The translations under genes and the position numbers were made by a program. From positions 248,001 to 312,000 of the forward strand of contig JAGNKU010000005.1 of NCBI GenBank assembly GCA_017999985.1: a stretch of 64,000 bases of DNA, in the 5' to 3' direction. Below are positions 1 through 64,000 of this stretch, piece after piece (positions within the stretch are counted from its first letter, which is position 1; every line of letters begins with the position of its first letter). This DNA is from Phycisphaerae bacterium (GTDB lineage Bacteria > Planctomycetota > Phycisphaerae > UBA1845 > Fen-1342). Below the pieces are notes generated by a model that saw nothing but the letters and a program-made list of their open reading frames with translations, was not told where the DNA came from and searched no databases.

Positions 1-908
1 TACTTGCCGCCGGTGTACGGCGGATGGTGGAGCACCACGAACTTCCAGCGCGGCGTCGGGTCCGCCAGTACCGCGTGCAGCCAGGGCGCGACGTGGTCGC
101 GCAGCGTCACCTCGTCCAGATTGCTGTCCACGACGGCGAGGCGCGCGCTGGCGTAATCGAACCAGTAGTTGCCCTCAGCCGGCACGCCCGCTGGACCGTT
201 GTCGGGCAGCTCGAACACCTCGCGGTACGCCGCCGCCGTCCCATCGTCGCCGAGATCGTGATTGCCGAGGCTGGGCCAGATGTTGATGGCCGCGATCAGG
301 TGGCGGTAGGGTGCGAAGAACCGCTCTTCATAGTCCGCGCGCGCCCCGTTGGGGTACACGACGTCGCCGCTCTGCAGCAGGAAATCCGCCGCCGGCACGG
401 TCGTCCGCATGACCGCCGCCAGCAGATACTGGGCCCGTGTGCCGCGCCCGCTGTCGCCGAACACGATGAAGGCGAACGGCTCGTCGGGGTTGCGGCTGGT
501 GCGGAAGGACAAGTCCGTGGTGAGGGACCGCGCGCCCGCGAGGATTTTATATGGATAGTCGCGACCGGGGGCGAGACCCTCCACGCGGGCCATGTGCCGC
601 ACGCCGAGGGCCGTGCTCGGCACGCTGCGCATCTCGCCGTCGACGTTGACCTGCAGCGTGCACGCCGTCGGGCGGGTCAGGTACCAGACCAGCGTCACCC
701 CTTCGGCGCCGGTCAGCTGCACCAACGGGCCCTCGTAGATGCGCGGCGGCAGAATCCGCGGCGCAATTGCATAGAGCCCGAGCGCCACGACGATGGCCGC
801 CAGCACGCCCGCCAGCACCGTGCGGGGCGGCACGCGCGCGGCGCGCGTGGTACGGCGGAGGGCCCACCGGCCGTCGAGGGCTGCGCCCGGCCGGGTCACG
901 ACAGACAT
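1..908 (-). CDS. Metallophosphoesterase with N-terminal membrane anchor (3' end cut by window)
   Basis: A calcineurin-like phosphoesterase of the purple-acid-phosphatase type, read on the minus strand and running off the window at base 1. From the ATG at 906-908 it opens with a basic stretch and one hydrophobic segment (about residues 32-52). A fibronectin-like region follows (GVTLVWYLTRP), then the phosphoesterase signatures FGDSGRG, QSGDVVYPNG, SLGNHDLGDDG (the GNH metal/phosphate motif) and VVLHHPPYTGG. These supply Asp, Asn and His ligands of a dinuclear metal site. The anchor suggests the catalytic domain faces the periplasm. The start overlaps the end of coaD by 13 bases, so translation is probably coupled. 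The substrate cannot be told from sequence, and the last metal-ligand motif lies outside the window. Confidence 0.88.
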   Translation of the reverse strand, partial: MSVVTRPGAALDGRWALRRTTRAARVPPRTVLAGVLAAIVVALGLYAIAPRILPPRIYEGPLVQLTGAEGVTLVWYLTRPTACTLQVNVDGEMRSVPSTALGVRHMARVEGLAPGRDYPYKILAGARSLTTDLSFRTSRNPDEPFAFIVFGDSGRGTRAQYLLAAVMRTTVPAADFLLQSGDVVYPNGARADYEERFFAPYRHLIAAINIWPSLGNHDLGDDGTAAAYREVFELPDNGPAGVPAEGNYWFDYASARLAVVDSNLDEVTLRDHVAPWLHAVLADPTPRWKFVVLHHPPYTGGK

Positions 909-1450
909 CCGCCGCCGGCGCCGGACGGACGGGGGCGCCGCCGCACGGCTCCAAGCTTCTGGGCGAGTTGCGCGGCGACGTTGGCCGGCACGAGCTGCTC
1001 GATCCGGCTGATGTCGCCGCCGCCCATCTCGTAGATCTGCTTAATGTAAGTGCTGGAAGTCAGCGCGTGCTGATCGCTGGTGAGGATGAAGACCGTCTCG
1101 ACGCCGCCCACCAGCCGGTTGAGGTTGGCCACCTGCACCTCGTGGTTGAGGTCGGCCATGTCGCGGATGCCACGTACCAAAACGTGGGCGCCGCAGTCGC
1201 GCACGAAGTCGATGGTCAGGCCGTCATACGTGGCGGCCCGCACGTTCCGCAGGTCGGCGATGTGCGGCAACAACAGCTCGAGCCGCTCCGCGGGCGTGAA
1301 GAGCTGCTCCTTGTCCGGGTTGTGGCCGATGCCGACCACCAGCTCGTTGAACAGGCGGGCCGCCCGGCGCACCACGTCCAGGTGTCCGAACGTCACCGGA
1401 TCGAACGATCCCTGAAATACCGCCACGATGTGCGTGTGCTCGTCTGACAT
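896..1450 (-). CDS. coaD: Phosphopantetheine adenylyltransferase
   Basis: Transfers AMP from ATP to 4'-phosphopantetheine to give dephospho-CoA, the penultimate step of CoA synthesis in the cytoplasm. It shows the nucleotidyltransferase motif GSFDPVTFGHLDV near the N-terminus, RGIRD in the middle and the SSTYIKQ loop near the C-terminus. The core matches the roughly 160-residue family. A C-terminal Arg/Pro/Gly-rich tail of about 20 residues (RRRPRPSG) is extra. An ATG three codons upstream (1459) is possible; 1450 is preferred because it already leaves about ten residues ahead of the first strand. Neither start has a strong Shine-Dalgarno (SD) sequence. It lies directly behind the glycosyltransferase gene, whose stop is at 1461-1463, and runs into the phosphoesterase gene. 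Confidence 0.95.
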   Translation of the reverse strand: MSDEHTHIVAVFQGSFDPVTFGHLDVVRRAARLFNELVVGIGHNPDKEQLFTPAERLELLLPHIADLRNVRAATYDGLTIDFVRDCGAHVLVRGIRDMADLNHEVQVANLNRLVGGVETVFILTSDQHALTSSTYIKQIYEMGGGDISRIEQLVPANVAAQLAQKLGAVRRRPRPSGAGGGCLS

Positions 1451-1460
1451 GCGCTTCATG

Positions 1461-3065
1461 CTACCGATCGTGCGCAGACTTGTCCAAATCGCCCCGCCGG
1501 CGCAACAGTTCCATCCCGGCCACGTGCGCCACCGGCTCGTACGCCGCGCACACCCACCGCGCGAAGCCGCTTTCGGCCGCCGCGGCGCGCAGCGCGGCGA
1601 GATCGCCCGTGGAGACAATGAACAGCACAGGCGGCGCCCGTTGCAGGTCGGCTTCGGCGCCGTCCAGGATGAAGCGCGCCCACTCGCCGACCTGGCCGCG
1701 TTTTTCGAGCGTTGCGTAGCGCGACGCCGCGCGCCGCAGCGCATACCGGTAGGTCCCCGGACTCCAACCCCACACATAGATCGTCTGATCCGGAGTGGTG
1801 CGCCGCGCGATCTCGGCCCCCTGCAGTTCACACGGCGTCGGCAGGGCACGCTGCAGCCCGCACCAGTGCGTCTTAGTGTGCCAGCAGCGTCTGGCTTCCA
1901 CCAGGCTCGCGCGGGCCACGCCGCCCAGCACGGCCGCCACCAGCACCACGACGCACGCCACGCTCGGCCGCGCGGTCACCCGCGCCCACAGGCCGCGCCG
2001 ACCGGCGAGCGCATGCAGCGGGTACAGCGCGAGCAGGCCCAGCGCCGGCAACACCGGCATCAGGTGGTGCCCGCGCCGTCCGGGCCCGACGCACGCCAGG
2101 TAAAACGCCAGCAGGAACCAGATCCAGAACAGCCCCACACCACGCCGCGGCGGAGCCTTCAACCGCACGCCCCCGCGCCGCGACCACAGTGCGCAGAGCA
2201 ATCCGCCACCGGCCAGGGCAAGCACGCCCGCCAGCAGCTCCAACAGCGGCGCGTACACGCGCAGCACGCGATCCAGCCGCACCCAGGTCGCGTCGCCGGC
2301 CGCGAAATACGCCTGGTTGAATCCGCCGACGGCGTACGCCGCCGCCGCCAGCGCACCCTGACTCGCGAGCACGGCTGCGGCCGCGCACGGCGGCACCAGC
2401 AGCCCGCCGCCCAGCAGGGCCCACGGCTGCCAGGCGGCGCGCCCGCTTCGCGCCCGCCACTGCACCCACGCCAGGTGCAACGCCAGCGCGACGGCCACCG
2501 CCGCCCCGGACTGCTTGAACCACGGCGCTGCCCCCGCGGCCAGTCCCGCCAGGATCAGCCCGCCGCTGCGCCGCCGGCGGCGCCAGCGCAGATACGCCGC
2601 CGCCGCGGTCGTCTCGCAGGCCACCACGAATGTCTCGGTCCGGTTGCCCCCACACTCAAACTTGAGGTGCGTCAGCAGCACGGCGGCCACGAGCACCGCC
2701 GGCGCCAGCAGCGACCGATGATACGCGGCCCGCGCGGCGGCGACGAAGGCCAGCAGCGTGACCCACAGCGCCGCGCTGCCCAGCAGCAGGTCACTCCCCA
2801 CGCCCGGCCCGCCCAGCCGGATGGCCGCCGCGTTCAGCCACCAGATGCCCGGCGGCTTGTTGTCCCACACGTCCAGGTACGGCCGGGCGCCCTGCTCCAC
2901 GCACCAGCCGTAATAGGCGAACAGATCGCTGTCGACGATGTTCTCGCGCCAGTGGACGGCGGATTGATTCAGCAGCACGACGAGTGCGAGCACGGCCAGC
3001 GCGGCACCGCACGCCAGCACGCGGCCCGGCCGCCAGGGGCGCAACTTGCTTGGTGCTGATGACAA
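1461..3065 (-). CDS. Membrane glycosyltransferase, GT39/ArnT-like
   Basis: A 534-residue polytopic membrane protein of the dolichyl-phosphate-mannose mannosyltransferase (PMT/ArnT) superfamily. These enzymes use polyprenyl-phosphate sugars as donors and act on the outer side of the cytoplasmic membrane. After the first transmembrane helix comes an extracytoplasmic stretch with DSDLFAYYGWCVEQG and the family-typical DNKPPG motif (about residues 68-73). About ten further hydrophobic helices follow, then a soluble C-terminal part of about 130 residues. The acidic residues of the first loop (DSD) correspond to the catalytic/donor-binding position of the family. The start is TTG, 12 bases after the rdgB stop; no in-frame ATG lies near. 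Acceptor and sugar are unknown. Confidence 0.82.
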   Translation of the reverse strand: MSSAPSKLRPWRPGRVLACGAALAVLALVVLLNQSAVHWRENIVDSDLFAYYGWCVEQGARPYLDVWDNKPPGIWWLNAAAIRLGGPGVGSDLLLGSAALWVTLLAFVAAARAAYHRSLLAPAVLVAAVLLTHLKFECGGNRTETFVVACETTAAAAYLRWRRRRRSGGLILAGLAAGAAPWFKQSGAAVAVALALHLAWVQWRARSGRAAWQPWALLGGGLLVPPCAAAAVLASQGALAAAAYAVGGFNQAYFAAGDATWVRLDRVLRVYAPLLELLAGVLALAGGGLLCALWSRRGGVRLKAPPRRGVGLFWIWFLLAFYLACVGPGRRGHHLMPVLPALGLLALYPLHALAGRRGLWARVTARPSVACVVVLVAAVLGGVARASLVEARRCWHTKTHWCGLQRALPTPCELQGAEIARRTTPDQTIYVWGWSPGTYRYALRRAASRYATLEKRGQVGEWARFILDGAEADLQRAPPVLFIVSTGDLAALRAAAAESGFARWVCAAYEPVAHVAGMELLRRRGDLDKSAHDR

Positions 3066-3077
3066 CGCGTCACTCGG

Positions 3078-3692
3078 CTATGGCCATGCGCCCGCGGCGC
3101 GATACCAGGCCTCCAGGCGCACCAGCATCGCGCGCAGCGCCTGCCCGCGGTGACTGCGGGCGTTCTTCTCGTCCGACGGCAGTTCCGCGGCCGTCAGCCC
3201 CAGCTCCGGCACCAGAAAGTGCGGATCGTACCCGAAGCCGTTGGTCCCGCGCGCCGCGTCGCAGATCACGCCGGCAAACGTGCCTTCCGTCTCCAGCACG
3301 ACGCGCCCTGCCTGCGCCAGCGCCAGTGCACAGCGGAACCGCGCGGTGCGTCGCTCCGCCGGCACGCCCGCGAGCAGCCCGATCAGCTTGCGATTGTTCG
3401 CCGCGTCGTCGCGCGGCAGCCCGGCAAAGCGCGCCGACTGCACGCCCGGCGCACCGCCCAGCGCATCCACCTCGAGCCCGGAATCGTCCGCCAGCGTGCT
3501 CAGCCCCGTCAGCCGCGCGTAGTGCAGCGCCTTCAGCCGCGCGTTCTCGGCAAACGTGGCGCCGCTTTCCACCGCGTCCGGCAGCGGGCCAAGCTCATCC
3601 AGCCCGTGCCAGATGATCGGCAGGGCCGCCGCGATCGCGCGGATCTCGCGGACCTTGCCGGCGTTCCGCGTGGCCAGCAGCACTGCGGGCAT
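3078..3692 (-). CDS. rdgB: XTP/dITP diphosphohydrolase (Ham1/RdgB)
   Basis: Hydrolyses non-canonical purine triphosphates (dITP, XTP) to monophosphate and pyrophosphate, keeping deaminated bases out of DNA and RNA. At 204 residues it is normal family length and carries every signature in order: LATRNAGKVREI at the N-terminus, SGATFAENARLKA, LADDSGLEVDALGG (acidic metal ligands), FGYDPHFLVPE and SDEKNARSHRGQAL. The ATG at 3690-3692 lies five bases after the stop of the preceding SPOR-like gene. The pairing of rph and rdgB in one operon is common in bacteria and supports both calls. Confidence 0.96.
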   Translation of the reverse strand: MPAVLLATRNAGKVREIRAIAAALPIIWHGLDELGPLPDAVESGATFAENARLKALHYARLTGLSTLADDSGLEVDALGGAPGVQSARFAGLPRDDAANNRKLIGLLAGVPAERRTARFRCALALAQAGRVVLETEGTFAGVICDAARGTNGFGYDPHFLVPELGLTAAELPSDEKNARSHRGQALRAMLVRLEAWYRAAGAWP

Positions 3693-3697
3693 GGTGC

Positions 3698-4561
3698 CTA
3701 CCCCGCCTTCGCCTTGTCGAGTCGGCGTTGCGCCTGCGGGATGACAACCGGAAACGACGCGCTCGGGGCCCGGTCGCGCACGGTGCCGTCGCGGTTGCGG
3801 GCCACTTCGTAGACCTTGTGCCCGTTCTGCAGGCTCTCCGGGAAGCGCTGCTGCGCTGCGATCATCTTCGGATCGACGATGCGCAGCGTGGTCTGCACGA
3901 CGCCGGTCAGCGGGTTCTCCTGCCGGATCTCGCTCACCGCCTCCGCGGGATACACGCCCACGTACACCGAGCTGTGCACCGCGCCGTGATGAAAATAGGC
4001 TTCCTCGCCCTGCTTGCGTAGAAGCGCACAGTATTCCTCCGCCGCGGACCGGCGCGTGCGGAAGGTGTCCGTGTTGTAGAACACCGCCACGTGCAGCGCC
4101 CAGTGGCCGTCCACTTTCTCCAGGTCCCACTCGGGATGCGCCGACCGATACGTCGGCAGCAGGTCCATCGACGCCAGCATGAACGGCCACACGTCCGCCC
4201 CCGCGAACCGCAGCCCGCGAATCGTCTCGAGGTCCGTCAGATGGTTCGGCTTGAACTTGTCCGTCGCCCCCTGCGGCCCGTACTCGCGCTTGTAGCGGCC
4301 ATAGAAGACCGCCGTCCCGTCCGCGTCGGTCAGGACCTGCACGAGATCGGCCTTCAGACCCGAGACTTTCTTCAACGCGTCGGCGTAGGCCTTCGCGCGC
4401 TGCTGGTGATCCGGCATCTGCAGCGTGATGCAGCGAATGGCCCACACTTCCTCGTCCTTGTCCCCCAGCCGCGGCGCCGCCGACGTCGCCCCACCCGTCC
4501 CGGGCCACGCGCTCACGACCAGCAGCAGTCCCAACCAGCGTGCGGCGTGCATCGGTCTCAT
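3698..4561 (-). CDS. Secreted protein with SPOR-like domain, unknown function
   Basis: A 287-residue protein with a signal peptide (hydrophobic core LGLLLVVSAWPGTGGA) and no further membrane helix. Residues 35-95 (VWAIRCITLQ...QRAKAYADALKKVSGL...TAVFYGRY) have the pattern of a sporulation-related (SPOR) repeat: an aromatic strand, a helix of alternating charged residues, then a glycine-containing strand. SPOR domains bind peptidoglycan, but here the assignment rests on pattern only. The rest (WALHVAVFYNTDTFRTRRSAAEEYCALLRKQG and onward) looks like a second, related fold unit with a similar strand-helix order. The start overlaps the rph stop as ATGA. The protein is presumably periplasmic; its function is not known to me. 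Confidence 0.72.
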   Translation of the reverse strand: MRPMHAARWLGLLLVVSAWPGTGGATSAAPRLGDKDEEVWAIRCITLQMPDHQQRAKAYADALKKVSGLKADLVQVLTDADGTAVFYGRYKREYGPQGATDKFKPNHLTDLETIRGLRFAGADVWPFMLASMDLLPTYRSAHPEWDLEKVDGHWALHVAVFYNTDTFRTRRSAAEEYCALLRKQGEEAYFHHGAVHSSVYVGVYPAEAVSEIRQENPLTGVVQTTLRIVDPKMIAAQQRFPESLQNGHKVYEVARNRDGTVRDRAPSASFPVVIPQAQRRLDKAKAG

Positions 4562-5292
4562 GGGCGTTCTCCGCGCGGGGCCGGTCGCTCGAGCGCGGCG
4601 CGCTGCAGCGCGAACAACCGCTCGATGCCCGACCGCCCCAGCTCCAACATGCGGGCGAGTTCCTCCGTCGCGAACGTCGCGTGCTCACCCGTCGCCTGCA
4701 CTTCCACCCACGCGCCGCGCGTGGTCAGCACCAGGTTGCAGTCCACCTGCGCCGCCACATCCTCATGATAGTCGAGATCGAGCAGCAATTCGCCCTGCAC
4801 GACACCCACGCTCACCGCCGCCACGCCCGCCGTCAGCACGTCGTCGCCCCACAGGTCACGCTGCGCACCCGCCCGCAGCGCATCGCACAACGCCACGTAC
4901 GCCCCCGTGATCGCGGCGGTCCGCGTGCCCCCGTCGGCCTGCAACACGTCGCAGTCCAGCGTGATCGTCCGCGGTCCCAGCCGGCCCAGCTCCGCCACGC
5001 TGCGCAGCGCGCGCCCGATCAGCCGCTGGATCTCCTGCGTCCGCCCATCGATTTTCAGTCGATTGCGCGGCCGGCGCTTGGCCGTCGCGCCCGGCAGCAT
5101 GTCGTATTCCGCGGTGATCCACCCCGCCCCGCTCGCGACGCGCCATTCCGGCACGCCGTCGTCAATGCTCGCCGTGCACAGCACGTGCGTGTTGCCCGCC
5201 CGGATCAGCACCGCCCCGGGCGCCGCGCCCGTGAAGCCGCGCACGATCTCCACCGCCCGCAGTTCGTCCGGCTGCCGCCCGTCGTGCCGCAT
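4558..5292 (-). CDS. rph: Ribonuclease PH
   Basis: A phosphorolytic 3'-5' exoribonuclease that trims tRNA 3' ends, forming a hexameric ring in the cytoplasm. At 244 residues it is normal length. Diagnostic motifs are RHDGRQPDELR at the start, GNTHVLCTASID, GAGWITAEYDMLPGAT, RPRNRLKIDGRTQEIQRLIGR (phosphate-binding arginines), LDCDVLQADGGTRTAAITGA and LLLDLDYHEDVAAQVDCN. An upstream GTG-initiated extension was rejected because the conserved N-terminus begins at MRHDGRQ. The end forms an ATGA overlap with the SPOR-like gene. Confidence 0.97.
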   Translation of the reverse strand: MRHDGRQPDELRAVEIVRGFTGAAPGAVLIRAGNTHVLCTASIDDGVPEWRVASGAGWITAEYDMLPGATAKRRPRNRLKIDGRTQEIQRLIGRALRSVAELGRLGPRTITLDCDVLQADGGTRTAAITGAYVALCDALRAGAQRDLWGDDVLTAGVAAVSVGVVQGELLLDLDYHEDVAAQVDCNLVLTTRGAWVEVQATGEHATFATEELARMLELGRSGIERLFALQRAALERPAPRGERP

Positions 5293-5340
5293 GACGACCT
5301 TCCTAGCACAGCCGCGCCACCAACGCAACGCGGCCCGCGC

Positions 5341-5994
5341 TTACTTCTCCTCGCCGGGCAACGCTACCGCCTCGGCCGCGTCCACCAGCGCCTGCACCAG
5401 ATTGCCCCCCAGCACCGTCGCCCGCTCGCCGCGCATGCGCACCACCACGCACGCCGCCTCCCGCAGCCAGCCCGGCACCCGCGCTTCCGGCGCCGGCTGA
5501 AACACCACCGCCCAATCCTGCGGCAACATCCACGTCGCCACCCCGGGAAATTCCGCGCGCAGCTCGCGCGGCGTCCTCACCGCCACGACCGCACTCGGCA
5601 GCCGGCCAACTTCCAGCGGCTGGAGAAAACCAATCTGCCGCTCGAGCGCCGCCAGCAGCAGCGGTCGCTCCGGCGGATCGGGCAACTCCCCTGCGAGTGG
5701 GAGGGGCTGGTACCCCACGGCATCGACCACGCGCAGCGCCTGCGTCGCGTCCTTCCGCCCCACCGCCAGCGCGAAGTCCAGCGCCGCCAGCAGCGCGTGA
5801 TCACGCGGCGCCCGCTCGCGCGGTTGCACCCGCGCCAGCCGCTGCCGCACCGCCGCCAGCGGCTCATCCGCCGGCGCGCTCGCCGGCTGCGACGCCGGCA
5901 GGCTCTGCCCCCGCGCTGCGCCGGCGCAGAAAAACGCGACGGCCAGCAGCACCGACCGTCGCGTCCTTCGAAACCCGCACCCGCCGCTAGGCAT
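5341..5994 (-). CDS. Secreted protein of unknown function
   Basis: A 217-residue protein with a twin-Arg-containing basic N-terminus (GFRRTRRS) followed by a hydrophobic signal core (VLLAVAFFCAGAARG). A QSLPASQPASAPADEP linker of the Ser/Gln/Pro type common in planctomycete exported proteins comes next. The remaining 170 residues are Ala/Leu/Arg-rich, mostly helical in appearance, with no motif I recognise. The ATG overlaps the rplU stop by eight bases, so it is translationally coupled to ribosomal protein L21. In many bacteria rpmA (L27) sits in this position; it is absent here. Confidence 0.65.
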   Translation of the reverse strand: MPSGGCGFRRTRRSVLLAVAFFCAGAARGQSLPASQPASAPADEPLAAVRQRLARVQPRERAPRDHALLAALDFALAVGRKDATQALRVVDAVGYQPLPLAGELPDPPERPLLLAALERQIGFLQPLEVGRLPSAVVAVRTPRELRAEFPGVATWMLPQDWAVVFQPAPEARVPGWLREAACVVVRMRGERATVLGGNLVQALVDAAEAVALPGEEK

Positions 5995-6301
5995 TGATCG
6001 TGCCGATTTCGACCTTCAGCATCTTCTGGCGGTGCCCCCAGGTCTTCATGTAACCCTTCCGCCGGCGGAACTTCACGCCGCGGACCTTGGGGGTCTTCAG
6101 CCGCTGCACCACCTTGGCACTGACGGTCGCGCCGTTGACCCACGGCGTGCCGATCTTGGCATCGGCGCCCTCGCCCAGCATGAGCACCTTGTCAAAAGTG
6201 ATGTCCGTCTGGCCTTCCGGGAGTTCCTTCAGCTCGATGAGGAGCATGTCGCCCGTGCTCACCTTGTACTGCTTGCCGCCATCTTCAATAATCGCGTACA
6301 C
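5987..6301 (-). CDS. rplU: Large ribosomal subunit protein bL21
   Basis: A 104-residue protein matching bL21 from the first residue (YAIIEDGGKQYKVSTGDML) to the end, with the RNA-binding RRKGYMKTWGHRQ segment near the C-terminus. The start is GTG at 6299-6301, decided by a strong SD (GAAGGAG) six bases upstream and by family length. Longer readings from an ATG at 6421 add 40 residues without homology and would start upstream of the predicted promoter. It leads the minus-strand operon; rpmA does not follow. Confidence 0.96.
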   Translation of the reverse strand: MYAIIEDGGKQYKVSTGDMLLIELKELPEGQTDITFDKVLMLGEGADAKIGTPWVNGATVSAKVVQRLKTPKVRGVKFRRRKGYMKTWGHRQKMLKVEIGTINA

Positions 6302-6351
6302 GTTCGCTCCTTCACCGCGGGCCTCAGCCTGCCTCGACACTGGAACCCAGT

Positions 6352-6380
6352 AGTCTACGAGATCGTCACTGGCCATGCAA
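6352..6380 (-). promoter_or_regulatory. Sigma-70-type promoter of the rplU operon
   Basis: On the minus strand TTGCAT, a 17-base spacer and TAGACT stand 51-79 bases upstream of the rplU GTG. The predicted transcript starts near 6345 and carries a leader of about 45 bases ending in the strong SD. Confidence 0.6.
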
Positions 6381-6446
6381 TCCCCGCCGCCCGCCAAACG
6401 CAACTGCTTTTCCACTGGCAACTTGCGCCCCGGCCCCGCCCGCGGG

Positions 6447-6474
6447 TTGACGCTGCCCCATCCGCGACTACCCT
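6447..6474 (+). promoter_or_regulatory. Candidate aceE promoter, predicting a leaderless mRNA
   Basis: TTGACG, 16 bases, TACCCT. The -10 ends at 6474, so the expected transcription start (about 6480-6481) falls on or beside the aceE ATG at 6481. No SD-like sequence precedes the ATG, which fits a leaderless message. It is divergent from the rplU promoter, about 70 bases away. Confidence 0.45.
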
Positions 6475-6480
6475 AGGTTT

Positions 6481-9192
<2,712 letters not shown>

Positions 9193-9195
9193 GCG

Positions 9196-9216
9196 TAGGG
9201 TGGGCACCGCCCACCA
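9196..9216. repeat. Dispersed palindrome, TAGGGTGGGC family, at the aceE 3' end
   Basis: TAGGGTGGGCACCGCCCACC with self-complementary GGTGGGC/GCCCACC arms, three bases beyond the aceE stop. Related copies are at 22324-22346 and 22615-22638, with diverged relatives at 22545-22564 and near 27703. Confidence 0.75.
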
Positions 9217-9226
9217 GTGTACTCGT

Positions 9227-9304
9227 AGAGCGAAGCTCCAGCTTCGCTCCCGGTGGGGAGCGCAAAGCTCCGGCTTCGCTCGCGGTGGGGAGAGCAAAAC
9301 TCCA
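9227..9304. repeat. Tandem 32-bp repeat, each unit palindromic
   Basis: Two full units (9227-9258 and 9259-9290) and a partial third (9291-9304) with a 32-base period. The units carry arms GAGCGAAGCTCC and GCTTCGCTC around a one-base centre, followed by a GGTGGGG spacer. A single inverted copy of the same palindrome lies at 31175-31196. The 9193-9472 gap holds this array, the upstream palindrome and otherwise nothing recognisable. Confidence 0.75.
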
Positions 9305-9472
9305 CTTTGATGCCAAGCGGTATCGGCCTCTCGCCGGCGGTGAAGCGCGGGTCCCGCCGCGAGATGTTACTCAGCCTTTACACATCACCCCGTCGGCGCG
9401 CGTTATCCTCTCAGTAGTGGTCTGTCAGCACAACATGGCACGGTCGGAACGCCAAATCAAACGAGGCACGCT

Positions 9473-10864
9473 ATGTCATTGGCAGCCCTGCTCATTTGTA
9501 CCGCGGCGCTGGCGGACTGTGCCACGCAGCCGAGTTCGCCGCCGCCGTGGAAGAGCATCGACCTGGGTAGCGTGGGCGACGTTGTGCTGCGTCTGAGCGT
9601 GCTCCCCGCCGCTTCCCTGGTCGATGAAGAATGGCTCGGAATCGAGTTTGAGAACACAAGCAGCGTGCCCGCACGCGTCGAGAACGCCTACTACCACATC
9701 GAGCGCACGAGCCGCGACCCGCAGTCCCGACGCATCGTCTCCTCGGGCAGTCTCGCCTCCGGAAACACCTGCGATCTCTTCCCGGAGGCGTGGCAGACAA
9801 CGCCCGTTGCCGCGGTCGTGATCCCTGCGGGCAGCCACCGCGTCATCAGGCAACCGAGCGAGTACTCGTCGGCACTCCTCGGGCTGGCACCGCCCGGTGG
9901 CCTGATCGTGGAGGCACGTTTCCATATCACGCTCGAACTCACTGGCGATCAACGCTACACCACTCCGGAGACCGGGGTCGCGTTCACGTTTGAATGGCAA
10001 CCCGTGGCGGCGTCCCAATTTGATCTGTTGCGCGCCCGGCTGCGCCGACTGCTGCAGGAACCCCGCCGGGATGCGTCGCAGGTCTACATCCTGCAGGCCC
10101 TCCTCAAGGTCCCGGATGTCAGCGCGGCGCTCACTGCCAGAGAACTGCTAGACAGCTTGGCGGAACGCGATGGCGGGCTCAACGGACGCCATGCTCTTGT
10201 CGCGGAGATCGCGCAGCGCTACCCGCGTGACCCGGCGGTGCTCGCGTACTACGCCGCAGGCGTGCGCGCCGGCGACCGCCGGGCGGCCGAGGACCTCGCC
10301 CGCGAGCCGCGCATCTGGGATCCGACCTTCCTCGAGCCGCTGCTGAGCTGGTTTGAGCACGCGTCTGCGCCAGGGCTGCAAACCGCGCTGGCCGTGCTCT
10401 CGGCACACCGCGCCGACTGGCCGGCCGACGCGCACATACCGGCCCGCCTGTCCCGCCGGCTGATCGCACAATCCCGCGTGCTGAGCAAGGCAGCCACGGA
10501 ATTGGACGGCGACGACCTGACGATCTGCTGGGTCGCCGACGCGCGCGACCTGGCCATCACTCACGACCCGCAGGTCATTCCGCTGCTGCGGCCATTCCTG
10601 GACCGGAGGGAGCGCATCGTCGACCTCACGAGGTGGGGGCCACCCGTGACCTACCCTGGCCCCGCGCTGCGCGTTTGCGATGTCGCGCTCGAAGCGATCC
10701 TCACACTGCGCGGCGACGATCTGGCCGCCGCCTATGCGCGTGCCGGCCGAAACACCAGCATCGCTACCCAGCCAGCAACACGCCCCACGGATACGTTCGA
10801 GCGCACCATGGACCAGATACGCGACGGCATGATCGTGGACCTGCGCAGCACGCTGAGCAAGTAA
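9473..10864 (+). CDS. Exported protein of unknown function
   Basis: A 463-residue protein beginning with a short hydrophobic export signal (SLAALLICTAALADCATQ). Its Cys is not in a convincing lipobox, so signal peptidase I cleavage is as likely as lipoprotein processing. Residues 35-185 read as beta-rich (VVLRLSVLPAASLVDEEWLGIEFENTS...VEARFHITLELTG), reminiscent of an Ig-like module. Residues 190-450 are helical and could form TPR/HEAT-like pairs (LLRARLRRLLQE, LLDSLAERDGG, LVAEIAQRYPRDPAVLAYYAAG). A QPATRPTD linker is near the C-terminus. SD GAGG precedes the ATG by eight bases. No function can be assigned. Confidence 0.7.
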   Translation: MSLAALLICTAALADCATQPSSPPPWKSIDLGSVGDVVLRLSVLPAASLVDEEWLGIEFENTSSVPARVENAYYHIERTSRDPQSRRIVSSGSLASGNTCDLFPEAWQTTPVAAVVIPAGSHRVIRQPSEYSSALLGLAPPGGLIVEARFHITLELTGDQRYTTPETGVAFTFEWQPVAASQFDLLRARLRRLLQEPRRDASQVYILQALLKVPDVSAALTARELLDSLAERDGGLNGRHALVAEIAQRYPRDPAVLAYYAAGVRAGDRRAAEDLAREPRIWDPTFLEPLLSWFEHASAPGLQTALAVLSAHRADWPADAHIPARLSRRLIAQSRVLSKAATELDGDDLTICWVADARDLAITHDPQVIPLLRPFLDRRERIVDLTRWGPPVTYPGPALRVCDVALEAILTLRGDDLAAAYARAGRNTSIATQPATRPTDTFERTMDQIRDGMIVDLRSTLSK

Positions 10865-11198
10865 GCTGTACACCGCCCGTCGCGTGGTATGGGCGCCCCG
10901 CCGGTGACGTAGCACCGGCCCCCCGCGACCGACGGTCGCAGCCGACCCCCGAATCGGCCGTGTAAGGAAGTCGGCACGGCAGCGGCCGGGCTCTGCCGGC
11001 CCAGCAGGAGCTTCGCCCGTCCGGACCGCGCTCACGCCCCCACGCACCTCCTCTGTTCTCTGTTCCCTGTTCCCCGTTCCCTGTTCCCCGCTCCTCGTTC
11101 CCACGCCTCAGTTGCAGCCCCGCTCCCGCGCGCCTAGACTCGCCGTCCAAATGGCGCCGGCCGCACTACCGCGACCCGCCACAGACCGAGGATGGCGC
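10865..11198. other. Intergenic region with heptamer array
   Basis: 334 bases without a gene. It holds GC-rich imperfect inverted repeats (10900-11020) and a 7-bp minisatellite at 11053-11101. No clear -35/-10 pair for the NCS1 permease gene was found; a GAGGA SD at 11188-11192 precedes its ATG. Confidence 0.6.
11053..11101. repeat. Heptamer tandem array, CTGTTCC type, seven units
   Basis: Seven contiguous 7-base units: CTGTTCT, CTGTTCC, CTGTTCC, CCGTTCC, CTGTTCC, CCGCTCC, TCGTTCC. It lies about 190 bases downstream of the secreted-protein stop and 100 bases upstream of the permease start. Confidence 0.85.
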
Positions 11199-12911
11199 AT
11201 GGCGAGCACACCCACCCACGGCGAAAGCCGCATCGTTCAAGCCCTCGACAAATTGCACGAATTCGAGCGGGCCCCGGTTCCGCGTGGGCGGCTGCAACCC
11301 TGGTGGCACTTTGCCGCCCTGCTGGCCGGCGAGCACGTCGCCGGCACGGAGTTCGTCATCGGCGCCCTGTTCGTCAGTTGGGGCGTCGGCACCCGCGACG
11401 TCCTCGTCGGCCTGCTGCTGGGCAACCTGCTCGCGGTGCTGACCTGGACCTTTGTCTGCGTGCCCATCGCCGTGCAGACGCGCCTGACGCTCTACTGGTA
11501 CCTGCGGCAGATCGGCGGGCCCATCACGGCGCTGGTCTACAACGTGCTGAACGCAGTGCTGTTCTGCATCCTCGCCGGCTGCATGATCACCGTCTCCGCC
11601 TCCTCCGTCCGCATGCTCTTCGGCATTCCGCCGCAGACCAACTGGTACCCGGAGGACATCCGGTTCGTGATCCTCGTGCTGGTTTTGGGCGCGGTCGTCG
11701 TCACACTGGCGATCCTGGGCTTCAAGCGCCTGGCGCAGTTCGCCGAGGTCTGCTCGCCGTGGATGTTCTTCATGTTCCTCGCCGGCGCGTTGTTCATGCT
11801 GCCCGCCCTCGCGCTGCATACCGGGCACGGCCCCATCAACAGCTTCGCCGCATTCCTGAAGCTGGCCGACGAGTCCATCTGGACCGGCGTCCGCCCCGAC
11901 GGCCGGCCGCCGATCTCGTTCTGGCATGTGACCGCGTTCGCGTGGATCTGCAACCTGGCGATGCACGGCGGCCTGTCGGACATGGCGCTGTTCCGCTACG
12001 CGAAGACGATCCGCTGCGGGCTGACATCGGCGTGCGGCATGTTCTTCGGCCACTACGTCGCGTGGATCTGTGCCGGAATCATGGGCGCGGGCACGGCGGT
12101 CCTGCTGAAGAAGACCATGGCCGAGCTCGACGCCGGCGCGATCGCGATGCAATCGCTGGGCATCGCCGGCGCGATCACGGTCGTGCTCGCGGGCTGGACC
12201 ACTTCGAACCCGACGCTGTATCGCGCGGGGTTGGCGTTCCAGGCGGTGACGCCGGGCTGGCCGCGCTGGCTGGTCACGCTGCTGGCCGGGGCCGCGACGA
12301 CGATCGTGGCGTGTTTCCCGTTCGTGTTCACGAAACTGCTGGATTTTGTGGGCTGGTACGGGCTGCTGCTGATGCCGGTCGGGGCGATCGTGTTCGCCGA
12401 GCACTGGCTGTTCCCGCTCATCGGCCTGACGCGGTGCTGGGTGAGCCGGCGAGGACTGATCGTCAACTGGCCGGCACTGGCGAGCTGGGCGATCGGGATT
12501 GCGGTGGCGCTCTACCTGGAACGCACCGGCACGCTGCACCTGTTCTTCCTGTTCCTGCCGATCTGGGCATTGACGATCGTCCTCTACATCATCCTGGCGT
12601 CGCTGGCCGGGGCGCGCGGGGTCAGCGCGGCACCGCAACCCGCAGCGCCGCCCACGCCGGCGCAGCCTGCGACGAGTGCCGCACCGCCGCCACCTGCGCG
12701 GCGCAGCCCATTGGGCATCGGCTTCGGCTTGCTGACGCTCGTCGCGCTGTGCGCGTGCCTGGGCATCGCCGTGTGGATGTTCGTGTCCGGTCCGGATGGA
12801 TACGAGCAGCGGGTCGCCGCCGCGAAGACGTGGCTGCTCATCTGCAGCCTGGTCTACCTGGTGAGCGCCGCGGTGTACTCGTTGCAGCGCAAAGAGCCGG
12901 CGGCGGAGTGA
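11199..12911 (+). CDS. NCS1-family nucleobase/thiamine-precursor permease
   Basis: A 570-residue integral membrane transporter of the NCS1 (cytosine/purine, hydantoin, HMP) family. Family traits are the N-terminal cytoplasmic segment, the first helix region LLAGEHVAGTEFVIGALFVSWGVG, then about twelve helices including GLLLGNLLAVLTW, LAILGFKRLAQFAE and AGWTTSNPTLYRAGL, the conserved NPTLYRAG region of helix 8. The C-terminus is extended by a Pro/Ala-rich loop (PAAPPTPAQPATSAAP) and two more predicted helices, longer than the usual 430-480 residues. SD GAGGA is six bases before the ATG. It is convergent with thiC, which makes a hydroxymethylpyrimidine-type substrate (as for CytX) conceivable, but the sequence does not prove it. 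Confidence 0.83.
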   Translation: MASTPTHGESRIVQALDKLHEFERAPVPRGRLQPWWHFAALLAGEHVAGTEFVIGALFVSWGVGTRDVLVGLLLGNLLAVLTWTFVCVPIAVQTRLTLYWYLRQIGGPITALVYNVLNAVLFCILAGCMITVSASSVRMLFGIPPQTNWYPEDIRFVILVLVLGAVVVTLAILGFKRLAQFAEVCSPWMFFMFLAGALFMLPALALHTGHGPINSFAAFLKLADESIWTGVRPDGRPPISFWHVTAFAWICNLAMHGGLSDMALFRYAKTIRCGLTSACGMFFGHYVAWICAGIMGAGTAVLLKKTMAELDAGAIAMQSLGIAGAITVVLAGWTTSNPTLYRAGLAFQAVTPGWPRWLVTLLAGAATTIVACFPFVFTKLLDFVGWYGLLLMPVGAIVFAEHWLFPLIGLTRCWVSRRGLIVNWPALASWAIGIAVALYLERTGTLHLFFLFLPIWALTIVLYIILASLAGARGVSAAPQPAAPPTPAQPATSAAPPPPARRSPLGIGFGLLTLVALCACLGIAVWMFVSGPDGYEQRVAAAKTWLLICSLVYLVSAAVYSLQRKEPAAE

Positions 12912-12959
12912 GCGGCATGATCCGGGGGGCAGCCCTCTGCCTGTCATTGACCGACCGGA

Positions 12960-12975
12960 GGTTGGTGCCCCAACC
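12960..12975. terminator. Small hairpin between converging permease and thiC genes
   Basis: GGTTGG, TGCC loop, CCAACC, touching the thiC stop codon. There is no U-run on either side, so it is only a weak candidate for a bidirectional terminator. Confidence 0.3.
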
Positions 12976-14435
12976 TATGGGCCGGGCTTGACCGCGGCGC
13001 GCAGCTCCTTGCTGATCCGCTGGCTGCACCACTCGCGGCCGCACATGGAGCAGTAGTCCGCGTCTTCCGTCAGGCACTTGTCGCGCAGCTTGCACGCCGC
13101 CTCGCCGTCGAACGCCAGGTCGAACTGCCGCGGCCAATCCAGCTCGGCGCGCGCCCGTGCCATCGCGTCGTCCCACTGCCGCGCCCCAACCACCCCGCGC
13201 GCCACGTCGCCTGCGTGCGCCGCGATCTTGTACGCGATGCAGCCAAGCTTCACATCGTCGAGCTGTGGCAGACCCACGTGCTCCTTCGGCGTCACGTAGC
13301 ACAGCATCGCCGCACCCGCCCGCGCCGCCTCCGTCGCGCCGATCGCGCTGGTGATGTGGTCGTGTCCGGGGAATACATCCGTGACGACCGGCCCCAGCAC
13401 GTAGAACGGCGCGTCGTCGCACACGCGCCGTTGCGTCTCCATGTTGAACGCGACCTCGTTGAGCGGGATGTGTCCCGGCCCTTCGACCATCACCTGCACG
13501 CCCGCTGACCGGGCCCGCTGCACCAGCTCGCCCAGTACGTGCAGCTCCGCGAATTGCGCCGGGTCGCTCGCGTCCGCCAGGCATCCTGGCCGCACGCCGT
13601 CGCCCAGCGAATACGTGACGTCATACTGCCGCATGATCGCGCTAAGCTCGTCGAACAGCTCGTAAAACGGGTTCTGCCGGTTGTGGTGCAGCATCCACTT
13701 CGCCAGCAGCGACCCGCCGCGGCTCACCAAACCCTGCGTCCGGCGGTGAATCAGCGGTAGATGCTCGCGCAGGATGCCGGCGTGGATGGTGAAGAAGTCC
13801 ACGCCCTGCTGCGCCTGGTGCTCCACGGTGCGCAGGATCGTCGCGTGATCGAGCTCCTCGATGCTGCGTCCGATGATCATGCTGTAGATCGGCACGGTCC
13901 CGACCGCGACGGTGCTGTGGTCGATCATGAGCTGCCGGCACTCGTCGAGGTCGCCGCCGGTGGACAGGTCCATGACCGTGTCGGCGCCGTAGAGGACCGC
14001 GCAGCGGAGCTTGGCGAGCTCGCCGGCCGTGTTGCTCGACACCGGCGACGCGCCGAGATTCGCGTTGATCTTCGTGCTGAGCGGTCGGCCGATGCCGGCG
14101 GGATCGAGGCGCTTGGGGGCCGTGAGGCCGCGGCAGTGCTGCGGATCGTCGAGCCACGCGTGACGCTGGGCGACGGTCTGGTTGACCCACAGGCCGGCGG
14201 GGGAAGTCGGAGGTGTGAAGTCAGAAGTCGGAAGTGACAAGTCAGAAGTCAGAAGTGCGCCATCCGGCACAGGCTTGCCGCCGGTGCCGGCGAGATGCCG
14301 CACGTTGGCGGGAATGACGACCCGCCCGGCGGCGACGTGCTCGAGGATGGCCGCGGGCGTGAGGTTCTCGCGCCCGGCGACGCGCCGCATTTCGCTCGTG
14401 ATGATGCCCTGGCGGGCGGCTTCAAGTTGAGTCAT
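12975..14435 (-). CDS. thiC: Phosphomethylpyrimidine synthase ThiC
   Basis: A radical-SAM enzyme converting aminoimidazole ribotide to hydroxymethylpyrimidine phosphate for thiamine synthesis. The 486-residue protein has TQLEAARQGIITSEM at the start, KINANLGASPVSS, YGADTVMDLSTGGD, MVEGPGHIPLNEV, GHDHITSAIGA and, near the C-terminus, the [4Fe-4S] ligand motif CSMCGREWC (C-x2-C-x4-C). The start is the ATG at 14433-14435, with SD GAGGAG overlapping the end of the rhomboid gene. Between VIPANVRHLAG and PAGIGRPLS it has roughly 50-60 extra residues compared with short bacterial ThiC. Part of this is encoded by a heptamer tandem array (14203-14258). It is the last gene of a TPP-riboswitch operon. 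Confidence 0.96.
   Translation of the reverse strand: MTQLEAARQGIITSEMRRVAGRENLTPAAILEHVAAGRVVIPANVRHLAGTGGKPVPDGALLTSDLSLPTSDFTPPTSPAGLWVNQTVAQRHAWLDDPQHCRGLTAPKRLDPAGIGRPLSTKINANLGASPVSSNTAGELAKLRCAVLYGADTVMDLSTGGDLDECRQLMIDHSTVAVGTVPIYSMIIGRSIEELDHATILRTVEHQAQQGVDFFTIHAGILREHLPLIHRRTQGLVSRGGSLLAKWMLHHNRQNPFYELFDELSAIMRQYDVTYSLGDGVRPGCLADASDPAQFAELHVLGELVQRARSAGVQVMVEGPGHIPLNEVAFNMETQRRVCDDAPFYVLGPVVTDVFPGHDHITSAIGATEAARAGAAMLCYVTPKEHVGLPQLDDVKLGCIAYKIAAHAGDVARGVVGARQWDDAMARARAELDWPRQFDLAFDGEAACKLRDKCLTEDADYCSMCGREWCSQRISKELRAAVKPGP
14203..14258. repeat. Heptamer tandem array inside thiC, GAAGTCA type, eight units
   Basis: Eight contiguous 7-base units on the plus strand: GAAGTCG, GAGGTGT, GAAGTCA, GAAGTCG, GAAGTGA, CAAGTCA, GAAGTCA, GAAGTGC. 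Read on the minus strand it encodes the low-complexity stretch LLTSDLSLPTSDFTPPTS of ThiC without breaking the frame. Confidence 0.9.
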
Positions 14436-14448
14436 GTACTCCTCGCGA

Positions 14449-15948
14449 TTACCACAGCGACCACCGGCGCTCATTCGGCTTGCCGATGAGCTTCCAGGCA
14501 TGCCGGCCGAGCACGGCGGTCACAAGATCGCCCCCGCGAGCATTGACGAGACGCGTGAACAGCAGCAACAGGGCGATGGCCGCCCCGGCGAAGAACCCGC
14601 CGAGGTGTGCCCAATGCGCCACATCGTCCTGGACCCGCAGCGCGGTGAACACGATGTCGAACGCGATGTAAAACAGGACGACCCAGAACCCGCGGACGGC
14701 GAACAGCGACATGTTCAGCTTGAACATGAAGGCGAGTCCCCAGCGCCACCACGCCACCAGGTGAACCTTGTGGATCGGAAACAGGACCAGGTACATCCCT
14801 GCCAAGCCCATGATGGCGCCGGACGCGCCGAGCATCGATTGCGGCACGTCCGCGGGCAATGTCGCCAAATGCGCCACGGCCGCCACGACCGCAAGCAACG
14901 GGTAAAGCAGCAGCGTCAGAATGTTCCCGATCAACGCATTCACGCGGGTGCCCAGCACCAGCAGGAACAACATGTTGCTGGCCAGGTGCAGCCACCCGCC
15001 GTGCAGGAACGCGTGCGTGATCAACTGGTATGGGTGGTGCGACGGCATACGCATGTCCAGGTCGAGCTCGCCTTCAGCGACCGCTTCATCAATCTCGGCG
15101 TCGCTAAACCCGCGCGAGTGCAGAATACCGCGGACGTCAACCTGCCCATCACCATTCCACAGCATCAAGCTCAAATCGTCCGGGGTCGGCTCAGGGTCGT
15201 ATTCCACGGCGAAAATGAACCAGACACTCAGAGCGATCGTCAGCGCCGCGATGGCGCGCGTCACCCAGGGCGCGCGAAGGCCGAACGCCTCGGACGCGAC
15301 GGGATACACGCCAACGGGAATCAACCAACTCAGCCAGCGAATCGTGCCCTCTGCGTACGAGTATGCCTGGTCGACGGTGCCGTCGTCGGTGGTAATGAGC
15401 GCGCGGCCGGTCTTGACGTCGATGCCACATTCCACGCAGATCCGCGCACCCGGCAGCCGCTTGCCACAGCTCGGGCAGGTGCGCGACGCCCCCATGTATT
15501 CGTGCGGCGTGCCTTCCGACGGCGCGGCCGGTGCGACGGGAAGTACTCCCTCGCTGCCATCGGCCAAGGGCAACTGTGGAGTCGCGACGGTCTCGCCAGT
15601 GGCGAGCGCGTCAAACAAAGCGCCGGCATCGGCCTGCGGTGCGGCCACAGGAGCGGAGCCAACCGGGGCAGCGATCATGAGCGCGACGCCGCATTTGGGG
15701 CACTTCACGCGCCGCCCGGCCGAACGCACCGGCGCGTACAGGGATGCACCACACGCACAGCGCACTCGAATACGTGCGCTGGAATCCAGCGCGGGCGGCC
15801 GTGGCGGATGTTCCGCCGGCGTGCGCACGACGAGCACGGACCGGCATTTCGGACAATGCGTCTGCCGCCCAACCGCACTGGACGGCGCGCTGATCTTCGC
15901 GCCACAGGCGCAGTTCACACGAATGCGTTGTGGTTCTCCATCGGTCAT
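14449..15948 (-). CDS. Rhomboid-family intramembrane serine protease with N-terminal zinc ribbons
   Basis: A 499-residue protein. Two N-terminal zinc-ribbon units (CACGAKISAP...CPKC and CACGASLYAP...CPKC) are followed by a linker and a third ribbon (CPSCGKRLPGARICVECG). Then come about seven transmembrane helices of a rhomboid domain: HAFLHGGWLHLASNM, the catalytic-Ser motif GASGAIMG and the catalytic His in WAHLGGFFAG. Both dyad residues are present, so it should be an active protease cutting within membranes. An acidic insert with an EF-hand-like look (NGDGQVDVRGIL) precedes the rhomboid core. It sits between the tandem-DinB gene (29 bases upstream) and thiC (13 bases downstream), in the TPP-controlled operon. 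Confidence 0.92.
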   Translation of the reverse strand: MTDGEPQRIRVNCACGAKISAPSSAVGRQTHCPKCRSVLVVRTPAEHPPRPPALDSSARIRVRCACGASLYAPVRSAGRRVKCPKCGVALMIAAPVGSAPVAAPQADAGALFDALATGETVATPQLPLADGSEGVLPVAPAAPSEGTPHEYMGASRTCPSCGKRLPGARICVECGIDVKTGRALITTDDGTVDQAYSYAEGTIRWLSWLIPVGVYPVASEAFGLRAPWVTRAIAALTIALSVWFIFAVEYDPEPTPDDLSLMLWNGDGQVDVRGILHSRGFSDAEIDEAVAEGELDLDMRMPSHHPYQLITHAFLHGGWLHLASNMLFLLVLGTRVNALIGNILTLLLYPLLAVVAAVAHLATLPADVPQSMLGASGAIMGLAGMYLVLFPIHKVHLVAWWRWGLAFMFKLNMSLFAVRGFWVVLFYIAFDIVFTALRVQDDVAHWAHLGGFFAGAAIALLLLFTRLVNARGGDLVTAVLGRHAWKLIGKPNERRWSLW

Positions 15949-15977
15949 GTCCCGTTCCCCGTGGTTCCCAATCGTCT

Positions 15978-17015
15978 TCAGTTCCGCATCGCACCGGCGG
16001 CGTGCGCCAGTTCGCGCAGCCGGGTTATGTAGTCCAGAGCCGGCACGACGCCGCCGACGTGGCGCAGCATGTTCGCCGCCTGCGCGCGGTGGTGTGTGCC
16101 GTGGCAGCAGAGCTGCAGCATCGTCACACCCAGCGGAAACGACATCGTCACGCCCGCACGCGGCGTCGCACTCATTGGCCGCTGCAGATCGGCATCCGTC
16201 GACTTCGCCAGCAGCTCGTTTCGCCGGGCGACGGTTTCGTCGAAACGGTGCGTGAGTTCCGCGATCGAGCTGCGCGCGTCCGCGCGCGGGAACAGCCGGC
16301 CGGCGCCCTGCGTCCAGTTGTCATACCACCACTGCTCCGCATCCCGGATGTGCACCAGCGTGGCCCGCAGCGACCCGGCGCCTATATCAAACGGACGATC
16401 GAGCTGCTCGTCGCTGAGCTGCGCGGCGGCGGCATGCACGGTCTGGCGCGCCCAGTCGGCATACGCGTAGTACGTCTGCAGCGTGCCGACATCCAGCGCC
16501 GGCGGCGGCGCGTCGCCCTGCTCCCGCTTCATGAACACATAATCCAAGCCCGGCTGCGGCGGCGGCACGCCCAGCTGCCGCAGCATGTTCATGGCCTGCG
16601 CGCGGTGGTGCAGGCCGTGGTTGCACACGTGCAACAGGATGTCGTCCAGCGCGTGCGTCCACGTGGCACCGCGAATGTCCGTGTAGGTGACCAGCCGTCG
16701 CAGGTCGTCCGCCCGCCAGCCGGTGAGTTCTTCGTTACGCGTGGTCGACAGCGCGACCCAGACTTTGCGCAGCTCCGCCAGTGCGGCGACTTCGTGCGCG
16801 TGAGGAAGCTCCGACTGATCCGCCCCGCGCCAGCGCGTCAGCCAGATGCGCTCGGCGCCGTAAAGGTGGCGCAGCGTCGCGCCCAGCGAGCCCGCACCCA
16901 TCTCGAACGGCCGACCGAGTTGCCCGGCGGACAGACCCGCGGCGCACGCCAGGAGCTTGTCGCGCGCCCAGTCATTGTGCGCGAAAAGCTCGCGAAGCGC
17001 GGGCAGGCCGATCAT
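15978..17015 (-). CDS. Tandem DinB-like metalloprotein
   Basis: A 345-residue protein made of two DinB/YfiT-type four-helix units, residues about 1-165 and 170-340. Each has the His triad of the superfamily: LRHLYGAERIW with HGLHHRAQAMNML in the first half, LVHIRDAEQWW with HGTHHRAQAANML in the second. Both metal sites therefore look intact. Start residues are similar too (LFAHNDWARDKLL and YYAYADWARQTVH), showing internal duplication. DinB-fold proteins are often metal-dependent transferases or thiol enzymes, or of unknown role. The ATG at 17013-17015 has a strong SD (GGAGGT). It is the first gene after a TPP riboswitch, in an operon with thiC, which suggests a thiamine-related job that is not established. 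Confidence 0.85.
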   Translation of the reverse strand: MIGLPALRELFAHNDWARDKLLACAAGLSAGQLGRPFEMGAGSLGATLRHLYGAERIWLTRWRGADQSELPHAHEVAALAELRKVWVALSTTRNEELTGWRADDLRRLVTYTDIRGATWTHALDDILLHVCNHGLHHRAQAMNMLRQLGVPPPQPGLDYVFMKREQGDAPPPALDVGTLQTYYAYADWARQTVHAAAAQLSDEQLDRPFDIGAGSLRATLVHIRDAEQWWYDNWTQGAGRLFPRADARSSIAELTHRFDETVARRNELLAKSTDADLQRPMSATPRAGVTMSFPLGVTMLQLCCHGTHHRAQAANMLRHVGGVVPALDYITRLRELAHAAGAMRN

Positions 17016-17074
17016 GAGCACACCTCCGCGAAACGGGCTGTGAAGGAGTGGGCGAGTCCAATGTGCATGCTGTC

Positions 17075-17200
17075 GCTTCCCTTCGCAGCCGAAGACCGCC
17101 GCCGAGCACGCGGCGGCCGCTGGTCGCTGATCAGGTTCGGAGGGTCTCCAGGCCGATCGTGCCCGGATCTCATGTCCGTCGCGCCGGACCACCCCTAGCT
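17075..17200 (-). promoter_or_regulatory. TPP riboswitch (THI element)
   Basis: Read on the minus strand the region contains the conserved THI-box blocks in order: AGGGGTGG near the 5' end, a GTCCG/CGGAC P3 stem, ATGAGAT (the CUGAGA-type pyrimidine-binding loop), ACCCTCCGAACCTGATC, and GCGAAGGGAAGC at the 3' end. GCT at the 5' end pairs with the terminal AGC (P1), and AGGGG pairs with ACCCT (P2). A CAGC/GCTG stem with an extended GC-rich arm forms P4/P5. Downstream, CCCACTCC could pair with the GGAGGTG SD of the first gene, giving translational control. This explains thiamine control of the DinB-rhomboid-thiC operon. Confidence 0.9.
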
Positions 17201-17209
17201 ACATTCATC

Positions 17210-17238
17210 AGTCTAGCCGAATGTCGGCGGCGCGACAA
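17210..17238 (-). promoter_or_regulatory. Promoter of the TPP-riboswitch operon
   Basis: Minus strand TTGTCG, 17-base spacer, TAGACT. The predicted start (about 17203) is at the 5' edge of the riboswitch, so promoter and aptamer positions support each other. Confidence 0.75.
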
Positions 17239-17246
17239 CGCGGTAC

Positions 17247-17279
17247 CCCCTCCCGGCCCTCTCCGGGGCAGCGGAGGGG
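17247..17279. terminator. GC-rich hairpin between elbB and the thiamine operon promoter
   Basis: CCCCTCC and GGAGGGG arms with inner partial pairing, 14 bases beyond the elbB stop. There is no U-run. It resembles the pyrimidine/purine dispersed repeats at 22561-22610 and 29731-29827, so it may be a repeat copy, a terminator or both. Confidence 0.4.
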
Positions 17280-17293
17280 TTCAGATCCCGCCT

Positions 17294-17950
17294 CTAGATC
17301 AACGCCAGAACCTTGTCCACGAGCTTGCGGATGCCTTCGTACACCGCCGCCGGGCCGGGGCCGAGCATGTACGCCGGCGTGGTCACGAGCTTATGGTCGG
17401 CGTCGACGGTGATCTCGGTGACCGGGCGGTTCTCGTGCTGGCAGCCGAGCGCGATAATCTGGCCCGCCACGCCCGGGTCATTGCCGATCGTCACTTTCGC
17501 GGATATGCCGCGCTGGCCGGCGATGCAGGCCAGCACCGCCGGCGCGATGCAGATCGCCCCGACCGGTTTGCGCTGCGCGAGGCAGTCGCCGACGAGCCGG
17601 GCAACGTCCGGATGCACCGTGCCCTGCGGGCCTTTTTCCGCCAGATTGCTGAGGTTCTTCACGGCGCCGAAGCCGCCCGGCAGGATGAGCGCATCCAGGT
17701 CGGCCGCCCGGACCGTCGCCAGATCGCGAATCTCGCCGCGGGCGATGCGCGCGGACTCCTGCAGCACGTTGCGTTTGCGCCCGGTCGGTTTCTGCGTCCG
17801 ATGATCGACCTCGTCGAACTCGATGTTCGGCGCACAGCAGACGATCGTCGCCTGGTGCTGATCGAGCGCCAGCAGCGTCAGCACGGCCTCGTGAATCTCG
17901 GCGCCGTCGAAGACGCCACAGCCGGATAACAAAACTCCCACCTTGGGCAT
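17294..17950 (-). CDS. elbB: ElbB-like DJ-1/PfpI family protein (isoprenoid biosynthesis glyoxalase)
   Basis: A 218-residue DJ-1/PfpI superfamily protein matching the ElbB subgroup: VGVLLSGCGVFDGAEIHEAVLTL at the start (split here by GCGVFDG), LILPGGFGAVKNLSNLA, the nucleophile elbow GAICIAPAVLA with Cys at about 134, and TTPAYMLGP near the end. ElbB of E. coli was linked to isoprenoid synthesis and has weak glyoxalase activity; the natural substrate is uncertain. SD AAGGAG lies seven bases before the ATG. It lies 34 bases after the large exported protein on the same strand, likely co-transcribed. Confidence 0.9.
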   Translation of the reverse strand: MPKVGVLLSGCGVFDGAEIHEAVLTLLALDQHQATIVCCAPNIEFDEVDHRTQKPTGRKRNVLQESARIARGEIRDLATVRAADLDALILPGGFGAVKNLSNLAEKGPQGTVHPDVARLVGDCLAQRKPVGAICIAPAVLACIAGQRGISAKVTIGNDPGVAGQIIALGCQHENRPVTEITVDADHKLVTTPAYMLGPGPAAVYEGIRKLVDKVLALI

Positions 17951-17984
17951 CAGTCGCTCCTTGCTGGATGTATACGGCGGTCAG

Positions 17985-20165
17985 TTACTCGCGGAACTCG
18001 GCGGACAGCTCGTCCTCGCGCTCCAGCCGCCGATAGGTCTCGCGCAACACCCGCTTGAACTCCTGCAGTTTCATCCACTCCACGTGGCCGTCGACGAAGA
18101 GCACGTTCGTGCCCTCATCGTCGAACACGCGCTCGTAGGCCAGCACGTTGCGCGGATCGCTCGCGGCGGTCTGCCCGGAAATGTACACGTATGACACGGC
18201 GTCCTCGTCGTCGTCCGGGTCACGCGGCGAGTGCAGCACCTTCGGCGTGACCAGGCCAGCCGCAATCAACGGCGCAGAGTCGTCCGGGAACTTGTCCTGG
18301 TTGTCATTCGCATAGATGTGACACGCCTGCCCGATCGCGCGCAAGTTGGACGCACTGACCGCCCGCTTCGCGACCTCCCGGGCCCGCGCGAGCGAGGGCA
18401 GCGCGATCGAGACGCCGAAGCTCGCAGCGCTCGCCGCCATCATCAGCGAACCACCATCGCCGCTGCTGGCGTACAGAATGCCGTCCACATCCACACTGGA
18501 CGTGCTGACATTGTTCGTCACCTTCGCCACGGTCTCCGGCAGCGGCGGCAGCAAGGCGAAGTCGATCTCCACGCCGTGCGGGGCGAGCACGGACGCCCCC
18601 GCGATCAGCGCCAGCTTCGCCACCGGGTAGAACAGGCGCGTCAGGTACTGCACGTCGAAGTAGCCGATGCCCTGCGCATCCTTGGGCAGCCTGGCCCGCC
18701 CGGCTTGGAAGTCGGGATTGTCGAGCAGGCTTTCGCCGCGCGTCTTCGGGTCCACCTGCCGCAGCGCGGTCGCCACGGTCTGGGGGAACAACCCGAACAC
18801 CCACCGGTTGTCGGCGAAACCCCACGCCGGCGCGACCGGTGACGGTACGCCGCCGATCAACAGGTAGTGGATGTCGTGCGCGCCGTGCTTCATCTGGCAG
18901 AGCTTGAGCGTGGCCTCGCCCTCGTGCGCCAGCGGCGTGGCGAACTGCACGACCCGCGCGAGCATGCCCTGCAGGGCCTCGGCGTCCTTCACGTCGGCGA
19001 CCAGCACTGTGCCAGTCAGCAGGATGCCGCCGTGCGCGGGCGCGTCGAACAGCGCCCAGGTGTCGCCAAGCGCGGGCAGCAGGTCCTCCGTGATCGAGAA
19101 CCCCAGCATCCGCGCCGACATCGCCAGCGGCCCGTCGAGCAGGCCGACCTTCTCCGGCGCGAGCTCCTCGAACACGCGTCGCACTTCCGCCCAGACGCCC
19201 ACCAGGTCCAGGTTGTTGACCTCAGCCCAGTACACGTCTTTCGGGACAATCTTCAGATCATCATCCGTGAGCGGCTTCTGGTCCCAGAGCTTCAACAGCC
19301 CCCGCCGCGGCCCGTCCACGTGCGCGAACGCCATCATGTGCGGCCGGTCATCGTGGCGATCGGCGTGCAGATACTTGGAGCGCACGGAGGTCACGCCCAA
19401 CTCGGTCAGCGCCTGATCAACGATCGGCGGTAGCTCGCCCATAATTTCGGTGGCAACCGCCTTCCCGCGCGTGACGATCCGCTGCACGTCGGCATAGAAG
19501 CAGAAGTACTGCTTCTCGACCCGCGCCTGCACCTTGTTGCGGTCAAACGTGAACTCAGGCGCCGCCGCCAGGTTTGCGGCCGAACTCTTCATGCAGTCCA
19601 GCACCTTGCCCGCGGCAGTGTCGCCCAGGGCAAGCAACAAATACGGCTCGTGCACGCCCCACATGAGGTACATTGGCGTATCACCCAGGCGCACGCGACT
19701 GAACGGCACGTCCCGCACGGTGTGCGGCTCAATCTGCGCCGCGTCGACCACGGCACCGATCAGCTTGCCTACCGAAGCGGCTACCGCCGCCACATCCGTC
19801 GTCTCGACGACCAGGGCGGCCTGGATGTCGGGCTGTTTGTCAACCAGCGTGACATCGAACAGTCCCAGCCCGACCGAGCCGGTCTGCAGCGGGGGCAGGA
19901 GTTCCAGGAAGTGCGGGAACCACGGCGGCGGCGCCTCCTGGCCACTTTGGCGGGCCACGAAGTCCAGCAGGCCATGCATGAATTGCTGTTGCACACGCAG
20001 CTCTGGCGCATCCTGCTCCATCAATTGCGACCAGCCGACGTACAGCGCGGTATCGGCGGGCATCACGCGGGCGATGTCACCAGCCCTGGCCGGCAACGCG
20101 AGCGCCAGCAGTGCAGCCACCGCGCAGAAGAACGTGATCGGATTGAGGCACCGCATGTTACGCAT
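17985..20165 (-). CDS. Large exported protein ending in an H-x9-DG-type pseudopilin tail
   Basis: A 726-residue protein with a signal peptide (FFCAVAALLALALPARAG). A DUF3352-like body follows: MPADTALYVGWSQL, then repeated segments measuring a value and returning it, such as VYWAEVNNLDLVGVWAEV. Near residue 590 a hydrophobic stretch and SLARAREVAKRAVSASNLRAIGQACHIYANDNQDKFPD reproduce the type II pseudopilin-like module common in planctomycetes. The C-terminus holds the signature NVLFVDGHVEWM. The two parts in one chain suggest a secreted or surface protein assembled like the DUF1559 family. The start is the ATG at 20163-20165 with SD AGGAG seven bases upstream; a TTG two codons earlier was rejected. 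Confidence 0.82.
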   Translation of the reverse strand: MRNMRCLNPITFFCAVAALLALALPARAGDIARVMPADTALYVGWSQLMEQDAPELRVQQQFMHGLLDFVARQSGQEAPPPWFPHFLELLPPLQTGSVGLGLFDVTLVDKQPDIQAALVVETTDVAAVAASVGKLIGAVVDAAQIEPHTVRDVPFSRVRLGDTPMYLMWGVHEPYLLLALGDTAAGKVLDCMKSSAANLAAAPEFTFDRNKVQARVEKQYFCFYADVQRIVTRGKAVATEIMGELPPIVDQALTELGVTSVRSKYLHADRHDDRPHMMAFAHVDGPRRGLLKLWDQKPLTDDDLKIVPKDVYWAEVNNLDLVGVWAEVRRVFEELAPEKVGLLDGPLAMSARMLGFSITEDLLPALGDTWALFDAPAHGGILLTGTVLVADVKDAEALQGMLARVVQFATPLAHEGEATLKLCQMKHGAHDIHYLLIGGVPSPVAPAWGFADNRWVFGLFPQTVATALRQVDPKTRGESLLDNPDFQAGRARLPKDAQGIGYFDVQYLTRLFYPVAKLALIAGASVLAPHGVEIDFALLPPLPETVAKVTNNVSTSSVDVDGILYASSGDGGSLMMAASAASFGVSIALPSLARAREVAKRAVSASNLRAIGQACHIYANDNQDKFPDDSAPLIAAGLVTPKVLHSPRDPDDDEDAVSYVYISGQTAASDPRNVLAYERVFDDEGTNVLFVDGHVEWMKLQEFKRVLRETYRRLEREDELSAEFRE

Positions 20166-20270
20166 GGGCAAGCTCCTGTCTGAGGCCCGGCCGGCGCTCC
20201 GCCGGCGAGTACGCCCCCCCTCACCGGCGTTTCACCGCTTTTGAAACTTCCAAAACAACTGCCGCACAAA

Positions 20271-20300
20271 TTGGGAACCCGATCCCGACAGGATTATACT
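20271..20300 (+). promoter_or_regulatory. Promoter of mqnA-mqnC
   Basis: TTGGGA, 18-base spacer, TATACT, followed by a leader of about 35 bases and SD GGGAGGT seven bases before the mqnA GTG. Confidence 0.65.
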
Positions 20301-20341
20301 CCAGTGGCGCGCGATGAAAACTGCGCCGGGAGGTAGCGACC

Positions 20342-21160
20342 GTGCTTCGGCTCGGTGTGGTGTCATTCCTGAATTCCCGGCCGCTGATTGCCGGCCTCGA
20401 GTCTGACGCGGACATCCAGCTCGTCCTGGACGTTCCCGCGGCCCTGCCGGGGCGCCTGGAGCGCGGCGAGGTGGACGTCAGCCTCATCCCCGTCCTCGAT
20501 GTGCTGCGCGGTCACGGCCAGTACCGGGTCGTGTCCGACGCCTGCATCGGCTGCGACGGCGAGACGATGACCGTGCGTATCTTCTCGCAGGTCCCGCCGG
20601 ACCGTATCCGCACGCTGTGGGTGGACACCGACTCGCACACGTCGGTGGCGCTGGCGCGGGTCTTGTGGCGTGAGCTGTACGTGCGCGACCTGGAGTCGCG
20701 GACCATCGACACGCGCCGCGAAGATCTCCGCGCATGCGAGGCCGTGCTGCTCATCGGCGATAAGGTCGTCAGTCCGCAGCGCGGCAGCTTCGCGTACGAG
20801 GTCGACCTCGGCGGGGCCTGGCGCCAGCACACCGGTCTGCCATTCGTCTTCGCGGTCTGGGCCATGCGAACGGCGATGCCCAACGGCGGCAACGTCGCCG
20901 CGCTGCTCGAGGCCGCCCGCGACCGGGGCGTCGCCCGCGCCGCGGAGATCGCCGACACGGAGGGTCCGTCCCACGGCTGGCCGGCCGAGCTGGCGCGCCG
21001 CTACCTGATGCGCTGCCTCAAGTTTCGCCTCGATGATCGCAGCCGCGCGGGCGTGGCGCGCTTCGCCCATTACTGCCTGGCCGCCGACATCGTGCCGCCG
21101 GACGCGCTGGACACGTGGATGGCACAGTGGACGCCGCGTCCGGTTCCGGTGACCCCGTGA
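20342..21160 (+). CDS. mqnA: Chorismate dehydratase MqnA
   Basis: First enzyme of the futalosine route to menaquinone: removes water from chorismate to give 3-enolpyruvoylbenzoate. The 272-residue periplasmic-binding-protein-like fold shows LGVVSFLNSRPLIAGL at the N-terminus, GEVDVSLIPVLDVL, SDACIGCDGETMTVRIFSQ, DTDSHTSVALARVL, and LPFVFAVWAMRT. The GTG start is set by SD GGGAGGT. It overlaps mqnC (GTGA), and the gene pair defines the pathway. Confidence 0.94.
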   Translation: MLRLGVVSFLNSRPLIAGLESDADIQLVLDVPAALPGRLERGEVDVSLIPVLDVLRGHGQYRVVSDACIGCDGETMTVRIFSQVPPDRIRTLWVDTDSHTSVALARVLWRELYVRDLESRTIDTRREDLRACEAVLLIGDKVVSPQRGSFAYEVDLGGAWRQHTGLPFVFAVWAMRTAMPNGGNVAALLEAARDRGVARAAEIADTEGPSHGWPAELARRYLMRCLKFRLDDRSRAGVARFAHYCLAADIVPPDALDTWMAQWTPRPVPVTP

Positions 21161-22326
21161 GCGCGAAGTCGCCCGCGCCGGCGATGCCGTGCGTGGCGCG
21201 CCTCACCGACTCCGAGGCGCTCGACCTGTACAACGACGTCTCGATCCACGAGCTAGGCCGCCGGGCGTGGGCCCGCACCGTGGCGCTGCATCCCGAGCCC
21301 TACCGTACGTACGTCGTCGATCGCAACATCAACTACGCCAACGTCTGCACCGCCCGTTGCATCTTCTGCAACTTCTATCGCCAGCCCGGCGACGGCGAGG
21401 CGTACATCCTCAGCTATGAGCAGATTGGGCGCAAGATCGAGGAGCTGCTCGCGATCGGCGGCACGCAGATCCTGATGCAGGGCGGCCTGGTACCCGACGC
21501 TGATCACCCCAGCGGCCACGGCCTGCCGCTATCGTGGTATCTCGACCTGCTCCGCTTCATCAAGCAGCACTACCCGACCATCCACATCCACGCGTTCAGC
21601 CCGCCGGAAATCTGGGCGTTCCATCAGATTTTCGATCTGCCGCTGCGCGACGTGCTCCTGCGTCTGCGCGATGCCGGCCTGGACACGATCCCGGGCGGCG
21701 GCGGCGAGATCCTGGTCGATCGCGTCCGGCGGAAGATCGGTCAGGGCAAGACGATGACCGACGAGTGGCTGGCGGTCATGCGCGCCGCGCATCAGATCGG
21801 CATGCGGACGAGCTGCACGATGATGTTCGGCCACATTGAGACGGTGCCCGAGCGGATCGAGCACCTGCGCCGGCTGCGCGACTTACAGGACGAGACCGGC
21901 GGCTTCCTAGCGTTCATCCATTGGCCGTTCCAGCCGGAGGGCACGCCGCTGGGCCGTTGGAAACGCCCGCCGACGGATTACGACGGGCCGCCGGACGGAG
22001 CGCACCTGTTCCTCGCGGATGCGCACGAGTACCTGCGGATGCTGGCGCTGGCGCGGCTGTATCTCGACAACATCCCGAACATTCAGTCGAGCTGGGTGAC
22101 GATGGGACCGAAGATCGGCCAGTTGGCGCTGTTCTTCGGCGCCAACGACATGGGGTCCGTGATGATGGAGGAGAATGTCGTTTCGGCCGCGGGCACGACG
22201 TTCCGGCTGAGCGAGGATGAGATTCGCCGGCTGATCAGCGACGCCGGTTGGACGCCACAACAGCGCGACCAGTACTACCGGCCGGTCAATTCGCCACGCT
22301 CGCGGACCCCGCTGCCGATCGTGTAG
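21157..22326 (+). CDS. mqnC: Cyclic dehypoxanthinyl futalosine synthase MqnC
   Basis: A radical-SAM enzyme that cyclises dehypoxanthine futalosine in menaquinone synthesis. The cluster motif CTARCIFCNF (C-x3-C-x2-C) lies at about residues 63-70, preceded by YVVDRNINYANV. Other family marks are GGTQILMQGG, HAFSPPEI, PGGGGEILVDRVR, TSCTMMFGHIET, FIHWPFQPEGT and FGANDMGSVMMEENVV. About 389 residues is normal length. The start is the GTG that overlaps the mqnA stop; an ATG at 21184 is an alternative. The stop codon TAG is the first three bases of a dispersed TAGGGTGGGC repeat. Confidence 0.95.
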   Translation: MSAKSPAPAMPCVARLTDSEALDLYNDVSIHELGRRAWARTVALHPEPYRTYVVDRNINYANVCTARCIFCNFYRQPGDGEAYILSYEQIGRKIEELLAIGGTQILMQGGLVPDADHPSGHGLPLSWYLDLLRFIKQHYPTIHIHAFSPPEIWAFHQIFDLPLRDVLLRLRDAGLDTIPGGGGEILVDRVRRKIGQGKTMTDEWLAVMRAAHQIGMRTSCTMMFGHIETVPERIEHLRRLRDLQDETGGFLAFIHWPFQPEGTPLGRWKRPPTDYDGPPDGAHLFLADAHEYLRMLALARLYLDNIPNIQSSWVTMGPKIGQLALFFGANDMGSVMMEENVVSAAGTTFRLSEDEIRRLISDAGWTPQQRDQYYRPVNSPRSRTPLPIV

Positions 22327-22346
22327 GGTGGGCACCGACCACCACC
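22324..22346. repeat. TAGGGTGGGC-family repeat supplying the mqnC stop
   Basis: TAGGGTGGGCACCGACCACC followed by a few bases. Its first three bases are the mqnC stop codon. It is abutted by a heptamer array. Confidence 0.75.
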
Positions 22347-22350
22347 AGGC

Positions 22351-22378
22351 CGTCAGCCTTCAGCTCTCAGCCCGAAGC
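22351..22378. repeat. Heptamer array, NNTCAGC family, three to four units
   Basis: CGTCAGC, CTTCAGC, TCTCAGC, then a diverged CCGAAGC. The stop codon of the convergent GT87 gene (22360-22362) lies inside it. The same family is at 31234-31268 (opposite orientation) and 50028-50062. Confidence 0.8.
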
Positions 22379-23769
22379 TTCTCGGGTTCGTGCGAAGCAC
22401 GCCACGCTGTCGCCGTTGCGGCTGTGAGCAAGGCGAGCGCGGCGAGATGCACGCCGTACCAGCGCGGAATGGTCGCCCCAAGGCACGCCACGCCAATCAG
22501 CCAAGCGACGCACGCGGCCACCGCGAGCCAATGATCGGCCCATCGGGTGGGCACGGCCCATCCCGGCCCCTGACTCTCCCCCTGCCCCCTCCCTGGAAGG
22601 GAGGGGCGTTCACGTAGGGTGGGCATCGCCCACCACCACTGCCACACGACCACCAGCGCCGGAAACGCCCACGCCAGGTAGTAATGCCGCGTCATCGGCG
22701 ACGGCCAGAACATCGCCAACAGCCACAGCGCTGCACACGGCGTCCAGCCCGCCGCTTCGTCGCCTCGCGTACGCCATGTGAACCATGCGAGCGCGGCGAA
22801 ACCGAGCGCGAGCGGCGTGAACCACAGCCACCACACGACACCCGGTGGCCAATCGGCGATGTGAAACCGCGGCACCCAGTCAATGTCGACGCGCTTCTCA
22901 GCCCAGACGCCCTCACGCGGGGGCATCGGATCGAGCGTCAGAACCTCATCTGGCGCCAGGGCCGCGCGATAACGCTCAACAACGTCTGCCGGCGGATCGC
23001 CGTAGAGGATCACTTGTCGCTTGGTGTCCGGGATCGCGCGCAGCCAGCGGGTCAGCACGGCGGCCAGCGACGCGTTAGTCCCGTGGCGATGCACGCGCAG
23101 CAGCGGCTGCTCGATCATCACGCGGTTGGAGTGCCATCCCGCCCGGCGCATCCAGGCCTGATGCTCGGCAACGGCACCCTGCCAGCCGAAGAACGCGACG
23201 CTCGGCACGACATCAATAACGATCGCCGCGATGATCACGCCGACCAGCGCCCGCCAGCGCCGGCAAAGCAGCAGATACACGACAAGCACGCCGGGCACGG
23301 TCTTCACGAGCGCGGCAAGGCCGAGCACCACTCCGCCCGCCAGCTCGCGCCGCTGGTTCACCAGCGTCAATCCGCCGACGCACAGCACGAGCGTCCAGAG
23401 CGTGAGTTGGTTCGATTGCAGCGCATGCTGGAAGTTCGCGCAGACCAGCAGCACCGGCCAGATGAACCCACCCGTGTCCGGCGCTCGCCACCAATAGCGA
23501 TAGACGATCCACACGCTCGCCGCGAGCGCCGCCAGGTTGGACAGCACATAGAGCACAAGCCCCACTGGCTCCGGCAGCCACGTCGTGAACGGCCAGAGCG
23601 CAAACGTCGCGGTCGGCAGGTAGCCGAACATGGCGGTGCCGGGCGCGGTGTGACCGTGCGCCCACACATACCGCGACTCGGTCTGCAGGTCACCCCAGTC
23701 GGGCTTGTGTTGCACGCCGCGGCGGACTGCGGCCACGACGCCGCTGAGGACAACGATTGCGACGACCAC
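22360..23769 (-). CDS. GT87/DUF2029 membrane glycosyltransferase
   Basis: A polytopic membrane protein of about 469 residues with the pattern of the GT87 family, mannosyltransferases using polyprenyl donors. After the first helix comes a loop with Asp residues (QHKPDWGDLQTESRYV), then PTATFALWPFTTWLP, SNQLTLWTLVLCVGGL and LAALVKTVPGVLVVYLLL, with about ten helices. The GTG start at 23769 falls inside what looks like helix 1. The open frame extends upstream to a stop near 23850 without a good start codon, whereas another frame offers GTG at 23840 behind AGGAG. A run of six C between them may hide an indel. The segment between the last two helix groups is an absorbed repeat (22545-22640). Confidence 0.72.
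   Translation of the reverse strand: MVVAIVVLSGVVAAVRRGVQHKPDWGDLQTESRYVWAHGHTAPGTAMFGYLPTATFALWPFTTWLPEPVGLVLYVLSNLAALAASVWIVYRYWWRAPDTGGFIWPVLLVCANFQHALQSNQLTLWTLVLCVGGLTLVNQRRELAGGVVLGLAALVKTVPGVLVVYLLLCRRWRALVGVIIAAIVIDVVPSVAFFGWQGAVAEHQAWMRRAGWHSNRVMIEQPLLRVHRHGTNASLAAVLTRWLRAIPDTKRQVILYGDPPADVVERYRAALAPDEVLTLDPMPPREGVWAEKRVDIDWVPRFHIADWPPGVVWWLWFTPLALGFAALAWFTWRTRGDEAAGWTPCAALWLLAMFWPSPMTRHYYLAWAFPALVVVWQWWWAMPTLRERPSLPGRGQGESQGPGWAVPTRWADHWLAVAACVAWLIGVACLGATIPRWYGVHLAALALLTAATATAWRASHEPEKLRAES
22545..22640. repeat. Composite dispersed repeat inside the GT87 coding sequence
   Basis: A diverged GGGTGGGCACGGCCCATCCC palindrome (22545-22564), a pyrimidine-rich hairpin with CCCCTCCCT and AGGGAGGGG arms, and a TAGGGTGGGCATCGCCCACC palindrome (22615-22638). 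On the minus strand it encodes AMPTLRERPSLPGRGQG and onward to WAVPTRWADH, between predicted transmembrane helices. Confidence 0.8.
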
Positions 23770-24080
23770 CCAGGCGACGCGCTGCCAGACGACCCGGCGG
23801 GGGGTGGCTCGGGATGGCTCGGGATCGGCCGTGATCGCACGCTCCTGTCGAGATTATCGGCCGGCGAACGCCCGGCCGTGGCCCAGTGTAGGAAGGGCGC
23901 GCAGCCGCGGGCAAGCCCCCGTCGGGTTGAACACCGCTACTGGCCGGGTATAGTGAAGCCGCAGGTCGGTCCGGGTCGTGCAGCTCCCCGGGCTGGCGGG
24001 GCGGGGCCTGGCGCGGTGGACGACCCCCCGGATGAGAGCGCGCAACGCAGCGTCGGCGAACGCCACGAAAGGAAAGCGCG
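23770..24080. other. Divergent intergenic region, GT87 gene / rocD
   Basis: 311 bases. It contains a possible upstream extension of the GT87 frame (to about 23850), a good promoter for rocD at 23927-23954, and a GC-rich leader ending in an AAAGGAA SD. No RNA gene or riboswitch was recognised. Confidence 0.55.
23927..23954 (+). promoter_or_regulatory. Candidate rocD promoter
   Basis: TTGAAC, 16-base spacer, TATAGT, about 126 bases ahead of the rocD ATG. The leader would be long. Confidence 0.6.
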
Positions 24081-25319
24081 ATGACCACGACCACGACCAA
24101 AGCCCAGAACCGCACCGGCAAGCTGACCGGCGCCCAGCACATCGAGCTCGTCGAGCAGTATGCGGCCCACAACTACCACCCGCTGCCGGTGGTCGTCGCC
24201 AAGGCCGAAGGCGTGTGGGTCGAGGACGCCGACGGCAAGCGCTACATGGACATGCTCGCAGCCTACTCAGCGGTGAACTTTGGGCACTGCAACGCGGAGC
24301 TGATCGCGGCGGCGCGCGCGCAGCTCGACAGCGTGACGCTGACCTCGCGAGCGTTCCACAACGACCAGCTCGGCCCGTTCTGCCGGGAGCTGGCGGCCCT
24401 GTGCAAGATGGAAATGGTGCTGCCGATGAACACCGGCGCGGAGGGCGTCGAAACGGCGTTGAAGACCGCCCGCCGCTGGGGCTACCAGAAAAAGGGCGTG
24501 CCGGACGGCAAGGCCAAGATCATCTGCTGTGCCGAGAACTTCCACGGCCGGACGACGACCATCATCAGCTTCAGCACGGACCCGGACTGCCGGAAGGGCT
24601 TCGGACCATTCACGCCGGGATTTGAGACAATCCCATACGGCGACATCGAAGCACTGAAACGCGCGATCGACGACCACACGGTCGCGTTCCTGGTGGAGCC
24701 GATCCAGGGCGAGGCCGGCATCATCATTCCGCCGGACGGGTACTTGCGGCAGGTGCGCGAAGTCTGCAGCGCGAAGAAGGTGCTGTTCATCGCGGACGAG
24801 ATTCAGTCCGGGCTGGGGCGGACCGGCGCGACGTTCGCGTGCGATCATGAAGGCGTGCAGCCCGACATGTACATCCTGGGCAAGGCGCTGGGCGGCGGCA
24901 TCGTGCCGATTTCGGCGGTCGTCTCGAAGCGCGACATCCTTGGCGTGTTCACGCCCGGCAGTCACGGCAGCACGTTTGGCGGCAATCCGCTGGCCTGCGC
25001 GGTAGCCCGCAAGGTAATCGAAATCCTGGAGACGAATCGGTACCAGGAAAACGCCCGGCAGCTCGGCCAGTACCTGGCGGCGCAACTGCGGGCCATCCAG
25101 ACGAACAAGGTCAAGGAATATCGCTGCCGCGGGCTGTGGGTCGGCGTGGAGTTCAAGAAGGAAGCCGGCGTGGCGCGGCAGTACTGCGAAGCCCTCATGC
25201 GCGAGGGCATGCTGTGCAAGGACACGCACGCCCAGACGATGCGGCTGGCCCCGCCACTGTGCATCACCAAGGACGAGCTCGACTGGGCGCTCGCGCGACT
25301 GCGGAAGGTGCTGGCGTAG
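24081..25319 (+). CDS. rocD: Ornithine aminotransferase
   Basis: A PLP-dependent class III aminotransferase transferring the delta-amino group of ornithine to 2-oxoglutarate, linking arginine and proline metabolism. At 412 residues the order of motifs follows RocD: LVEQYAAHNYHPLPVVVAKAEG, MDMLAAYSAVNFGHCN, LPMNTGAEGVETALK, FHGRTTTIISFS, LVEPIQGEAGIIIP, FIADEIQSGLGRTG (Asp contacting the PLP nitrogen), YILGKALGGG (Schiff-base Lys near 268), HGSTFGGNPLAC and GLWVGVEF. Other class III aminotransferases are less likely given the QYAAHNYHPLPVV start. The unknown gene 48 bases downstream is probably in the same transcript. Confidence 0.93.
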   Translation: MTTTTTKAQNRTGKLTGAQHIELVEQYAAHNYHPLPVVVAKAEGVWVEDADGKRYMDMLAAYSAVNFGHCNAELIAAARAQLDSVTLTSRAFHNDQLGPFCRELAALCKMEMVLPMNTGAEGVETALKTARRWGYQKKGVPDGKAKIICCAENFHGRTTTIISFSTDPDCRKGFGPFTPGFETIPYGDIEALKRAIDDHTVAFLVEPIQGEAGIIIPPDGYLRQVREVCSAKKVLFIADEIQSGLGRTGATFACDHEGVQPDMYILGKALGGGIVPISAVVSKRDILGVFTPGSHGSTFGGNPLACAVARKVIEILETNRYQENARQLGQYLAAQLRAIQTNKVKEYRCRGLWVGVEFKKEAGVARQYCEALMREGMLCKDTHAQTMRLAPPLCITKDELDWALARLRKVLA

Positions 25320-25367
25320 CGCCAGGCGCGACGCCGGAGACAGATCACTTCGCCAGAGGAGAGCGTG

Positions 25368-26351
25368 ATGGGACGGCGTAATCAGAAGCGCGCCCAGAAG
25401 AAGCGCGAGCAATCGCGCGCCCGCTCCGGCAGCCCGTATCGCTTGATTGGTGCGAGCGGTGACCTCATGGCGTGCTACATCAACCGCGGCTGGAAAGAAG
25501 ACGGCAAGGCGTCGATCTACGTCGTCCGGCGCGTCCCGGGCGGCGGCTACGCACTGGGCGCGTATCTCGTCGATCTGTGGTGCATGGGGCTGAAGGAGGC
25601 CTGTGGCCGTCTTGACCTGGACTACGACGAATTCCTGGCCCAAACGCAGGGACCAGATGCACCGCTCGAGATCGAACGCATTGACCTGGACACGGTGCGG
25701 CGGCTCGTGGCCGGCGGCATCCGCTTCGCCGGGCAGAACGGGTTTCGTCTGCCGCCGCGCCTGGAGCGCTGGACGGCGCTGCTCGGTGGCGTGGGCGACC
25801 CGGCGACCGCGGACCTGAGTGGTTTTGGCTTGGAAGGAAAACTGCACTACGAGGGCAGCCTCGAAGATCTGCGCAAGCGGCTCATCGGCAGCAAGCCGGA
25901 GGAGTTTCTGGCCCGGCCGGATGTGGAATTCGTGCTCGACGATACGGATTTCACGTTGGTGGACGATGACGAACTGGTCCTGAACGAGACGATCGACGAC
26001 GCGCAGGCAAAGTTGCTGGCCAGCGTCCGCCAGTGGTGCTTCGCCAACAAACTGCTTCCGCATCCGCGCCTCGCGGACGCGATCGACCTGACCATGGAAT
26101 CGGCCTGGCAGCTCCAAGTCGGCTGGGGCGACGACGAGGACGCGGAGGTGGAACCTGAGGCGATCGACGCAAGCCGGCAACTGAACGACTTGCTGGCGAT
26201 CGAGTCCGAGACGGATCGCGCGCAGTTGATCGCAGCGCTGGATCAGCTCCAGAAGTTCGCTGCGCAGTATGAGACGCCGCAGGCGATGTTTGCGGCGTGC
26301 GGCCTGGGTTACCTACCCGCCGAGCTGGACCACAACAGCGAGGAGGGTTGA
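25368..26351 (+). CDS. Conserved-looking protein of unknown function
   Basis: A 327-residue soluble protein with a very basic N-terminus (GRRNQKRAQKKREQSRARS). A compact domain follows (ACYINRGWKEDGKASIYVVRRVPGG..YALGAYLVDLWCMGLKEA), which I have an impression of seeing in other bacterial proteins, sometimes beside SEC-C-type motifs, though no SEC-C cysteines are visible here. The middle is acidic (VEFVLDDTDFTLVDDDELVLNE, quoted in part) and the C-terminal third helical. SD GAGGAG is six bases before the ATG at 25368; a GTG one codon earlier is also possible. It follows rocD by 48 bases and converges with the MBOAT gene. Confidence 0.7.
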   Translation: MGRRNQKRAQKKREQSRARSGSPYRLIGASGDLMACYINRGWKEDGKASIYVVRRVPGGGYALGAYLVDLWCMGLKEACGRLDLDYDEFLAQTQGPDAPLEIERIDLDTVRRLVAGGIRFAGQNGFRLPPRLERWTALLGGVGDPATADLSGFGLEGKLHYEGSLEDLRKRLIGSKPEEFLARPDVEFVLDDTDFTLVDDDELVLNETIDDAQAKLLASVRQWCFANKLLPHPRLADAIDLTMESAWQLQVGWGDDEDAEVEPEAIDASRQLNDLLAIESETDRAQLIAALDQLQKFAAQYETPQAMFAACGLGYLPAELDHNSEEG

Positions 26352-26374
26352 GCACCCCGCCATGCACCACCCAG

Positions 26375-27631
26375 CTAGCCGCTCAGCAGCAATTCCAGGT
26401 AGCGCCGGAGTACGCGCAGGCCCAGGTAGTCGGGGTCCAGGATGAGCAGCACGCCGATGCTGAACCAGTGGAAGGTGAGCAGGCGCGCGCAGACGCTGCC
26501 AATGGCGTGCGCGACTGGATGGTGCGTATCTCCTGGCCGCGCACGTTTGACGCGACCGCGAATCCACGTGTAGAGCGCGAGCGTACCGCCGGTCCACAGC
26601 CCCCACGCCAGGCAGCGCGGTTGCAGGCCGTGCAGCAGACTGCAATAGACGAACACGAGGAGCACGTTGAGTGGCTGGTGGCGGCGATTGCCGCCGAGCG
26701 GGATGTACACGTAGTCGCGCAGCCAACCGGAGAACGTGATATTCCAGCGATGCCACAGTTCGCGCGGGTTGGGCGCCAGCAGCGGCCAGCGGAAGTTTTC
26801 GGTGCCGCGGACACCAAACGCGCGGCTGACGCCGAGCTGCACGCTCGCGAAGCCGCTTTCCAGCAAGTAGAGGATCACAGCCGGGGCGTGCATGAACACC
26901 AGCAGCGGCCCGAGCGTGAGCTGCTCCGGGTCGGCGAGCGCGGCCAGGGGTGCGTCCCGCAGCGCCGGCGGCATCGCGCTGTGCACGGCCCGCAAGACCG
27001 GCACGATGGCGAGCAGCGTGACCAATCCGACGACGACGCGCGCCAGCCCCGTGGCGATGTCGCGGACGGTCCAACCCTCACGCGCCGCGCGGAGCTTTGG
27101 CACGAAATCCTTGGCGCGCTCGATGGGACCGTGCAGGAATTGTGGAAAGAAGAATATGTGGGCGAGGTAGTCGCCCAGCGTCAGTTGCGACGTCGTGCCG
27201 CGCACGCGTTCGATGAAGTAGCTCAGTAGCCGCAGAAACGTCAACCCGATACCGCTGAAGAAGATGAATACGCCGGCCTGATCCGTGGCCCGCAAGCCAT
27301 GCGCTGTGAACGCCGGCGGCAACGGCAAATAGAAGCAGCCGAAATACGCCAGATGCAGCAGCCCGACGCCGGCCACCAGTCCCGCCCGGCGGCCCGTGTG
27401 CAGCCGCGCGACAGACTCCGCCAGGAGGTAGCCGAGGACGATCGTCGCCGCGATCCCCGCCGTGAAGATCGGCCCGGCCACGACCAGCAGCGTTGCGAGG
27501 CCGGCGATGACAAAGAACCGCATGGCGTGCCGCGCCGGCAGCACGGCGAAGACCGGCAGCCACGCGAGAAAGAGCAGCGCGGGCAGCGCGGTCGTTCGAA
27601 ACGGATCGAGCCAGGGGATCATGCCGTGCAT
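26375..27631 (-). CDS. MBOAT-family membrane O-acyltransferase
   Basis: An integral membrane acyltransferase of the AlgI/DltB type that moves acyl groups onto extracellular polymers or glycans. About ten helices are visible, with the family cores FSGIGLTFLRLLSYF, FFPQFLHGPIERA, LWHRWNITFSGWLRDYVYIPLGGNR (given here in pieces: LWHRWNITFSGWLRDY and IPLGGNR) and the invariant His in YCSLLHGLQP. All diagnostic residues are present. The start is uncertain: ATG at 27631 or 27622, or TTG at 27691, none with a clear SD. It is unaccompanied by an AlgJ-like partner in this window. The substrate is unknown. Confidence 0.86.
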   Translation of the reverse strand: MHGMIPWLDPFRTTALPALLFLAWLPVFAVLPARHAMRFFVIAGLATLLVVAGPIFTAGIAATIVLGYLLAESVARLHTGRRAGLVAGVGLLHLAYFGCFYLPLPPAFTAHGLRATDQAGVFIFFSGIGLTFLRLLSYFIERVRGTTSQLTLGDYLAHIFFFPQFLHGPIERAKDFVPKLRAAREGWTVRDIATGLARVVVGLVTLLAIVPVLRAVHSAMPPALRDAPLAALADPEQLTLGPLLVFMHAPAVILYLLESGFASVQLGVSRAFGVRGTENFRWPLLAPNPRELWHRWNITFSGWLRDYVYIPLGGNRRHQPLNVLLVFVYCSLLHGLQPRCLAWGLWTGGTLALYTWIRGRVKRARPGDTHHPVAHAIGSVCARLLTFHWFSIGVLLILDPDYLGLRVLRRYLELLLSG

Positions 27632-27745
27632 CCACAGCCCGCGTTTCGCGCGAGCGGCGAGCAGCGTAGGCGGGCAGGCGGCGTTTGCCAAACGGAAGCC
27701 GGTAGGGTCGGCACCGCCCGCCGCTCAAGCCCTGAGGGAATGCAC

Positions 27746-27775
27746 TTGTGATTCGTGGGCGCGATTGGATAGGAT
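27746..27775 (+). promoter_or_regulatory. Candidate promoter of the DUF1573-like gene, leaderless layout
   Basis: TTGTGA, 18-base spacer, TAGGAT. The predicted start is at about 27782, one base before the ATG at 27783, hence probably a leaderless or near-leaderless mRNA. Confidence 0.4.
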
Positions 27776-27782
27776 GGACAGC

Positions 27783-29027
27783 ATGAGGGCGGAAAAACAA
27801 AACGCCACATCGCTCGTTTGTATTCTCATCGCACTGGCGCTCGCCTGGTCGAGTCGCGCGACTGAGCCACCGACGACGCAACCAGCCTCCAGCCCGGCGG
27901 TCGCGGAGGGGCCTGCCAGAGGAGAGATAGCACGCTGGCTGCGTAGCCCGCCGCCGGATGCACCACAACCGAAGCTCGAGTGCACGCGGCCGAAGATCGA
28001 GGGCTTGAGCACCGTCGCCGGTGACACGCTCGAATGGAGTTGGGAGATCGCGAACGCCGGGACGGCGGAGCTGCGACTGTGGCTCACGGCGCGGTGGGAC
28101 GACGGGGCCGTGTTGCAGGGACCGCGCTGGCGGGTCATACCGCCGGGCGAACGCGCGACGATTGCCGTGTCGTACGCGGCGCCGCCAGAGCACTGCGGAA
28201 CGCTGAACGTCTGGTGGAGCGCGTCGACGAACGATGCCGCCACGCGCGTCTTGGACCTGCGTGCGGTGGCGGAAGTGCGGCCACGCGGGTCGGTGGAGGA
28301 GCACGAGGCGACGTACGGCCCGTGCGGCGACGTGGAACGCTGGCTGGCACCGCCGCCCGACACGGCCCCGCAGCCGCGGCTCGTCTGCGCGCAGACCACA
28401 GCGGATCTCGGGGATGTCTGGCCGGGCACGGGGCTCAAGCCCGCGTGGACGTTTGAGAACGTCGGCGCGGCACCGCTGCGCATCCTGCTGCAGGTGGATT
28501 GCTGCACCGGGGTCAAGCCAGGCACGCTGATCATCGCGCCCGGGCAGCGCACGACGGCGGCGGCGTGTTTCGTGTGCCGACGGCCCGGCGAGATTTCGCG
28601 CAAGGCCAAGGCGCGGATCAACGACGCCACGCAGCCGGAGATCACGCTGGGCCTGAAGGCCGTACACCACGAGGCCCTGCGCATGGCCGCCGAGGGCCGG
28701 CCGAGCCGCGGCGTCAGCTTTGACAAAGTGCCGCGCGACGCGGGTCCGCAAACCAAGACCATGCTGCTGACGCGGGGGGACGGCGGACCGTTGTGCCCGC
28801 GCGTGCGCAAGATCACATCGGACGAGGAGTCGCGTACTCCGCCGCCAAACGTCACGGCCGAGCTGCGTGAACTCGAGCCCGGCCAGCGCTACGAGCTGGA
28901 CGTCACCGTGAGCCCGCCGTGGCCCGAAGACAAACAGTGGGCACATGCCACGGTAGAACTCGAGACGGGCGTCCCCGAAGATCCAACAGCCAAAGTGTCG
29001 GTGGGAGTGGGGGGCGAGACCCCGTAG
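27783..29027 (+). CDS. Exported protein with DUF1573/Ig-like repeats
   Basis: About 414 residues. A signal peptide (SLVCILIALALAWSSRA) is followed by a TEPPTTQPASSPA linker and two parallel modules. Each begins GEIARWLRSPPPDAPQPKL or DVERWLAPPPDTAPQPRL and continues into beta-rich segments. The second contains the DUF1573-like signature FENVGAAPLRILLQVDCCTG with IIAPGQRTTAAACF. A third beta-rich part (TAELRELEPGQRYELDVTV) closes the chain. The Cys pairs suggest disulfides or metal binding. Such proteins are extracytoplasmic in planctomycetes and Bacteroidetes; the role is unknown. ATG 27774 is an alternative start. Confidence 0.78.
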   Translation: MRAEKQNATSLVCILIALALAWSSRATEPPTTQPASSPAVAEGPARGEIARWLRSPPPDAPQPKLECTRPKIEGLSTVAGDTLEWSWEIANAGTAELRLWLTARWDDGAVLQGPRWRVIPPGERATIAVSYAAPPEHCGTLNVWWSASTNDAATRVLDLRAVAEVRPRGSVEEHEATYGPCGDVERWLAPPPDTAPQPRLVCAQTTADLGDVWPGTGLKPAWTFENVGAAPLRILLQVDCCTGVKPGTLIIAPGQRTTAAACFVCRRPGEISRKAKARINDATQPEITLGLKAVHHEALRMAAEGRPSRGVSFDKVPRDAGPQTKTMLLTRGDGGPLCPRVRKITSDEESRTPPPNVTAELRELEPGQRYELDVTVSPPWPEDKQWAHATVELETGVPEDPTAKVSVGVGGETP

Positions 29028-29042
29028 GCCCCGCGCGGCGGC

Positions 29043-29074
29043 GAACGTGGGAACGTGAGCATGTGGGAACGGCA
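29043..29074. repeat. Octamer repeats, GAACGTGG type
   Basis: Four consecutive 8-base units GAACGTGG, GAACGTGA, GCATGTGG, GAACGGCA, directly after the stop of the DUF1573-like gene. Confidence 0.55.
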
Positions 29075-29080
29075 GCGGGA

Positions 29081-29129
29081 CGGCCGACTCGGGGGTCGGC
29101 CGCTACGCGTCGGCTACGGGGGCCGACGC
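29081..29129. terminator. Double hairpin between convergent genes
   Basis: Two adjacent perfect stems: CGGCCGAC/GTCGGCCG (29081-29102) and GCGTCGG/CCGACGC (29107-29129), the second touching the stop codon of the minus-strand gene. The position suits a bidirectional terminator, but no U-run follows. It may equally be a dispersed repeat. Confidence 0.45.
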
Positions 29130-29725
29130 TACTTCTGAGGCGGCGTCCGCCGCAGTACCGCGCGCTGGACTGTGTTCGGCACGCGAGCCTGCACGGCGGG
29201 CGTGTCGTTCTGGCCGCCGGTCGGCGTCGGTTCACCGGAGAAGGCCGTGATTTCGACCGTGATGCGTTCGTCCGGCGTGCCGCGGCCTTCGAGCCGTTCG
29301 ACCGTGTGCAGCGTGGTGCCCTCGATCTCGAACGCGCCGTAAAACGCGTCGCCGAGGAGGACTTGCGGCAGGACGATCGAGTTGCCCTCATCCACCGCGT
29401 ACTGGCCGTGGGCGGCGTCCTGCACGATCAGCACGTAGGGCCGCTCCTGTCGCTGCTCGCCTTCGCCGTAGACGATGGTCCAGGTGTAGCGGTCGGACTC
29501 GGCGAGCGGGGCGATGTGCAGCTCCATGTGAAACGGTCGCGGCGGACGGCCGGGGGCGAGCAGCTCCGCGGCGCCGGCCCAGTCGCCGACCCACGCGGCC
29601 GGCAGTGTCGCGGGCGCGGACGACGTGGCGGGGGCGGTGGTCGGCTGCGACGTGGCGGGCTGCAACGCGGCCGGTTGCGAAGTCGCGGGGCGATCCTGGG
29701 CGACGAGAAGCACGAGCAAGCCCAT
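29129..29725 (-). CDS. Small exported protein of unknown function
   Basis: A 198-residue protein with a short hydrophobic start (GLLVLLVAQ), a repetitive ATSQPAALQPATSQPTTAPATS linker (shown here in part) and a beta-rich domain (FHMELHIAPLAESDRYTWTI, RPYVLIVQDAAHGQYAVDEG, VLLGDAFYGAFEIEGTTLH, ITVEITAFSG). The domain is suggestive of a lipocalin-like or jelly-roll barrel. The ATG at 29725 has a strong SD (GGAGGAG) that is part of a dispersed pyrimidine/purine repeat. Reading further upstream only adds translated repeat, so the short start is preferred. No function is assigned. Confidence 0.68.
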   Translation of the reverse strand: MGLLVLLVAQDRPATSQPAALQPATSQPTTAPATSSAPATLPAAWVGDWAGAAELLAPGRPPRPFHMELHIAPLAESDRYTWTIVYGEGEQRQERPYVLIVQDAAHGQYAVDEGNSIVLPQVLLGDAFYGAFEIEGTTLHTVERLEGRGTPDERITVEITAFSGEPTPTGGQNDTPAVQARVPNTVQRAVLRRTPPQK

Positions 29726-29730
29726 CAGCA

Positions 29731-29827
29731 CTCCTCCCCCAACGAGAGGGAGTGCGGGGAGAGGGTACGGCGCCCAGCACTTCACCCCTCCCCCTCTCAG
29801 GGGGAGGGTAGGGAGAGGGTACGGCGC
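29731..29827. repeat. Two copies of a polypyrimidine/polypurine dispersed repeat
   Basis: Unit one (29731-29772) and unit two (29785-29827) each hold C-rich then G-rich arms and end in GGGAGAGGGTACGGCGC. The first provides the SD of the downstream minus-strand gene. Translated, the units give PYPLPALPLVGGG and PYPLPTLPLRGGG, a recognisable mark of a spurious repeat-derived reading frame. Confidence 0.75.
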
Positions 29828-29967
29828 GCGGCGATTCGATCCTCCCCCCACCGCCACTTCGGATGTGCGGGGAGTAACTTCCTGCGTTCTCGGAGTGATG
29901 GGCACGCAGCGGCGAAGCAAGGTTGAGACCCTCACGATTCACACCTCCAGAAGTACAAGCCGTCCGC

Positions 29968-29991
29968 CTCACGCCGCGGCTGCCGCGTGAG
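29968..29991. terminator. Hairpin after the NAD(P)-binding protein gene
   Basis: CTCACGC and GCGTGAG arms with a 10-base loop, one base beyond the stop of the minus-strand reductase-like gene. No U-run. Confidence 0.4.
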
Positions 29992-29992
29992 C

Positions 29993-30916
29993 CTACCGCC
30001 GGAAATGCCGGCGCAGCTCGGATGCGTACGTGCGTCCCAGTCCGGCGGCATTGTCGGCGAGCCACGCACTCAAACGCGTCGGGCACGTCGGGGCCGACGC
30101 CGACACGAGCAGATTCGCCCTGAGGCCGGCCAGCTCGTCATGCGTTAGCAGGACGTCGCCGACCGCCCAGCCGACGACGCGCGCGACCGCGAGCGCGAGC
30201 CACGGCGGGACATGCACAGTGCGGGCGCGACTGCCGATCGTCCGCGCGATGAGCCGCACGAGCGCTTCGAAAGTGAACACTTCCGGTCCGACCGCGTCAA
30301 GCACGACGTTGTCGCTGCGTCCGCCGGCGTCCACCGCGAGGGCCGCGAGGTCCTCGACGTACACCGGCTGAAGTCGGTAATCGCCGCGGCCGGGAATTGC
30401 GAACACGGGGCTCGTGCGCAGCAGCCACGCGATGTTGTTGATCAGAATGTCCTCGCGGCCGAAGACGACCGTCGGGCGGATGATCGCGTGCGACAGGCGG
30501 CTCTGCTGGATAAAGTCCTCCAGCTCGGCCTTGCCGCGGAAATACGGCAACGACGAAGCGAGCGTCGGGTTCGTGATGCTGATATGTACGATCCGGCGAA
30601 CGCCGGCGGCTTCGGCGGCGCGAACGAGCGTTTTCGTGTTCGCGATCGCCTGCGCGAAGGTCGTCGCGCCATGAGCGAAGCGGACCCAATACGTGTTGTA
30701 GAGCCTCGCCGCTCCGGCGAGTCGCGCCGTGAGTTCGTCCGGCCGGTCGAAGCCGAACGGCGCGACGCGCACGCGGGCGCCGAAGGGGTTGGGGCGTTCG
30801 GGATGGCCGGTGAGCGTCAGCACGTCGCGCCCGCGTTCAAGCAATTGCGCAGCGATGTACCGTCCGGTGTAGCCGAACGCCCCCGTGACCACGTCGAATT
30901 CGCACGACGCCGGCAT
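29993..30916 (-). CDS. NAD(P)-binding protein, NDUFA9/NmrA-like atypical SDR
   Basis: A 307-residue Rossmann-fold protein of the extended/atypical short-chain dehydrogenase group. Its nucleotide motif is GAFGYTGRY (residues 12-20, GxxGxxG), followed by RDVLTLTGHPERPNPFG. The centre carries VRRIVHISITNP and LSHAIIRPTVVFGREDILINNIAWLLR, typical of the NDUFA9-like group; no YxxxK catalytic pair is evident. A hydrophobic helix (PPWLALAVARVVGWAVGDV) is near the C-terminus. SD GGAG is seven bases upstream. The cellular role cannot be fixed: electron-transport accessory or quinone/sugar reductase are options. Confidence 0.83.
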   Translation of the reverse strand: MPASCEFDVVTGAFGYTGRYIAAQLLERGRDVLTLTGHPERPNPFGARVRVAPFGFDRPDELTARLAGAARLYNTYWVRFAHGATTFAQAIANTKTLVRAAEAAGVRRIVHISITNPTLASSLPYFRGKAELEDFIQQSRLSHAIIRPTVVFGREDILINNIAWLLRTSPVFAIPGRGDYRLQPVYVEDLAALAVDAGGRSDNVVLDAVGPEVFTFEALVRLIARTIGSRARTVHVPPWLALAVARVVGWAVGDVLLTHDELAGLRANLLVSASAPTCPTRLSAWLADNAAGLGRTYASELRRHFRR

Positions 30917-31126
30917 GTTGCATCTCCGGTCGCAAGACCGATGTCATCATATATGCCAGAAGTTTTCGTTGCTTTTGAAAATTAAGAAAACACAGCCGAT
31001 GCTGCCCCACCGGTCGTCTTTGTACCCGGTCCGCTGACTACCCAATCGGCGGTGCGCTGAAGGAACAGAACCTCGAGCACCAGCGAGCGGGTTTCCGCAG
31101 CGAGAGCCACCACGGCCAGAAAAGGG

Positions 31127-31149
31127 CCCTCGCTCGCGCTTCGGGCTCG
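31127..31149. repeat. Dispersed repeat, CCTCGCTCGCGCTTCGGG type
   Basis: A sequence of a kind that recurs between genes in planctomycete genomes and yields spurious ARSASEG-like translations. Only one copy is seen in this window, so the call leans on memory of related genomes. Confidence 0.45.
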
Positions 31150-31174
31150 GATGCGATGACGCTGGTTCCACACG

Positions 31175-31196
31175 GAGCGAAGCCGGAGCTTCGCTC
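31175..31196. repeat. Inverted copy of the GAGCGAAGCTCC palindrome
   Basis: GAGCGAAGC, CGGA centre, GCTTCGCTC: the same arms as the tandem units at 9227-9304, 22 kb away. Confidence 0.75.
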
Positions 31197-31233
31197 TACC
31201 GGGCCGGGTTCGGGCATCGGTGCCGCGCCTCTG

Positions 31234-31268
31234 GCTGAATGCTGACCGCTGATCGCTGAGTGCTTCCA
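31234..31268. repeat. Heptamer array, GCTGANN (NNTCAGC family), four to five units
   Basis: GCTGAAT, GCTGACC, GCTGATC, GCTGAGT, then GCTTCCA. It begins 34 bases beyond the gatD stop. Confidence 0.85.
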
Positions 31269-31302
31269 GTCCAGCTTAGAGCTTATGGCTGACGGCCTCC
31301 GC

Positions 31303-32715
31303 CTACCGCTTGATCGACCGCAGGAACTCCTGCACCTCCGGAATGCCACCCTGGTAGCAGAGGTACCCGTTGTACGGCTCGCGGTCCGTGATCTCGTCGC
31401 TCACCGGCGTCAGCATCAGGCGCTGCACCTCGGCGCGGTCGTCCGTCTGGCCGAGCACCCAGCAGAGCTTCATGTACGCCACCTCGGGCAGCATGTTGCT
31501 CGCCGGCACAATGCCCAGCGTCATCAGGTCGCGGCCGGTGTCGTAGACGTACATGCCGCAGTAGCCCCACAGCGTCTGCACGGTCATGTAGATGTGCACG
31601 CCGGCCTCGACCGCCCGCCGGATCGCCGGATAGAGCGGCTTGTTGATGTGGCCCAGGCCCGTGCCGGCGATGACGATTCCGCGATAGCCCTTTTCGATGA
31701 TCGCGTCGACGAGGTCGGGCCGCATGTTCGGGTAGTAATAGAGGATCGTGACCTTCTCTTCGAAAGCCGTGTTGACTTTCACCTCGCGATCGGTCCGGCG
31801 ACGCTTGTAGTCCTGGCGGAGCGGGATAATCTCGCGCGGCGAGATCATGGCGACGGGGATTTCGGAGAGCGTGCGGAAGGTCGAGCGATAGCTGCTGTGC
31901 ATCTTGCGGACGCGCGTGCCGCGGTGCAGGAGGTTGTACTCGTCCGACGTGGGGCCGAACATGCAGACCAGCACCTCGGCGATATCGCCCTCGGCGGCGG
32001 CCTTCACGGCACATTGCAGATTGATCGCGGCGTCGGACGACGGCCGGTCGCTGGAGCGCTGGCTGCCGACCATGATGATCGGCACCGGCGTGTTCTGCAC
32101 CATGAAGGTCAGGATGGCCGCGGTGTGGTGCATGGTGTCGGTGCCGTGGCCGATGACGACGCCGGCCGTGCCCGCGCGGATTTCCTCGCCGATGCGCTGG
32201 GCGAGCTTGATGTACTGCTCTGGCCCCATGTTCTCGCTGAAGACGCCGAAGAGCTTCTCGGTGCGCAGGTTGCAGATGTCGGCCAGCTCGGGGACCGAGC
32301 CGTAGAGCTCGCCGGGGCTGAACGCGGGGATGACCGCGCCGGTGCGGTAGTCGAGCCGGCTGGCGATGGTGCCGCCGGTGCCGAAGAGCATGACGTTGGG
32401 TTTCTTCGGGTCGTAGGGGAATTCCTTTTCGGGAATCTTGTAGTGGGCTTCGCGGCGGCCGTGCTCGACCATTTTGGTGATCGAGGCGGCGTGGATGCCG
32501 ACGTTGTAGCCGCTGGCGAGCTTGAGCACGATGTGCTGGTCATCGGCGGTCTCGGAGCGCGGGAGGATCAGGCCGCGGAAGTTGCCGCGGGCGGACTCCA
32601 GCTCGACGTCGCTCCAGACGCCGACGTTGAAGCGTTCCAGGACGCTGCGGCCGAGGCCGCGATAGCCTTTGGTCTTGTCCGATGCGGGGGCAGCGGGTGT
32701 TGGTGCGGTGCTCAT
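31303..32715 (-). CDS. gatD: Glutamyl-tRNA(Gln) amidotransferase subunit D
   Basis: The asparaginase-like subunit that releases ammonia from glutamine for conversion of Glu-tRNA(Gln) to Gln-tRNA(Gln), working as a heterotetramer with GatE. The 470-residue chain has an N-terminal small beta-barrel (SDVELESARGNFRGLILPRS...LKLASGYNVGI). The type I asparaginase domain follows: the first catalytic Thr in FGTGGTIASRLDYRTGAVIP, the second in GHGTDTMHHTAAIL, then VPIIMVGSQRSSDRPSSDAA and LWGYCGMYVYDTGRDL. The barrel plus GGTIASRLDYRTGAV separates GatD from plain asparaginases. The start at 32715 is preferred; a longer frame to 32781 reads through a REP palindrome. Its partner gatE lies upstream beyond the RAYT element. 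Confidence 0.95.
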   Translation of the reverse strand: MSTAPTPAAPASDKTKGYRGLGRSVLERFNVGVWSDVELESARGNFRGLILPRSETADDQHIVLKLASGYNVGIHAASITKMVEHGRREAHYKIPEKEFPYDPKKPNVMLFGTGGTIASRLDYRTGAVIPAFSPGELYGSVPELADICNLRTEKLFGVFSENMGPEQYIKLAQRIGEEIRAGTAGVVIGHGTDTMHHTAAILTFMVQNTPVPIIMVGSQRSSDRPSSDAAINLQCAVKAAAEGDIAEVLVCMFGPTSDEYNLLHRGTRVRKMHSSYRSTFRTLSEIPVAMISPREIIPLRQDYKRRRTDREVKVNTAFEEKVTILYYYPNMRPDLVDAIIEKGYRGIVIAGTGLGHINKPLYPAIRRAVEAGVHIYMTVQTLWGYCGMYVYDTGRDLMTLGIVPASNMLPEVAYMKLCWVLGQTDDRAEVQRLMLTPVSDEITDREPYNGYLCYQGGIPEVQEFLRSIKR

Positions 32716-32743
32716 ATCACGTGCATCCAGTACGTCTTTGTGC

Positions 32744-33464
32744 CACTGCTCCTGAGCAGTGCAGAACTCCATGTGTCCCACTGCTCTCGAACAGTGTAAG
32801 ACTCACATTGTGGCACTGCTCTTGAGCAGTGAAGTTCACTCAATCGGGTCCATCCGAATCGGTACATCGTGACGTCCATCCCAGAAGCGGGCGCTCGACC
32901 ACGGCCAATCGAGCGGGTGATCGACGAGCCCGCGCCGAACCGGGTTCTGATGGACGTAGTCAACGACAACCCGGAGCGGCTTGTCATGCCAGATGTTGTG
33001 GTCGAACCCGCCGCCAGCCTCCCAGAAGCGAAACACGGTGCGGGACGGGTAGCGCACGGTCAGTCGCCTGAGCCAGTCCGTCTGGTTCGTCTGTCGCAGC
33101 CACTCGTGGGCGGCCGTCGCCACCGAGTGCTTCAGGTTCGCCAGGACTCTGGCCATCGCGCAATCTGGCGGAGGCAGCAGCACCACGTGCACATGCTCCG
33201 GCATGATCACATACGCCCAGAGTTGCAGGTGCAGGTGCTGGCGCGCCGACTCCAGGGCCTGGACCACCCACTGCCGACTGCGATCACGGCTCAGCAGGGG
33301 CCAGCGATGCACGCACGAGTACGTCAAGAAGTGCGCGTGTCCGGGTTCATCCCAGGCTCGACGCGTCTTGCACGGCTTCGTCACGAACATCGGTCCACCA
33401 GAGCACTGCTCAAGAGCAGTGGCACACGACGTACTCCACATCGCGACACTGCTCTAGAGCAGTG
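32744..33464 (-). mobile_element. RAYT element with five REP-type palindromes, inserted between gatE and gatD
   Basis: A REP-associated tyrosine transposase gene bracketed by 18-base palindromes CACTGCTC-NN-GAGCAGTG. Three are on the gatD side (32744-32761, 32779-32796 with one arm diverged, 32814-32831) and two on the gatE side (33404-33421, 33447-33464). The bases next to several palindromes are also shared (GTGGCAC or TGGCAC). The last palindrome contains the gatE stop codon at its centre (CTAG). All genes are on the same strand. Confidence 0.9.
32836..33390 (-). CDS. REP-associated tyrosine transposase (RAYT, Y1/TnpA_REP family)
   Basis: A 184-residue single-strand transposase of the Y1 HUH type. 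The metal-binding HUH motif is in MPEHVHVVLLPP. The nucleophile Tyr is in VVDYVHQNPVRRGLV, and the family C-terminus DWPWSSARFW follows. The start region HAHFLTYSCVHRWPLL matches the usual HxxHxTxxxxxR beginning. The ATG at 33388-33390 is taken; a longer frame would run into a flanking palindrome. RAYTs are domesticated relatives of IS200/IS605 transposases that handle REP palindromes, here visible on both sides. All catalytic residues are present. Confidence 0.93.
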   Translation of the reverse strand: MFVTKPCKTRRAWDEPGHAHFLTYSCVHRWPLLSRDRSRQWVVQALESARQHLHLQLWAYVIMPEHVHVVLLPPPDCAMARVLANLKHSVATAAHEWLRQTNQTDWLRRLTVRYPSRTVFRFWEAGGGFDHNIWHDKPLRVVVDYVHQNPVRRGLVDHPLDWPWSSARFWDGRHDVPIRMDPIE

Positions 33465-35424
33465 CCACACTGGGCGGCACGTGCAGCCGGGCGTTGATCC
33501 GCTGCACGACCTGCGCGCCGGCGACGCGGCCGACGAAGTCGTCCATGATCTGCCCGCACAGGTGCCGGGCCTTCTGCTGCGGCGTGCGGAACTTGCTGCC
33601 GTCCAGCCGCGCCAGGCGATGCGAGATCGCCTCGTCCAGGTCCGCATCGCTCAGCGGCGAGAAGTTGTGCTCAGCAAACACCGCCGCCACCCGGGCGGGC
33701 CCGGTGCCACCTTCAACCTGGGTATGCTCCGCCACCAGCCGCAGCACCGGCACGACGCCCTCGCGGCTCAACATCCCGCGCGCGTGGGCCTCGAAGACCG
33801 CGAAAATCTCGTCGTCCGTCAGCGCGTCCACCGGCACGCCCGACCGCCGCAGGTGCTTGTACTGCTCCATCAGCACGACGGCGGCGAACTTCGGCCGCAC
33901 CTTGAGCTGGCCCACGATCCGGTCGAACACGTCGGCCCGGCGGAGCGCGATTAGTCCCTGCACGACGTCCGCCGACAGGCCGAGCTGGCGATAGCGCGCC
34001 GCGCGGTCCCAGATGTACTCGGGCAGATGGGCGCGCAAGCGGTCGAGCCGCTCCTGCTCGATCGCCAGCGGCGGCAGGTCGGTGTCGGGGTACATGCGCT
34101 CGGCGCCGGGCAGCACGCGCTCGAAGCCGTTGGTGCCGTCCTTCAACGCCTGGCGTGTGTCGTTGGGAATGCCGATCGTGGCTTCCTTCGCGCGCAGCGC
34201 AATCTCGCTGCACGCCATCGCCGTGTCGGCCTCGCTGCCCCACACCACGACCAGCGCGTCGCCATGTTCGGCCCGCAGCTTGCGGCGCAGGTTCTTCCAC
34301 TCGCGGCCGGCGAGCGTCTCGGAGGCCATGTCGGAGTGGATGATGTTCGGCAGGCTGGTGAGGCAGGCGACGACGCGGACGCGGTCGGAGAACTCCTTGG
34401 CGAAATTCGTGTGCTCCTGCGTCTGCTCGTTCAGCAGGTCGGCAAAGCCGCGCAGCACGACGCAGCGGACCACGTGACCGGCGTGCACCGCCTGCCGCAG
34501 CGGTTCGTAGTTCGTCTTCGCGACCAGCGCGGTGACTTCCTGATCGGCCCACTGGAATGTCTCGGCACGCACGCCGCGCTCCCAGAGCAACTGGCGGATG
34601 TGCAGCAGGCTGCACTGCCGGCGGGCCTCGTTGTAGATCAGGCGCGGGTTGCGCCAGATCTGCGGCGTGCCCTTGATCTCGACGCGCGTGCCGCCGGTGA
34701 CGCTGACATTCACGTCCTGTCGGCCGGCGCCGTAGCCGGTGCGGACCTTGCCGGTGCTGCGGACGAGCTGGCGCAGGAGCTGGCCGACTTCGGCGGCTTC
34801 CTGCGGCGTATGCATGTCGGGCTCGGTGACGGTCTCGATCAGCGGCATGCCCAGCCGATCGGTCAGGTACACGCGATCGTGGCCGATGTCCGAGACTTCG
34901 CGGCAGGCGTCCTCTTCGATCGAGAGCTGGCGGATGCGGACGGTGCGGTCCTTGAACGGGATGACGCCGTCGACGCCGAGGATGCCGGTGCGCTGAAAGC
35001 CGGTCGGGATCGAGCCATCGAGGTACTGCTTGCGCGCGATGTGCAGTTCGCCGACCAGGTTGAGCCGCAAAAGCAGGCAGATCTCTAGGGCGATGTCGAG
35101 CGCTTCGTCGTCGATGAAGAACGGGGGCGTGTCGTCGAACTCGTAGGTGCAGACCGTATCGTGATGGATGCGGTAGTAGATGTTCTTCCTGGTCTTCTTT
35201 TCCATCAGCGCCGTGCCGTCGTACTCGCCGAGCTCGGACAGCGTCGGCCGCATGTGACGGAGGATTTCGGCGTCGTATTCCTGGCTGTAGCGCCCCGCCG
35301 GACAGCGGCAGAACAGCTTGCGGCGGGTCAGGAGCTGCTGATGGACCTCGAGGCCGACCTTCAGGCCGATGTTGAGATAGTCCGCTTCGGTCATCTGGTC
35401 GAACGGCTTGAACGACAAAGCCAT
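33454..35424 (-). CDS. gatE: Glutamyl-tRNA(Gln) amidotransferase subunit E
   Basis: The tRNA-binding, kinase/transamidase subunit of GatDE: phosphorylates Glu-tRNA(Gln) and adds ammonia delivered by GatD. The 656-residue length fits GatE, since GatB is about 480. The GatB/E cradle begins GLKVGLEVHQQLLTRRKLFC with RCP, continues HDTVCTYEFDDTPPFFIDDEAL, IPTGFQRTGILGVDG, RIRQLSIEEDACREV, GMPLIETVTEPDMHTP and RTGYGAGRQDVNVSV. A GatE-specific AspRS-like insertion (TNFAKEFSDRVRVVACLTS, GIPNDTRQALKDGTNGFERVLPG) follows, then a helical and YqeY-like tail. The stop codon lies in a REP palindrome, so VALL at the C-terminus is repeat-encoded. SD AAGGAGG lies 11 bases before the ATG. Confidence 0.96.
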   Translation of the reverse strand: MALSFKPFDQMTEADYLNIGLKVGLEVHQQLLTRRKLFCRCPAGRYSQEYDAEILRHMRPTLSELGEYDGTALMEKKTRKNIYYRIHHDTVCTYEFDDTPPFFIDDEALDIALEICLLLRLNLVGELHIARKQYLDGSIPTGFQRTGILGVDGVIPFKDRTVRIRQLSIEEDACREVSDIGHDRVYLTDRLGMPLIETVTEPDMHTPQEAAEVGQLLRQLVRSTGKVRTGYGAGRQDVNVSVTGGTRVEIKGTPQIWRNPRLIYNEARRQCSLLHIRQLLWERGVRAETFQWADQEVTALVAKTNYEPLRQAVHAGHVVRCVVLRGFADLLNEQTQEHTNFAKEFSDRVRVVACLTSLPNIIHSDMASETLAGREWKNLRRKLRAEHGDALVVVWGSEADTAMACSEIALRAKEATIGIPNDTRQALKDGTNGFERVLPGAERMYPDTDLPPLAIEQERLDRLRAHLPEYIWDRAARYRQLGLSADVVQGLIALRRADVFDRIVGQLKVRPKFAAVVLMEQYKHLRRSGVPVDALTDDEIFAVFEAHARGMLSREGVVPVLRLVAEHTQVEGGTGPARVAAVFAEHNFSPLSDADLDEAISHRLARLDGSKFRTPQQKARHLCGQIMDDFVGRVAGAQVVQRINARLHVPPSVALL

Positions 35425-35458
35425 GTGCGCCGAGCCTCCTTCAGGGGACAGAATCAGG

Positions 35459-35488
35459 ATTGTACACCTTGGCGGGCTGGCGGGGCAA
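35459..35488 (-). promoter_or_regulatory. Candidate gatE promoter
   Basis: Minus strand TTGCCC, 18-base spacer, TACAAT, predicting a leader of about 30 bases. It would make gatE-RAYT-gatD a transcription unit separate from the upstream kinase gene. Confidence 0.6.
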
Positions 35489-35525
35489 AGGGGGGTCCGG
35501 CGGCCCTGGCCGGTGGAAAGGTGGT

Positions 35526-38500
35526 TCAGCGCCGTGCGTCGGCGACTGACGCCGTGTGCGCCGGCGCGCCGCGGCGCGGCGGCGGCTCTTCCAGGATGGC
35601 GCGCACCTTGCCGGCCAGGATGCTGCGGGTGAAGGGCTTGGCCAGGAACGCCACGCCCTCCCCAAGTTGACCGTGCGTGCTCAGGAAGCTGGCCGCGTAC
35701 CCGGAAATGTATAGGACCTTCATCCCGGGGCGCGTCGCCACCAGGCGCTCGGCGAGTTCGCGGCCGCTCATGCCGGGCATGACCACGTCCGAGACCAGCA
35801 GATCGATGCGACCGTCAAAGTTGTGAGCGAGTTCCAGGGCCGCCGGCGCGTGGCTCGCCGTCAGCACGGCGTAGCCCTCGGCCACAAGGATGTCGCGGAT
35901 CACGGTGCGCACTTCTTCCTCATCCTCGGCCAGCAGGATCGTGGCGCCCGCCCGGCGCGCTTCATCCGGCGCTGCCCCCGGCGTCGTGGGCTCGAGACGG
36001 TCGCCGTGGCGCGGCAGGTACACCCGGAAGGTCGTACCCTGGCCGGGCACGCTGTGCACCACGATGCGCCCGCCGTGCTGCTGCACGATGCTGTGCACGG
36101 TCGCCAGCCCCAGGCCGGCGTTCTGGGCGGCATCGTGGGTCAAAAAGAACGGCTCGAAGAGGTGCGCACGCGTCTCGGCGTCCATGCCCGGGCCGGTGTC
36201 GCGCACGGCCAGGGTCACGTAACGGCCGGGGGCGACGGATTCGAGTTCGTCGGCCGCGCCGTCGTCGAGCGTGACAGACGTCGTTTCGATGGTCAGCTTG
36301 CCGCCGCGCGGCATCGCTTCGCGGGCATGCATGCTCAGGTTGGTGAGCATGAGTTCCATCTGGCCCGGGTCCGCGCGCACCAGCCCGAGCCCTGGGTCGA
36401 GAAGCGTCTCGATCTGGATGTGCTCGCCGAGCGCGGGGCGCAGCTTGCGCAGCGTGTCGCTCACGACCTGGTTCAGGCACAGGCTGCGGGGCTGCACGAC
36501 CTCCCTGCGGCCCAGAGCGAGCAGTTGCCGCACGAGCTGGGCCGCCCGCTCGGTGGCACGCTTGATGCGGGCCGCGTGCTCGGCGACCGGGTGCTCCGGC
36601 GCAACGTCCGCGGCGATGATCTCGCTGTAGCCGAGGATCGCGGTCAGGACGTTGTTGAACTCGTGCGCCACGCCGCCCGCCAGTCGCCCGACCGCATCCA
36701 GCGTCTGGGACTCCCGGAGCTGCGCCTCGAGCGTCACCTCGCGCGTCACGTCGCGCTTTACGGCAACGTAGTGCGTGATCCTGCCGCTCACGTCGCGCAC
36801 CGGCGAAATGGTCGCATCCTCGTGGTAGAGCGTGCCGTCCTTGCGGCGGTTCTGGAACCGGCCCGTCCAGGTCTCTCCGCGGCCGAGCGTGTCCCACAGC
36901 CCGCGGTAGAAGGCCGCATCGTGCTGACCGCTGCGGAGCAGGCTGGGGCTGCGACCGAGGACCTCCGCGCAGGTGTAGCCCGTGATGCGCTCGAAGGCCG
37001 GGTTGGCGTATTCGATGCGCCCGTCGAGGTCCGTCACGATGATCGTCTCGGCGGCTTGCTCCACGGCGGCGGCCAGGCGCAAGCGTTCGGTTTCCGAGCG
37101 CAGCCGGACGAGCGCGCTGCCGGTCTGCGCGGCGATGGTCTCCAGAGCGTGCCGGGCGCTGGGCGGAATGGATTCGAAGCGCCGCGAAACCAGGTCCAAC
37201 GTCGCCATGACGCGACCTTCATGGCGGATCGGGATCATGGCGAAGGCGCTCAGCTCCGCATCCGGGATCGAGTGGTCCAGCGCGGCGACCAGCGCCGCGT
37301 AAGTCGTGTAGACCGGCTCGGCGGCCAAGGCAAGCTGTGCCCCCGGCGAGCCGGCCTCGAACCGGCGAATCTGCGCCACGAACTCAGGCGGCATACCCGT
37401 GTGGAACGCAAGCTCGAAGCCGCCGCGGAGGGAGTCGCAGAGATACACACCGCCTGCGTCCATGTCGGCCACGCGCAGCGCCGTCTCGGTGCACAGGCGC
37501 AGAGCCGTGTCCAGGTCATGGGTGCCGCACAAGGCCAGGGCCAGGTCGCGTTGCGCGCGGGCCAGCTCATCGCTCTGGCACTGCGCGGTCACGTCGCGGG
37601 CAAACAGCACGAACCCGGTGAGCACAGCGTCCTCGTCGTGCATGGGCATGACGACCGCGTGCACAAATGGCGTCTGGCCGTCGGGACGCCGCAAGGGAAA
37701 GGTCGCTTCCCACTTGCCGTCCACCATGACGGTGGCGATGGCCGCGTCCAGGCGGCGCCCGTCAACGCCCGCGACCGCGTGGATTTCGCGCAGTGTCCTG
37801 CCGACCACCGCCTCGACCGGATAGCCGAACAACTGCGCCGCCGCCGGGTTGAAGTGCAGCACGCGGTAGTCCCGGTCGACGGCGGCGATCGCGTATTCGC
37901 TGGCCGAGCGGAGAATGCCGTGCAGCGTGCTGGTCGTCTCGCGCAGCGCAGTCCGCGCCTGGTCCAACTCGGCGATTTGCCGTTCCAGCGCCAGGTTGCT
38001 GCGGCGCAGTTCGGCAGTCCGGTCCGTTACCCGCGTTTCCAACTCCGCGTGGGCTCGGCGCAGCGCACGGGTGGCCCCGTCGCGTTCGGCCACAGCCGCG
38101 GCAAGCATGAGCGCGGCCAGCGTGAAGACGGAAGTGAAGCCCAGCGCCAGTGCGAGTTGCTCCTGGAGCAGGACCCGCCCGTCACCACCGAAACCCTCGA
38201 CCACTCCGGTGATCGCCGCGGCCGAGACGATCAGCGCGGTCGTGGCCGACCCGGTCGGGCCGTAACGGAACGCGGCGACGACAAAGAACGGCAGCAGCAG
38301 ATACGAGTGCAGCAGGCGCGGATCGCCACCCAGCGGCAGCAAGCCAAACACGGCCCCACTGACCACCACGAGCAAACCAAGAAACGCCACCGCCTCGGGC
38401 GCGCGGCGCAGCAGCCCGGCGCGCGCCTGCGGGTGCGCGGTCCAGGTCAGCAGCATCGGCGCCACCAGCAGGACGCCCATCGCATCCCCCAGCCACCAGG

Positions 38501-38981
38501 ACGCCGCAAGCTGGCCGAAACGCGCCCAGGGCGCAAGGCCGAAAAGACACAGCCCGCTGACACCCAGCGCGGCGCCCACCGCCGCCCCCAGCGGCGCCGC
38601 GACACACGCGAGGCTGAATACGTCGCGCACGCGATCCAGCGCCGCATGGAAATCCAGCCAGCGCCGCAGCAGCGCGGCCGCCGCGAACGCTGCCAGGGGA
38701 TTGCCGATGGCAGTCGCCAGCGCGAACAGCGGCGTGACACCGGTCGATGCCGTGGCGAGGTACGCGCCCAGCGCGACGCCGGGCAGCACGCGATAGCCGC
38801 GCAAGAGCACGGCGGCCAGCGCGATGCCGGTCGGCGGCCAGACCAGCGTCACGTTGCCGTGAACGAGCCCGAACAGCAGCCCCCAGCGGGCCGCGAGGTA
38901 ATACGACGTCGCGACCGTGGCCGTGAGCAGCACGAGGCGGCCGATGTTCAGCAGGCGAGTTGAGTGGTGCAGTGCCTTCAT
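35526..38981 (-). CDS. Hybrid sensor histidine kinase (MASE1-PAS-GAF-PAS-HisKA-HATPase-REC)
   Basis: A 1151-residue membrane sensor. Residues 10-300 form a MASE1 domain of about eight helices (NVTLVWPPTGIALAAVLLRG). A coiled coil is followed by a PAS (YRVLHFNPAAAQLFGYPVEAV), a GAF, and a second PAS with PAC (IEYANPAFERITGYTCAEVLG). The HisKA His is in GGVAHEFNNVLTAILGYSE at about residue 771, followed by HATPase_c (DTGPGMDAETR, GLGLATVHSIV). A receiver domain ends the chain with its Asp in LLVSDVVMPGMSG at about 1063. The ATPase N-box reads NLSMHAREAMP where most kinases have Asn before the Ala-Arg; here it is His. The start at 38981 (MKALHHS) is preferred over a longer reading. Signal and partner are unknown. 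Confidence 0.9.
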   Translation of the reverse strand: MKALHHSTRLLNIGRLVLLTATVATSYYLAARWGLLFGLVHGNVTLVWPPTGIALAAVLLRGYRVLPGVALGAYLATASTGVTPLFALATAIGNPLAAFAAAALLRRWLDFHAALDRVRDVFSLACVAAPLGAAVGAALGVSGLCLFGLAPWARFGQLAASWWLGDAMGVLLVAPMLLTWTAHPQARAGLLRRAPEAVAFLGLLVVVSGAVFGLLPLGGDPRLLHSYLLLPFFVVAAFRYGPTGSATTALIVSAAAITGVVEGFGGDGRVLLQEQLALALGFTSVFTLAALMLAAAVAERDGATRALRRAHAELETRVTDRTAELRRSNLALERQIAELDQARTALRETTSTLHGILRSASEYAIAAVDRDYRVLHFNPAAAQLFGYPVEAVVGRTLREIHAVAGVDGRRLDAAIATVMVDGKWEATFPLRRPDGQTPFVHAVVMPMHDEDAVLTGFVLFARDVTAQCQSDELARAQRDLALALCGTHDLDTALRLCTETALRVADMDAGGVYLCDSLRGGFELAFHTGMPPEFVAQIRRFEAGSPGAQLALAAEPVYTTYAALVAALDHSIPDAELSAFAMIPIRHEGRVMATLDLVSRRFESIPPSARHALETIAAQTGSALVRLRSETERLRLAAAVEQAAETIIVTDLDGRIEYANPAFERITGYTCAEVLGRSPSLLRSGQHDAAFYRGLWDTLGRGETWTGRFQNRRKDGTLYHEDATISPVRDVSGRITHYVAVKRDVTREVTLEAQLRESQTLDAVGRLAGGVAHEFNNVLTAILGYSEIIAADVAPEHPVAEHAARIKRATERAAQLVRQLLALGRREVVQPRSLCLNQVVSDTLRKLRPALGEHIQIETLLDPGLGLVRADPGQMELMLTNLSMHAREAMPRGGKLTIETTSVTLDDGAADELESVAPGRYVTLAVRDTGPGMDAETRAHLFEPFFLTHDAAQNAGLGLATVHSIVQQHGGRIVVHSVPGQGTTFRVYLPRHGDRLEPTTPGAAPDEARRAGATILLAEDEEEVRTVIRDILVAEGYAVLTASHAPAALELAHNFDGRIDLLVSDVVMPGMSGRELAERLVATRPGMKVLYISGYAASFLSTHGQLGEGVAFLAKPFTRSILAGKVRAILEEPPPRRGAPAHTASVADARR

Positions 38982-39209
38982 TCGGAAATCCGGCGCTCTA
39001 GGAACGTTCGCGGCCAGGAGCCGCCCGCCCGGCACCGTAAGCCATGGGCGAGAATGCCATTGCGAACCTTTCACACCCAGGCGGCCGTGCGGCGCGGCCC
39101 ACGTCGCGGCACGCTGACCCGTTCCACGCATTCTTTATCGGCAGTGCATACCCACTGTGACGCCCTCCCGTCTTGAATTCGCTTTTGAAACAGCGCTTGC
39201 AGCGCAAGG

Positions 39210-39230
39210 CTTGCGCGATTTTCGCGCAAG
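39210..39230. promoter_or_regulatory. Perfect 9-bp hairpin in the kinase/ilvC gap
   Basis: CTTGCGCGA, TTT, TCGCGCAAG, flanked on one side by AAAA and on the other by related GCGCTTGCAGCGCAAG. It lies about 40 bases beyond the ilvC stop and 230 bases upstream of the kinase start. It could be a terminator for ilvC (a U-run is on the wrong side) or a protein-binding operator. The rest of the 38982-39271 gap shows nothing clear. Confidence 0.4.
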
Positions 39231-39271
39231 AAAAGCAGCCCCCTCTTAAGCCGGAATCCAGGCGGAATGGG

Positions 39272-40282
39272 TCATTGGGCCGCACCCGCCCTACCCGGCT
39301 GCAGCCAGGGCATCAGGGCGCGCAGGCAGCGACCGACCTCCTCGATGGGATGCGCTTGCGCCTGCTGCGCGGCCGCGGCCAGGCGCGGCTGACCGGCGCG
39401 GTGCTCCGCCATCCACTCGTCCGCGAAGGCCCCAGACTGGATCTCCTGGAGCAGTTCACGCATCGCCGCGCGCGTCGGCTGGCCAATCACGCGCTGGCCG
39501 CGCGACACGTCGCCGTAGGCCGCGGTGCGGCTGATGGCGGCGCGCATGCCGTCGATGCCGCGCGCGTGGATCAGGTCGGCGATCAGCTTGACCTCGTGCA
39601 GGCATTCGAAGTACGCGAGCTCCGGTGCGTAGCCCGCGTCGACGAGCGTCTCGAAGCCGGCGCGGATCAGCTCCGTCAGGCCGCCACAGAGCACAGCCTG
39701 CTCGCCAAAGAGGTCGGTCTCGGCTTCGTCACGAAACGTCGTCTCAATGATCCCCGCGCGGCCGCAGCCGAGCCCGCAGGCGCAGGCGAGGGCCACGTCG
39801 CGCGTGTCGCCGGCCGGGTCCTGGTGCACGGCGATCAACGCGGGCACGCCGCCGCCCTGCTCGAACTGCTGGCGGACCATCGGGCCGATGCCCTTCGGCG
39901 CGACGAGGAACACGTTGGTGTCCGGCGTCGGAACGAGCTTGCGGAAGTGGATCGCGAAGCCGTGGGCGAAGCCGAGATACAGCCCGCGCCGGCCGAGCGG
40001 CGCGATGTCCTGCGCGTACACGTCCGGCTGGCGCTCGTCGGGAATGAGCATGAGCACTACGTCGGCACGGCGGAGAGCATCGGCGACGGCACACACGGTG
40101 AGGCCGGCTTGCTCGGCGGTGGTCCGCGATGGGCTGCCGGGCCGCAAGCCGACGATCACGTCGCAACCGCTGTCGCGCAGGTTGAGGGCTTGCGCCCGGC
40201 CCTGCGAGCCGAAGCCCAGCACGGCGATACGCCGGTTCGTCAGCGCTGCGGTGCGGACATCCTGTTCGCGCCAGACCTTCAC
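39272..40282 (-). CDS. ilvC: Ketol-acid reductoisomerase, class I
   Basis: An NADPH- and Mg-dependent isomeroreductase of valine/isoleucine synthesis. At 336 residues it is class I length. The Rossmann motif is GFGSQGRAQALNLRDSG, followed by the cofactor loop VGLRPGSPSR. Catalytic metal ligands are visible in ETDLFGEQAVLCGG (Asp and Glu, DxxxE) and FECLHEVKLIADLI (Glu pair). FAHGFAIHF and APKGIGPMVRQQF are family marks. The start is GTG at 40280-40282 with SD GAGGT seven bases before. No other ilv/leu genes are adjacent. Confidence 0.96.
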   Translation of the reverse strand: MKVWREQDVRTAALTNRRIAVLGFGSQGRAQALNLRDSGCDVIVGLRPGSPSRTTAEQAGLTVCAVADALRRADVVLMLIPDERQPDVYAQDIAPLGRRGLYLGFAHGFAIHFRKLVPTPDTNVFLVAPKGIGPMVRQQFEQGGGVPALIAVHQDPAGDTRDVALACACGLGCGRAGIIETTFRDEAETDLFGEQAVLCGGLTELIRAGFETLVDAGYAPELAYFECLHEVKLIADLIHARGIDGMRAAISRTAAYGDVSRGQRVIGQPTRAAMRELLQEIQSGAFADEWMAEHRAGQPRLAAAAQQAQAHPIEEVGRCLRALMPWLQPGRAGAAQ

Positions 40283-40413
40283 GGGACACCTCGCTCTCGC
40301 CGGCCGTCGCGGCTGTACAATTCACGCGCCCGCGGCGCGGCCGGCAGGCGCGTATGCTACCGCGACCAACCCAGCTGCGGCGAATGTCGTATAGCGGATA
40401 GGAGATCAACGCG

Positions 40414-41856
40414 GTGCGGGCTGCGAACGACATGGCGACAGAAGTGCAGGTCGTGGAGAGCGGCGCGCCCCCCACGTCGCTGCCGCGTCTGCTGACGTTG
40501 CCGCTCTGGGGGCTGGTCCGACCCCGCGCCGCAGCGGCGAGTCTGGCAACCATTTCACCACCGGCATGGGCCGCACTGCTGGCGCTCAGCCTGTGCGCAT
40601 ACGCTGCCGTGTTGATCGGACTCATGCTGTGGGACCAGACCATGACCGAAGTCTGGGTGCCTGCGCCGGCGAGTGCGCCGACCAGCGCCGGCGGCGGCTA
40701 CCCCATCTACTGGAGCGGCTCGACCGAGCTGCGACAGCGCACGTTGGCCGAGGTATGGGCGGGGTGGCGTGCCGAAGCCCTGGCCGGCTGGTGCGGTCCG
40801 GCGGAGTTGACGCTTGCACTGGTGGTGACGCTGGGAATGGTGCTGATCGCGCTCCTGGCATGGCTGAATCTGCCATTCGTGCATCGCAGTGGGTCGGTGG
40901 GGTGGTCGTACAAGCGCGTGCTTCGGGCGATGGCGGGCGTGTTCTGGCCACTGACCGGCCTCACGTTTGTGTGCGGCGCGGTCTTCGTCTTCCGAGAGCA
41001 TGCGAGCTATGGCAGCGCCCATTCCGCTGCAATGCTGGCGGAGCCAGGCGTAGTCCTGATGGTGCTGATTTCCGCGGCGGTCTGGCCGCTGGTGTGGTGG
41101 CTGTGCGGCGCGGTGCGCGGCATCGAGGTTTTGGCGCCCGACTTGTCCTTGCCGCCGCGCTGCGAGGGCTGCGGGTACGATCTGACGCATCGGGCGGCGG
41201 ACGGTCTATGCACCGAGTGCGGGCTTCCGCAGGTGGAGTCGCTGGATCCACGGCGCAACCGGCCCGGCAGCGCGTGGTCGCAGCACAAGTGTCTGGCGAG
41301 CTGGATGGCTACGGCGGTTGCAAGCCTGCTGCGCCCCCGGGAGTTCTATCGGGCCGCGCGGCTGCGCGCGCCGCTCCGGGCGGACTCCGGTTTTGCCACG
41401 CTGAATCTGGTGCTGATCGCGTGCGCGGCGCTGCTGTGGGCGGGACTCGCCACGCAGATCATGTCGCTGCGTCATGGACCGCTGCCCGATGACTTTCCCG
41501 TGTTTCTCGCGGCGCTCATCGCGCTCGGCACGTTCGGTTGCTGGCTGGGGCATCGTGTGATCGCCGCGGTCGTCGTATCGTGGTGGCTGGCGCGCGTCGC
41601 GCTGCCGGATTTCCGCTGGGCAACGAAGGCCATCGAGTACGAATCGAGCTACTTGTGGGTCTTCTGCGTCTTCTGGGGGCTGATGCTCAGCAGCCTCCTG
41701 GCATTCGAGACGTGGATCTCACGGCTGATAGGCTTCGCCGGGTTCCTTCCGGCCGGCGAGTTTCTCGCCATCGTCGGCGGCACGCTGCTGCTGGCTGTGA
41801 TCTGGCTTATCCGCTACACCATCGCCTACCGCGCGATCCGCTGGAGCAACTTCTGA
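40414..41856 (+). CDS. Membrane protein with internal zinc ribbon
   Basis: A 480-residue protein with about ten predicted helices and, near residue 250, a four-Cys zinc ribbon of the form CEGCGYDLTHRAADGLCTECG, a motif recurrent in planctomycete membrane proteins. Both halves contain helices (LAWLNLPFVH, LLAVIWLIRYTIAYRAIRW). The start is GTG at 40414 (AGGAG nine bases upstream) or ATG at 40432. It is followed 26 bases later by corA and probably co-transcribed with it. No transporter or enzyme signature is seen. Confidence 0.75.
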   Translation: MRAANDMATEVQVVESGAPPTSLPRLLTLPLWGLVRPRAAAASLATISPPAWAALLALSLCAYAAVLIGLMLWDQTMTEVWVPAPASAPTSAGGGYPIYWSGSTELRQRTLAEVWAGWRAEALAGWCGPAELTLALVVTLGMVLIALLAWLNLPFVHRSGSVGWSYKRVLRAMAGVFWPLTGLTFVCGAVFVFREHASYGSAHSAAMLAEPGVVLMVLISAAVWPLVWWLCGAVRGIEVLAPDLSLPPRCEGCGYDLTHRAADGLCTECGLPQVESLDPRRNRPGSAWSQHKCLASWMATAVASLLRPREFYRAARLRAPLRADSGFATLNLVLIACAALLWAGLATQIMSLRHGPLPDDFPVFLAALIALGTFGCWLGHRVIAAVVVSWWLARVALPDFRWATKAIEYESSYLWVFCVFWGLMLSSLLAFETWISRLIGFAGFLPAGEFLAIVGGTLLLAVIWLIRYTIAYRAIRWSNF

Positions 41857-41882
41857 GTCGTCCCGCACCGAGGAGCACGACC

Positions 41883-43019
41883 ATGGCACGCAAAGGGAAA
41901 CGCCGGCGGGCTGTGCCGCACGAGTTTCAGCGCCGCACCGAGCCGGGCGCCCCGCCCGGAACGCTGATCCCCGACCCCGACGCGCCGCGGTGCGAAATCC
42001 ACGTGATGGCGTACGGCGCCGAGGGCTACGAGGAAAAGCCGCTCACCAGCCTCGCCGACCTCCCCAAGCTGCTCGAAAAATGGCCGGTCACCTGGGTGAA
42101 TGTCGATGGCGTGGGCGACGCCGCCCTGGTCAGCGAGTTGGGCCGGCTCTTTCAGCTCCACCGGCTGGCGCTGGAAGACGTGCTGCACGTCCACCAGCGG
42201 GCCAAGGCCGAGTCGTACGGCAGCTACTACTTCATCGTCGCCCGCATGCCCGTACCGCAGCACCCGTGGCAGACCGAGCAGATCAGCTTCTTCTTCGGCG
42301 AGAAGTTCGTCCTGACATTCCAGGAGCGGCCGGGCGGCGATTGCCTGGACGCGGTGCGTATCCGCATCCGCACCGGCTGGGGCCGGTCGCGGGCGGCGCG
42401 GCCCGACTACCTCGTGTACGCCCTGCTCGACTCGATCGTGGACCACTTCTTCCCGCTGATCGAGGAATGCGGCGAGCAGCTCGATGACCTGGAGGGCGAC
42501 GTGTCCGGGGGACCCGTGCCGGACATCATGGCCCGCGTGCACCACATCAAGCGGCACCTGCTGACCGTCCGGCGGATCATCTGGCCGCTGCGTGACGCCG
42601 TGAACACGCTGTTGCGTGACGCCACACCGCTAATCTCGGACGATACGCGCCTCTACCTGCGCGACGTGCATGACCACACGATCCAGATTCTCGACCTGGT
42701 CGAGAGCTACCGCGACATCTCGTCAGGCATCACGGAAATTTACCTTTCGAACGTCAGCCAGCGGACGAACGAGATCGTCAAGGTGCTCACGATCATCTCG
42801 ACGATCTTCATCCCGCTGACCTTCATCGCCGGCGTGTACGGCATGAATTTCGACCCCGGCGCGTCGCCATGGAACATGCCGGAGCTGCGCTGGTACTGGG
42901 GCTACCCGATCGCGTGGCTGCTGATGGCGGGGGCCGCGGGCGTGATGGTCTATTTCTTCTATCGTCGTGGATGGGTCTGGAACCGGCCGCCGCGCAGCCT
43001 GCCCGAGGAGCCGGAGTGA
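41883..43019 (+). CDS. corA: CorA-type magnesium/metal-ion channel
   Basis: A 378-residue CorA-family channel, a homopentamer importing Mg2+ (or Co2+/Ni2+). A cytoplasmic alpha/beta funnel domain (WVNVDGVGD, LHRLALEDVLHVHQRAKAE, YYFIVARMP, FVLTFQE) is followed by a long stalk helix (YLRDVHDHTIQILDLVESYRD given in part). The pore helix has IPLTFIAGVYGMNFD with the invariant GMN, then a second helix and a basic tail (RRGWVWNRPP). The ATG at 41883 has SD GAGGAG eight bases upstream. The stop is three bases from the stop of the convergent ferritin-like gene, leaving no room for a terminator between. Confidence 0.95.
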   Translation: MARKGKRRRAVPHEFQRRTEPGAPPGTLIPDPDAPRCEIHVMAYGAEGYEEKPLTSLADLPKLLEKWPVTWVNVDGVGDAALVSELGRLFQLHRLALEDVLHVHQRAKAESYGSYYFIVARMPVPQHPWQTEQISFFFGEKFVLTFQERPGGDCLDAVRIRIRTGWGRSRAARPDYLVYALLDSIVDHFFPLIEECGEQLDDLEGDVSGGPVPDIMARVHHIKRHLLTVRRIIWPLRDAVNTLLRDATPLISDDTRLYLRDVHDHTIQILDLVESYRDISSGITEIYLSNVSQRTNEIVKVLTIISTIFIPLTFIAGVYGMNFDPGASPWNMPELRWYWGYPIAWLLMAGAAGVMVYFFYRRGWVWNRPPRSLPEEPE

Positions 43020-43022
43020 CGG

Positions 43023-43448
43023 CTATTCGACGAGGAGCTGCTTGAGTTCGGCGACGTGCTCGGACTCGACGACGATCTGCGAGCGGATGAACTCCTCGAG
43101 CGGGATGTCGCCCTCGATCCGGCGGAGGGCGTCCTGGTAGGCTTCGAGCGCGGCTTCCTCGAACGTCAGCGCAGTTTCGAGTGCCTCCTTCGCGTCCACC
43201 GATGGCGGGCCGAGCGAGAGGTTCAGCTCCAGCGCGGGCACGGCCCCCAGGGCGCGGATCTTGTGCGCGATGACCTCCGCATGCTCGATCGTCTCGTCGA
43301 AGCCCTTCTTCAGCACCGGTCCGACGACGAGGTAGTTCACGCCGCGCACGGCATGCGACAGGTGCAGATACCGCAACGCGGCCTCGACCTCCTCGGCGAA
43401 CAGGCGATTCAGTTCCTGGACGACCTCGTTGCGCGACAGGCTGCTCAC
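43023..43448 (-). CDS. Ferritin-like diiron protein
   Basis: A 141-residue four-helix-bundle protein resembling bacterioferritin. Metal-ligand patterns appear on each helix: LFAEEVEAALRYLHL, FDETIEHAEVIAHKI (E-x-x-H), ALTFEEAALEAYQDAL and SQIVVESEHVAELKQLL (E-x-x-H). It probably oxidises and/or stores iron. The start is GTG at 43446-43448, overlapping the stop of the upstream DtxR-type regulator as GTGA. The coupling to a metal regulator supports a metal-homeostasis role. No heme-ligand Met could be assigned with confidence. Confidence 0.85.
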   Translation of the reverse strand: MSSLSRNEVVQELNRLFAEEVEAALRYLHLSHAVRGVNYLVVGPVLKKGFDETIEHAEVIAHKIRALGAVPALELNLSLGPPSVDAKEALETALTFEEAALEAYQDALRRIEGDIPLEEFIRSQIVVESEHVAELKQLLVE

Positions 43449-44023
43449 TGGCTGGTCCCCTTCTCCGCCGCCGGGCGGACGTTCTGGTCGAGACACTCCG
43501 TATCGCAGACCGGGCAGGCCGCCGGGTCGCAGGCGCAGGTGGCGTCGAAGGCGCGCCATTCGGCCACCAGTTCGCGCCCCCGGCCGGCCGTGGTATCGAC
43601 GAACCGCAGGAACGCGAGCATGCGCTGGGCGGTCTCGTTGCTGACGAGGTGTTCGAGCTTGCAGGCGTCGATCTCGGCCTGGTCGTCGCGCACGCCGAGC
43701 ACTTCGCTGAGCAGGCGCTGCATCAAGTGCCGCTTGGTCTTGATCGCGGCGACCAGGGCCTGCCCAGACTCGGACAGGCGCAGATGGCGGTTTTCATCCT
43801 GCTCGACGAGGCCGGCCTTCTTCAGCGGGCCAAGCGAGATGGAGACGCTGCCGCGCGTGATGCTCAGCGCGCGGGCGACATCGGACACACGGGCATAGCC
43901 CAGCTTGCCGACCAGGTCGTCGATCGCCATCAGGTGATGGGCGGCGCTGTGCGTGATGACGTTCTGATCGAAGGCCTTCCAGGTTTCCACGCGCGGGCTC
44001 CGGGGCGAGCGGGTAGCGCTCAC
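43445..44023 (-). CDS. DtxR/MntR-family metal-dependent regulator with Cys-rich tail
   Basis: A 192-residue regulator. A winged helix (ARVSDVARALSITRGSVSISLGPLKKAGLV) precedes the dimerisation/metal domain with the family line DDQAEIDACKLEHLVSNE (split at DACKLEH, the Cys/Glu/His ligands). There is no SH3-like third domain. The last 40 residues instead carry five cysteines (CACDPAACPVCDTEC), unusual for the family and possibly another metal site. It likely represses metal-uptake or storage genes, including the overlapping ferritin-like gene. It starts 40 bases after atpD on the same strand, so read-through from the ATP synthase operon is possible. Confidence 0.88.
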   Translation of the reverse strand: MSATRSPRSPRVETWKAFDQNVITHSAAHHLMAIDDLVGKLGYARVSDVARALSITRGSVSISLGPLKKAGLVEQDENRHLRLSESGQALVAAIKTKRHLMQRLLSEVLGVRDDQAEIDACKLEHLVSNETAQRMLAFLRFVDTTAGRGRELVAEWRAFDATCACDPAACPVCDTECLDQNVRPAAEKGTSQ

Positions 44024-44063
44024 CTGCCTGGATTATACGGCCGGCGGACGCGGCGGGCAGCGC

Positions 44064-45539
<1,476 letters not shown>

Positions 45540-45546
45540 TTAGTTG

Positions 45547-46416
45547 CTACTGGACCGCGTTAGCGCCACCGACGATATCCGCCAGCTCCGTCGTGATCTG
45601 CGATTGGCGCGCCCGGTTGTACTGACGCGTCAGGAAGCGGAGCATGTCACCGGCAGCGTCCGTCGCCGCCTTCATCGCGACCATCCGCGCGACCTGCTCG
45701 CTGACGATCGCATCGTTGAAACACTGGAACAGCCGGATCTTCACCGCTTCCGGAATCAGGCGGGCCAGCAACTGCTCCGGCGGCGGTGAGAACTCAAACT
45801 GCGGACGGACGCGCGGCTCCGCGGCAGTGGCCTGCGGCGGCTCGATCGGCAGCAGTTGCACACACGCCGGGCGCTGTACGCCGACACTGTGAAACTGCAT
45901 GTAGACGATGTCGACCCGCGCGATCTCATTCTGGCGGTAGAGCGTCATGTAGCGCTCGGCCATTTCGCTGACGCGGCTGAACGCGATCTTGTCCTCGATG
46001 TCGGTGATCTTCAGACTGACCGGGACGTTCAGGAAGCGCAGGTAGTTCAGGCCTTTCTTGCCGACAACCTCCATCTCCGGCTGGAAGCCGCCTGCGCTGA
46101 GTTCGCGGCGGGCTTCGAGCATCCGCCGTAGCACGCCGGCGTTGTACGAGCCGCACAGGCCGCGGTTGGCGGTGATGACGAGCAGGAGGCTGCGCGGCCC
46201 GGCGTCGTTGGGACGCAGTAGCGGGTGATCCGTGGCCTCCTGCCCGCCGAGCGTCTGGATCATCTCGGTGATCCGCCGCGTATACGGCTGCGATGCGACG
46301 GCGCGTTGCATGCACTTCTGGAAACGCGCCGTGGCGATGAGCTGCATCGTCTGCGTGATCTTGCGGATGTTTCGCACCGCCCGGCGGCGTTTCACGATGG
46401 CGCGGGCCTTAGCCAT
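45547..46416 (-). CDS. atpG: F-type ATP synthase subunit gamma
   Basis: The central rotor shaft, 289 residues. Conserved termini: KARAIVKRRRAVRNIRKITQ with TMQLIATARF at the start, and ARMVAMKAATDAAGDML near the end, which inserts into the alpha/beta hexamer. SLLLVITANRGLCGSYNAGV is the core strand. It is separated from atpA by 186 non-coding bases with two small hairpins. Confidence 0.97.
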   Translation of the reverse strand: MAKARAIVKRRRAVRNIRKITQTMQLIATARFQKCMQRAVASQPYTRRITEMIQTLGGQEATDHPLLRPNDAGPRSLLLVITANRGLCGSYNAGVLRRMLEARRELSAGGFQPEMEVVGKKGLNYLRFLNVPVSLKITDIEDKIAFSRVSEMAERYMTLYRQNEIARVDIVYMQFHSVGVQRPACVQLLPIEPPQATAAEPRVRPQFEFSPPPEQLLARLIPEAVKIRLFQCFNDAIVSEQVARMVAMKAATDAAGDMLRFLTRQYNRARQSQITTELADIVGGANAVQ

Positions 46417-46602
46417 GGCGGCCTCCTGCCAAGCCGGCGGCGGCGCGCCCCGCCCCAGCCTCCCGGCCGCATAGCGGCCAACGGTGGTTGCCAGAGGCGT
46501 AGCCCCTGGGCCCCGCCGCCCGCCAGTCCTTGCCCCGCCCCCACGGAGCGGACGGATGCGAGGACGCCGCGATCGGACGACCGGACTTTGCCTGCCTCAT
46601 GC
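46417..46602. other. atpA-atpG spacer with two hairpins
   Basis: A 186-base gap, unusually long inside this operon. It holds GGCCGC-ATA-GCGGCC (46465-46479) and an imperfect CCAGAGGC-GTA-GCCCCTGG stem (46491-46509). Both may be processing or stability elements, or another dispersed repeat; no gene is supported. Confidence 0.5.
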
Positions 46603-48282
46603 TCACTTCTTGCTCTCACCCGCGCGGGTCACGAACTGCCGCTTGAAATTCCCGACCAACTCCTTCAACCGGGCATCCAGCTCGTCCGAGAGCTTCCGCT
46701 CCTTCTTGAGTTGCTCGACCACCTCGGGAAACTCATCGTGATAGTGCCGCAACAACTGCTCCTCGAACAAGTGCACCTGATCGAGCGGCACATCGTCCAG
46801 GAAGCCCCGCGCGCCGGCGTGGATCGCCAAAATCTGGCTCCACACGTCCATCGGCTGGTACTGCGGCTGCTTCAGCAGCTCCACCATGCGGCGCCCGCGA
46901 TCGAGTTGCCGCTGCGTCGCCGGATCCAGCTCCGTGCCGAGCTGGGCAAACGCCTCCAGCTCGCGGAACGCCGCCAGGTCCAGCCGCAACGAGCCGGCGA
47001 TCTTCTTCATCGCGGGCACCTGGGCATTGCCGCCCACGCGGCTGACCGAAATGCCGACGTTGATCGCGGGCCGCACGCCGGCAAAGAACAGGTCAGGCTC
47101 CAGGTAAATCTGTCCGTCGGTGATCGAGATCACGTTCGTCGGGATGTACGCGGACACTTCGCCTTCGAGCGTCTCAATGACCGGCAGCGCCGTCAGGCTG
47201 CCGCCGGACTTCTTCAGCTTGCGAATCTCGTGCTGATCCTTGTCGGGCAGCGCGGCGAAATCGTGATCCAGGGCATGCTGGTCCTGCAGCCCCTTGTAGA
47301 CCTTGCCGTTCACGCCGGTCTCCACATCCGCCGGCGCGCCCTTTTTCACGATGACGCGCAGCTCGGCCATCTTGCAGGAGCGCTCCAGCAGACGGCTGTG
47401 CAGGTAGAACACGTCGCCCGGGTACGCCTCGCGGCCCGGCGGCCGGCGGAGCAGCAGTGACAACTGCCGGTACGCCGCCGCCTGCTTCGACAGGTCGTCG
47501 TAGATGCACAGCGTGTCGCGGCCGTGCTCGTACATGAAGTACTCGGCCATCGCACAGCCCGCGTACGGCGCGATGTACTGCAACGGCGCCGGGTCGGACG
47601 AGCCCGCCGTCACCACGATCGAGTAGTCCATCGCGCCGTGCTTGCGCAGGATCTCGACCAGGCCGGCGACCGTCGATTCCTTCTGCCCGATGGCGACGTA
47701 CACGCAGATCACGTCGCCGCCCTTCTGGTTGATGATCGTGTCGATCGCGATCGCGGTCTTGCCGGTCTTGCGATCGCCGATGATCAGCTCGCGCTGCCCG
47801 CGGCCGATCGGGATCATGCTGTCGATCGCCTTGATGCCGGTCTGCAGCGGCACCTTCACCGGCTGCCGCTCGGCGATGCCGGGGGCGATGATTTCCAGCG
47901 GTCGGCGGACCTCGGACTGTACCGGGCCGCGGCCGTCCAGCGGTCGGCCCAGCGGATCGACCACGCGGCCGATCAACGCGTCGCCGACTGGCACGCTCAG
48001 CAGGCGCCCGGTCGTGCGGACCTCCTGGCCTTCCTTCACGTCCAGGAAGTCGCCGAGCACTACGGCCCCGATCGAGTTCTCCTCAAGGTTGAACACGAGC
48101 CCGACCGCGCCCTGCTCGAACTCGAGCATCTCGCCGGCCATCGCGCTCGACAGCCCGAAGATGCGGGCCACGCCGTCGCCGACCTCCAGCACGCGCCCCA
48201 CCTCGGCCACGTCGAGCTCGGCCCGGTAGCGGCTGATCTCTTCCTTGATGACACTGGCGATTTCGTCTGCCTTGAACTTCAT
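46603..48282 (-). CDS. atpA: F-type ATP synthase subunit alpha
   Basis: The non-catalytic nucleotide-binding F1 subunit, 559 residues and thus longer than the usual 500-515. Marks: [15 protein letters not shown], the Walker-type [42 protein letters not shown] (quoted in part: DDLSKQA) and [16 protein letters not shown]. About 35 residues more than in E. coli lie between SRLLERS and [12 protein letters not shown] (residues about 305-355), rich in charged residues ([33 protein letters not shown]). The start is ATG 48282 with SD GGAGAG. Confidence 0.97.
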
Positions 48283-48327
48283 CTGTGTCTCTCCGCCAAC
48301 AGGTTGGCGTTCAGCGTGCACGCCGGC

Positions 48328-48906
48328 CTACGTCGTCGCGGCGGCGCGGTTGGTCCGCTCCAGCAGCCGCCGGCGCGCCATGCTCAGGTGCCGCCGGAGC
48401 GAATGGTCGTAGCGGTGGTCGCCGATCCGCAGCACCAGTCCGCCGATGACCTCGGGATCGACGATGTACTGCACGAGCGGCTTGCGGCCGGAGAGCTGCG
48501 CGGCCAGGCGCTCGATTTCCGCGCGCTGCGCCGCGTCGAGCTCGACCGCGCTGGTCGCCTGCACCTCGATCTGCCCGCGCGCGTCCTCGAGGCGCAGCAC
48601 GTAGGCCCGCCAGAGCGCGTGGATCAGCTCCAGCCGGCCGTGCCGGTTCATTACCTGCAGCGTGTCGAGCACCAGGTCGCGCAGCCGGCCACGAAACATG
48701 CGCTCCAGGCTCTGCTCGCGCTCGTCGTCATCCACGGCCGCGGACGCGATGAACGTGGCGAAACTGCGGTCCCGCTCAACCAGCCGGACCAATTCGGCCA
48801 GCTCGTCGCGCACGTCATCGAGCACGTTCTGCTCGCGGGCGAGCGCAAACAGCGCCGCGGCATACACGTCGGCAACGTCGATACCCTTTTCAACATCGTG
48901 CGCCAT
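48328..48906 (-). CDS. atpH: F-type ATP synthase subunit delta
   Basis: A peripheral-stalk subunit joining F1 to subunit b. About 192 residues, with an N-terminal helical domain (VYAAALFALAREQNVLDDV) and a C-terminal segment with the family-typical VQYIVDPEVIGGLVLRIGDH. Two starts are possible: ATG 48906 (GAGG five bases upstream, chosen) and ATG 48921. It sits between atpF and atpA with short gaps. Confidence 0.93.
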   Translation of the reverse strand: MAHDVEKGIDVADVYAAALFALAREQNVLDDVRDELAELVRLVERDRSFATFIASAAVDDDEREQSLERMFRGRLRDLVLDTLQVMNRHGRLELIHALWRAYVLRLEDARGQIEVQATSAVELDAAQRAEIERLAAQLSGRKPLVQYIVDPEVIGGLVLRIGDHRYDHSLRRHLSMARRRLLERTNRAAATT

Positions 48907-48936
48907 GCGCGCCTCGTTCATGCGGCCCGGGCCGCA

Positions 48937-49614
48937 TCAGTTCATCCGCGGCCGCCCCGCCGCCTGCATCTCCGCGAGCGCCTCGGCCACCAGCGCCCGG
49001 TGGTCCGCCGCCGCCAGCTCCTTGCGGAGAATGCGCCCGGCCACGCGGACCGCCAGCTCCGACGCTTCGTCTTGCAGCTCCTTGCGTGCCGAGTCGGTCG
49101 CGAGCTGGATCTCCCGGCGGGCCCGCGCAACGATCTCCTCCGACTCGCGCCGGGCCTGCTCCTGGACCGCGCGGGCCGCGACTTCCGCGTCGCGCCGGCC
49201 CTCGGCGACAATCGCGCTCGCTTCAGCGCGCGCCTTTTCGAGCTGGGCCTTGTACTCCACCAGCAACCGCTCCGCCTGCTCGCGCTCATGCCGGGCGTCG
49301 GCGATCGACTTCGCGATGAACCGCTCGCGCTCCTGCAAGACCCGCAGGATCGGCTTCCACGCCGTCAGCCGCAGCACCATCAGCAGCAGGACAAAGACGA
49401 TGATCGACCACACGCTCGCGCCAGGGTCGAACTGCAGCAGGGCCGGCTTATTCGCGTCCTCGCCGTGCTCGCCGCCGGGCTCCGGCGCTTCGGCCGTGAC
49501 GGCGTGCCCGGCCGCGGGTGGGGTGGCGGGCGGGGACGCGTGCTGAGCCCACGCCAGCGGCGTGGCCAACATGAGCAACCCACAGGCCGCCAGAATGCAC
49601 CAGTGCTTACGCAT
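48937..49614 (-). CDS. atpF: F-type ATP synthase subunit b
   Basis: A peripheral-stalk subunit of 225 residues. An N-terminal signal-like hydrophobic segment (WCILAACGLLMLATPLAWA) and a Pro/Ala/Glu linker precede the membrane helix SVWSIIVFVLLLMVLRLTAW. A long charged helix (RFIAKSIADARHEREQAERL and onward) follows, the dimeric stalk. The extra N-terminal export signal is unlike E. coli b but is the sort of extension found in planctomycete AtpF. ATG 49614 has an AGGA SD; longer readings run into the intergenic region. Confidence 0.94.
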   Translation of the reverse strand: MRKHWCILAACGLLMLATPLAWAQHASPPATPPAAGHAVTAEAPEPGGEHGEDANKPALLQFDPGASVWSIIVFVLLLMVLRLTAWKPILRVLQERERFIAKSIADARHEREQAERLLVEYKAQLEKARAEASAIVAEGRRDAEVAARAVQEQARRESEEIVARARREIQLATDSARKELQDEASELAVRVAGRILRKELAAADHRALVAEALAEMQAAGRPRMN

Positions 49615-49652
49615 ACTCGTTCCTGCCTCGCTAACGCACACCGGCCTGGCGC

Positions 49653-49928
49653 CTAGGCCCCCGTGGCGATCTTGCCGGCGATGCCGTTGCACACAACCAG
49701 CGCGAAGAACGTGAAGCCTTCGATCAGGGCCGCCGCGATGATCATGGCGATGAAGGCGTTGCCGCGCACTTCCGGCTGACGGGCCATGGACTCGACCGCG
49801 CAGCCGGCCAGGTGCCCGATGCCCTTGGCGGCCCCGATGCAGACCAGGCCCGCGCCGATCCCGGCGCCCAGGCCCATCAGGCCCGCATTGCTGAACAGGG
49901 GTACCGCTTCCGCGAGGATGGTGAGCAT
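49653..49928 (-). CDS. atpE: F-type ATP synthase subunit c
   Basis: The rotor-ring proteolipid, 91 residues, two helices joined by the polar RQPEV loop. Helix 1 has GLGAGIGAGLVCIGAAKGIG. Helix 2 carries the ion-binding Glu in AALIEGFTFFALVV. The Glu is followed by Gly rather than Ser/Thr, so the usual sodium-coordination pattern next to the carboxylate is not evident, favouring proton coupling. It lies 139 bases after atpB. Confidence 0.96.
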   Translation of the reverse strand: MLTILAEAVPLFSNAGLMGLGAGIGAGLVCIGAAKGIGHLAGCAVESMARQPEVRGNAFIAMIIAAALIEGFTFFALVVCNGIAGKIATGA

Positions 49929-50027
49929 GATTGAATCTCCTAGTGCACCATGCCGTACGATGAATCGATCCGACCGGCGTTAAGCAAGCGGGACCGGGCG
50001 CCGGCTACCCATGCCCTAAATCCGTGT

Positions 50028-50062
50028 AGCTGTCAGCCGTCAGCTTTCAGCTCTCAGCTTCA
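50028..50062. repeat. Heptamer array, AGCYNTC (NNTCAGC family), five units
   Basis: AGCTGTC, AGCCGTC, AGCTTTC, AGCTCTC, AGCTTCA, ending five bases from the atpB stop codon, in the atpB-atpE spacer. Confidence 0.85.
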
Positions 50063-50067
50063 ATGCA

Positions 50068-51114
50068 TCAATGCTCCGGCGCCACCGCCATACTGATGAA
50101 GAGTGTCGTCAGGAACACGAAAATATACGCCTGCAGAAACGCGACGAAGAGTTCGAGGCAGTTCAGGGCGACACAGCCGACCGTGCTGATCGCGCCCACG
50201 GTGTAACCCATCACGACTGACTTGGCCGTGAAGATCAGCAGCAGGATGGAGCCGAGCACGATGTGCCCGGCGACCATGTTCGCGAAGAGACGAATCATCA
50301 GCGCGAACGGCTTGATCACCGCCCCGATCAACTCGAGCAGCAGTAGTACCAGCCACATGATGACATCGAGCACGGTGAGCACAATGGCGGCGGCGACGCT
50401 GCTCCCGGGTGCAGGCTTGAATACGTGGGGTGCAAAGTTCCAAACGTACAGGGGAAACGCAACCAGAACTGCAAGCGCCGGCGACATCCCCGCGCGGCGA
50501 TTGTGATGCGCGTGATCGTGCTGTTCGTCACCTTCATGGCCGTGATGCCCATACGTCCCGGCGACAAGGCTGCGATAGACTTCCTGCACGCCGCTGCCAT
50601 GGATCATCAGGAACGCACAGAGCGCGAGTCCCCCGGTGATCGCCAGGTTGCCCGTCGCCGTGCCGCCGATGTTCTGCAGCTTGCCTCCGGACGCGAACCG
50701 AATGATGTCCGCCAGGGGAATCAGGCCCAGCAGATTGCAGAACAGAATGAAGAAAAACAGCGTCCAGAGGAACGGCATGAACCGGTCCGTGCGGTGTTTC
50801 AGAACCGGACGCGCCACTTCCTCGCGGATGAACTGCAACAGCGCCTCGAACAGATTCATGAGCGAGCCGCGCGGCGGGTTCGGCACCGCGCCGCCGCCCG
50901 CGTAGGCCCGCGCCAACCACGGGAAGATCAGCAAGCACAACAGCGCCGCTACCAGCGTCATCAGCAGTTGATTGGTGAAGTAGAACTCGTGACTCAGCGG
51001 AAAGCCGAGCAACGGAATCTCGTTGGCGCCGAAGTCGAGGTTCGTCGGCAGCAACTGGAAAAAGCGGTGCGGCAGGACGTGGTCGACCGGATCGTGGGCA
51101 GCCAGCGTCAACAC
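50068..51114 (-). CDS. atpB: F-type ATP synthase subunit a
   Basis: The Fo stator subunit with the proton half-channels, about 348 residues. The N-terminal periplasmic part (DPVDHVLPHRFF) is followed by helices, with the essential Arg in KPFALMIRLFANMVAGHIVL and the C-terminal LELFVAFLQAYIFVFLTTLF (partial). Between two helices there is a long His/Asp/Glu-rich loop (GHHGHEGDEQHDHAHHNRR, about residues 188-206) not usual for the family. The start is inferred as GTG 51114 (VLTLAAHDP), seven bases past the atpI stop. A TTG at 51165 would overlap atpI. Confidence 0.95.
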   Translation of the reverse strand: MLTLAAHDPVDHVLPHRFFQLLPTNLDFGANEIPLLGFPLSHEFYFTNQLLMTLVAALLCLLIFPWLARAYAGGGAVPNPPRGSLMNLFEALLQFIREEVARPVLKHRTDRFMPFLWTLFFFILFCNLLGLIPLADIIRFASGGKLQNIGGTATGNLAITGGLALCAFLMIHGSGVQEVYRSLVAGTYGHHGHEGDEQHDHAHHNRRAGMSPALAVLVAFPLYVWNFAPHVFKPAPGSSVAAAIVLTVLDVIMWLVLLLLELIGAVIKPFALMIRLFANMVAGHIVLGSILLLIFTAKSVVMGYTVGAISTVGCVALNCLELFVAFLQAYIFVFLTTLFISMAVAPEH

Positions 51115-51121
51115 GGGCGTG

Positions 51122-51529
51122 TCACTCCGCGTGCGGGGGATGCGGGGCGTAAACGCGGCGGACAATAGTAACGATCAGGACCGTCTCCGCCACTAACAGC
51201 AAGAGATATATCGCCAGAATGCACGCCAGGAATGGCGTCAGCGGCGGTTCGACGAACGCTTCGTAGCCGATGGCGAGCGCACCCGTGACCAGGAGACGGA
51301 TAGCCGTCGCGCCAAACGCGGTCATTGGTGCGTGCTGTGGCCAGTACGTCGCCACTACGCCCAGCGGGATGGCAGCCAGCACGCCGCCGACCAGGCAGAT
51401 TACCGCCGCCGCATACAGCGTCGCCACGCCGGGTGGTCCCCAGCGCTCGGCCACCGGGCCGCGTCCGAGGCCGACGGCGAGCACGACGACCGCCGTCAGC
51501 ACGACGATCTGTAAGAGCGTGTATTTCAT
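51122..51529 (-). CDS. atpI: ATP synthase subunit I-like membrane protein
   Basis: A 135-residue protein of four predicted helices in the position of AtpI, an assembly/Mg2+-related factor of the ATP synthase operon. The second pair of helices (GATAIRLLVTGALAIGYEAF and LAIYLLLLVAETVLIVTIVR) matches the family outline; sequence identity is otherwise low, so position is the main argument. It follows atpZ by five bases and precedes atpB by seven. Confidence 0.75.
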   Translation of the reverse strand: MKYTLLQIVVLTAVVVLAVGLGRGPVAERWGPPGVATLYAAAVICLVGGVLAAIPLGVVATYWPQHAPMTAFGATAIRLLVTGALAIGYEAFVEPPLTPFLACILAIYLLLLVAETVLIVTIVRRVYAPHPPHAE

Positions 51530-51534
51530 AGCAC

Positions 51535-51783
51535 TTACAGCCCAAGCCGCTTGGACTCACGGAGCATACGATATAGCCCGAGTGCCGTGCCGAGCAGGAG
51601 CCCGCCGAGCAGGCCCCAGGGTTCCCAGCCGCGCCGCTGGTCGAGCCACCAGCCTCCATAGCCGAAAACGCCCAGGTAGGCGAGGAACTCGAGGACGAGA
51701 GCATACATCCGCAGCCAGCCGACCGGCAATCGTCCGTCCGGGTGGTCCTGCTCATCGCCGGATTCAGACCGCTTGGCCGACAT
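51535..51783 (-). CDS. atpZ: AtpZ/F0F1-ATPase small membrane subunit
   Basis: An 82-residue protein with two helices: MYALVLEFLAYLGVFGYGGW and WGLLGGLLLGTALGLYRML, joined by a LDQRRGWEP loop. This is the AtpZ layout (two helices with a glycine-rich second one and a short basic tail), found ahead of atpI/atpB in many operons. AtpZ and AtpI together have been linked to Mg2+/Ca2+ transport and c-ring assembly. It is the first gene of the operon. Confidence 0.82.
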   Translation of the reverse strand: MSAKRSESGDEQDHPDGRLPVGWLRMYALVLEFLAYLGVFGYGGWWLDQRRGWEPWGLLGGLLLGTALGLYRMLRESKRLGL

Positions 51784-52107
51784 CGCTGACCGCGGGCTCC
51801 CGAGGTGCAAGCGGGCGGCTATACCCACAACGCCGCCCTCGGCACATGACGCCCAACGGGGCGCTTCCGATTCGTTGGTCCCTAAGTCTATGCGCGATCC
51901 GTGCCCCCGACAACGCCGAAAACATTGCTCACGCGCCGCCCGCGCGACAGCGCAATTCTCGCCGCTCCACCGCTGCTCGACGCGCCGTTCCGGCGTACTC
52001 GGACGGCCGGCGGGGGTCGGGTCGCCACTTGGAAAAACTCCCCGACTGGGGTACAACGATCCGTGTTCGCGCGCGACGACACCATCTGACAACGATGCGG
52101 ATCGTGC
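51784..52107. other. Divergent regulatory region, atp operon / PAS-GAF-REC gene
   Basis: 324 bases. A good promoter for the plus-strand gene is at 52029-52057. On the minus strand a GGGTATAGCC stretch (near 51820) could be the atp operon -10, but no matching -35 was found. No open frame or RNA gene is convincing. Confidence 0.55.
52029..52057 (+). promoter_or_regulatory. Promoter of the PAS-GAF-REC gene
   Basis: TTGGAA, 17-base spacer, TACAAC, about 50 bases before the ATG. Confidence 0.65.
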
Positions 52108-53775
52108 ATGGCGACTGAACCGACATCCGGGCATCCGCGACGGATTCTCCTGATCGCGGATTCGCAGGCCGCGCCCCTCTGGCTCCCGGCGCTGCAGGAT
52201 CGTGGTGCGGTGCACGTGGCCGCCACGGTCGCCGAGGCGCTCGCTGCGCTGCACGACACACAGTTCGATATAGTCATCTGCCCCGGATCGGAACTGCTCC
52301 CGCTCAGCACCGCCGCCGCGCGCGATCAGGCCCGCACCATCCTGGACGGCATCGCGCTCGGTGTGTGCACGGTCAGTCGCGACGGGGCCTTGCTGTGGGC
52401 CAACGCCGCCCTGCACCAGTACGCGCCCGAAGCCGTCGAGGCCGTGCGGGCCACGTGTGCGGCACTGTTGCCGGACCTCGTGGCCGACACTGCGCCGCGG
52501 ACGATCCAGCGCACGTTGAGTGTGGGGCAGAAGCAGTTCCTGGACCTGACCGTTTCGGCGCTGCGCGATGCCGCCGGCGTGGTGGACCGCGTGGTCGGCC
52601 TGGTGAACGACACGACCACGCTGGTGCGCATGCGGGACAAGCTCGACGCGATCGACGCCGCGGGGCGCGAGCTGGTCGCGCTGGGCGCCGACGACGCCAC
52701 GCGGATGGAAGTGCCTGAGCGCCTGCAACTGCTCGAGGACCGGCTCATCCGCTACTGCCACGATCTGCTCGACTTCACGCATTTCGCGGTACGCGTGCTC
52801 GACCCGCAGACCGGGCGCCTGGACACGGTCCTCTCGGGCGGATTCTCGGAGGCCGCGCGGGCCACCAGCGTCTACGCCCGCAAGGAAGGCAACGGCATCA
52901 CCGGCTACGTCGCCGCCACCGGAACGCCCTACATCTGCCCCGACATCACGCACGACCCGCTCTATCTGCCCGGTCTCGAATGCGCCCGCTCGTCGCTGAC
53001 CGTGCCGCTGCGACTCAACGAGCGGATCGTCGGCGTGCTGAACATCGAATCCGACCAGCCCGCCGCGTTCACCGACGAGGATCGCCAGGTCGCCGAGATC
53101 TTTGGCCGCTACATCGCGACGGCCCTGCAGATGCTGAAGCTGCTGGTGGTGGAGCGCAGCGAGACCACGGGGCAACTGGCCGCCGACGTGCGCTCCGAGC
53201 TGGCTCAGCCGCTCGACGACATCGTCGCCGAAGCCACGCACCTGCTCGCCCAGCGCCCCGACGCGGACGAGACGCAGCGGCGGCTGCGCGCCATCCTGGG
53301 CCACGTGGACCGCGTGAAGGAGACGCTGCAAGGCATCGCGACGCCGCCGGCCATCCGCGGCCTGACGCCCGAAAGCGGCGAACGCCGCCCGCTGCTCAGC
53401 GGCAAGCGCGTGCTCGTCGCCGATGATGAAGACATCATCCGCGAGACGATCGCCGACGTGCTCTCGAAGGCCGGCGCCCTGCCGGTCACGGCCCGCGACG
53501 GCGAGGAGGCGGTCGGCATGCTGCACACGCAGCACCTCGATCTCGTGCTCTCCGACATCAAGATGCCGTACAAGAACGGCTATGAAGTCTTCGCCGCTGC
53601 CAAGGCCGTGAACGCCCGCTGCCCGGTGATCCTGATCACGGGCTTCGGGTATGATCCGGAACATTCGATCGTGCGGGCCAGCCGCGAAGGTCTGGCCGGC
53701 GTGCTCTTCAAGCCCTTCAAGGTCGAGCAGTTGCTCGAGCTGATCGAGAAAGCCGTCGCCACGGATGCCGGATAG
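52108..53775 (+). CDS. PAS-GAF-receiver signalling protein without kinase domain
   Basis: A 555-residue cytoplasmic protein. Residues 10-68 resemble a receiver fold lacking the phospho-Asp (RRILLIADSQAAPLWLPALQ, FDIVICPGSELLPL). A PAS (ILDGIALGVCTVSRDGALLW) comes next, then a GAF at about 210-345 (FTHFAVRVLDPQTGRLDTVL, YVAATGTPYICPDITHDPLY). A helical stretch recalls a HisKA dimerisation unit but has no His-Glu core, and a complete C-terminal receiver (RVLVADDEDIIRETI, phospho-Asp in DLVLSDIKMP at about 483, Lys in LFKPFKVEQ) ends the chain. There is no HATPase domain, so it is more likely a phosphoacceptor/adaptor than a kinase. Its partner kinase is unknown. Confidence 0.85.
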   Translation: MATEPTSGHPRRILLIADSQAAPLWLPALQDRGAVHVAATVAEALAALHDTQFDIVICPGSELLPLSTAAARDQARTILDGIALGVCTVSRDGALLWANAALHQYAPEAVEAVRATCAALLPDLVADTAPRTIQRTLSVGQKQFLDLTVSALRDAAGVVDRVVGLVNDTTTLVRMRDKLDAIDAAGRELVALGADDATRMEVPERLQLLEDRLIRYCHDLLDFTHFAVRVLDPQTGRLDTVLSGGFSEAARATSVYARKEGNGITGYVAATGTPYICPDITHDPLYLPGLECARSSLTVPLRLNERIVGVLNIESDQPAAFTDEDRQVAEIFGRYIATALQMLKLLVVERSETTGQLAADVRSELAQPLDDIVAEATHLLAQRPDADETQRRLRAILGHVDRVKETLQGIATPPAIRGLTPESGERRPLLSGKRVLVADDEDIIRETIADVLSKAGALPVTARDGEEAVGMLHTQHLDLVLSDIKMPYKNGYEVFAAAKAVNARCPVILITGFGYDPEHSIVRASREGLAGVLFKPFKVEQLLELIEKAVATDAG

Positions 53776-53819
53776 GCCGGCCTCCCCTGCCCGGTGCGCC
53801 TGCCGAAGGCCGTAATACC

Positions 53820-55829
53820 ATGAACATCCACCTGCCAGAGCGGATTTGCACGAACGTGGACGCGACCCTCGGCCGCGAGTGGCTCGTGACCAACGGCCTG
53901 GGCGGGTTCGCCGCCGGTACGGTCGCGGGCGCGCTCACCCGGCGCTATCACGGCCTGCTGCTGGCGGCGCTGCACCCGCCGGTGGGGCGCCGCCTGCTGG
54001 TGACGAAGCTGGATGAAACCCTGCAGGTCGGCGCGCGGTCGATTCAGCTCTACACCAACATCTGGAGCACCGGCGTCGAACAGCCGGCCGGCTGCCAGCA
54101 CCTGCGGCGCTTCGACCTGCTCGGGGGCGTGCCGACCTGGACGTATGTGGTCGGCGGCCTGCAACTGCTCAAGCGGATCTGGATGGAGCCCGGGCAGAAT
54201 GTCACGTACGTGCGCTACGAGCTGGACCGGCAGGCGCCCCGCGTGCGCTTCGCCGCGCGCCTGCTCGTGAATGACCGGGCGTACGATCAGCTCGCGCACG
54301 GCGGCGAGGAGGCGTTCCAGGTCCAGGCCGCCGAGCATCTGCTCGAGATCCAGCCCCCCCACGCGCGCGTGCCGGTCCTGGTGCGCTGCAGTGGCGCGGG
54401 CATCGCGGATCTGCGCTGGCACGTGGAATACGGCTGGTGTCGCGGGTTTCATCTGCCGCTGGAGGCCGCACGCGGGCAGGACCACGTGGAGGACCACCTC
54501 GACCTGGCGCGCTGCGAGCTGACGCTTGACCCGGGCGCGACCGTGACGTTCACGCTGGCCGCGGCGCCGCGCGGCCGGCTTGACGAGCGCACCGCGCTGC
54601 AGCGCCGCGCCAAGCACACCCACGCGCGGCTCGCCGAGTGGTCGGCCCGCACGGGGCAGCCGGTCGAAACACTGCCGGTCCCGCTGGCGCAGCTCGTGCT
54701 CGCGGCGGACCAGTTCGTCGTGGCGCGCCAGGTGCCGCAAGCGCGTGACGGCCACACGGTCATCGCCGGCTATCCGTGGTTCACCGACTGGGGCCGCGAC
54801 ACCATGGTCGCACTGCCGGGATTGACGCTGGTCACCGGGCGGCCGGAGGTGGCGCGCCAGATTCTGCGCACCTGGGCCCACCACGTGGACCAGGGGCTGA
54901 TCCCGAACCGCTTCGCCGACGCCGGCGATCGGCCCGAATACAACACCGCCGACGCCACGCTGTGGTACCTGTGGGCCATCGACCAGTACGTCCGCGCGAC
55001 CGGCGACGTGGCCACCCTGGCCGAACTGTTCCCCGTGATGACGGACATCATCGCCTGGTACCGGCGCGGCACGCACCACAACATCCGCGTCGGCGACGAC
55101 GGGCTCGTGTACGCGGCCGATCCCGGCTTCAATCTCACCTGGATGGACGCCAAGTTCTTCGACCTGCTCTTCACGCCCCGCATGGGCAAGCCGGTCGAAC
55201 TCAGCGCGCTGTGGTATGACGCACTGTGCAACATGGCCCGCCTGGCGGACTTGGTGGAAGCGCCCGGCGACGAGTACATGCGCCTGGCCGACCGCACGCG
55301 CGGCTCGTTCCAGCGCTTCTGGAACGCCGAGCGTCATTGCTGCTACGACGTACTCGACGGCCCGGACGGGGCGGATCCGCGCGTGCGCCCCAACCAGATC
55401 TTCGCCGTCGCGCTCACGCATTCGCCCCTGTCGCGCGAGCAGCAGGCGGCGGTCGTCGCCACCTGCGAGCGCAAACTGCTGACGTGGTTCGGGCTGCGGA
55501 CGCTCGCGCCCGACGAACCGGACTACCGGGGACGCTACACCGGCGTGCTGCGCGAGCGCGACGCCGCCTACCACCAGGGCACCGTCTGGGCCTGGCTGCT
55601 GGGGCCGTTTGTCATCGCGCATCATCGCGTGCACCACGACACCACCCGCGCCGGCCACTTGCTCGAACCGCTGCTCGGGCAGTTGTGGACGACCGGCGTC
55701 GGCTCGCTCAGCGAAGTCTTCGACGGCGACGAGCCCCACGAGCCGGACGGCTGCTTCGCCCAAGCCTGGTCGGTGGCGGAAACCTTGCGAGCCTGGTGGT
55801 TGACTCAGGGAACGGGCAGTCGCGCTTGA
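53820..55829 (+). CDS. Glycogen debranching-type amylo-alpha-1,6-glucosidase
   Basis: A 669-residue enzyme of the bacterial/archaeal GDE family (GH133 catalytic domain). The N-terminal domain has REWLVTNGLGGFAAGTVAGA and RRYHGLLLAALHPPVG. The (alpha/alpha)6 catalytic domain begins near residue 300 with AGYPWFTDWGRDTMVALPG (catalytic acid region), GLIPNRFADAGDRPEYNTAD, WMDAKFFDLLFTPRMGKPVE and YHQGTVWAWLLGPFV. It probably removes alpha-1,6 branches left by phosphorylase. It follows the signalling gene by 44 bases on the same strand. No other glycogen genes are in the window. Confidence 0.93.
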   Translation: MNIHLPERICTNVDATLGREWLVTNGLGGFAAGTVAGALTRRYHGLLLAALHPPVGRRLLVTKLDETLQVGARSIQLYTNIWSTGVEQPAGCQHLRRFDLLGGVPTWTYVVGGLQLLKRIWMEPGQNVTYVRYELDRQAPRVRFAARLLVNDRAYDQLAHGGEEAFQVQAAEHLLEIQPPHARVPVLVRCSGAGIADLRWHVEYGWCRGFHLPLEAARGQDHVEDHLDLARCELTLDPGATVTFTLAAAPRGRLDERTALQRRAKHTHARLAEWSARTGQPVETLPVPLAQLVLAADQFVVARQVPQARDGHTVIAGYPWFTDWGRDTMVALPGLTLVTGRPEVARQILRTWAHHVDQGLIPNRFADAGDRPEYNTADATLWYLWAIDQYVRATGDVATLAELFPVMTDIIAWYRRGTHHNIRVGDDGLVYAADPGFNLTWMDAKFFDLLFTPRMGKPVELSALWYDALCNMARLADLVEAPGDEYMRLADRTRGSFQRFWNAERHCCYDVLDGPDGADPRVRPNQIFAVALTHSPLSREQQAAVVATCERKLLTWFGLRTLAPDEPDYRGRYTGVLRERDAAYHQGTVWAWLLGPFVIAHHRVHHDTTRAGHLLEPLLGQLWTTGVGSLSEVFDGDEPHEPDGCFAQAWSVAETLRAWWLTQGTGSRA

Positions 55830-55853
55830 CGGCGCGCACCCCCGGTGGCGGGG

Positions 55854-56486
55854 TCAATTCTTGCGCGGCGGCCGCGTGCTGATCCCCAGCTTGCGCATCT
55901 TGCGCCAGAGGGTGGTCCGGCTGAGGCCGAGCTCTTCGCAGACGGCCGCGCGGTTCCAGTGGTTGCGCCGCAGGACATCCTCGATCGTGCGACGCTCCGC
56001 GGCCTCGAGGATCGGCAACTCCGCCAGCGCCTGCGCGGAAGCAACCTGGGCCCGGGCGACCGGCCGCGTGGGCCAGGCCCCCGGCGCCTCGAACGCCGGC
56101 ACTTCGTGGAACGTCTCCACGCCGCCCACGATCGTCCCCGTGCTGTCGCGCAGCGCGCGCGCCGACACGTGCAGCGTTACCGGACGATTGTGGCGGTCTA
56201 GAATGTGATGCTCCTGGCTGAGCGTGTCGCGGCCGTCGCCGAACAACTGTGTCATGGGACACTCGGCGACATTCTGGCAGACGGAGCGCCGCATGATTTC
56301 ATAGCAGACGCGCCCGACCGCGTCGACCCGGTTGAAACCGGTCATGTATTCCGCGGCACGGTTGAAGCTGGTGATGACGAAATCACGGTTGATGGTCAAC
56401 ACCGCATCCGATACGGAGTCGAGAACGGATTGATACTGCTCCCGACTCAGAGCAGAACTGAGGCGTGGTTCACTCATCACCGCCAT
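55854..56486 (-). CDS. PAS-Fis regulator without AAA+ domain
   Basis: A 210-residue regulator. The PAS (YQSVLDSVSDAVLTINRDF, FNRAAEYMTGFNRVDAVGRV) contains a Cys cluster (CYEIMRRSVCQNVAECPM) like the one in PAS-bearing sigma-54 activators, and ends GTIVGGVETFHEV. A short linker leads straight to a Fis-type helix-turn-helix (DVLRRNHWNRAAVCEELGLS with RTTLWRKMRKLGI). The central AAA+ ATPase of NtrC-type proteins is missing, so it cannot remodel sigma-54 and may act as a simple DNA-binding redox/ligand sensor. ATG 56486 or 56477. It is divergent from the VKOR-DsbA gene, a plausible target. Confidence 0.85.
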   Translation of the reverse strand: MAVMSEPRLSSALSREQYQSVLDSVSDAVLTINRDFVITSFNRAAEYMTGFNRVDAVGRVCYEIMRRSVCQNVAECPMTQLFGDGRDTLSQEHHILDRHNRPVTLHVSARALRDSTGTIVGGVETFHEVPAFEAPGAWPTRPVARAQVASAQALAELPILEAAERRTIEDVLRRNHWNRAAVCEELGLSRTTLWRKMRKLGISTRPPRKN

Positions 56487-56614
56487 TCTAGCATACCGCC
56501 GGCCGGCATGTGAATGCCCCGCGCTGGCGCACCTGCGCTTTTCCGCGCGGCGCGCTTCGGATAAGCTGGCTTGGCCGCTGATTCGCCAGTGAAACACTGT
56601 TTATCGGAGACACG

Positions 56615-58612
56615 ATGGCCCGCCCGCCAGCCACTCCACGCCGCGACCAGCGCCCGTCGCGGACGACCGCCAGCCCGGCGACCGCTCGGGGAGGGCTGAT
56701 CGCCGGCGCCGTGTGCCTCGCGGTGAGCAGCGTCGCCGCGCTACTCCTGGTCATCGACCATCTCGGCGCCAGCCTGCCGGGCTGCGGCCCCGGCGGGGCG
56801 TGCGAGCAGGCCGCCAACAGCATCTGGGGCAAGCTCAAGATCGGGACATTCGACTGGCCCGTATCGCACCTCGGGCTCGCGTACTTCGCCGCCGCCCTGG
56901 TCACCTGGCTGGTCACGCGCGCGGCGTTGCCGCGACCGCTGCGCTACATCGTGCGGCTGGGAGCGCTCGCCTCACTGGGCTTCTGCGGCATTATCGTGCT
57001 AGAGCACTTGCCGTGTCCGTACTGCCTCGTGGCGCATCTGGGAAACTTCGCGTTCTGGTTGACGATGGAACTGCGCCGCACCACAGGCGCTCACCCGCGC
57101 GGCGCATTCACCGCGGCGGTCGGCAGTTTCATCGCTGCAACCGCGGTGCTCGGCATCGTGGAACACCAGTACCGGGCGGGGGTCGCCGCCCGGGGCGAAC
57201 GCGACCTCGCCGACGCCACCCGGACCATCATCGAACGTTCCCACACGTCCACGCAGTCCGCGACACCCGCCACGACCCCGGTCGCGCCACCGCGAACCGG
57301 CGAGACTGCACGATCACCGCAGACACTTCCGACCACGAGCGCCCCGGTCGCGCCCCCGCCCGCGAGCACGCCGGCGGACTGGCAAAAGACACCCTTCATT
57401 GGCCGATATCCCCACGGCCCTCTCGAAGCCCCGATCCGCATCGTCCTGTTTACCGATTACCAGTGCGCGGACTGCCGGCAGATCGAGGCCCAACTCGCCA
57501 CCCTCATGAAGAGTCGCACTGATCTCTGCGTCTCGGTGAAGCACTTCCCCTTCTGCAAGGAATGCAACCCCAGCGTGGAGCGCGACATGCACCCCAACGC
57601 CTGCTGGGCCGCCCGCGCCGCCGAGGCCGCCGGCATGTTGTGGGGGGCGGACGGGTTCTGGAAAGTGCATGAGTGGCTGTTCGCCCGCCGGGGCAGCTTC
57701 ACCACCCGCGAAGAACTCGAGCAGGGGATCCGCGACCTCGGGTTCGAGCCTGCTGCGTTCGTCGCCATGATGACCAGCCAAGAAACGCTGAATCGCGTCC
57801 GCGCCGACGCGGAGGAAGGCAAGCGCCTGGGGCTGTTCTTCACACCCATGATCTTCATCAACGGCGTCGAGTTGAAGGGCTGGTATGTGCCAAACGCGCT
57901 AGCGCGCGCCATCACGGAAATCGCCGCGACCAACCCGCCGCCGCGCACCGCCGCCTTCGACCAGCCGCCGCTGGCGCGCGACAAGTACGTGCAGGATTGG
58001 GTCGATCAGCCAGTCCGCAACCTGCCGCCGGATGCACAGGCCTGGACCCTCGGCGCGGAGCAGCCGCGGATCGAGATCGTCCTCTGGGGCGACTACTCGG
58101 AGCCCTACACCGCCGAGTCCGACGGGATCATCCGCGCCTTCGTCGCGCAGCATACCGATGCACGGTACACCTACCGCCATTATCCATTCAACAAGGACTG
58201 CAACCCGCAGGTGAGCAATACCAGGTTCCCGTTCGCGTGTCGGGCCGCACAGGCCGCGGAGGCCGGCGGCCACCTCGGCGGCCACGACGCCTTCTGGAAG
58301 CTGCACGCCTGGCTGATGGAGCACCCGCAGCAACACACGGATGAAGCGGTCATCGCGGCGGCGACGGGCTTCGGACTGGAAGCGGAAGCGTTCAAGGCGG
58401 CGATGGACTCACCCGAAGTGCACGCCGCCGTGGCCGATGACGTCCAGGCCGGCAAGCAGTTTCCGTCGCTGCGCCACGGGACGCCCGCGGGCCTGCATTC
58501 GATCCCCTCCATCTTCATCAACGGCCGGTTCGTGCCACGCCCGCGGCTGGGAAATGAATCGGTCCTGGGTCTGATCCTCGACGCAGCGGCCGCTGAGCAG
58601 CCGGCGCCGTAG
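56615..58612 (+). CDS. VKOR-DsbA-DsbA fusion, disulfide-forming membrane protein
   Basis: A 665-residue fusion. Residues 25-190 are a vitamin-K-epoxide-reductase-like membrane domain of about five helices with the loop Cys pair in GCGPGGACEQ and the catalytic pair LPCPYC. A Thr/Pro/Ala-rich linker (ATPATTPVAPPRTGETARS) leads to a DsbA-type thioredoxin domain with active site TDYQCADCRQIE (C-x2-C) and the cis-Pro region FTPMIFING. A second thioredoxin-like domain reads GDYSEPYTAESD where the active-site cysteines should be, so it is redox-dead there, though it keeps NKDCNPQVSN and FPFACRAA cysteines. It oxidises exported proteins and recycles through quinone, by analogy. SD GGAG. Confidence 0.92.
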   Translation: MARPPATPRRDQRPSRTTASPATARGGLIAGAVCLAVSSVAALLLVIDHLGASLPGCGPGGACEQAANSIWGKLKIGTFDWPVSHLGLAYFAAALVTWLVTRAALPRPLRYIVRLGALASLGFCGIIVLEHLPCPYCLVAHLGNFAFWLTMELRRTTGAHPRGAFTAAVGSFIAATAVLGIVEHQYRAGVAARGERDLADATRTIIERSHTSTQSATPATTPVAPPRTGETARSPQTLPTTSAPVAPPPASTPADWQKTPFIGRYPHGPLEAPIRIVLFTDYQCADCRQIEAQLATLMKSRTDLCVSVKHFPFCKECNPSVERDMHPNACWAARAAEAAGMLWGADGFWKVHEWLFARRGSFTTREELEQGIRDLGFEPAAFVAMMTSQETLNRVRADAEEGKRLGLFFTPMIFINGVELKGWYVPNALARAITEIAATNPPPRTAAFDQPPLARDKYVQDWVDQPVRNLPPDAQAWTLGAEQPRIEIVLWGDYSEPYTAESDGIIRAFVAQHTDARYTYRHYPFNKDCNPQVSNTRFPFACRAAQAAEAGGHLGGHDAFWKLHAWLMEHPQQHTDEAVIAAATGFGLEAEAFKAAMDSPEVHAAVADDVQAGKQFPSLRHGTPAGLHSIPSIFINGRFVPRPRLGNESVLGLILDAAAAEQPAP

Positions 58613-58618
58613 TCCGCG

Positions 58619-58891
58619 TCAGTGTGCCCGGAAAATCCGCGCGGTCACCCCGTCCCGCCCCACCCGGGCCCGCACCTTCCTCAGGCACTTCGGGCAGTGA
58701 CCTTCATAGAGCATTCGCTCAGGGCGCCGGTAAACTCGCGCGTACACGCCACAGCACTCGAAGAGAATGCCAATGTACGGGCGCGGCGCGCCCGGCGTGT
58801 CATCCGCCGGATCGATCGGGGTGTCATAGCAGTCCAACGGCACGGACGCGGCCTCCGCTGCGCGGCTGCGCGTAGTATCGGCGGCGGTCAC
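58619..58891 (-). CDS. Small zinc-ribbon-like protein
   Basis: A 90-residue protein whose C-terminal half reads as a compact metal site: PYIGILFECCGVYARVYRRP, then HCPKCLRKVRARVGRDG. Four cysteines in two pairs fit a zinc ribbon. The N-terminal part is Asp/Pro-rich and probably flexible. I believe similar small proteins occur in other planctomycetes, but I cannot name a family. GTG 58891 is chosen because it lies 25 bases after the trpF stop with AAGG upstream; longer frames overlap trpF. Confidence 0.68.
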   Translation of the reverse strand: MTAADTTRSRAAEAASVPLDCYDTPIDPADDTPGAPRPYIGILFECCGVYARVYRRPERMLYEGHCPKCLRKVRARVGRDGVTARIFRAH

Positions 58892-58916
58892 CCCGGCCCT
58901 TGATTCTGCCCGTCGC

Positions 58917-59567
58917 TTACAGCCGGCGCGCCAGCTCGACGAAACGCCGCACGGCGTCGTGGTCCTTCGCCCCCGGGCGCAGTTCAACGCCGCTGGCCAC
59001 GTCAACGCCGTCGTAGTGCCCGCTGGGCACGGCCGTGCCAAGGTTGCCGGGCGTCAGTCCGCCGGCGCACCACACGGCCGGCGGACGCGCGCAGCAGGCG
59101 TGGGAGATGTCGCCCAGCCGTTCGAAACCAGGGTGCGGGCCACCCTTGGGGGCATCCAGCAGCACGACGTCGATCCGCACGCCGGCCTCGCGCGCCTGTC
59201 GCAGATACAGCGCCAGGTCGTCGCCCGACTCCGGCCTCTCGATTTCCCAGGCGCGGATGAGTCGCAGGTGCGGCCGCGCGGCCAGCAACCGCCCCAGGTA
59301 CGCAACCGACTCGTGCCCGTGGATCTGTATCCACCGGCAGTGTGTCGCGTCCAGCGTGGCGAAGACTTCTTCGACCGGCGCCCCGCGAAACACGAGCACG
59401 GGCTCAACCGGCGCCGGCAGGACACCCATGATGTCGCGCACGGCGTCCACGGAAACTTGCCGCGGACTGGGCGCCAGGATGAACCCGATGAAGTCCGCTC
59501 CCGCCCGGGCGACCGCCGCCGCGTCGTCCCGATTCGTCACACCGCAGACCTTCACGGACAGCGCCAT
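58917..59567 (-). CDS. trpF: Phosphoribosylanthranilate isomerase
   Basis: A (beta/alpha)8 enzyme converting PRA to CdRP in tryptophan synthesis, 216 residues. The N-terminal SVKVCGVTNRDDA holds the catalytic Cys; ARAGADFIGFILAPSPRQV and WIQIHGHE follow. DVVLLDAPKGG and WCAGGLTPGNLG form the phosphate site, and GVDVASGVELRPGAKD carries the catalytic Asp. No other trp gene is adjacent. The small zinc-ribbon gene follows on the same strand. Confidence 0.95.
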   Translation of the reverse strand: MALSVKVCGVTNRDDAAAVARAGADFIGFILAPSPRQVSVDAVRDIMGVLPAPVEPVLVFRGAPVEEVFATLDATHCRWIQIHGHESVAYLGRLLAARPHLRLIRAWEIERPESGDDLALYLRQAREAGVRIDVVLLDAPKGGPHPGFERLGDISHACCARPPAVWCAGGLTPGNLGTAVPSGHYDGVDVASGVELRPGAKDHDAVRRFVELARRL

Positions 59568-59656
59568 GCGCGCCTCCCGCCGATCCTTACCGGACCCGCG
59601 CCGCCCGGCGACGTGCCGCGGCTTGTTTTGTGGCCGGCTCCTACTATCGTACCAGC

Positions 59657-61153
59657 ATGTACCTGGTCGTCATCGGCGTTCTCGCCCTGGTCCTCACGCT
59701 TTCCGGCCCGATCTACCGGGGCGTGCAGGGCACCGGCCTGACCCTGGCGGCCATCGCGGGGGCCATCGTGCTGCCGCCGCTGGTCATGCTGCTGGTCACC
59801 CGCCGCACACTGCGCGTGTTTGACGACTGCCCTGAGCAGCCCAGCCGCGGGCAGGCCGCGTACGGGCGCGGGATGGTGCTCGTGCAGGCGCTGCTGGCGC
59901 TGGGACACAGCGGCACGCTACTGGCCACCGACTGGCTGCTGCTGTGCGGGCGCGTCCCGGTGGTGGGGAAGTGGGTGCTCGTGCCCGGACTCATCGCGCT
60001 CGCTCCATTCCTGCTGTCGATCGTCCTTGTGTGGCTGGCGGCCTATCCCGCGGACCGCGCCGTGCGGCAGATCGCGCTCGAAGTGTACCTGTTCCGCGGC
60101 CGGCCCGTGCGGCCGGTCTGGTCCGTCGTCCGGTTCCTCCTCTACAACCTGCGGCACCAGGTGCTCTTCGTGCTCGTGCCCATGCTGCTGATCCTGGCCG
60201 CGAATGACGTGGTCACACGCTATCGCCACGAGTTGCAGCGGCTCACAAAACTGAATTACGCGGCGGATCTGACGGTGGGGCTGGCCGCGCTGTTCGTCGC
60301 AGTCATCACGCCGGAGATTCTCCGGCACGTGTGGGTCACGCAACGGCTGCCCAGCGGCCCCTTGCGCGACCGGCTCGAGCGACTGGCCGCGAAGCTGCGG
60401 CTGCGGTGTCGCGACATTCTGGTGTGGCGCAGCGGGGGCATGATCGTCAACGCCGCGGTGATGGGCGTGGTCGCCCCGCTCCGCTACGTGCTGATCACCG
60501 ACGGCATGCTCGAACAGATGGACGACACCAAGATCGAGGCCGTCTTCGGCCACGAGGCCGGGCACGTCAAGCGCCACCACATCCTCTATTTCCTGCTCTT
60601 CGCGTTCATCACGGGCTGCATCCTCACGGTCTTCTCCGTGCGCACCCACGGGCTCGCCCACCGCGACGAACTGAGCTACCAGGCCGCGCTGACAGCCATC
60701 GCCGGCGTGCTCGCGCTCAAATGGGGCGTGCTCTTCGGCTGGATCTCCCGCCGCTTCGAACGGCAGGCCGACATGTACGGCGTGCGGACCCTCGCGGTCA
60801 GCGGCCTGCCCTGCGGCCAGCCGTGCCACCTGCACACGCCAGAGGGTAACCCCGGTCGCATCCGCGGCGACGAGCTGTGCAGCACGGCCGCGCACGTCTT
60901 TGCCGACGCGCTGCACGAGGTCGCGCTGCTCAACGGCATCCGCCCCGAGGCCCGCAGTTGGCGGCATGCGTCCATCGCCCTGCGCTCGCGCACCTTGCAG
61001 GAATACGCCCTGGAACCGCAGCGCGCCCGGCGCGCGGAGCGCGTCGTCGTGGCGGTGAAGCTCGGCATCCTGCTGGCGGCGATCGTCGGCGGCGTGTGGG
61101 CGGCCCATGACCTGCGCGTCTGGGATTCGCTGCAACGCTGGCTCCCCGGATAG
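59657..61153 (+). CDS. M48-family membrane metalloprotease
   Basis: A 498-residue integral membrane zinc protease of the Ste24/HtpX group. Four to five helices in the first half precede the active-site helix FGHEAGHVKRHH (HEAGH at about residue 299, Zn ligands and general base). The third ligand Glu is in SRRFERQADMYGV. YVLITDGMLEQMDDTKIEA is the family strand ahead of it. A Cys-containing insert (GLPCGQPCHLHTPEG) follows, then a C-terminal membrane helix. It probably clears misfolded membrane proteins. ATG 59657 (YLVVIGV) is chosen over a GTG at 59630. Confidence 0.9.
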   Translation: MYLVVIGVLALVLTLSGPIYRGVQGTGLTLAAIAGAIVLPPLVMLLVTRRTLRVFDDCPEQPSRGQAAYGRGMVLVQALLALGHSGTLLATDWLLLCGRVPVVGKWVLVPGLIALAPFLLSIVLVWLAAYPADRAVRQIALEVYLFRGRPVRPVWSVVRFLLYNLRHQVLFVLVPMLLILAANDVVTRYRHELQRLTKLNYAADLTVGLAALFVAVITPEILRHVWVTQRLPSGPLRDRLERLAAKLRLRCRDILVWRSGGMIVNAAVMGVVAPLRYVLITDGMLEQMDDTKIEAVFGHEAGHVKRHHILYFLLFAFITGCILTVFSVRTHGLAHRDELSYQAALTAIAGVLALKWGVLFGWISRRFERQADMYGVRTLAVSGLPCGQPCHLHTPEGNPGRIRGDELCSTAAHVFADALHEVALLNGIRPEARSWRHASIALRSRTLQEYALEPQRARRAERVVVAVKLGILLAAIVGGVWAAHDLRVWDSLQRWLPG

Positions 61154-61239
61154 CGTGGCCGAGCCCACCGCTCGATCGGACGGGGTCAGAACCACAGGCA
61201 CCAACCCCCGCCGTTCCCTCCCCCCAAGAGGTGCGCTGA

Positions 61240-61920
61240 TCAGTTCATGCTGTTCCCGTCCGGCCGCATCGGCCGCCAGTAGTTGCGGGCGATGGCAGCG
61301 AGCGTCCGCATGTGGTCAATCAGCATCTGCGTCCGCGCCGCGGCTTCCGGCTCGTCCAGCAGGCATTGCCGCAGCTCCGCCTCGACCGGCAGACCCGCCG
61401 CGATCAGGTCGCACACGTCGTCCAGATCAAGGTCGGCCTCCGCCAGCCGCAACCAGTGCCGGCGCACGTCTGGATCGAGCGCCCGATTGCCGCGAATCGC
61501 CGCGAACAGCTCCTCGCGCAACTGGTCCACCTGCGTCTGGCTGCTGTGGCAATACGTCTGCACCGGCGTGACGCGCGCCAGCCGGTAGTCACGTTCCGTC
61601 AACTCCTCGACAATCGTCGCCCGGCCGACGCCGCGCAGCAGGAGGTTGTAGTTCCCATTGGCCACCTGCTCGGACTGGTAAATCTGCCCGACGCCGATCG
61701 TCTTGTGGATCGGCGCGTGCCGCGTGAACTCCAGCGGCTCGTAACCCGGCCGCAGCAACGCCACCGAGATCATGCGCGGCCCGGCGAGCGCGTCCTTCAT
61801 CATCGCCCGGTAGCGCGGCTCGAAAATGTGCAGCCGCAGAATCGTGTGCGGAAAAAGCACCACCTCCGGCAGCGGAAAAACCGGCACGATCTCCGGGATG
61901 GCCCGCGAATCGTCTGCCAT
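61240..61920 (-). CDS. LON-substrate-binding-domain protein
   Basis: A 226-residue protein matching the N-terminal substrate domain of Lon without ATPase or protease domains: IVPVFPLPEVVLFPHTILRL, HIFEPRYRAMMKDAL, IGVGQIYQSEQVANGNYNLL and LLRGVGRATIVEEL. A helical C-terminal half follows. Stand-alone LON domains of this kind are widespread; their role is not known. ATG 61920 has GAGG seven bases upstream. It is followed on the operon-like minus strand by nothing in this direction, and preceded by recO. Confidence 0.9.
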   Translation of the reverse strand: MADDSRAIPEIVPVFPLPEVVLFPHTILRLHIFEPRYRAMMKDALAGPRMISVALLRPGYEPLEFTRHAPIHKTIGVGQIYQSEQVANGNYNLLLRGVGRATIVEELTERDYRLARVTPVQTYCHSSQTQVDQLREELFAAIRGNRALDPDVRRHWLRLAEADLDLDDVCDLIAAGLPVEAELRQCLLDEPEAAARTQMLIDHMRTLAAIARNYWRPMRPDGNSMN

Positions 61921-61968
61921 GTGCAGCCTCAACCGCTCCGGCGCCGCCCGCGCGGCGCCTGCGCCAAA

Positions 61969-62706
61969 TCATAGCCCTCCGGACGGCGTTTTGGCGAGCA
62001 ACGCCGCCACGTCCGCCGCCGTCTTGAATCGCCGGCCCGCAACGTGCGTCAGGTGATAATCGAGCAGTTCGAACCACGCCCGCGGCGGACCGGTCTGCGG
62101 CGTCGTGGTGACCAGCTCCGGCGGCACGCGCCATTTCTCGACGTAGTGCGCCTCACAATCGCGGCACAGCAACCCGCCCGCGCCGGCACTAAAGAAGACG
62201 ACGCGCGCCGCGCCAATCGGCCGGTGACAGCTCACACACTCCGTCAGATGCGGCGCGTACCCGATCGCCCGCAGCAGATCACTCTGAAACGCCGGCAGAC
62301 ACGCCGACGCCGGCCCCTCTCCCGCCAGCGCCCCCAGTGTCGCCACCAGGGCCGCGTACAGCTCCGGGTGTGGGTCCGCCTCCTCCGTCAATGCCGCGAC
62401 CAGCTCGACCGCGTACAGCGCGCCATAGAGCCGCAGCAGCTCGCGCCGCACGCCCGCAAACGTGTCACGCTGCACCCAGTCCGTCAGCGTCGCGAGCTGC
62501 GCATCGCCGTGCGGCGGCACGAAGCCCACCTCGCCCCGCTCCAGCAGGTCCAGACCGGCGGAGAAGCGGGTCTTGGTGCTCCGGCGGGCGCCCTTCGCGA
62601 TCAGCCGCAACAGGCCGTGCTGCGCCGCGAACAGCGTGACGATCTGCGACGTCTCCGAGAACTCGGTCAGCCGCACCACGACCGCCTCGTCCTTCAGGGG
62701 ATTCAT
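61969..62706 (-). CDS. recO: DNA repair protein RecO
   Basis: A RecFOR-pathway mediator that anneals single strands and loads RecA. 245 residues: an OB-fold N-terminus (KDEAVVVRLTEFSETSQIVT, LLRLIAKGARR), a helical domain (LYGALYAVELVAALTEE) and a zinc ribbon (CVSCHRPIG and LLCRDC). A GAGGT SD is five bases before ATG 62706; longer readings add unrelated residues. Confidence 0.95.
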   Translation of the reverse strand: MNPLKDEAVVVRLTEFSETSQIVTLFAAQHGLLRLIAKGARRSTKTRFSAGLDLLERGEVGFVPPHGDAQLATLTDWVQRDTFAGVRRELLRLYGALYAVELVAALTEEADPHPELYAALVATLGALAGEGPASACLPAFQSDLLRAIGYAPHLTECVSCHRPIGAARVVFFSAGAGGLLCRDCEAHYVEKWRVPPELVTTTPQTGPPRAWFELLDYHLTHVAGRRFKTAADVAALLAKTPSGGL

Positions 62707-62820
62707 GCGCACCTCGGCTCCCGGCGTGGCCGCGCGGCCCCGCCAGCCATACAATAGCGGGCACGCGGCGGAAGGAAACGGCCCCGACGCCGGTGGCCGC
62801 CGCCGTGCCCGAGAGCGGCC

Positions 62821-63123
62821 GTGGATTCGCCGAGCCTGGACCAATTCGTGGGGCACTGCGTCGTGCTCGACACGCCGGGGCCGCTAGTCTACATCGGCCG
62901 GCTGGAGGCGTGCGACGAGCGTGGCTACTGGCTGACGCGGGCCGACGTGCACGACCGCGACGAGGGCCACAGCACCAAGGAACGCTACGTCAACGACGCC
63001 TGCCTGCTCGAACGCGAAGGCGCCCGGCCGATGAACCGGCGGCGCGTGTTCGTCGAGCGGACGGCCGTCATCAGCATCTCGGCGCTGGCGGACGTCATCG
63101 TCGACGGCGAGTTCACCGAATAA
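62821..63123 (+). CDS. Small conserved-looking protein of unknown function
   Basis: A 100-residue protein (GTG start) with a strand-rich pattern: LDQFVGHCVVLDTPGPLVYI, GRLEACDERGYWLTRADVHD, TKERYVNDACLLEREG and RVFVERTAVISISALADVIV. It suggests a small barrel of the Sm/SH3 kind. It is 17 bases ahead of the epimerase gene and probably co-transcribed. The function is unknown to me. Confidence 0.72.
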   Translation: MDSPSLDQFVGHCVVLDTPGPLVYIGRLEACDERGYWLTRADVHDRDEGHSTKERYVNDACLLEREGARPMNRRRVFVERTAVISISALADVIVDGEFTE

Positions 63124-63140
63124 CGAGGAAGGTGGTTGGC

Positions 63141-64000
63141 ATGAAACTGAGCTGGCACCGGCAGACGATCCGCCCGCGGCACCGCTTCGCGACCTCGGGG
63201 TGGGGCACCGATGAGAAGGAAACGATCATCGTCGAGCTCGAACACGACGGCGTGGTCGGGCTGGGCGAGTGCGTGCCGTCGGAACTCTACGGCCAGACGC
63301 TGGAGTCCTGCGAGGCCACGCTGGCCGTCGTGCCCCAACTGCTGGGCAACGACCCCTTCGCCATCGAGCCCATCATCCAGCGCCTGATCGCGGCGTACGA
63401 TTCCCAGCGCGCCACAATCGACGGCCTCGACGCGGCCCTGCACGACTGGTGCGGCAAGAAGCTGGGCGTGCCCGCGTGGCGCCTGCTCGGGTTGCCGCAG
63501 CCGCGCAAGCAAACCACGTTCACCATCGGCGTCGCCGACCGCGACCTGACCCGCGTCAAGGTGAACGAGGCCCTCGAGGCCGGCTTCGACGCGCTGAAGA
63601 TCAAGGTCGGCGTCGAGGACGACCACCAGACGCTGACCTACATCCGCGAGCGCTTCAACGGGCCGCTGTTCCTGGACGCGAACATGGCCTGGACGCCGGA
63701 ACAGGCCATGAAGATGATCCCCGCGCTGGCACAGTACCGCCCGACGCTGATCGAGCAGCCGCTGAAGAAAGAGGATTGGAAGCACATGGCTGAGCTGCGT
63801 AAGCTGGGCGTGGCGCCGATCTTCGCCGACGAGAGCTGCGAGCGGCCCGCGGACGTGCTGCGGCTGCAGGGCTGCGTCGACGGGATCAACATCAAGTTCA
63901 ACAAGTGCGGCGGCATCCGCGAGGCGCTGCGGATGGTGACGCTGGCGCGCGCCCTGGACATGAAGATCATGCTGGGTTGCTTCGTCTGCTCGAGCCTGGC
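63141..64000 (+). CDS. Dipeptide epimerase-type enolase-superfamily enzyme (5' part)
   Basis: 287 codons visible before the window ends. An enolase-superfamily member of the muconate-lactonising/L-Ala-D/L-Glu epimerase subgroup. The capping domain (SWHRQTIRPRHRFATSGWGT, GLGECVPSELYGQTLESC) precedes the barrel with the base pair FDALKIKVG (KxK), metal ligands in FLDANMAW (Asp), LIEQPLKKED (Glu) and FADESCE (Asp), and the second-face Lys in INIKFNKCGG. In peptidoglycan recycling such enzymes epimerise L-Ala-D-Glu; the exact dipeptide is not predictable. SD GAGGAAGG. Confidence 0.92.
   Translation, partial: MKLSWHRQTIRPRHRFATSGWGTDEKETIIVELEHDGVVGLGECVPSELYGQTLESCEATLAVVPQLLGNDPFAIEPIIQRLIAAYDSQRATIDGLDAALHDWCGKKLGVPAWRLLGLPQPRKQTTFTIGVADRDLTRVKVNEALEAGFDALKIKVGVEDDHQTLTYIRERFNGPLFLDANMAWTPEQAMKMIPALAQYRPTLIEQPLKKEDWKHMAELRKLGVAPIFADESCERPADVLRLQGCVDGINIKFNKCGGIREALRMVTLARALDMKIMLGCFVCSSL

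Follow-up and report, generated by a model that had tools for sequence, protein, structure and literature searches.

A probable GatDE-type Glu-tRNA(Gln) amidotransferase of a bacterial branch in a Phycisphaerae genome

According to a 2022 review, archaea are today the only organisms with the amidotransferase GatDE, which there recognises the A1-U72 pair and the D-loop of tRNA-Gln (PMC9499178). The bacterial enzyme GatCAB carries out the same class of reaction with a homologous catalytic subunit, GatB in place of GatE, but its GatA is of the amidase type whereas GatD is an asparaginase-type glutaminase, and GatDE has no GatC and carries a GAD insertion in GatE. The GlnRS-YqeY fusion (Deinococcus-type GlnRS) has a YqeY/GatB tail in common with GatE and lies upstream of gatE and gatD in one planctomycete family; it acylates directly, whereas GatDE acts by transamidation. 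The locus described here shares with archaeal GatDE its two subunits, the order of their domains, the catalytic motifs and the GatE fold. It differs in sequence, its GatE being 35-37% identical to archaeal sequences and falling in a separate clade, in the tRNA-Gln of the bacterial hosts, which has U1-A72 and not A1-U72, and in gene arrangement, the bacterial norm being overlapping gatE-gatD operons; its bacterial hosts often have GlnRS as well.

The window, the whole stretch of DNA analysed here, comprises 64,000 nucleotides of a Phycisphaerae contig. Its features at and around the gatE-gatD pair are as follows.

31303-32715, minus strand: gatD, glutaminase subunit D, about 470 amino acids from the likely native ATG; the reading frame is open from a GTG at 32781 (492 amino acids)
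32744-32761, no strand: REP-like palindrome, within the apparent N-terminal extension of gatD
32779-32796, no strand: REP-like palindrome, one mismatch
32814-32831, no strand: REP-like palindrome
32836-33441, minus strand: REP-associated tyrosine transposase ORF (IS200-like, Y1_Tnp), NF047646 at 89 bits (cut-off 80)
33404-33421, no strand: REP-like palindrome
33447-33464, no strand: REP-like palindrome CACTGCTCTAGAGCAGTG, providing the final residues and stop codon of gatE
33454-35424, minus strand: gatE, Glu-tRNA(Gln) amidotransferase subunit E (kinase/transamidase subunit), 656 amino acids, with GAD insertion and helical tail
39272-40282, minus strand: ketol-acid reductoisomerase (KARI), upstream of gatE

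The sequence-only reading had described gatE and gatD as complete genes on one strand, with an AspRS-like insertion in GatE, an N-terminal domain in GatD and signature residues retained, and in all of this it was borne out. Both ORFs lie on the minus strand and exceed the NCBIfam equivalog cut-offs: GatE scored 469 bits against TIGR00134 over residues 14-644 (curated cut-off 319.55 bits) and 528 bits against NF003107 (cut-off 456), and the 492-residue GatD ORF scored 507 bits against TIGR02153 (cut-off 324). GatB models reached at most 154 bits on the GatE protein, under their own cut-offs. Pfam searches divided GatE into GatB_N, the AspRS-like GAD insertion (PF02938, residues 310-399) and a YqeY-like tail (PF02637, residues 498-647) that at 25.6 bits falls slightly below the cut-off of 27 and is helical in the AF2 model. 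GatD consists of GatD_N (PF18195, residues 58-101) and asparaginase domains. The catalytic motifs are all present; in the numbering of the 492-residue ORF, GatD T138, T214, D215 and K293 align to T101, T177, D178 and K254 of the M. thermautotrophicus (Mth) protein, T-T-D-K positions that we take to be the asparaginase-type catalytic residues of the family.

The nearest solved structures for both subunits are GatDE of M. thermautotrophicus (2D6F) and P. abyssi (1ZQ1). The AF2 model of GatE (pLDDT 85) had P. abyssi GatE (1zq1_C) as its top PDB match, with a TM score of 0.83 by target length, followed by 0.80 by target for 2d6f, and GatB chains gave 0.73 or less. The dN/dS of gatE and gatD against relatives was 0.16-0.33 (NG86 estimate), values that suggest purifying selection on the two genes. 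We consider it quite probable that gatE and gatD code for a true bacterial GatDE heterodimer, a predicted glutamine-dependent Glu-tRNA(Gln) amidotransferase of an old bacterial branch, here beside GlnRS and the GatA and GatB of GatCAB.

The transposase unit, which the sequence-only reading overlooked, sits exactly between gatE and gatD. Five palindromes CACTGCTCNNGAGCAGTG surround it over positions 32744-33464 (0.04 expected), and the remainder of the window contains no palindrome CACTGCTCNNGAGCAGTG. The GTG at 32781, from which the gatD frame opens, falls inside a repeat. Because palindromes occupy the apparent N-terminal extension, and judging from relatives, gatD probably starts natively at the ATG at 32715, giving a protein of about 470 residues. 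In the closest relative, locus L061, whose GatE is 72% identical, no transposase separates the genes and gatD directly overlaps the 3' end of gatE; the usual overlap is broken here by a REP/transposase insertion. Different palindromic repeats were seen at the gatE-gatD junction in two other loci, L062 and L063.

Related genes are widespread in bacteria. A GatE that exceeds the cut-off, or clear fragments of one, occurs in about 23 of 392 planctomycete genomes, spread across families, and the same pair occurs in these relatives, GatD being found in 22 of the 23. A scan of 84,980 species returned at least 585 relatives. The best 80 of these are all from bacterial MAGs, chromosome-level records among them, and cover about ten phyla: Planctomycetota, Latescibacterota, Ignavibacteriota/Chlorobiota/Bacteroidota, Aminicenantota/Acidobacteriota, Calditrichota, Neomarinimicrobiota, KSB1, Krumholzibacteriota and Cloacimonadota. 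In 68 of these 80 loci gatE is followed by a same-strand gatD, mostly overlapping it or within a few bases, and an overlapping gatE-gatD operon is the normal bacterial arrangement. No GatE relative was found on viral contigs, and plasmids yielded a single archaeal one, a frameshifted and unannotated gatE copy on a Natrinema megaplasmid (CP031304.1, L193). Glutamine synthetase genes adjoin gatE or gatD in five loci (L036, L039, L041, L058 and L067).

In a tree rooted on GatB, GatE and GatB separate with full support. All sampled bacterial GatE form one clade (92/91; 87 in a larger quick tree) opposite the three archaeal sequences, from P. abyssi, M. thermautotrophicus and Natrinema, all euryarchaeal, which form another (100/98), and a long branch separates the two. 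The window GatE belongs to a Phycisphaerae clade (100/100) that adjoins Latescibacterota. An old transfer from archaea or a lineage-specific bacterial branch had been proposed from the letters alone; a bacterial branch stands, while its spread over about ten phyla means that it is not lineage-specific. Nothing in the data points to a recent archaeal source. One account of this pattern is a single ancient transfer out of an archaeal lineage, followed by additional transfers that spread the genes within Bacteria. We lean slightly towards it: it agrees with the patchy occurrence in planctomycetes, with the intermixing of several phyla within the bacterial clade and with the general description of archaea as GatDE users (PMC9499178), whereas the position of bacterial GatE as a separate clade, not inside the three archaeal sequences, and the long inter-domain branch speak against it.

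A search of the genome for the other glutamine routes, which the sequence-only reading had suggested, returned gatA, gatB, glnS and gltX: GatA matched its profile at 600 bits, GatB at 477 and GlnRS at 711, and the GluRS is of bacterial type. AsnRS and a bacterial AspRS are also encoded. For glutamine, the genome thus combines the direct route with the catalytic subunits of indirect ones. That reading had also raised the possibility that GatDE serves glutamine only, beside GatCAB; GatA and GatB are indeed present, but so are GlnRS and AsnRS, so that in this genome GatDE need not be reserved for Gln and GatCAB for Asn. GatDE is not the sole glutamine route, and since GlnRS is present, Gln-tRNA formation does not require it.

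Other GatDE bacteria vary in this respect. GlnRS was found in 43 of 49 GatDE genomes of a wide sample and GatB in 26 of 49, and one Ignavibacteria chromosome, G408, which is complete, encodes GlnRS and GatDE and lacks GatB. In the planctomycete sample, 11 of 23 GatE genomes have GlnRS (by E-value), against about half of the genomes lacking GatE. Because genomes with and without GatE have GlnRS at about the same frequency, we rejected the rule that GatDE generally substitutes for GlnRS. Neither GlnRS nor GatB was detected in three GatDE-positive genomes, the planctomycetes G249 (90% complete) and G124 (88%) and the Neomarinimicrobiota genome G434. If real, GatDE is the only Gln-tRNA route in these three; in incomplete genomes such a pattern could occasionally arise by chance. 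In G434 (C6, positions 5827-8300; loci L206 and L245) a tRNA-Gln(UUG) gene lies near one of two GluRS genes, possibly a Gln-dedicated GluRS. In another genome (G395, CP070718.1; locus L064) a C-terminal fragment is all that was found of GlnRS, and gatD runs over two frames, by decay or long-read error.

In three genomes of one planctomycete family, a GlnRS with a C-terminal YqeY/GatB domain, gatE and gatD form one overlapping operon in which GlnRS and gatE meet at one base. In these loci the GlnRS-YqeY gene lies at:

L047, 9028-11502
L049, 4667-7330
L053, 9728-12067

The glutamine-site residues Y211, C229 and Q255 of this GlnRS are conserved and its active site is canonical; the idea of a Glu-specific enzyme was rejected on the conserved residues.

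The presence of GlnRS in so many GatDE bacteria fits poorly with GatDE as the main route. Where GlnRS is encoded, as it is here, GatDE could instead be a clean-up enzyme that mends the Glu-tRNA(Gln) produced by GluRS or GlnRS, and not a bulk supplier of Gln-tRNA(Gln). The frequency of GlnRS, in the wide sample and here, and the overlapping operon with its canonical GlnRS favour such a role. The GluRS of this genome, which has Gly at the discriminator position of Tth Arg358, is likewise consistent with it, but many other bacteria with GatDE and GlnRS keep Arg there. Arg is found in most other phyla, G434 included, and the marker was dropped as a predictor, being inconsistent across GatDE bacteria. 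The clean-up role is a possibility that we would put at somewhat below even.

The tRNA substrates set these bacteria apart from archaea. In 24 GatDE bacteria, 44 tRNA-Gln genes were read; every one has U1-A72 (40 by automatic parsing, the other four after a one-base shift), and none has the archaeal A1-U72. The two tRNA-Gln genes of this genome (CUG and UUG) carry U1-A72 and G73. G249 has A73 in place of the bacterial G73, and U73 takes the place of G73 in the tRNA-Gln(UUG) of G027 and G072. Because all the tRNA-Gln read from the hosts carry U1-A72, tRNA recognition must differ from that of archaeal GatDE, and we infer from the gene sequences that the bacterial enzyme would have to accept the bacterial first base pair.

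Bacterial-type tRNA-Gln in every host read also accords with an origin of GatDE before the split of Bacteria and Archaea, followed by retention in these bacteria, as does the sister-clade topology on the GatB root; a proposal of Sheppard and Soell, as it is cited in PMC9499178, places both GatDE and GatCAB in LUCA. We regard this origin as rather unlikely, as the very patchy bacterial occurrence would require many losses and the tree rests on three archaeal sequences, all euryarchaeal.

The sequence-only reading had placed the pair among clearly bacterial genes, and the composition and setting agree, the genome being of planctomycete type. The source contig is bacterial and 349 kb long, in a genome 98.7% complete with 1.5% contamination. 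GC is 0.68 for the window, 0.68 for gatE and 0.65 for gatD, and GC and GC3 are similar to those of adjacent genes. KARI serves as a synteny anchor because it lies directly upstream of gatE in L061. Contamination of the assembly with archaeal DNA is ruled out by the contig, base composition, synteny and tree, and GatB/asparaginase paralogues by equivalog scores and fold. That the genes are such paralogues, a recent archaeal import or contamination is thus extremely improbable, for although GatE is partly similar to GatB and the transposase between the genes might hint at mobility, the scores and fold point to GatE and GatD, the GC and GC3 are genome-like, KARI is syntenic with a Phycisphaerae relative and the window GatE is nested in Phycisphaerae at 100/100.

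Several lines favour a bacterial GatDE: the equivalog and domain matches, the structural comparisons and retained T-T-D-K residues, the frequent gatE-gatD pairing, the low dN/dS, the tree, the three genomes with GatDE in which neither GlnRS nor GatB was detected, and the glutamine-linked operon neighbours GlnRS-YqeY and glutamine synthetase. Counting against it are the GlnRS found here and in most GatDE bacteria, the U1-A72 of the hosts, the mixed state of the GluRS marker position (Gly here, Arg in most other phyla) and the broken gatE-gatD overlap. For the bacterial GatDE that we favour, the following mechanism can be proposed. GatD would hydrolyse glutamine to ammonia at its asparaginase-type T-T-D-K site, and the ammonia would pass to GatE. 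GatE would activate the misattached glutamate with ATP and convert Glu-tRNA(Gln) to Gln-tRNA(Gln); its GAD insertion and tail presumably serve to recognise the bacterial tRNA-Gln. Here, beside GlnRS and GatCAB, the enzyme would most likely act on Glu-tRNA(Gln) made by a relaxed GluRS, and in some relatives GatDE looks like the sole route. More broadly, and as a tentative proposal of which we are somewhat doubtful, these genes may represent an overlooked, possibly ancestral bacterial GatDE clade that switched to U1-A72 tRNA-Gln, serving as the sole Gln-tRNA system in some phyla and as a GlnRS-operon partner repairing Glu-tRNA(Gln) in others.

In the open-access literature we found no report of GatDE in planctomycetes, Ignavibacteria or bacteria generally, and there the clade and its consequences appear undescribed; the genes themselves are not invisible, since automated annotation models already name such proteins. 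The absence of GatDE from bacteria underlies arguments on LUCA and on why archaea never acquired GlnRS, and a bacterial GatDE clade in about ten phyla alters those premises. With it, two questions can be tested: whether GatDE is an ancestral enzyme, and by what path its tRNA specificity shifted between A1-U72 and U1-A72. In the GlnRS-gatE-gatD operon, moreover, the direct and indirect routes are encoded together, which would be unexpected if they were alternatives.
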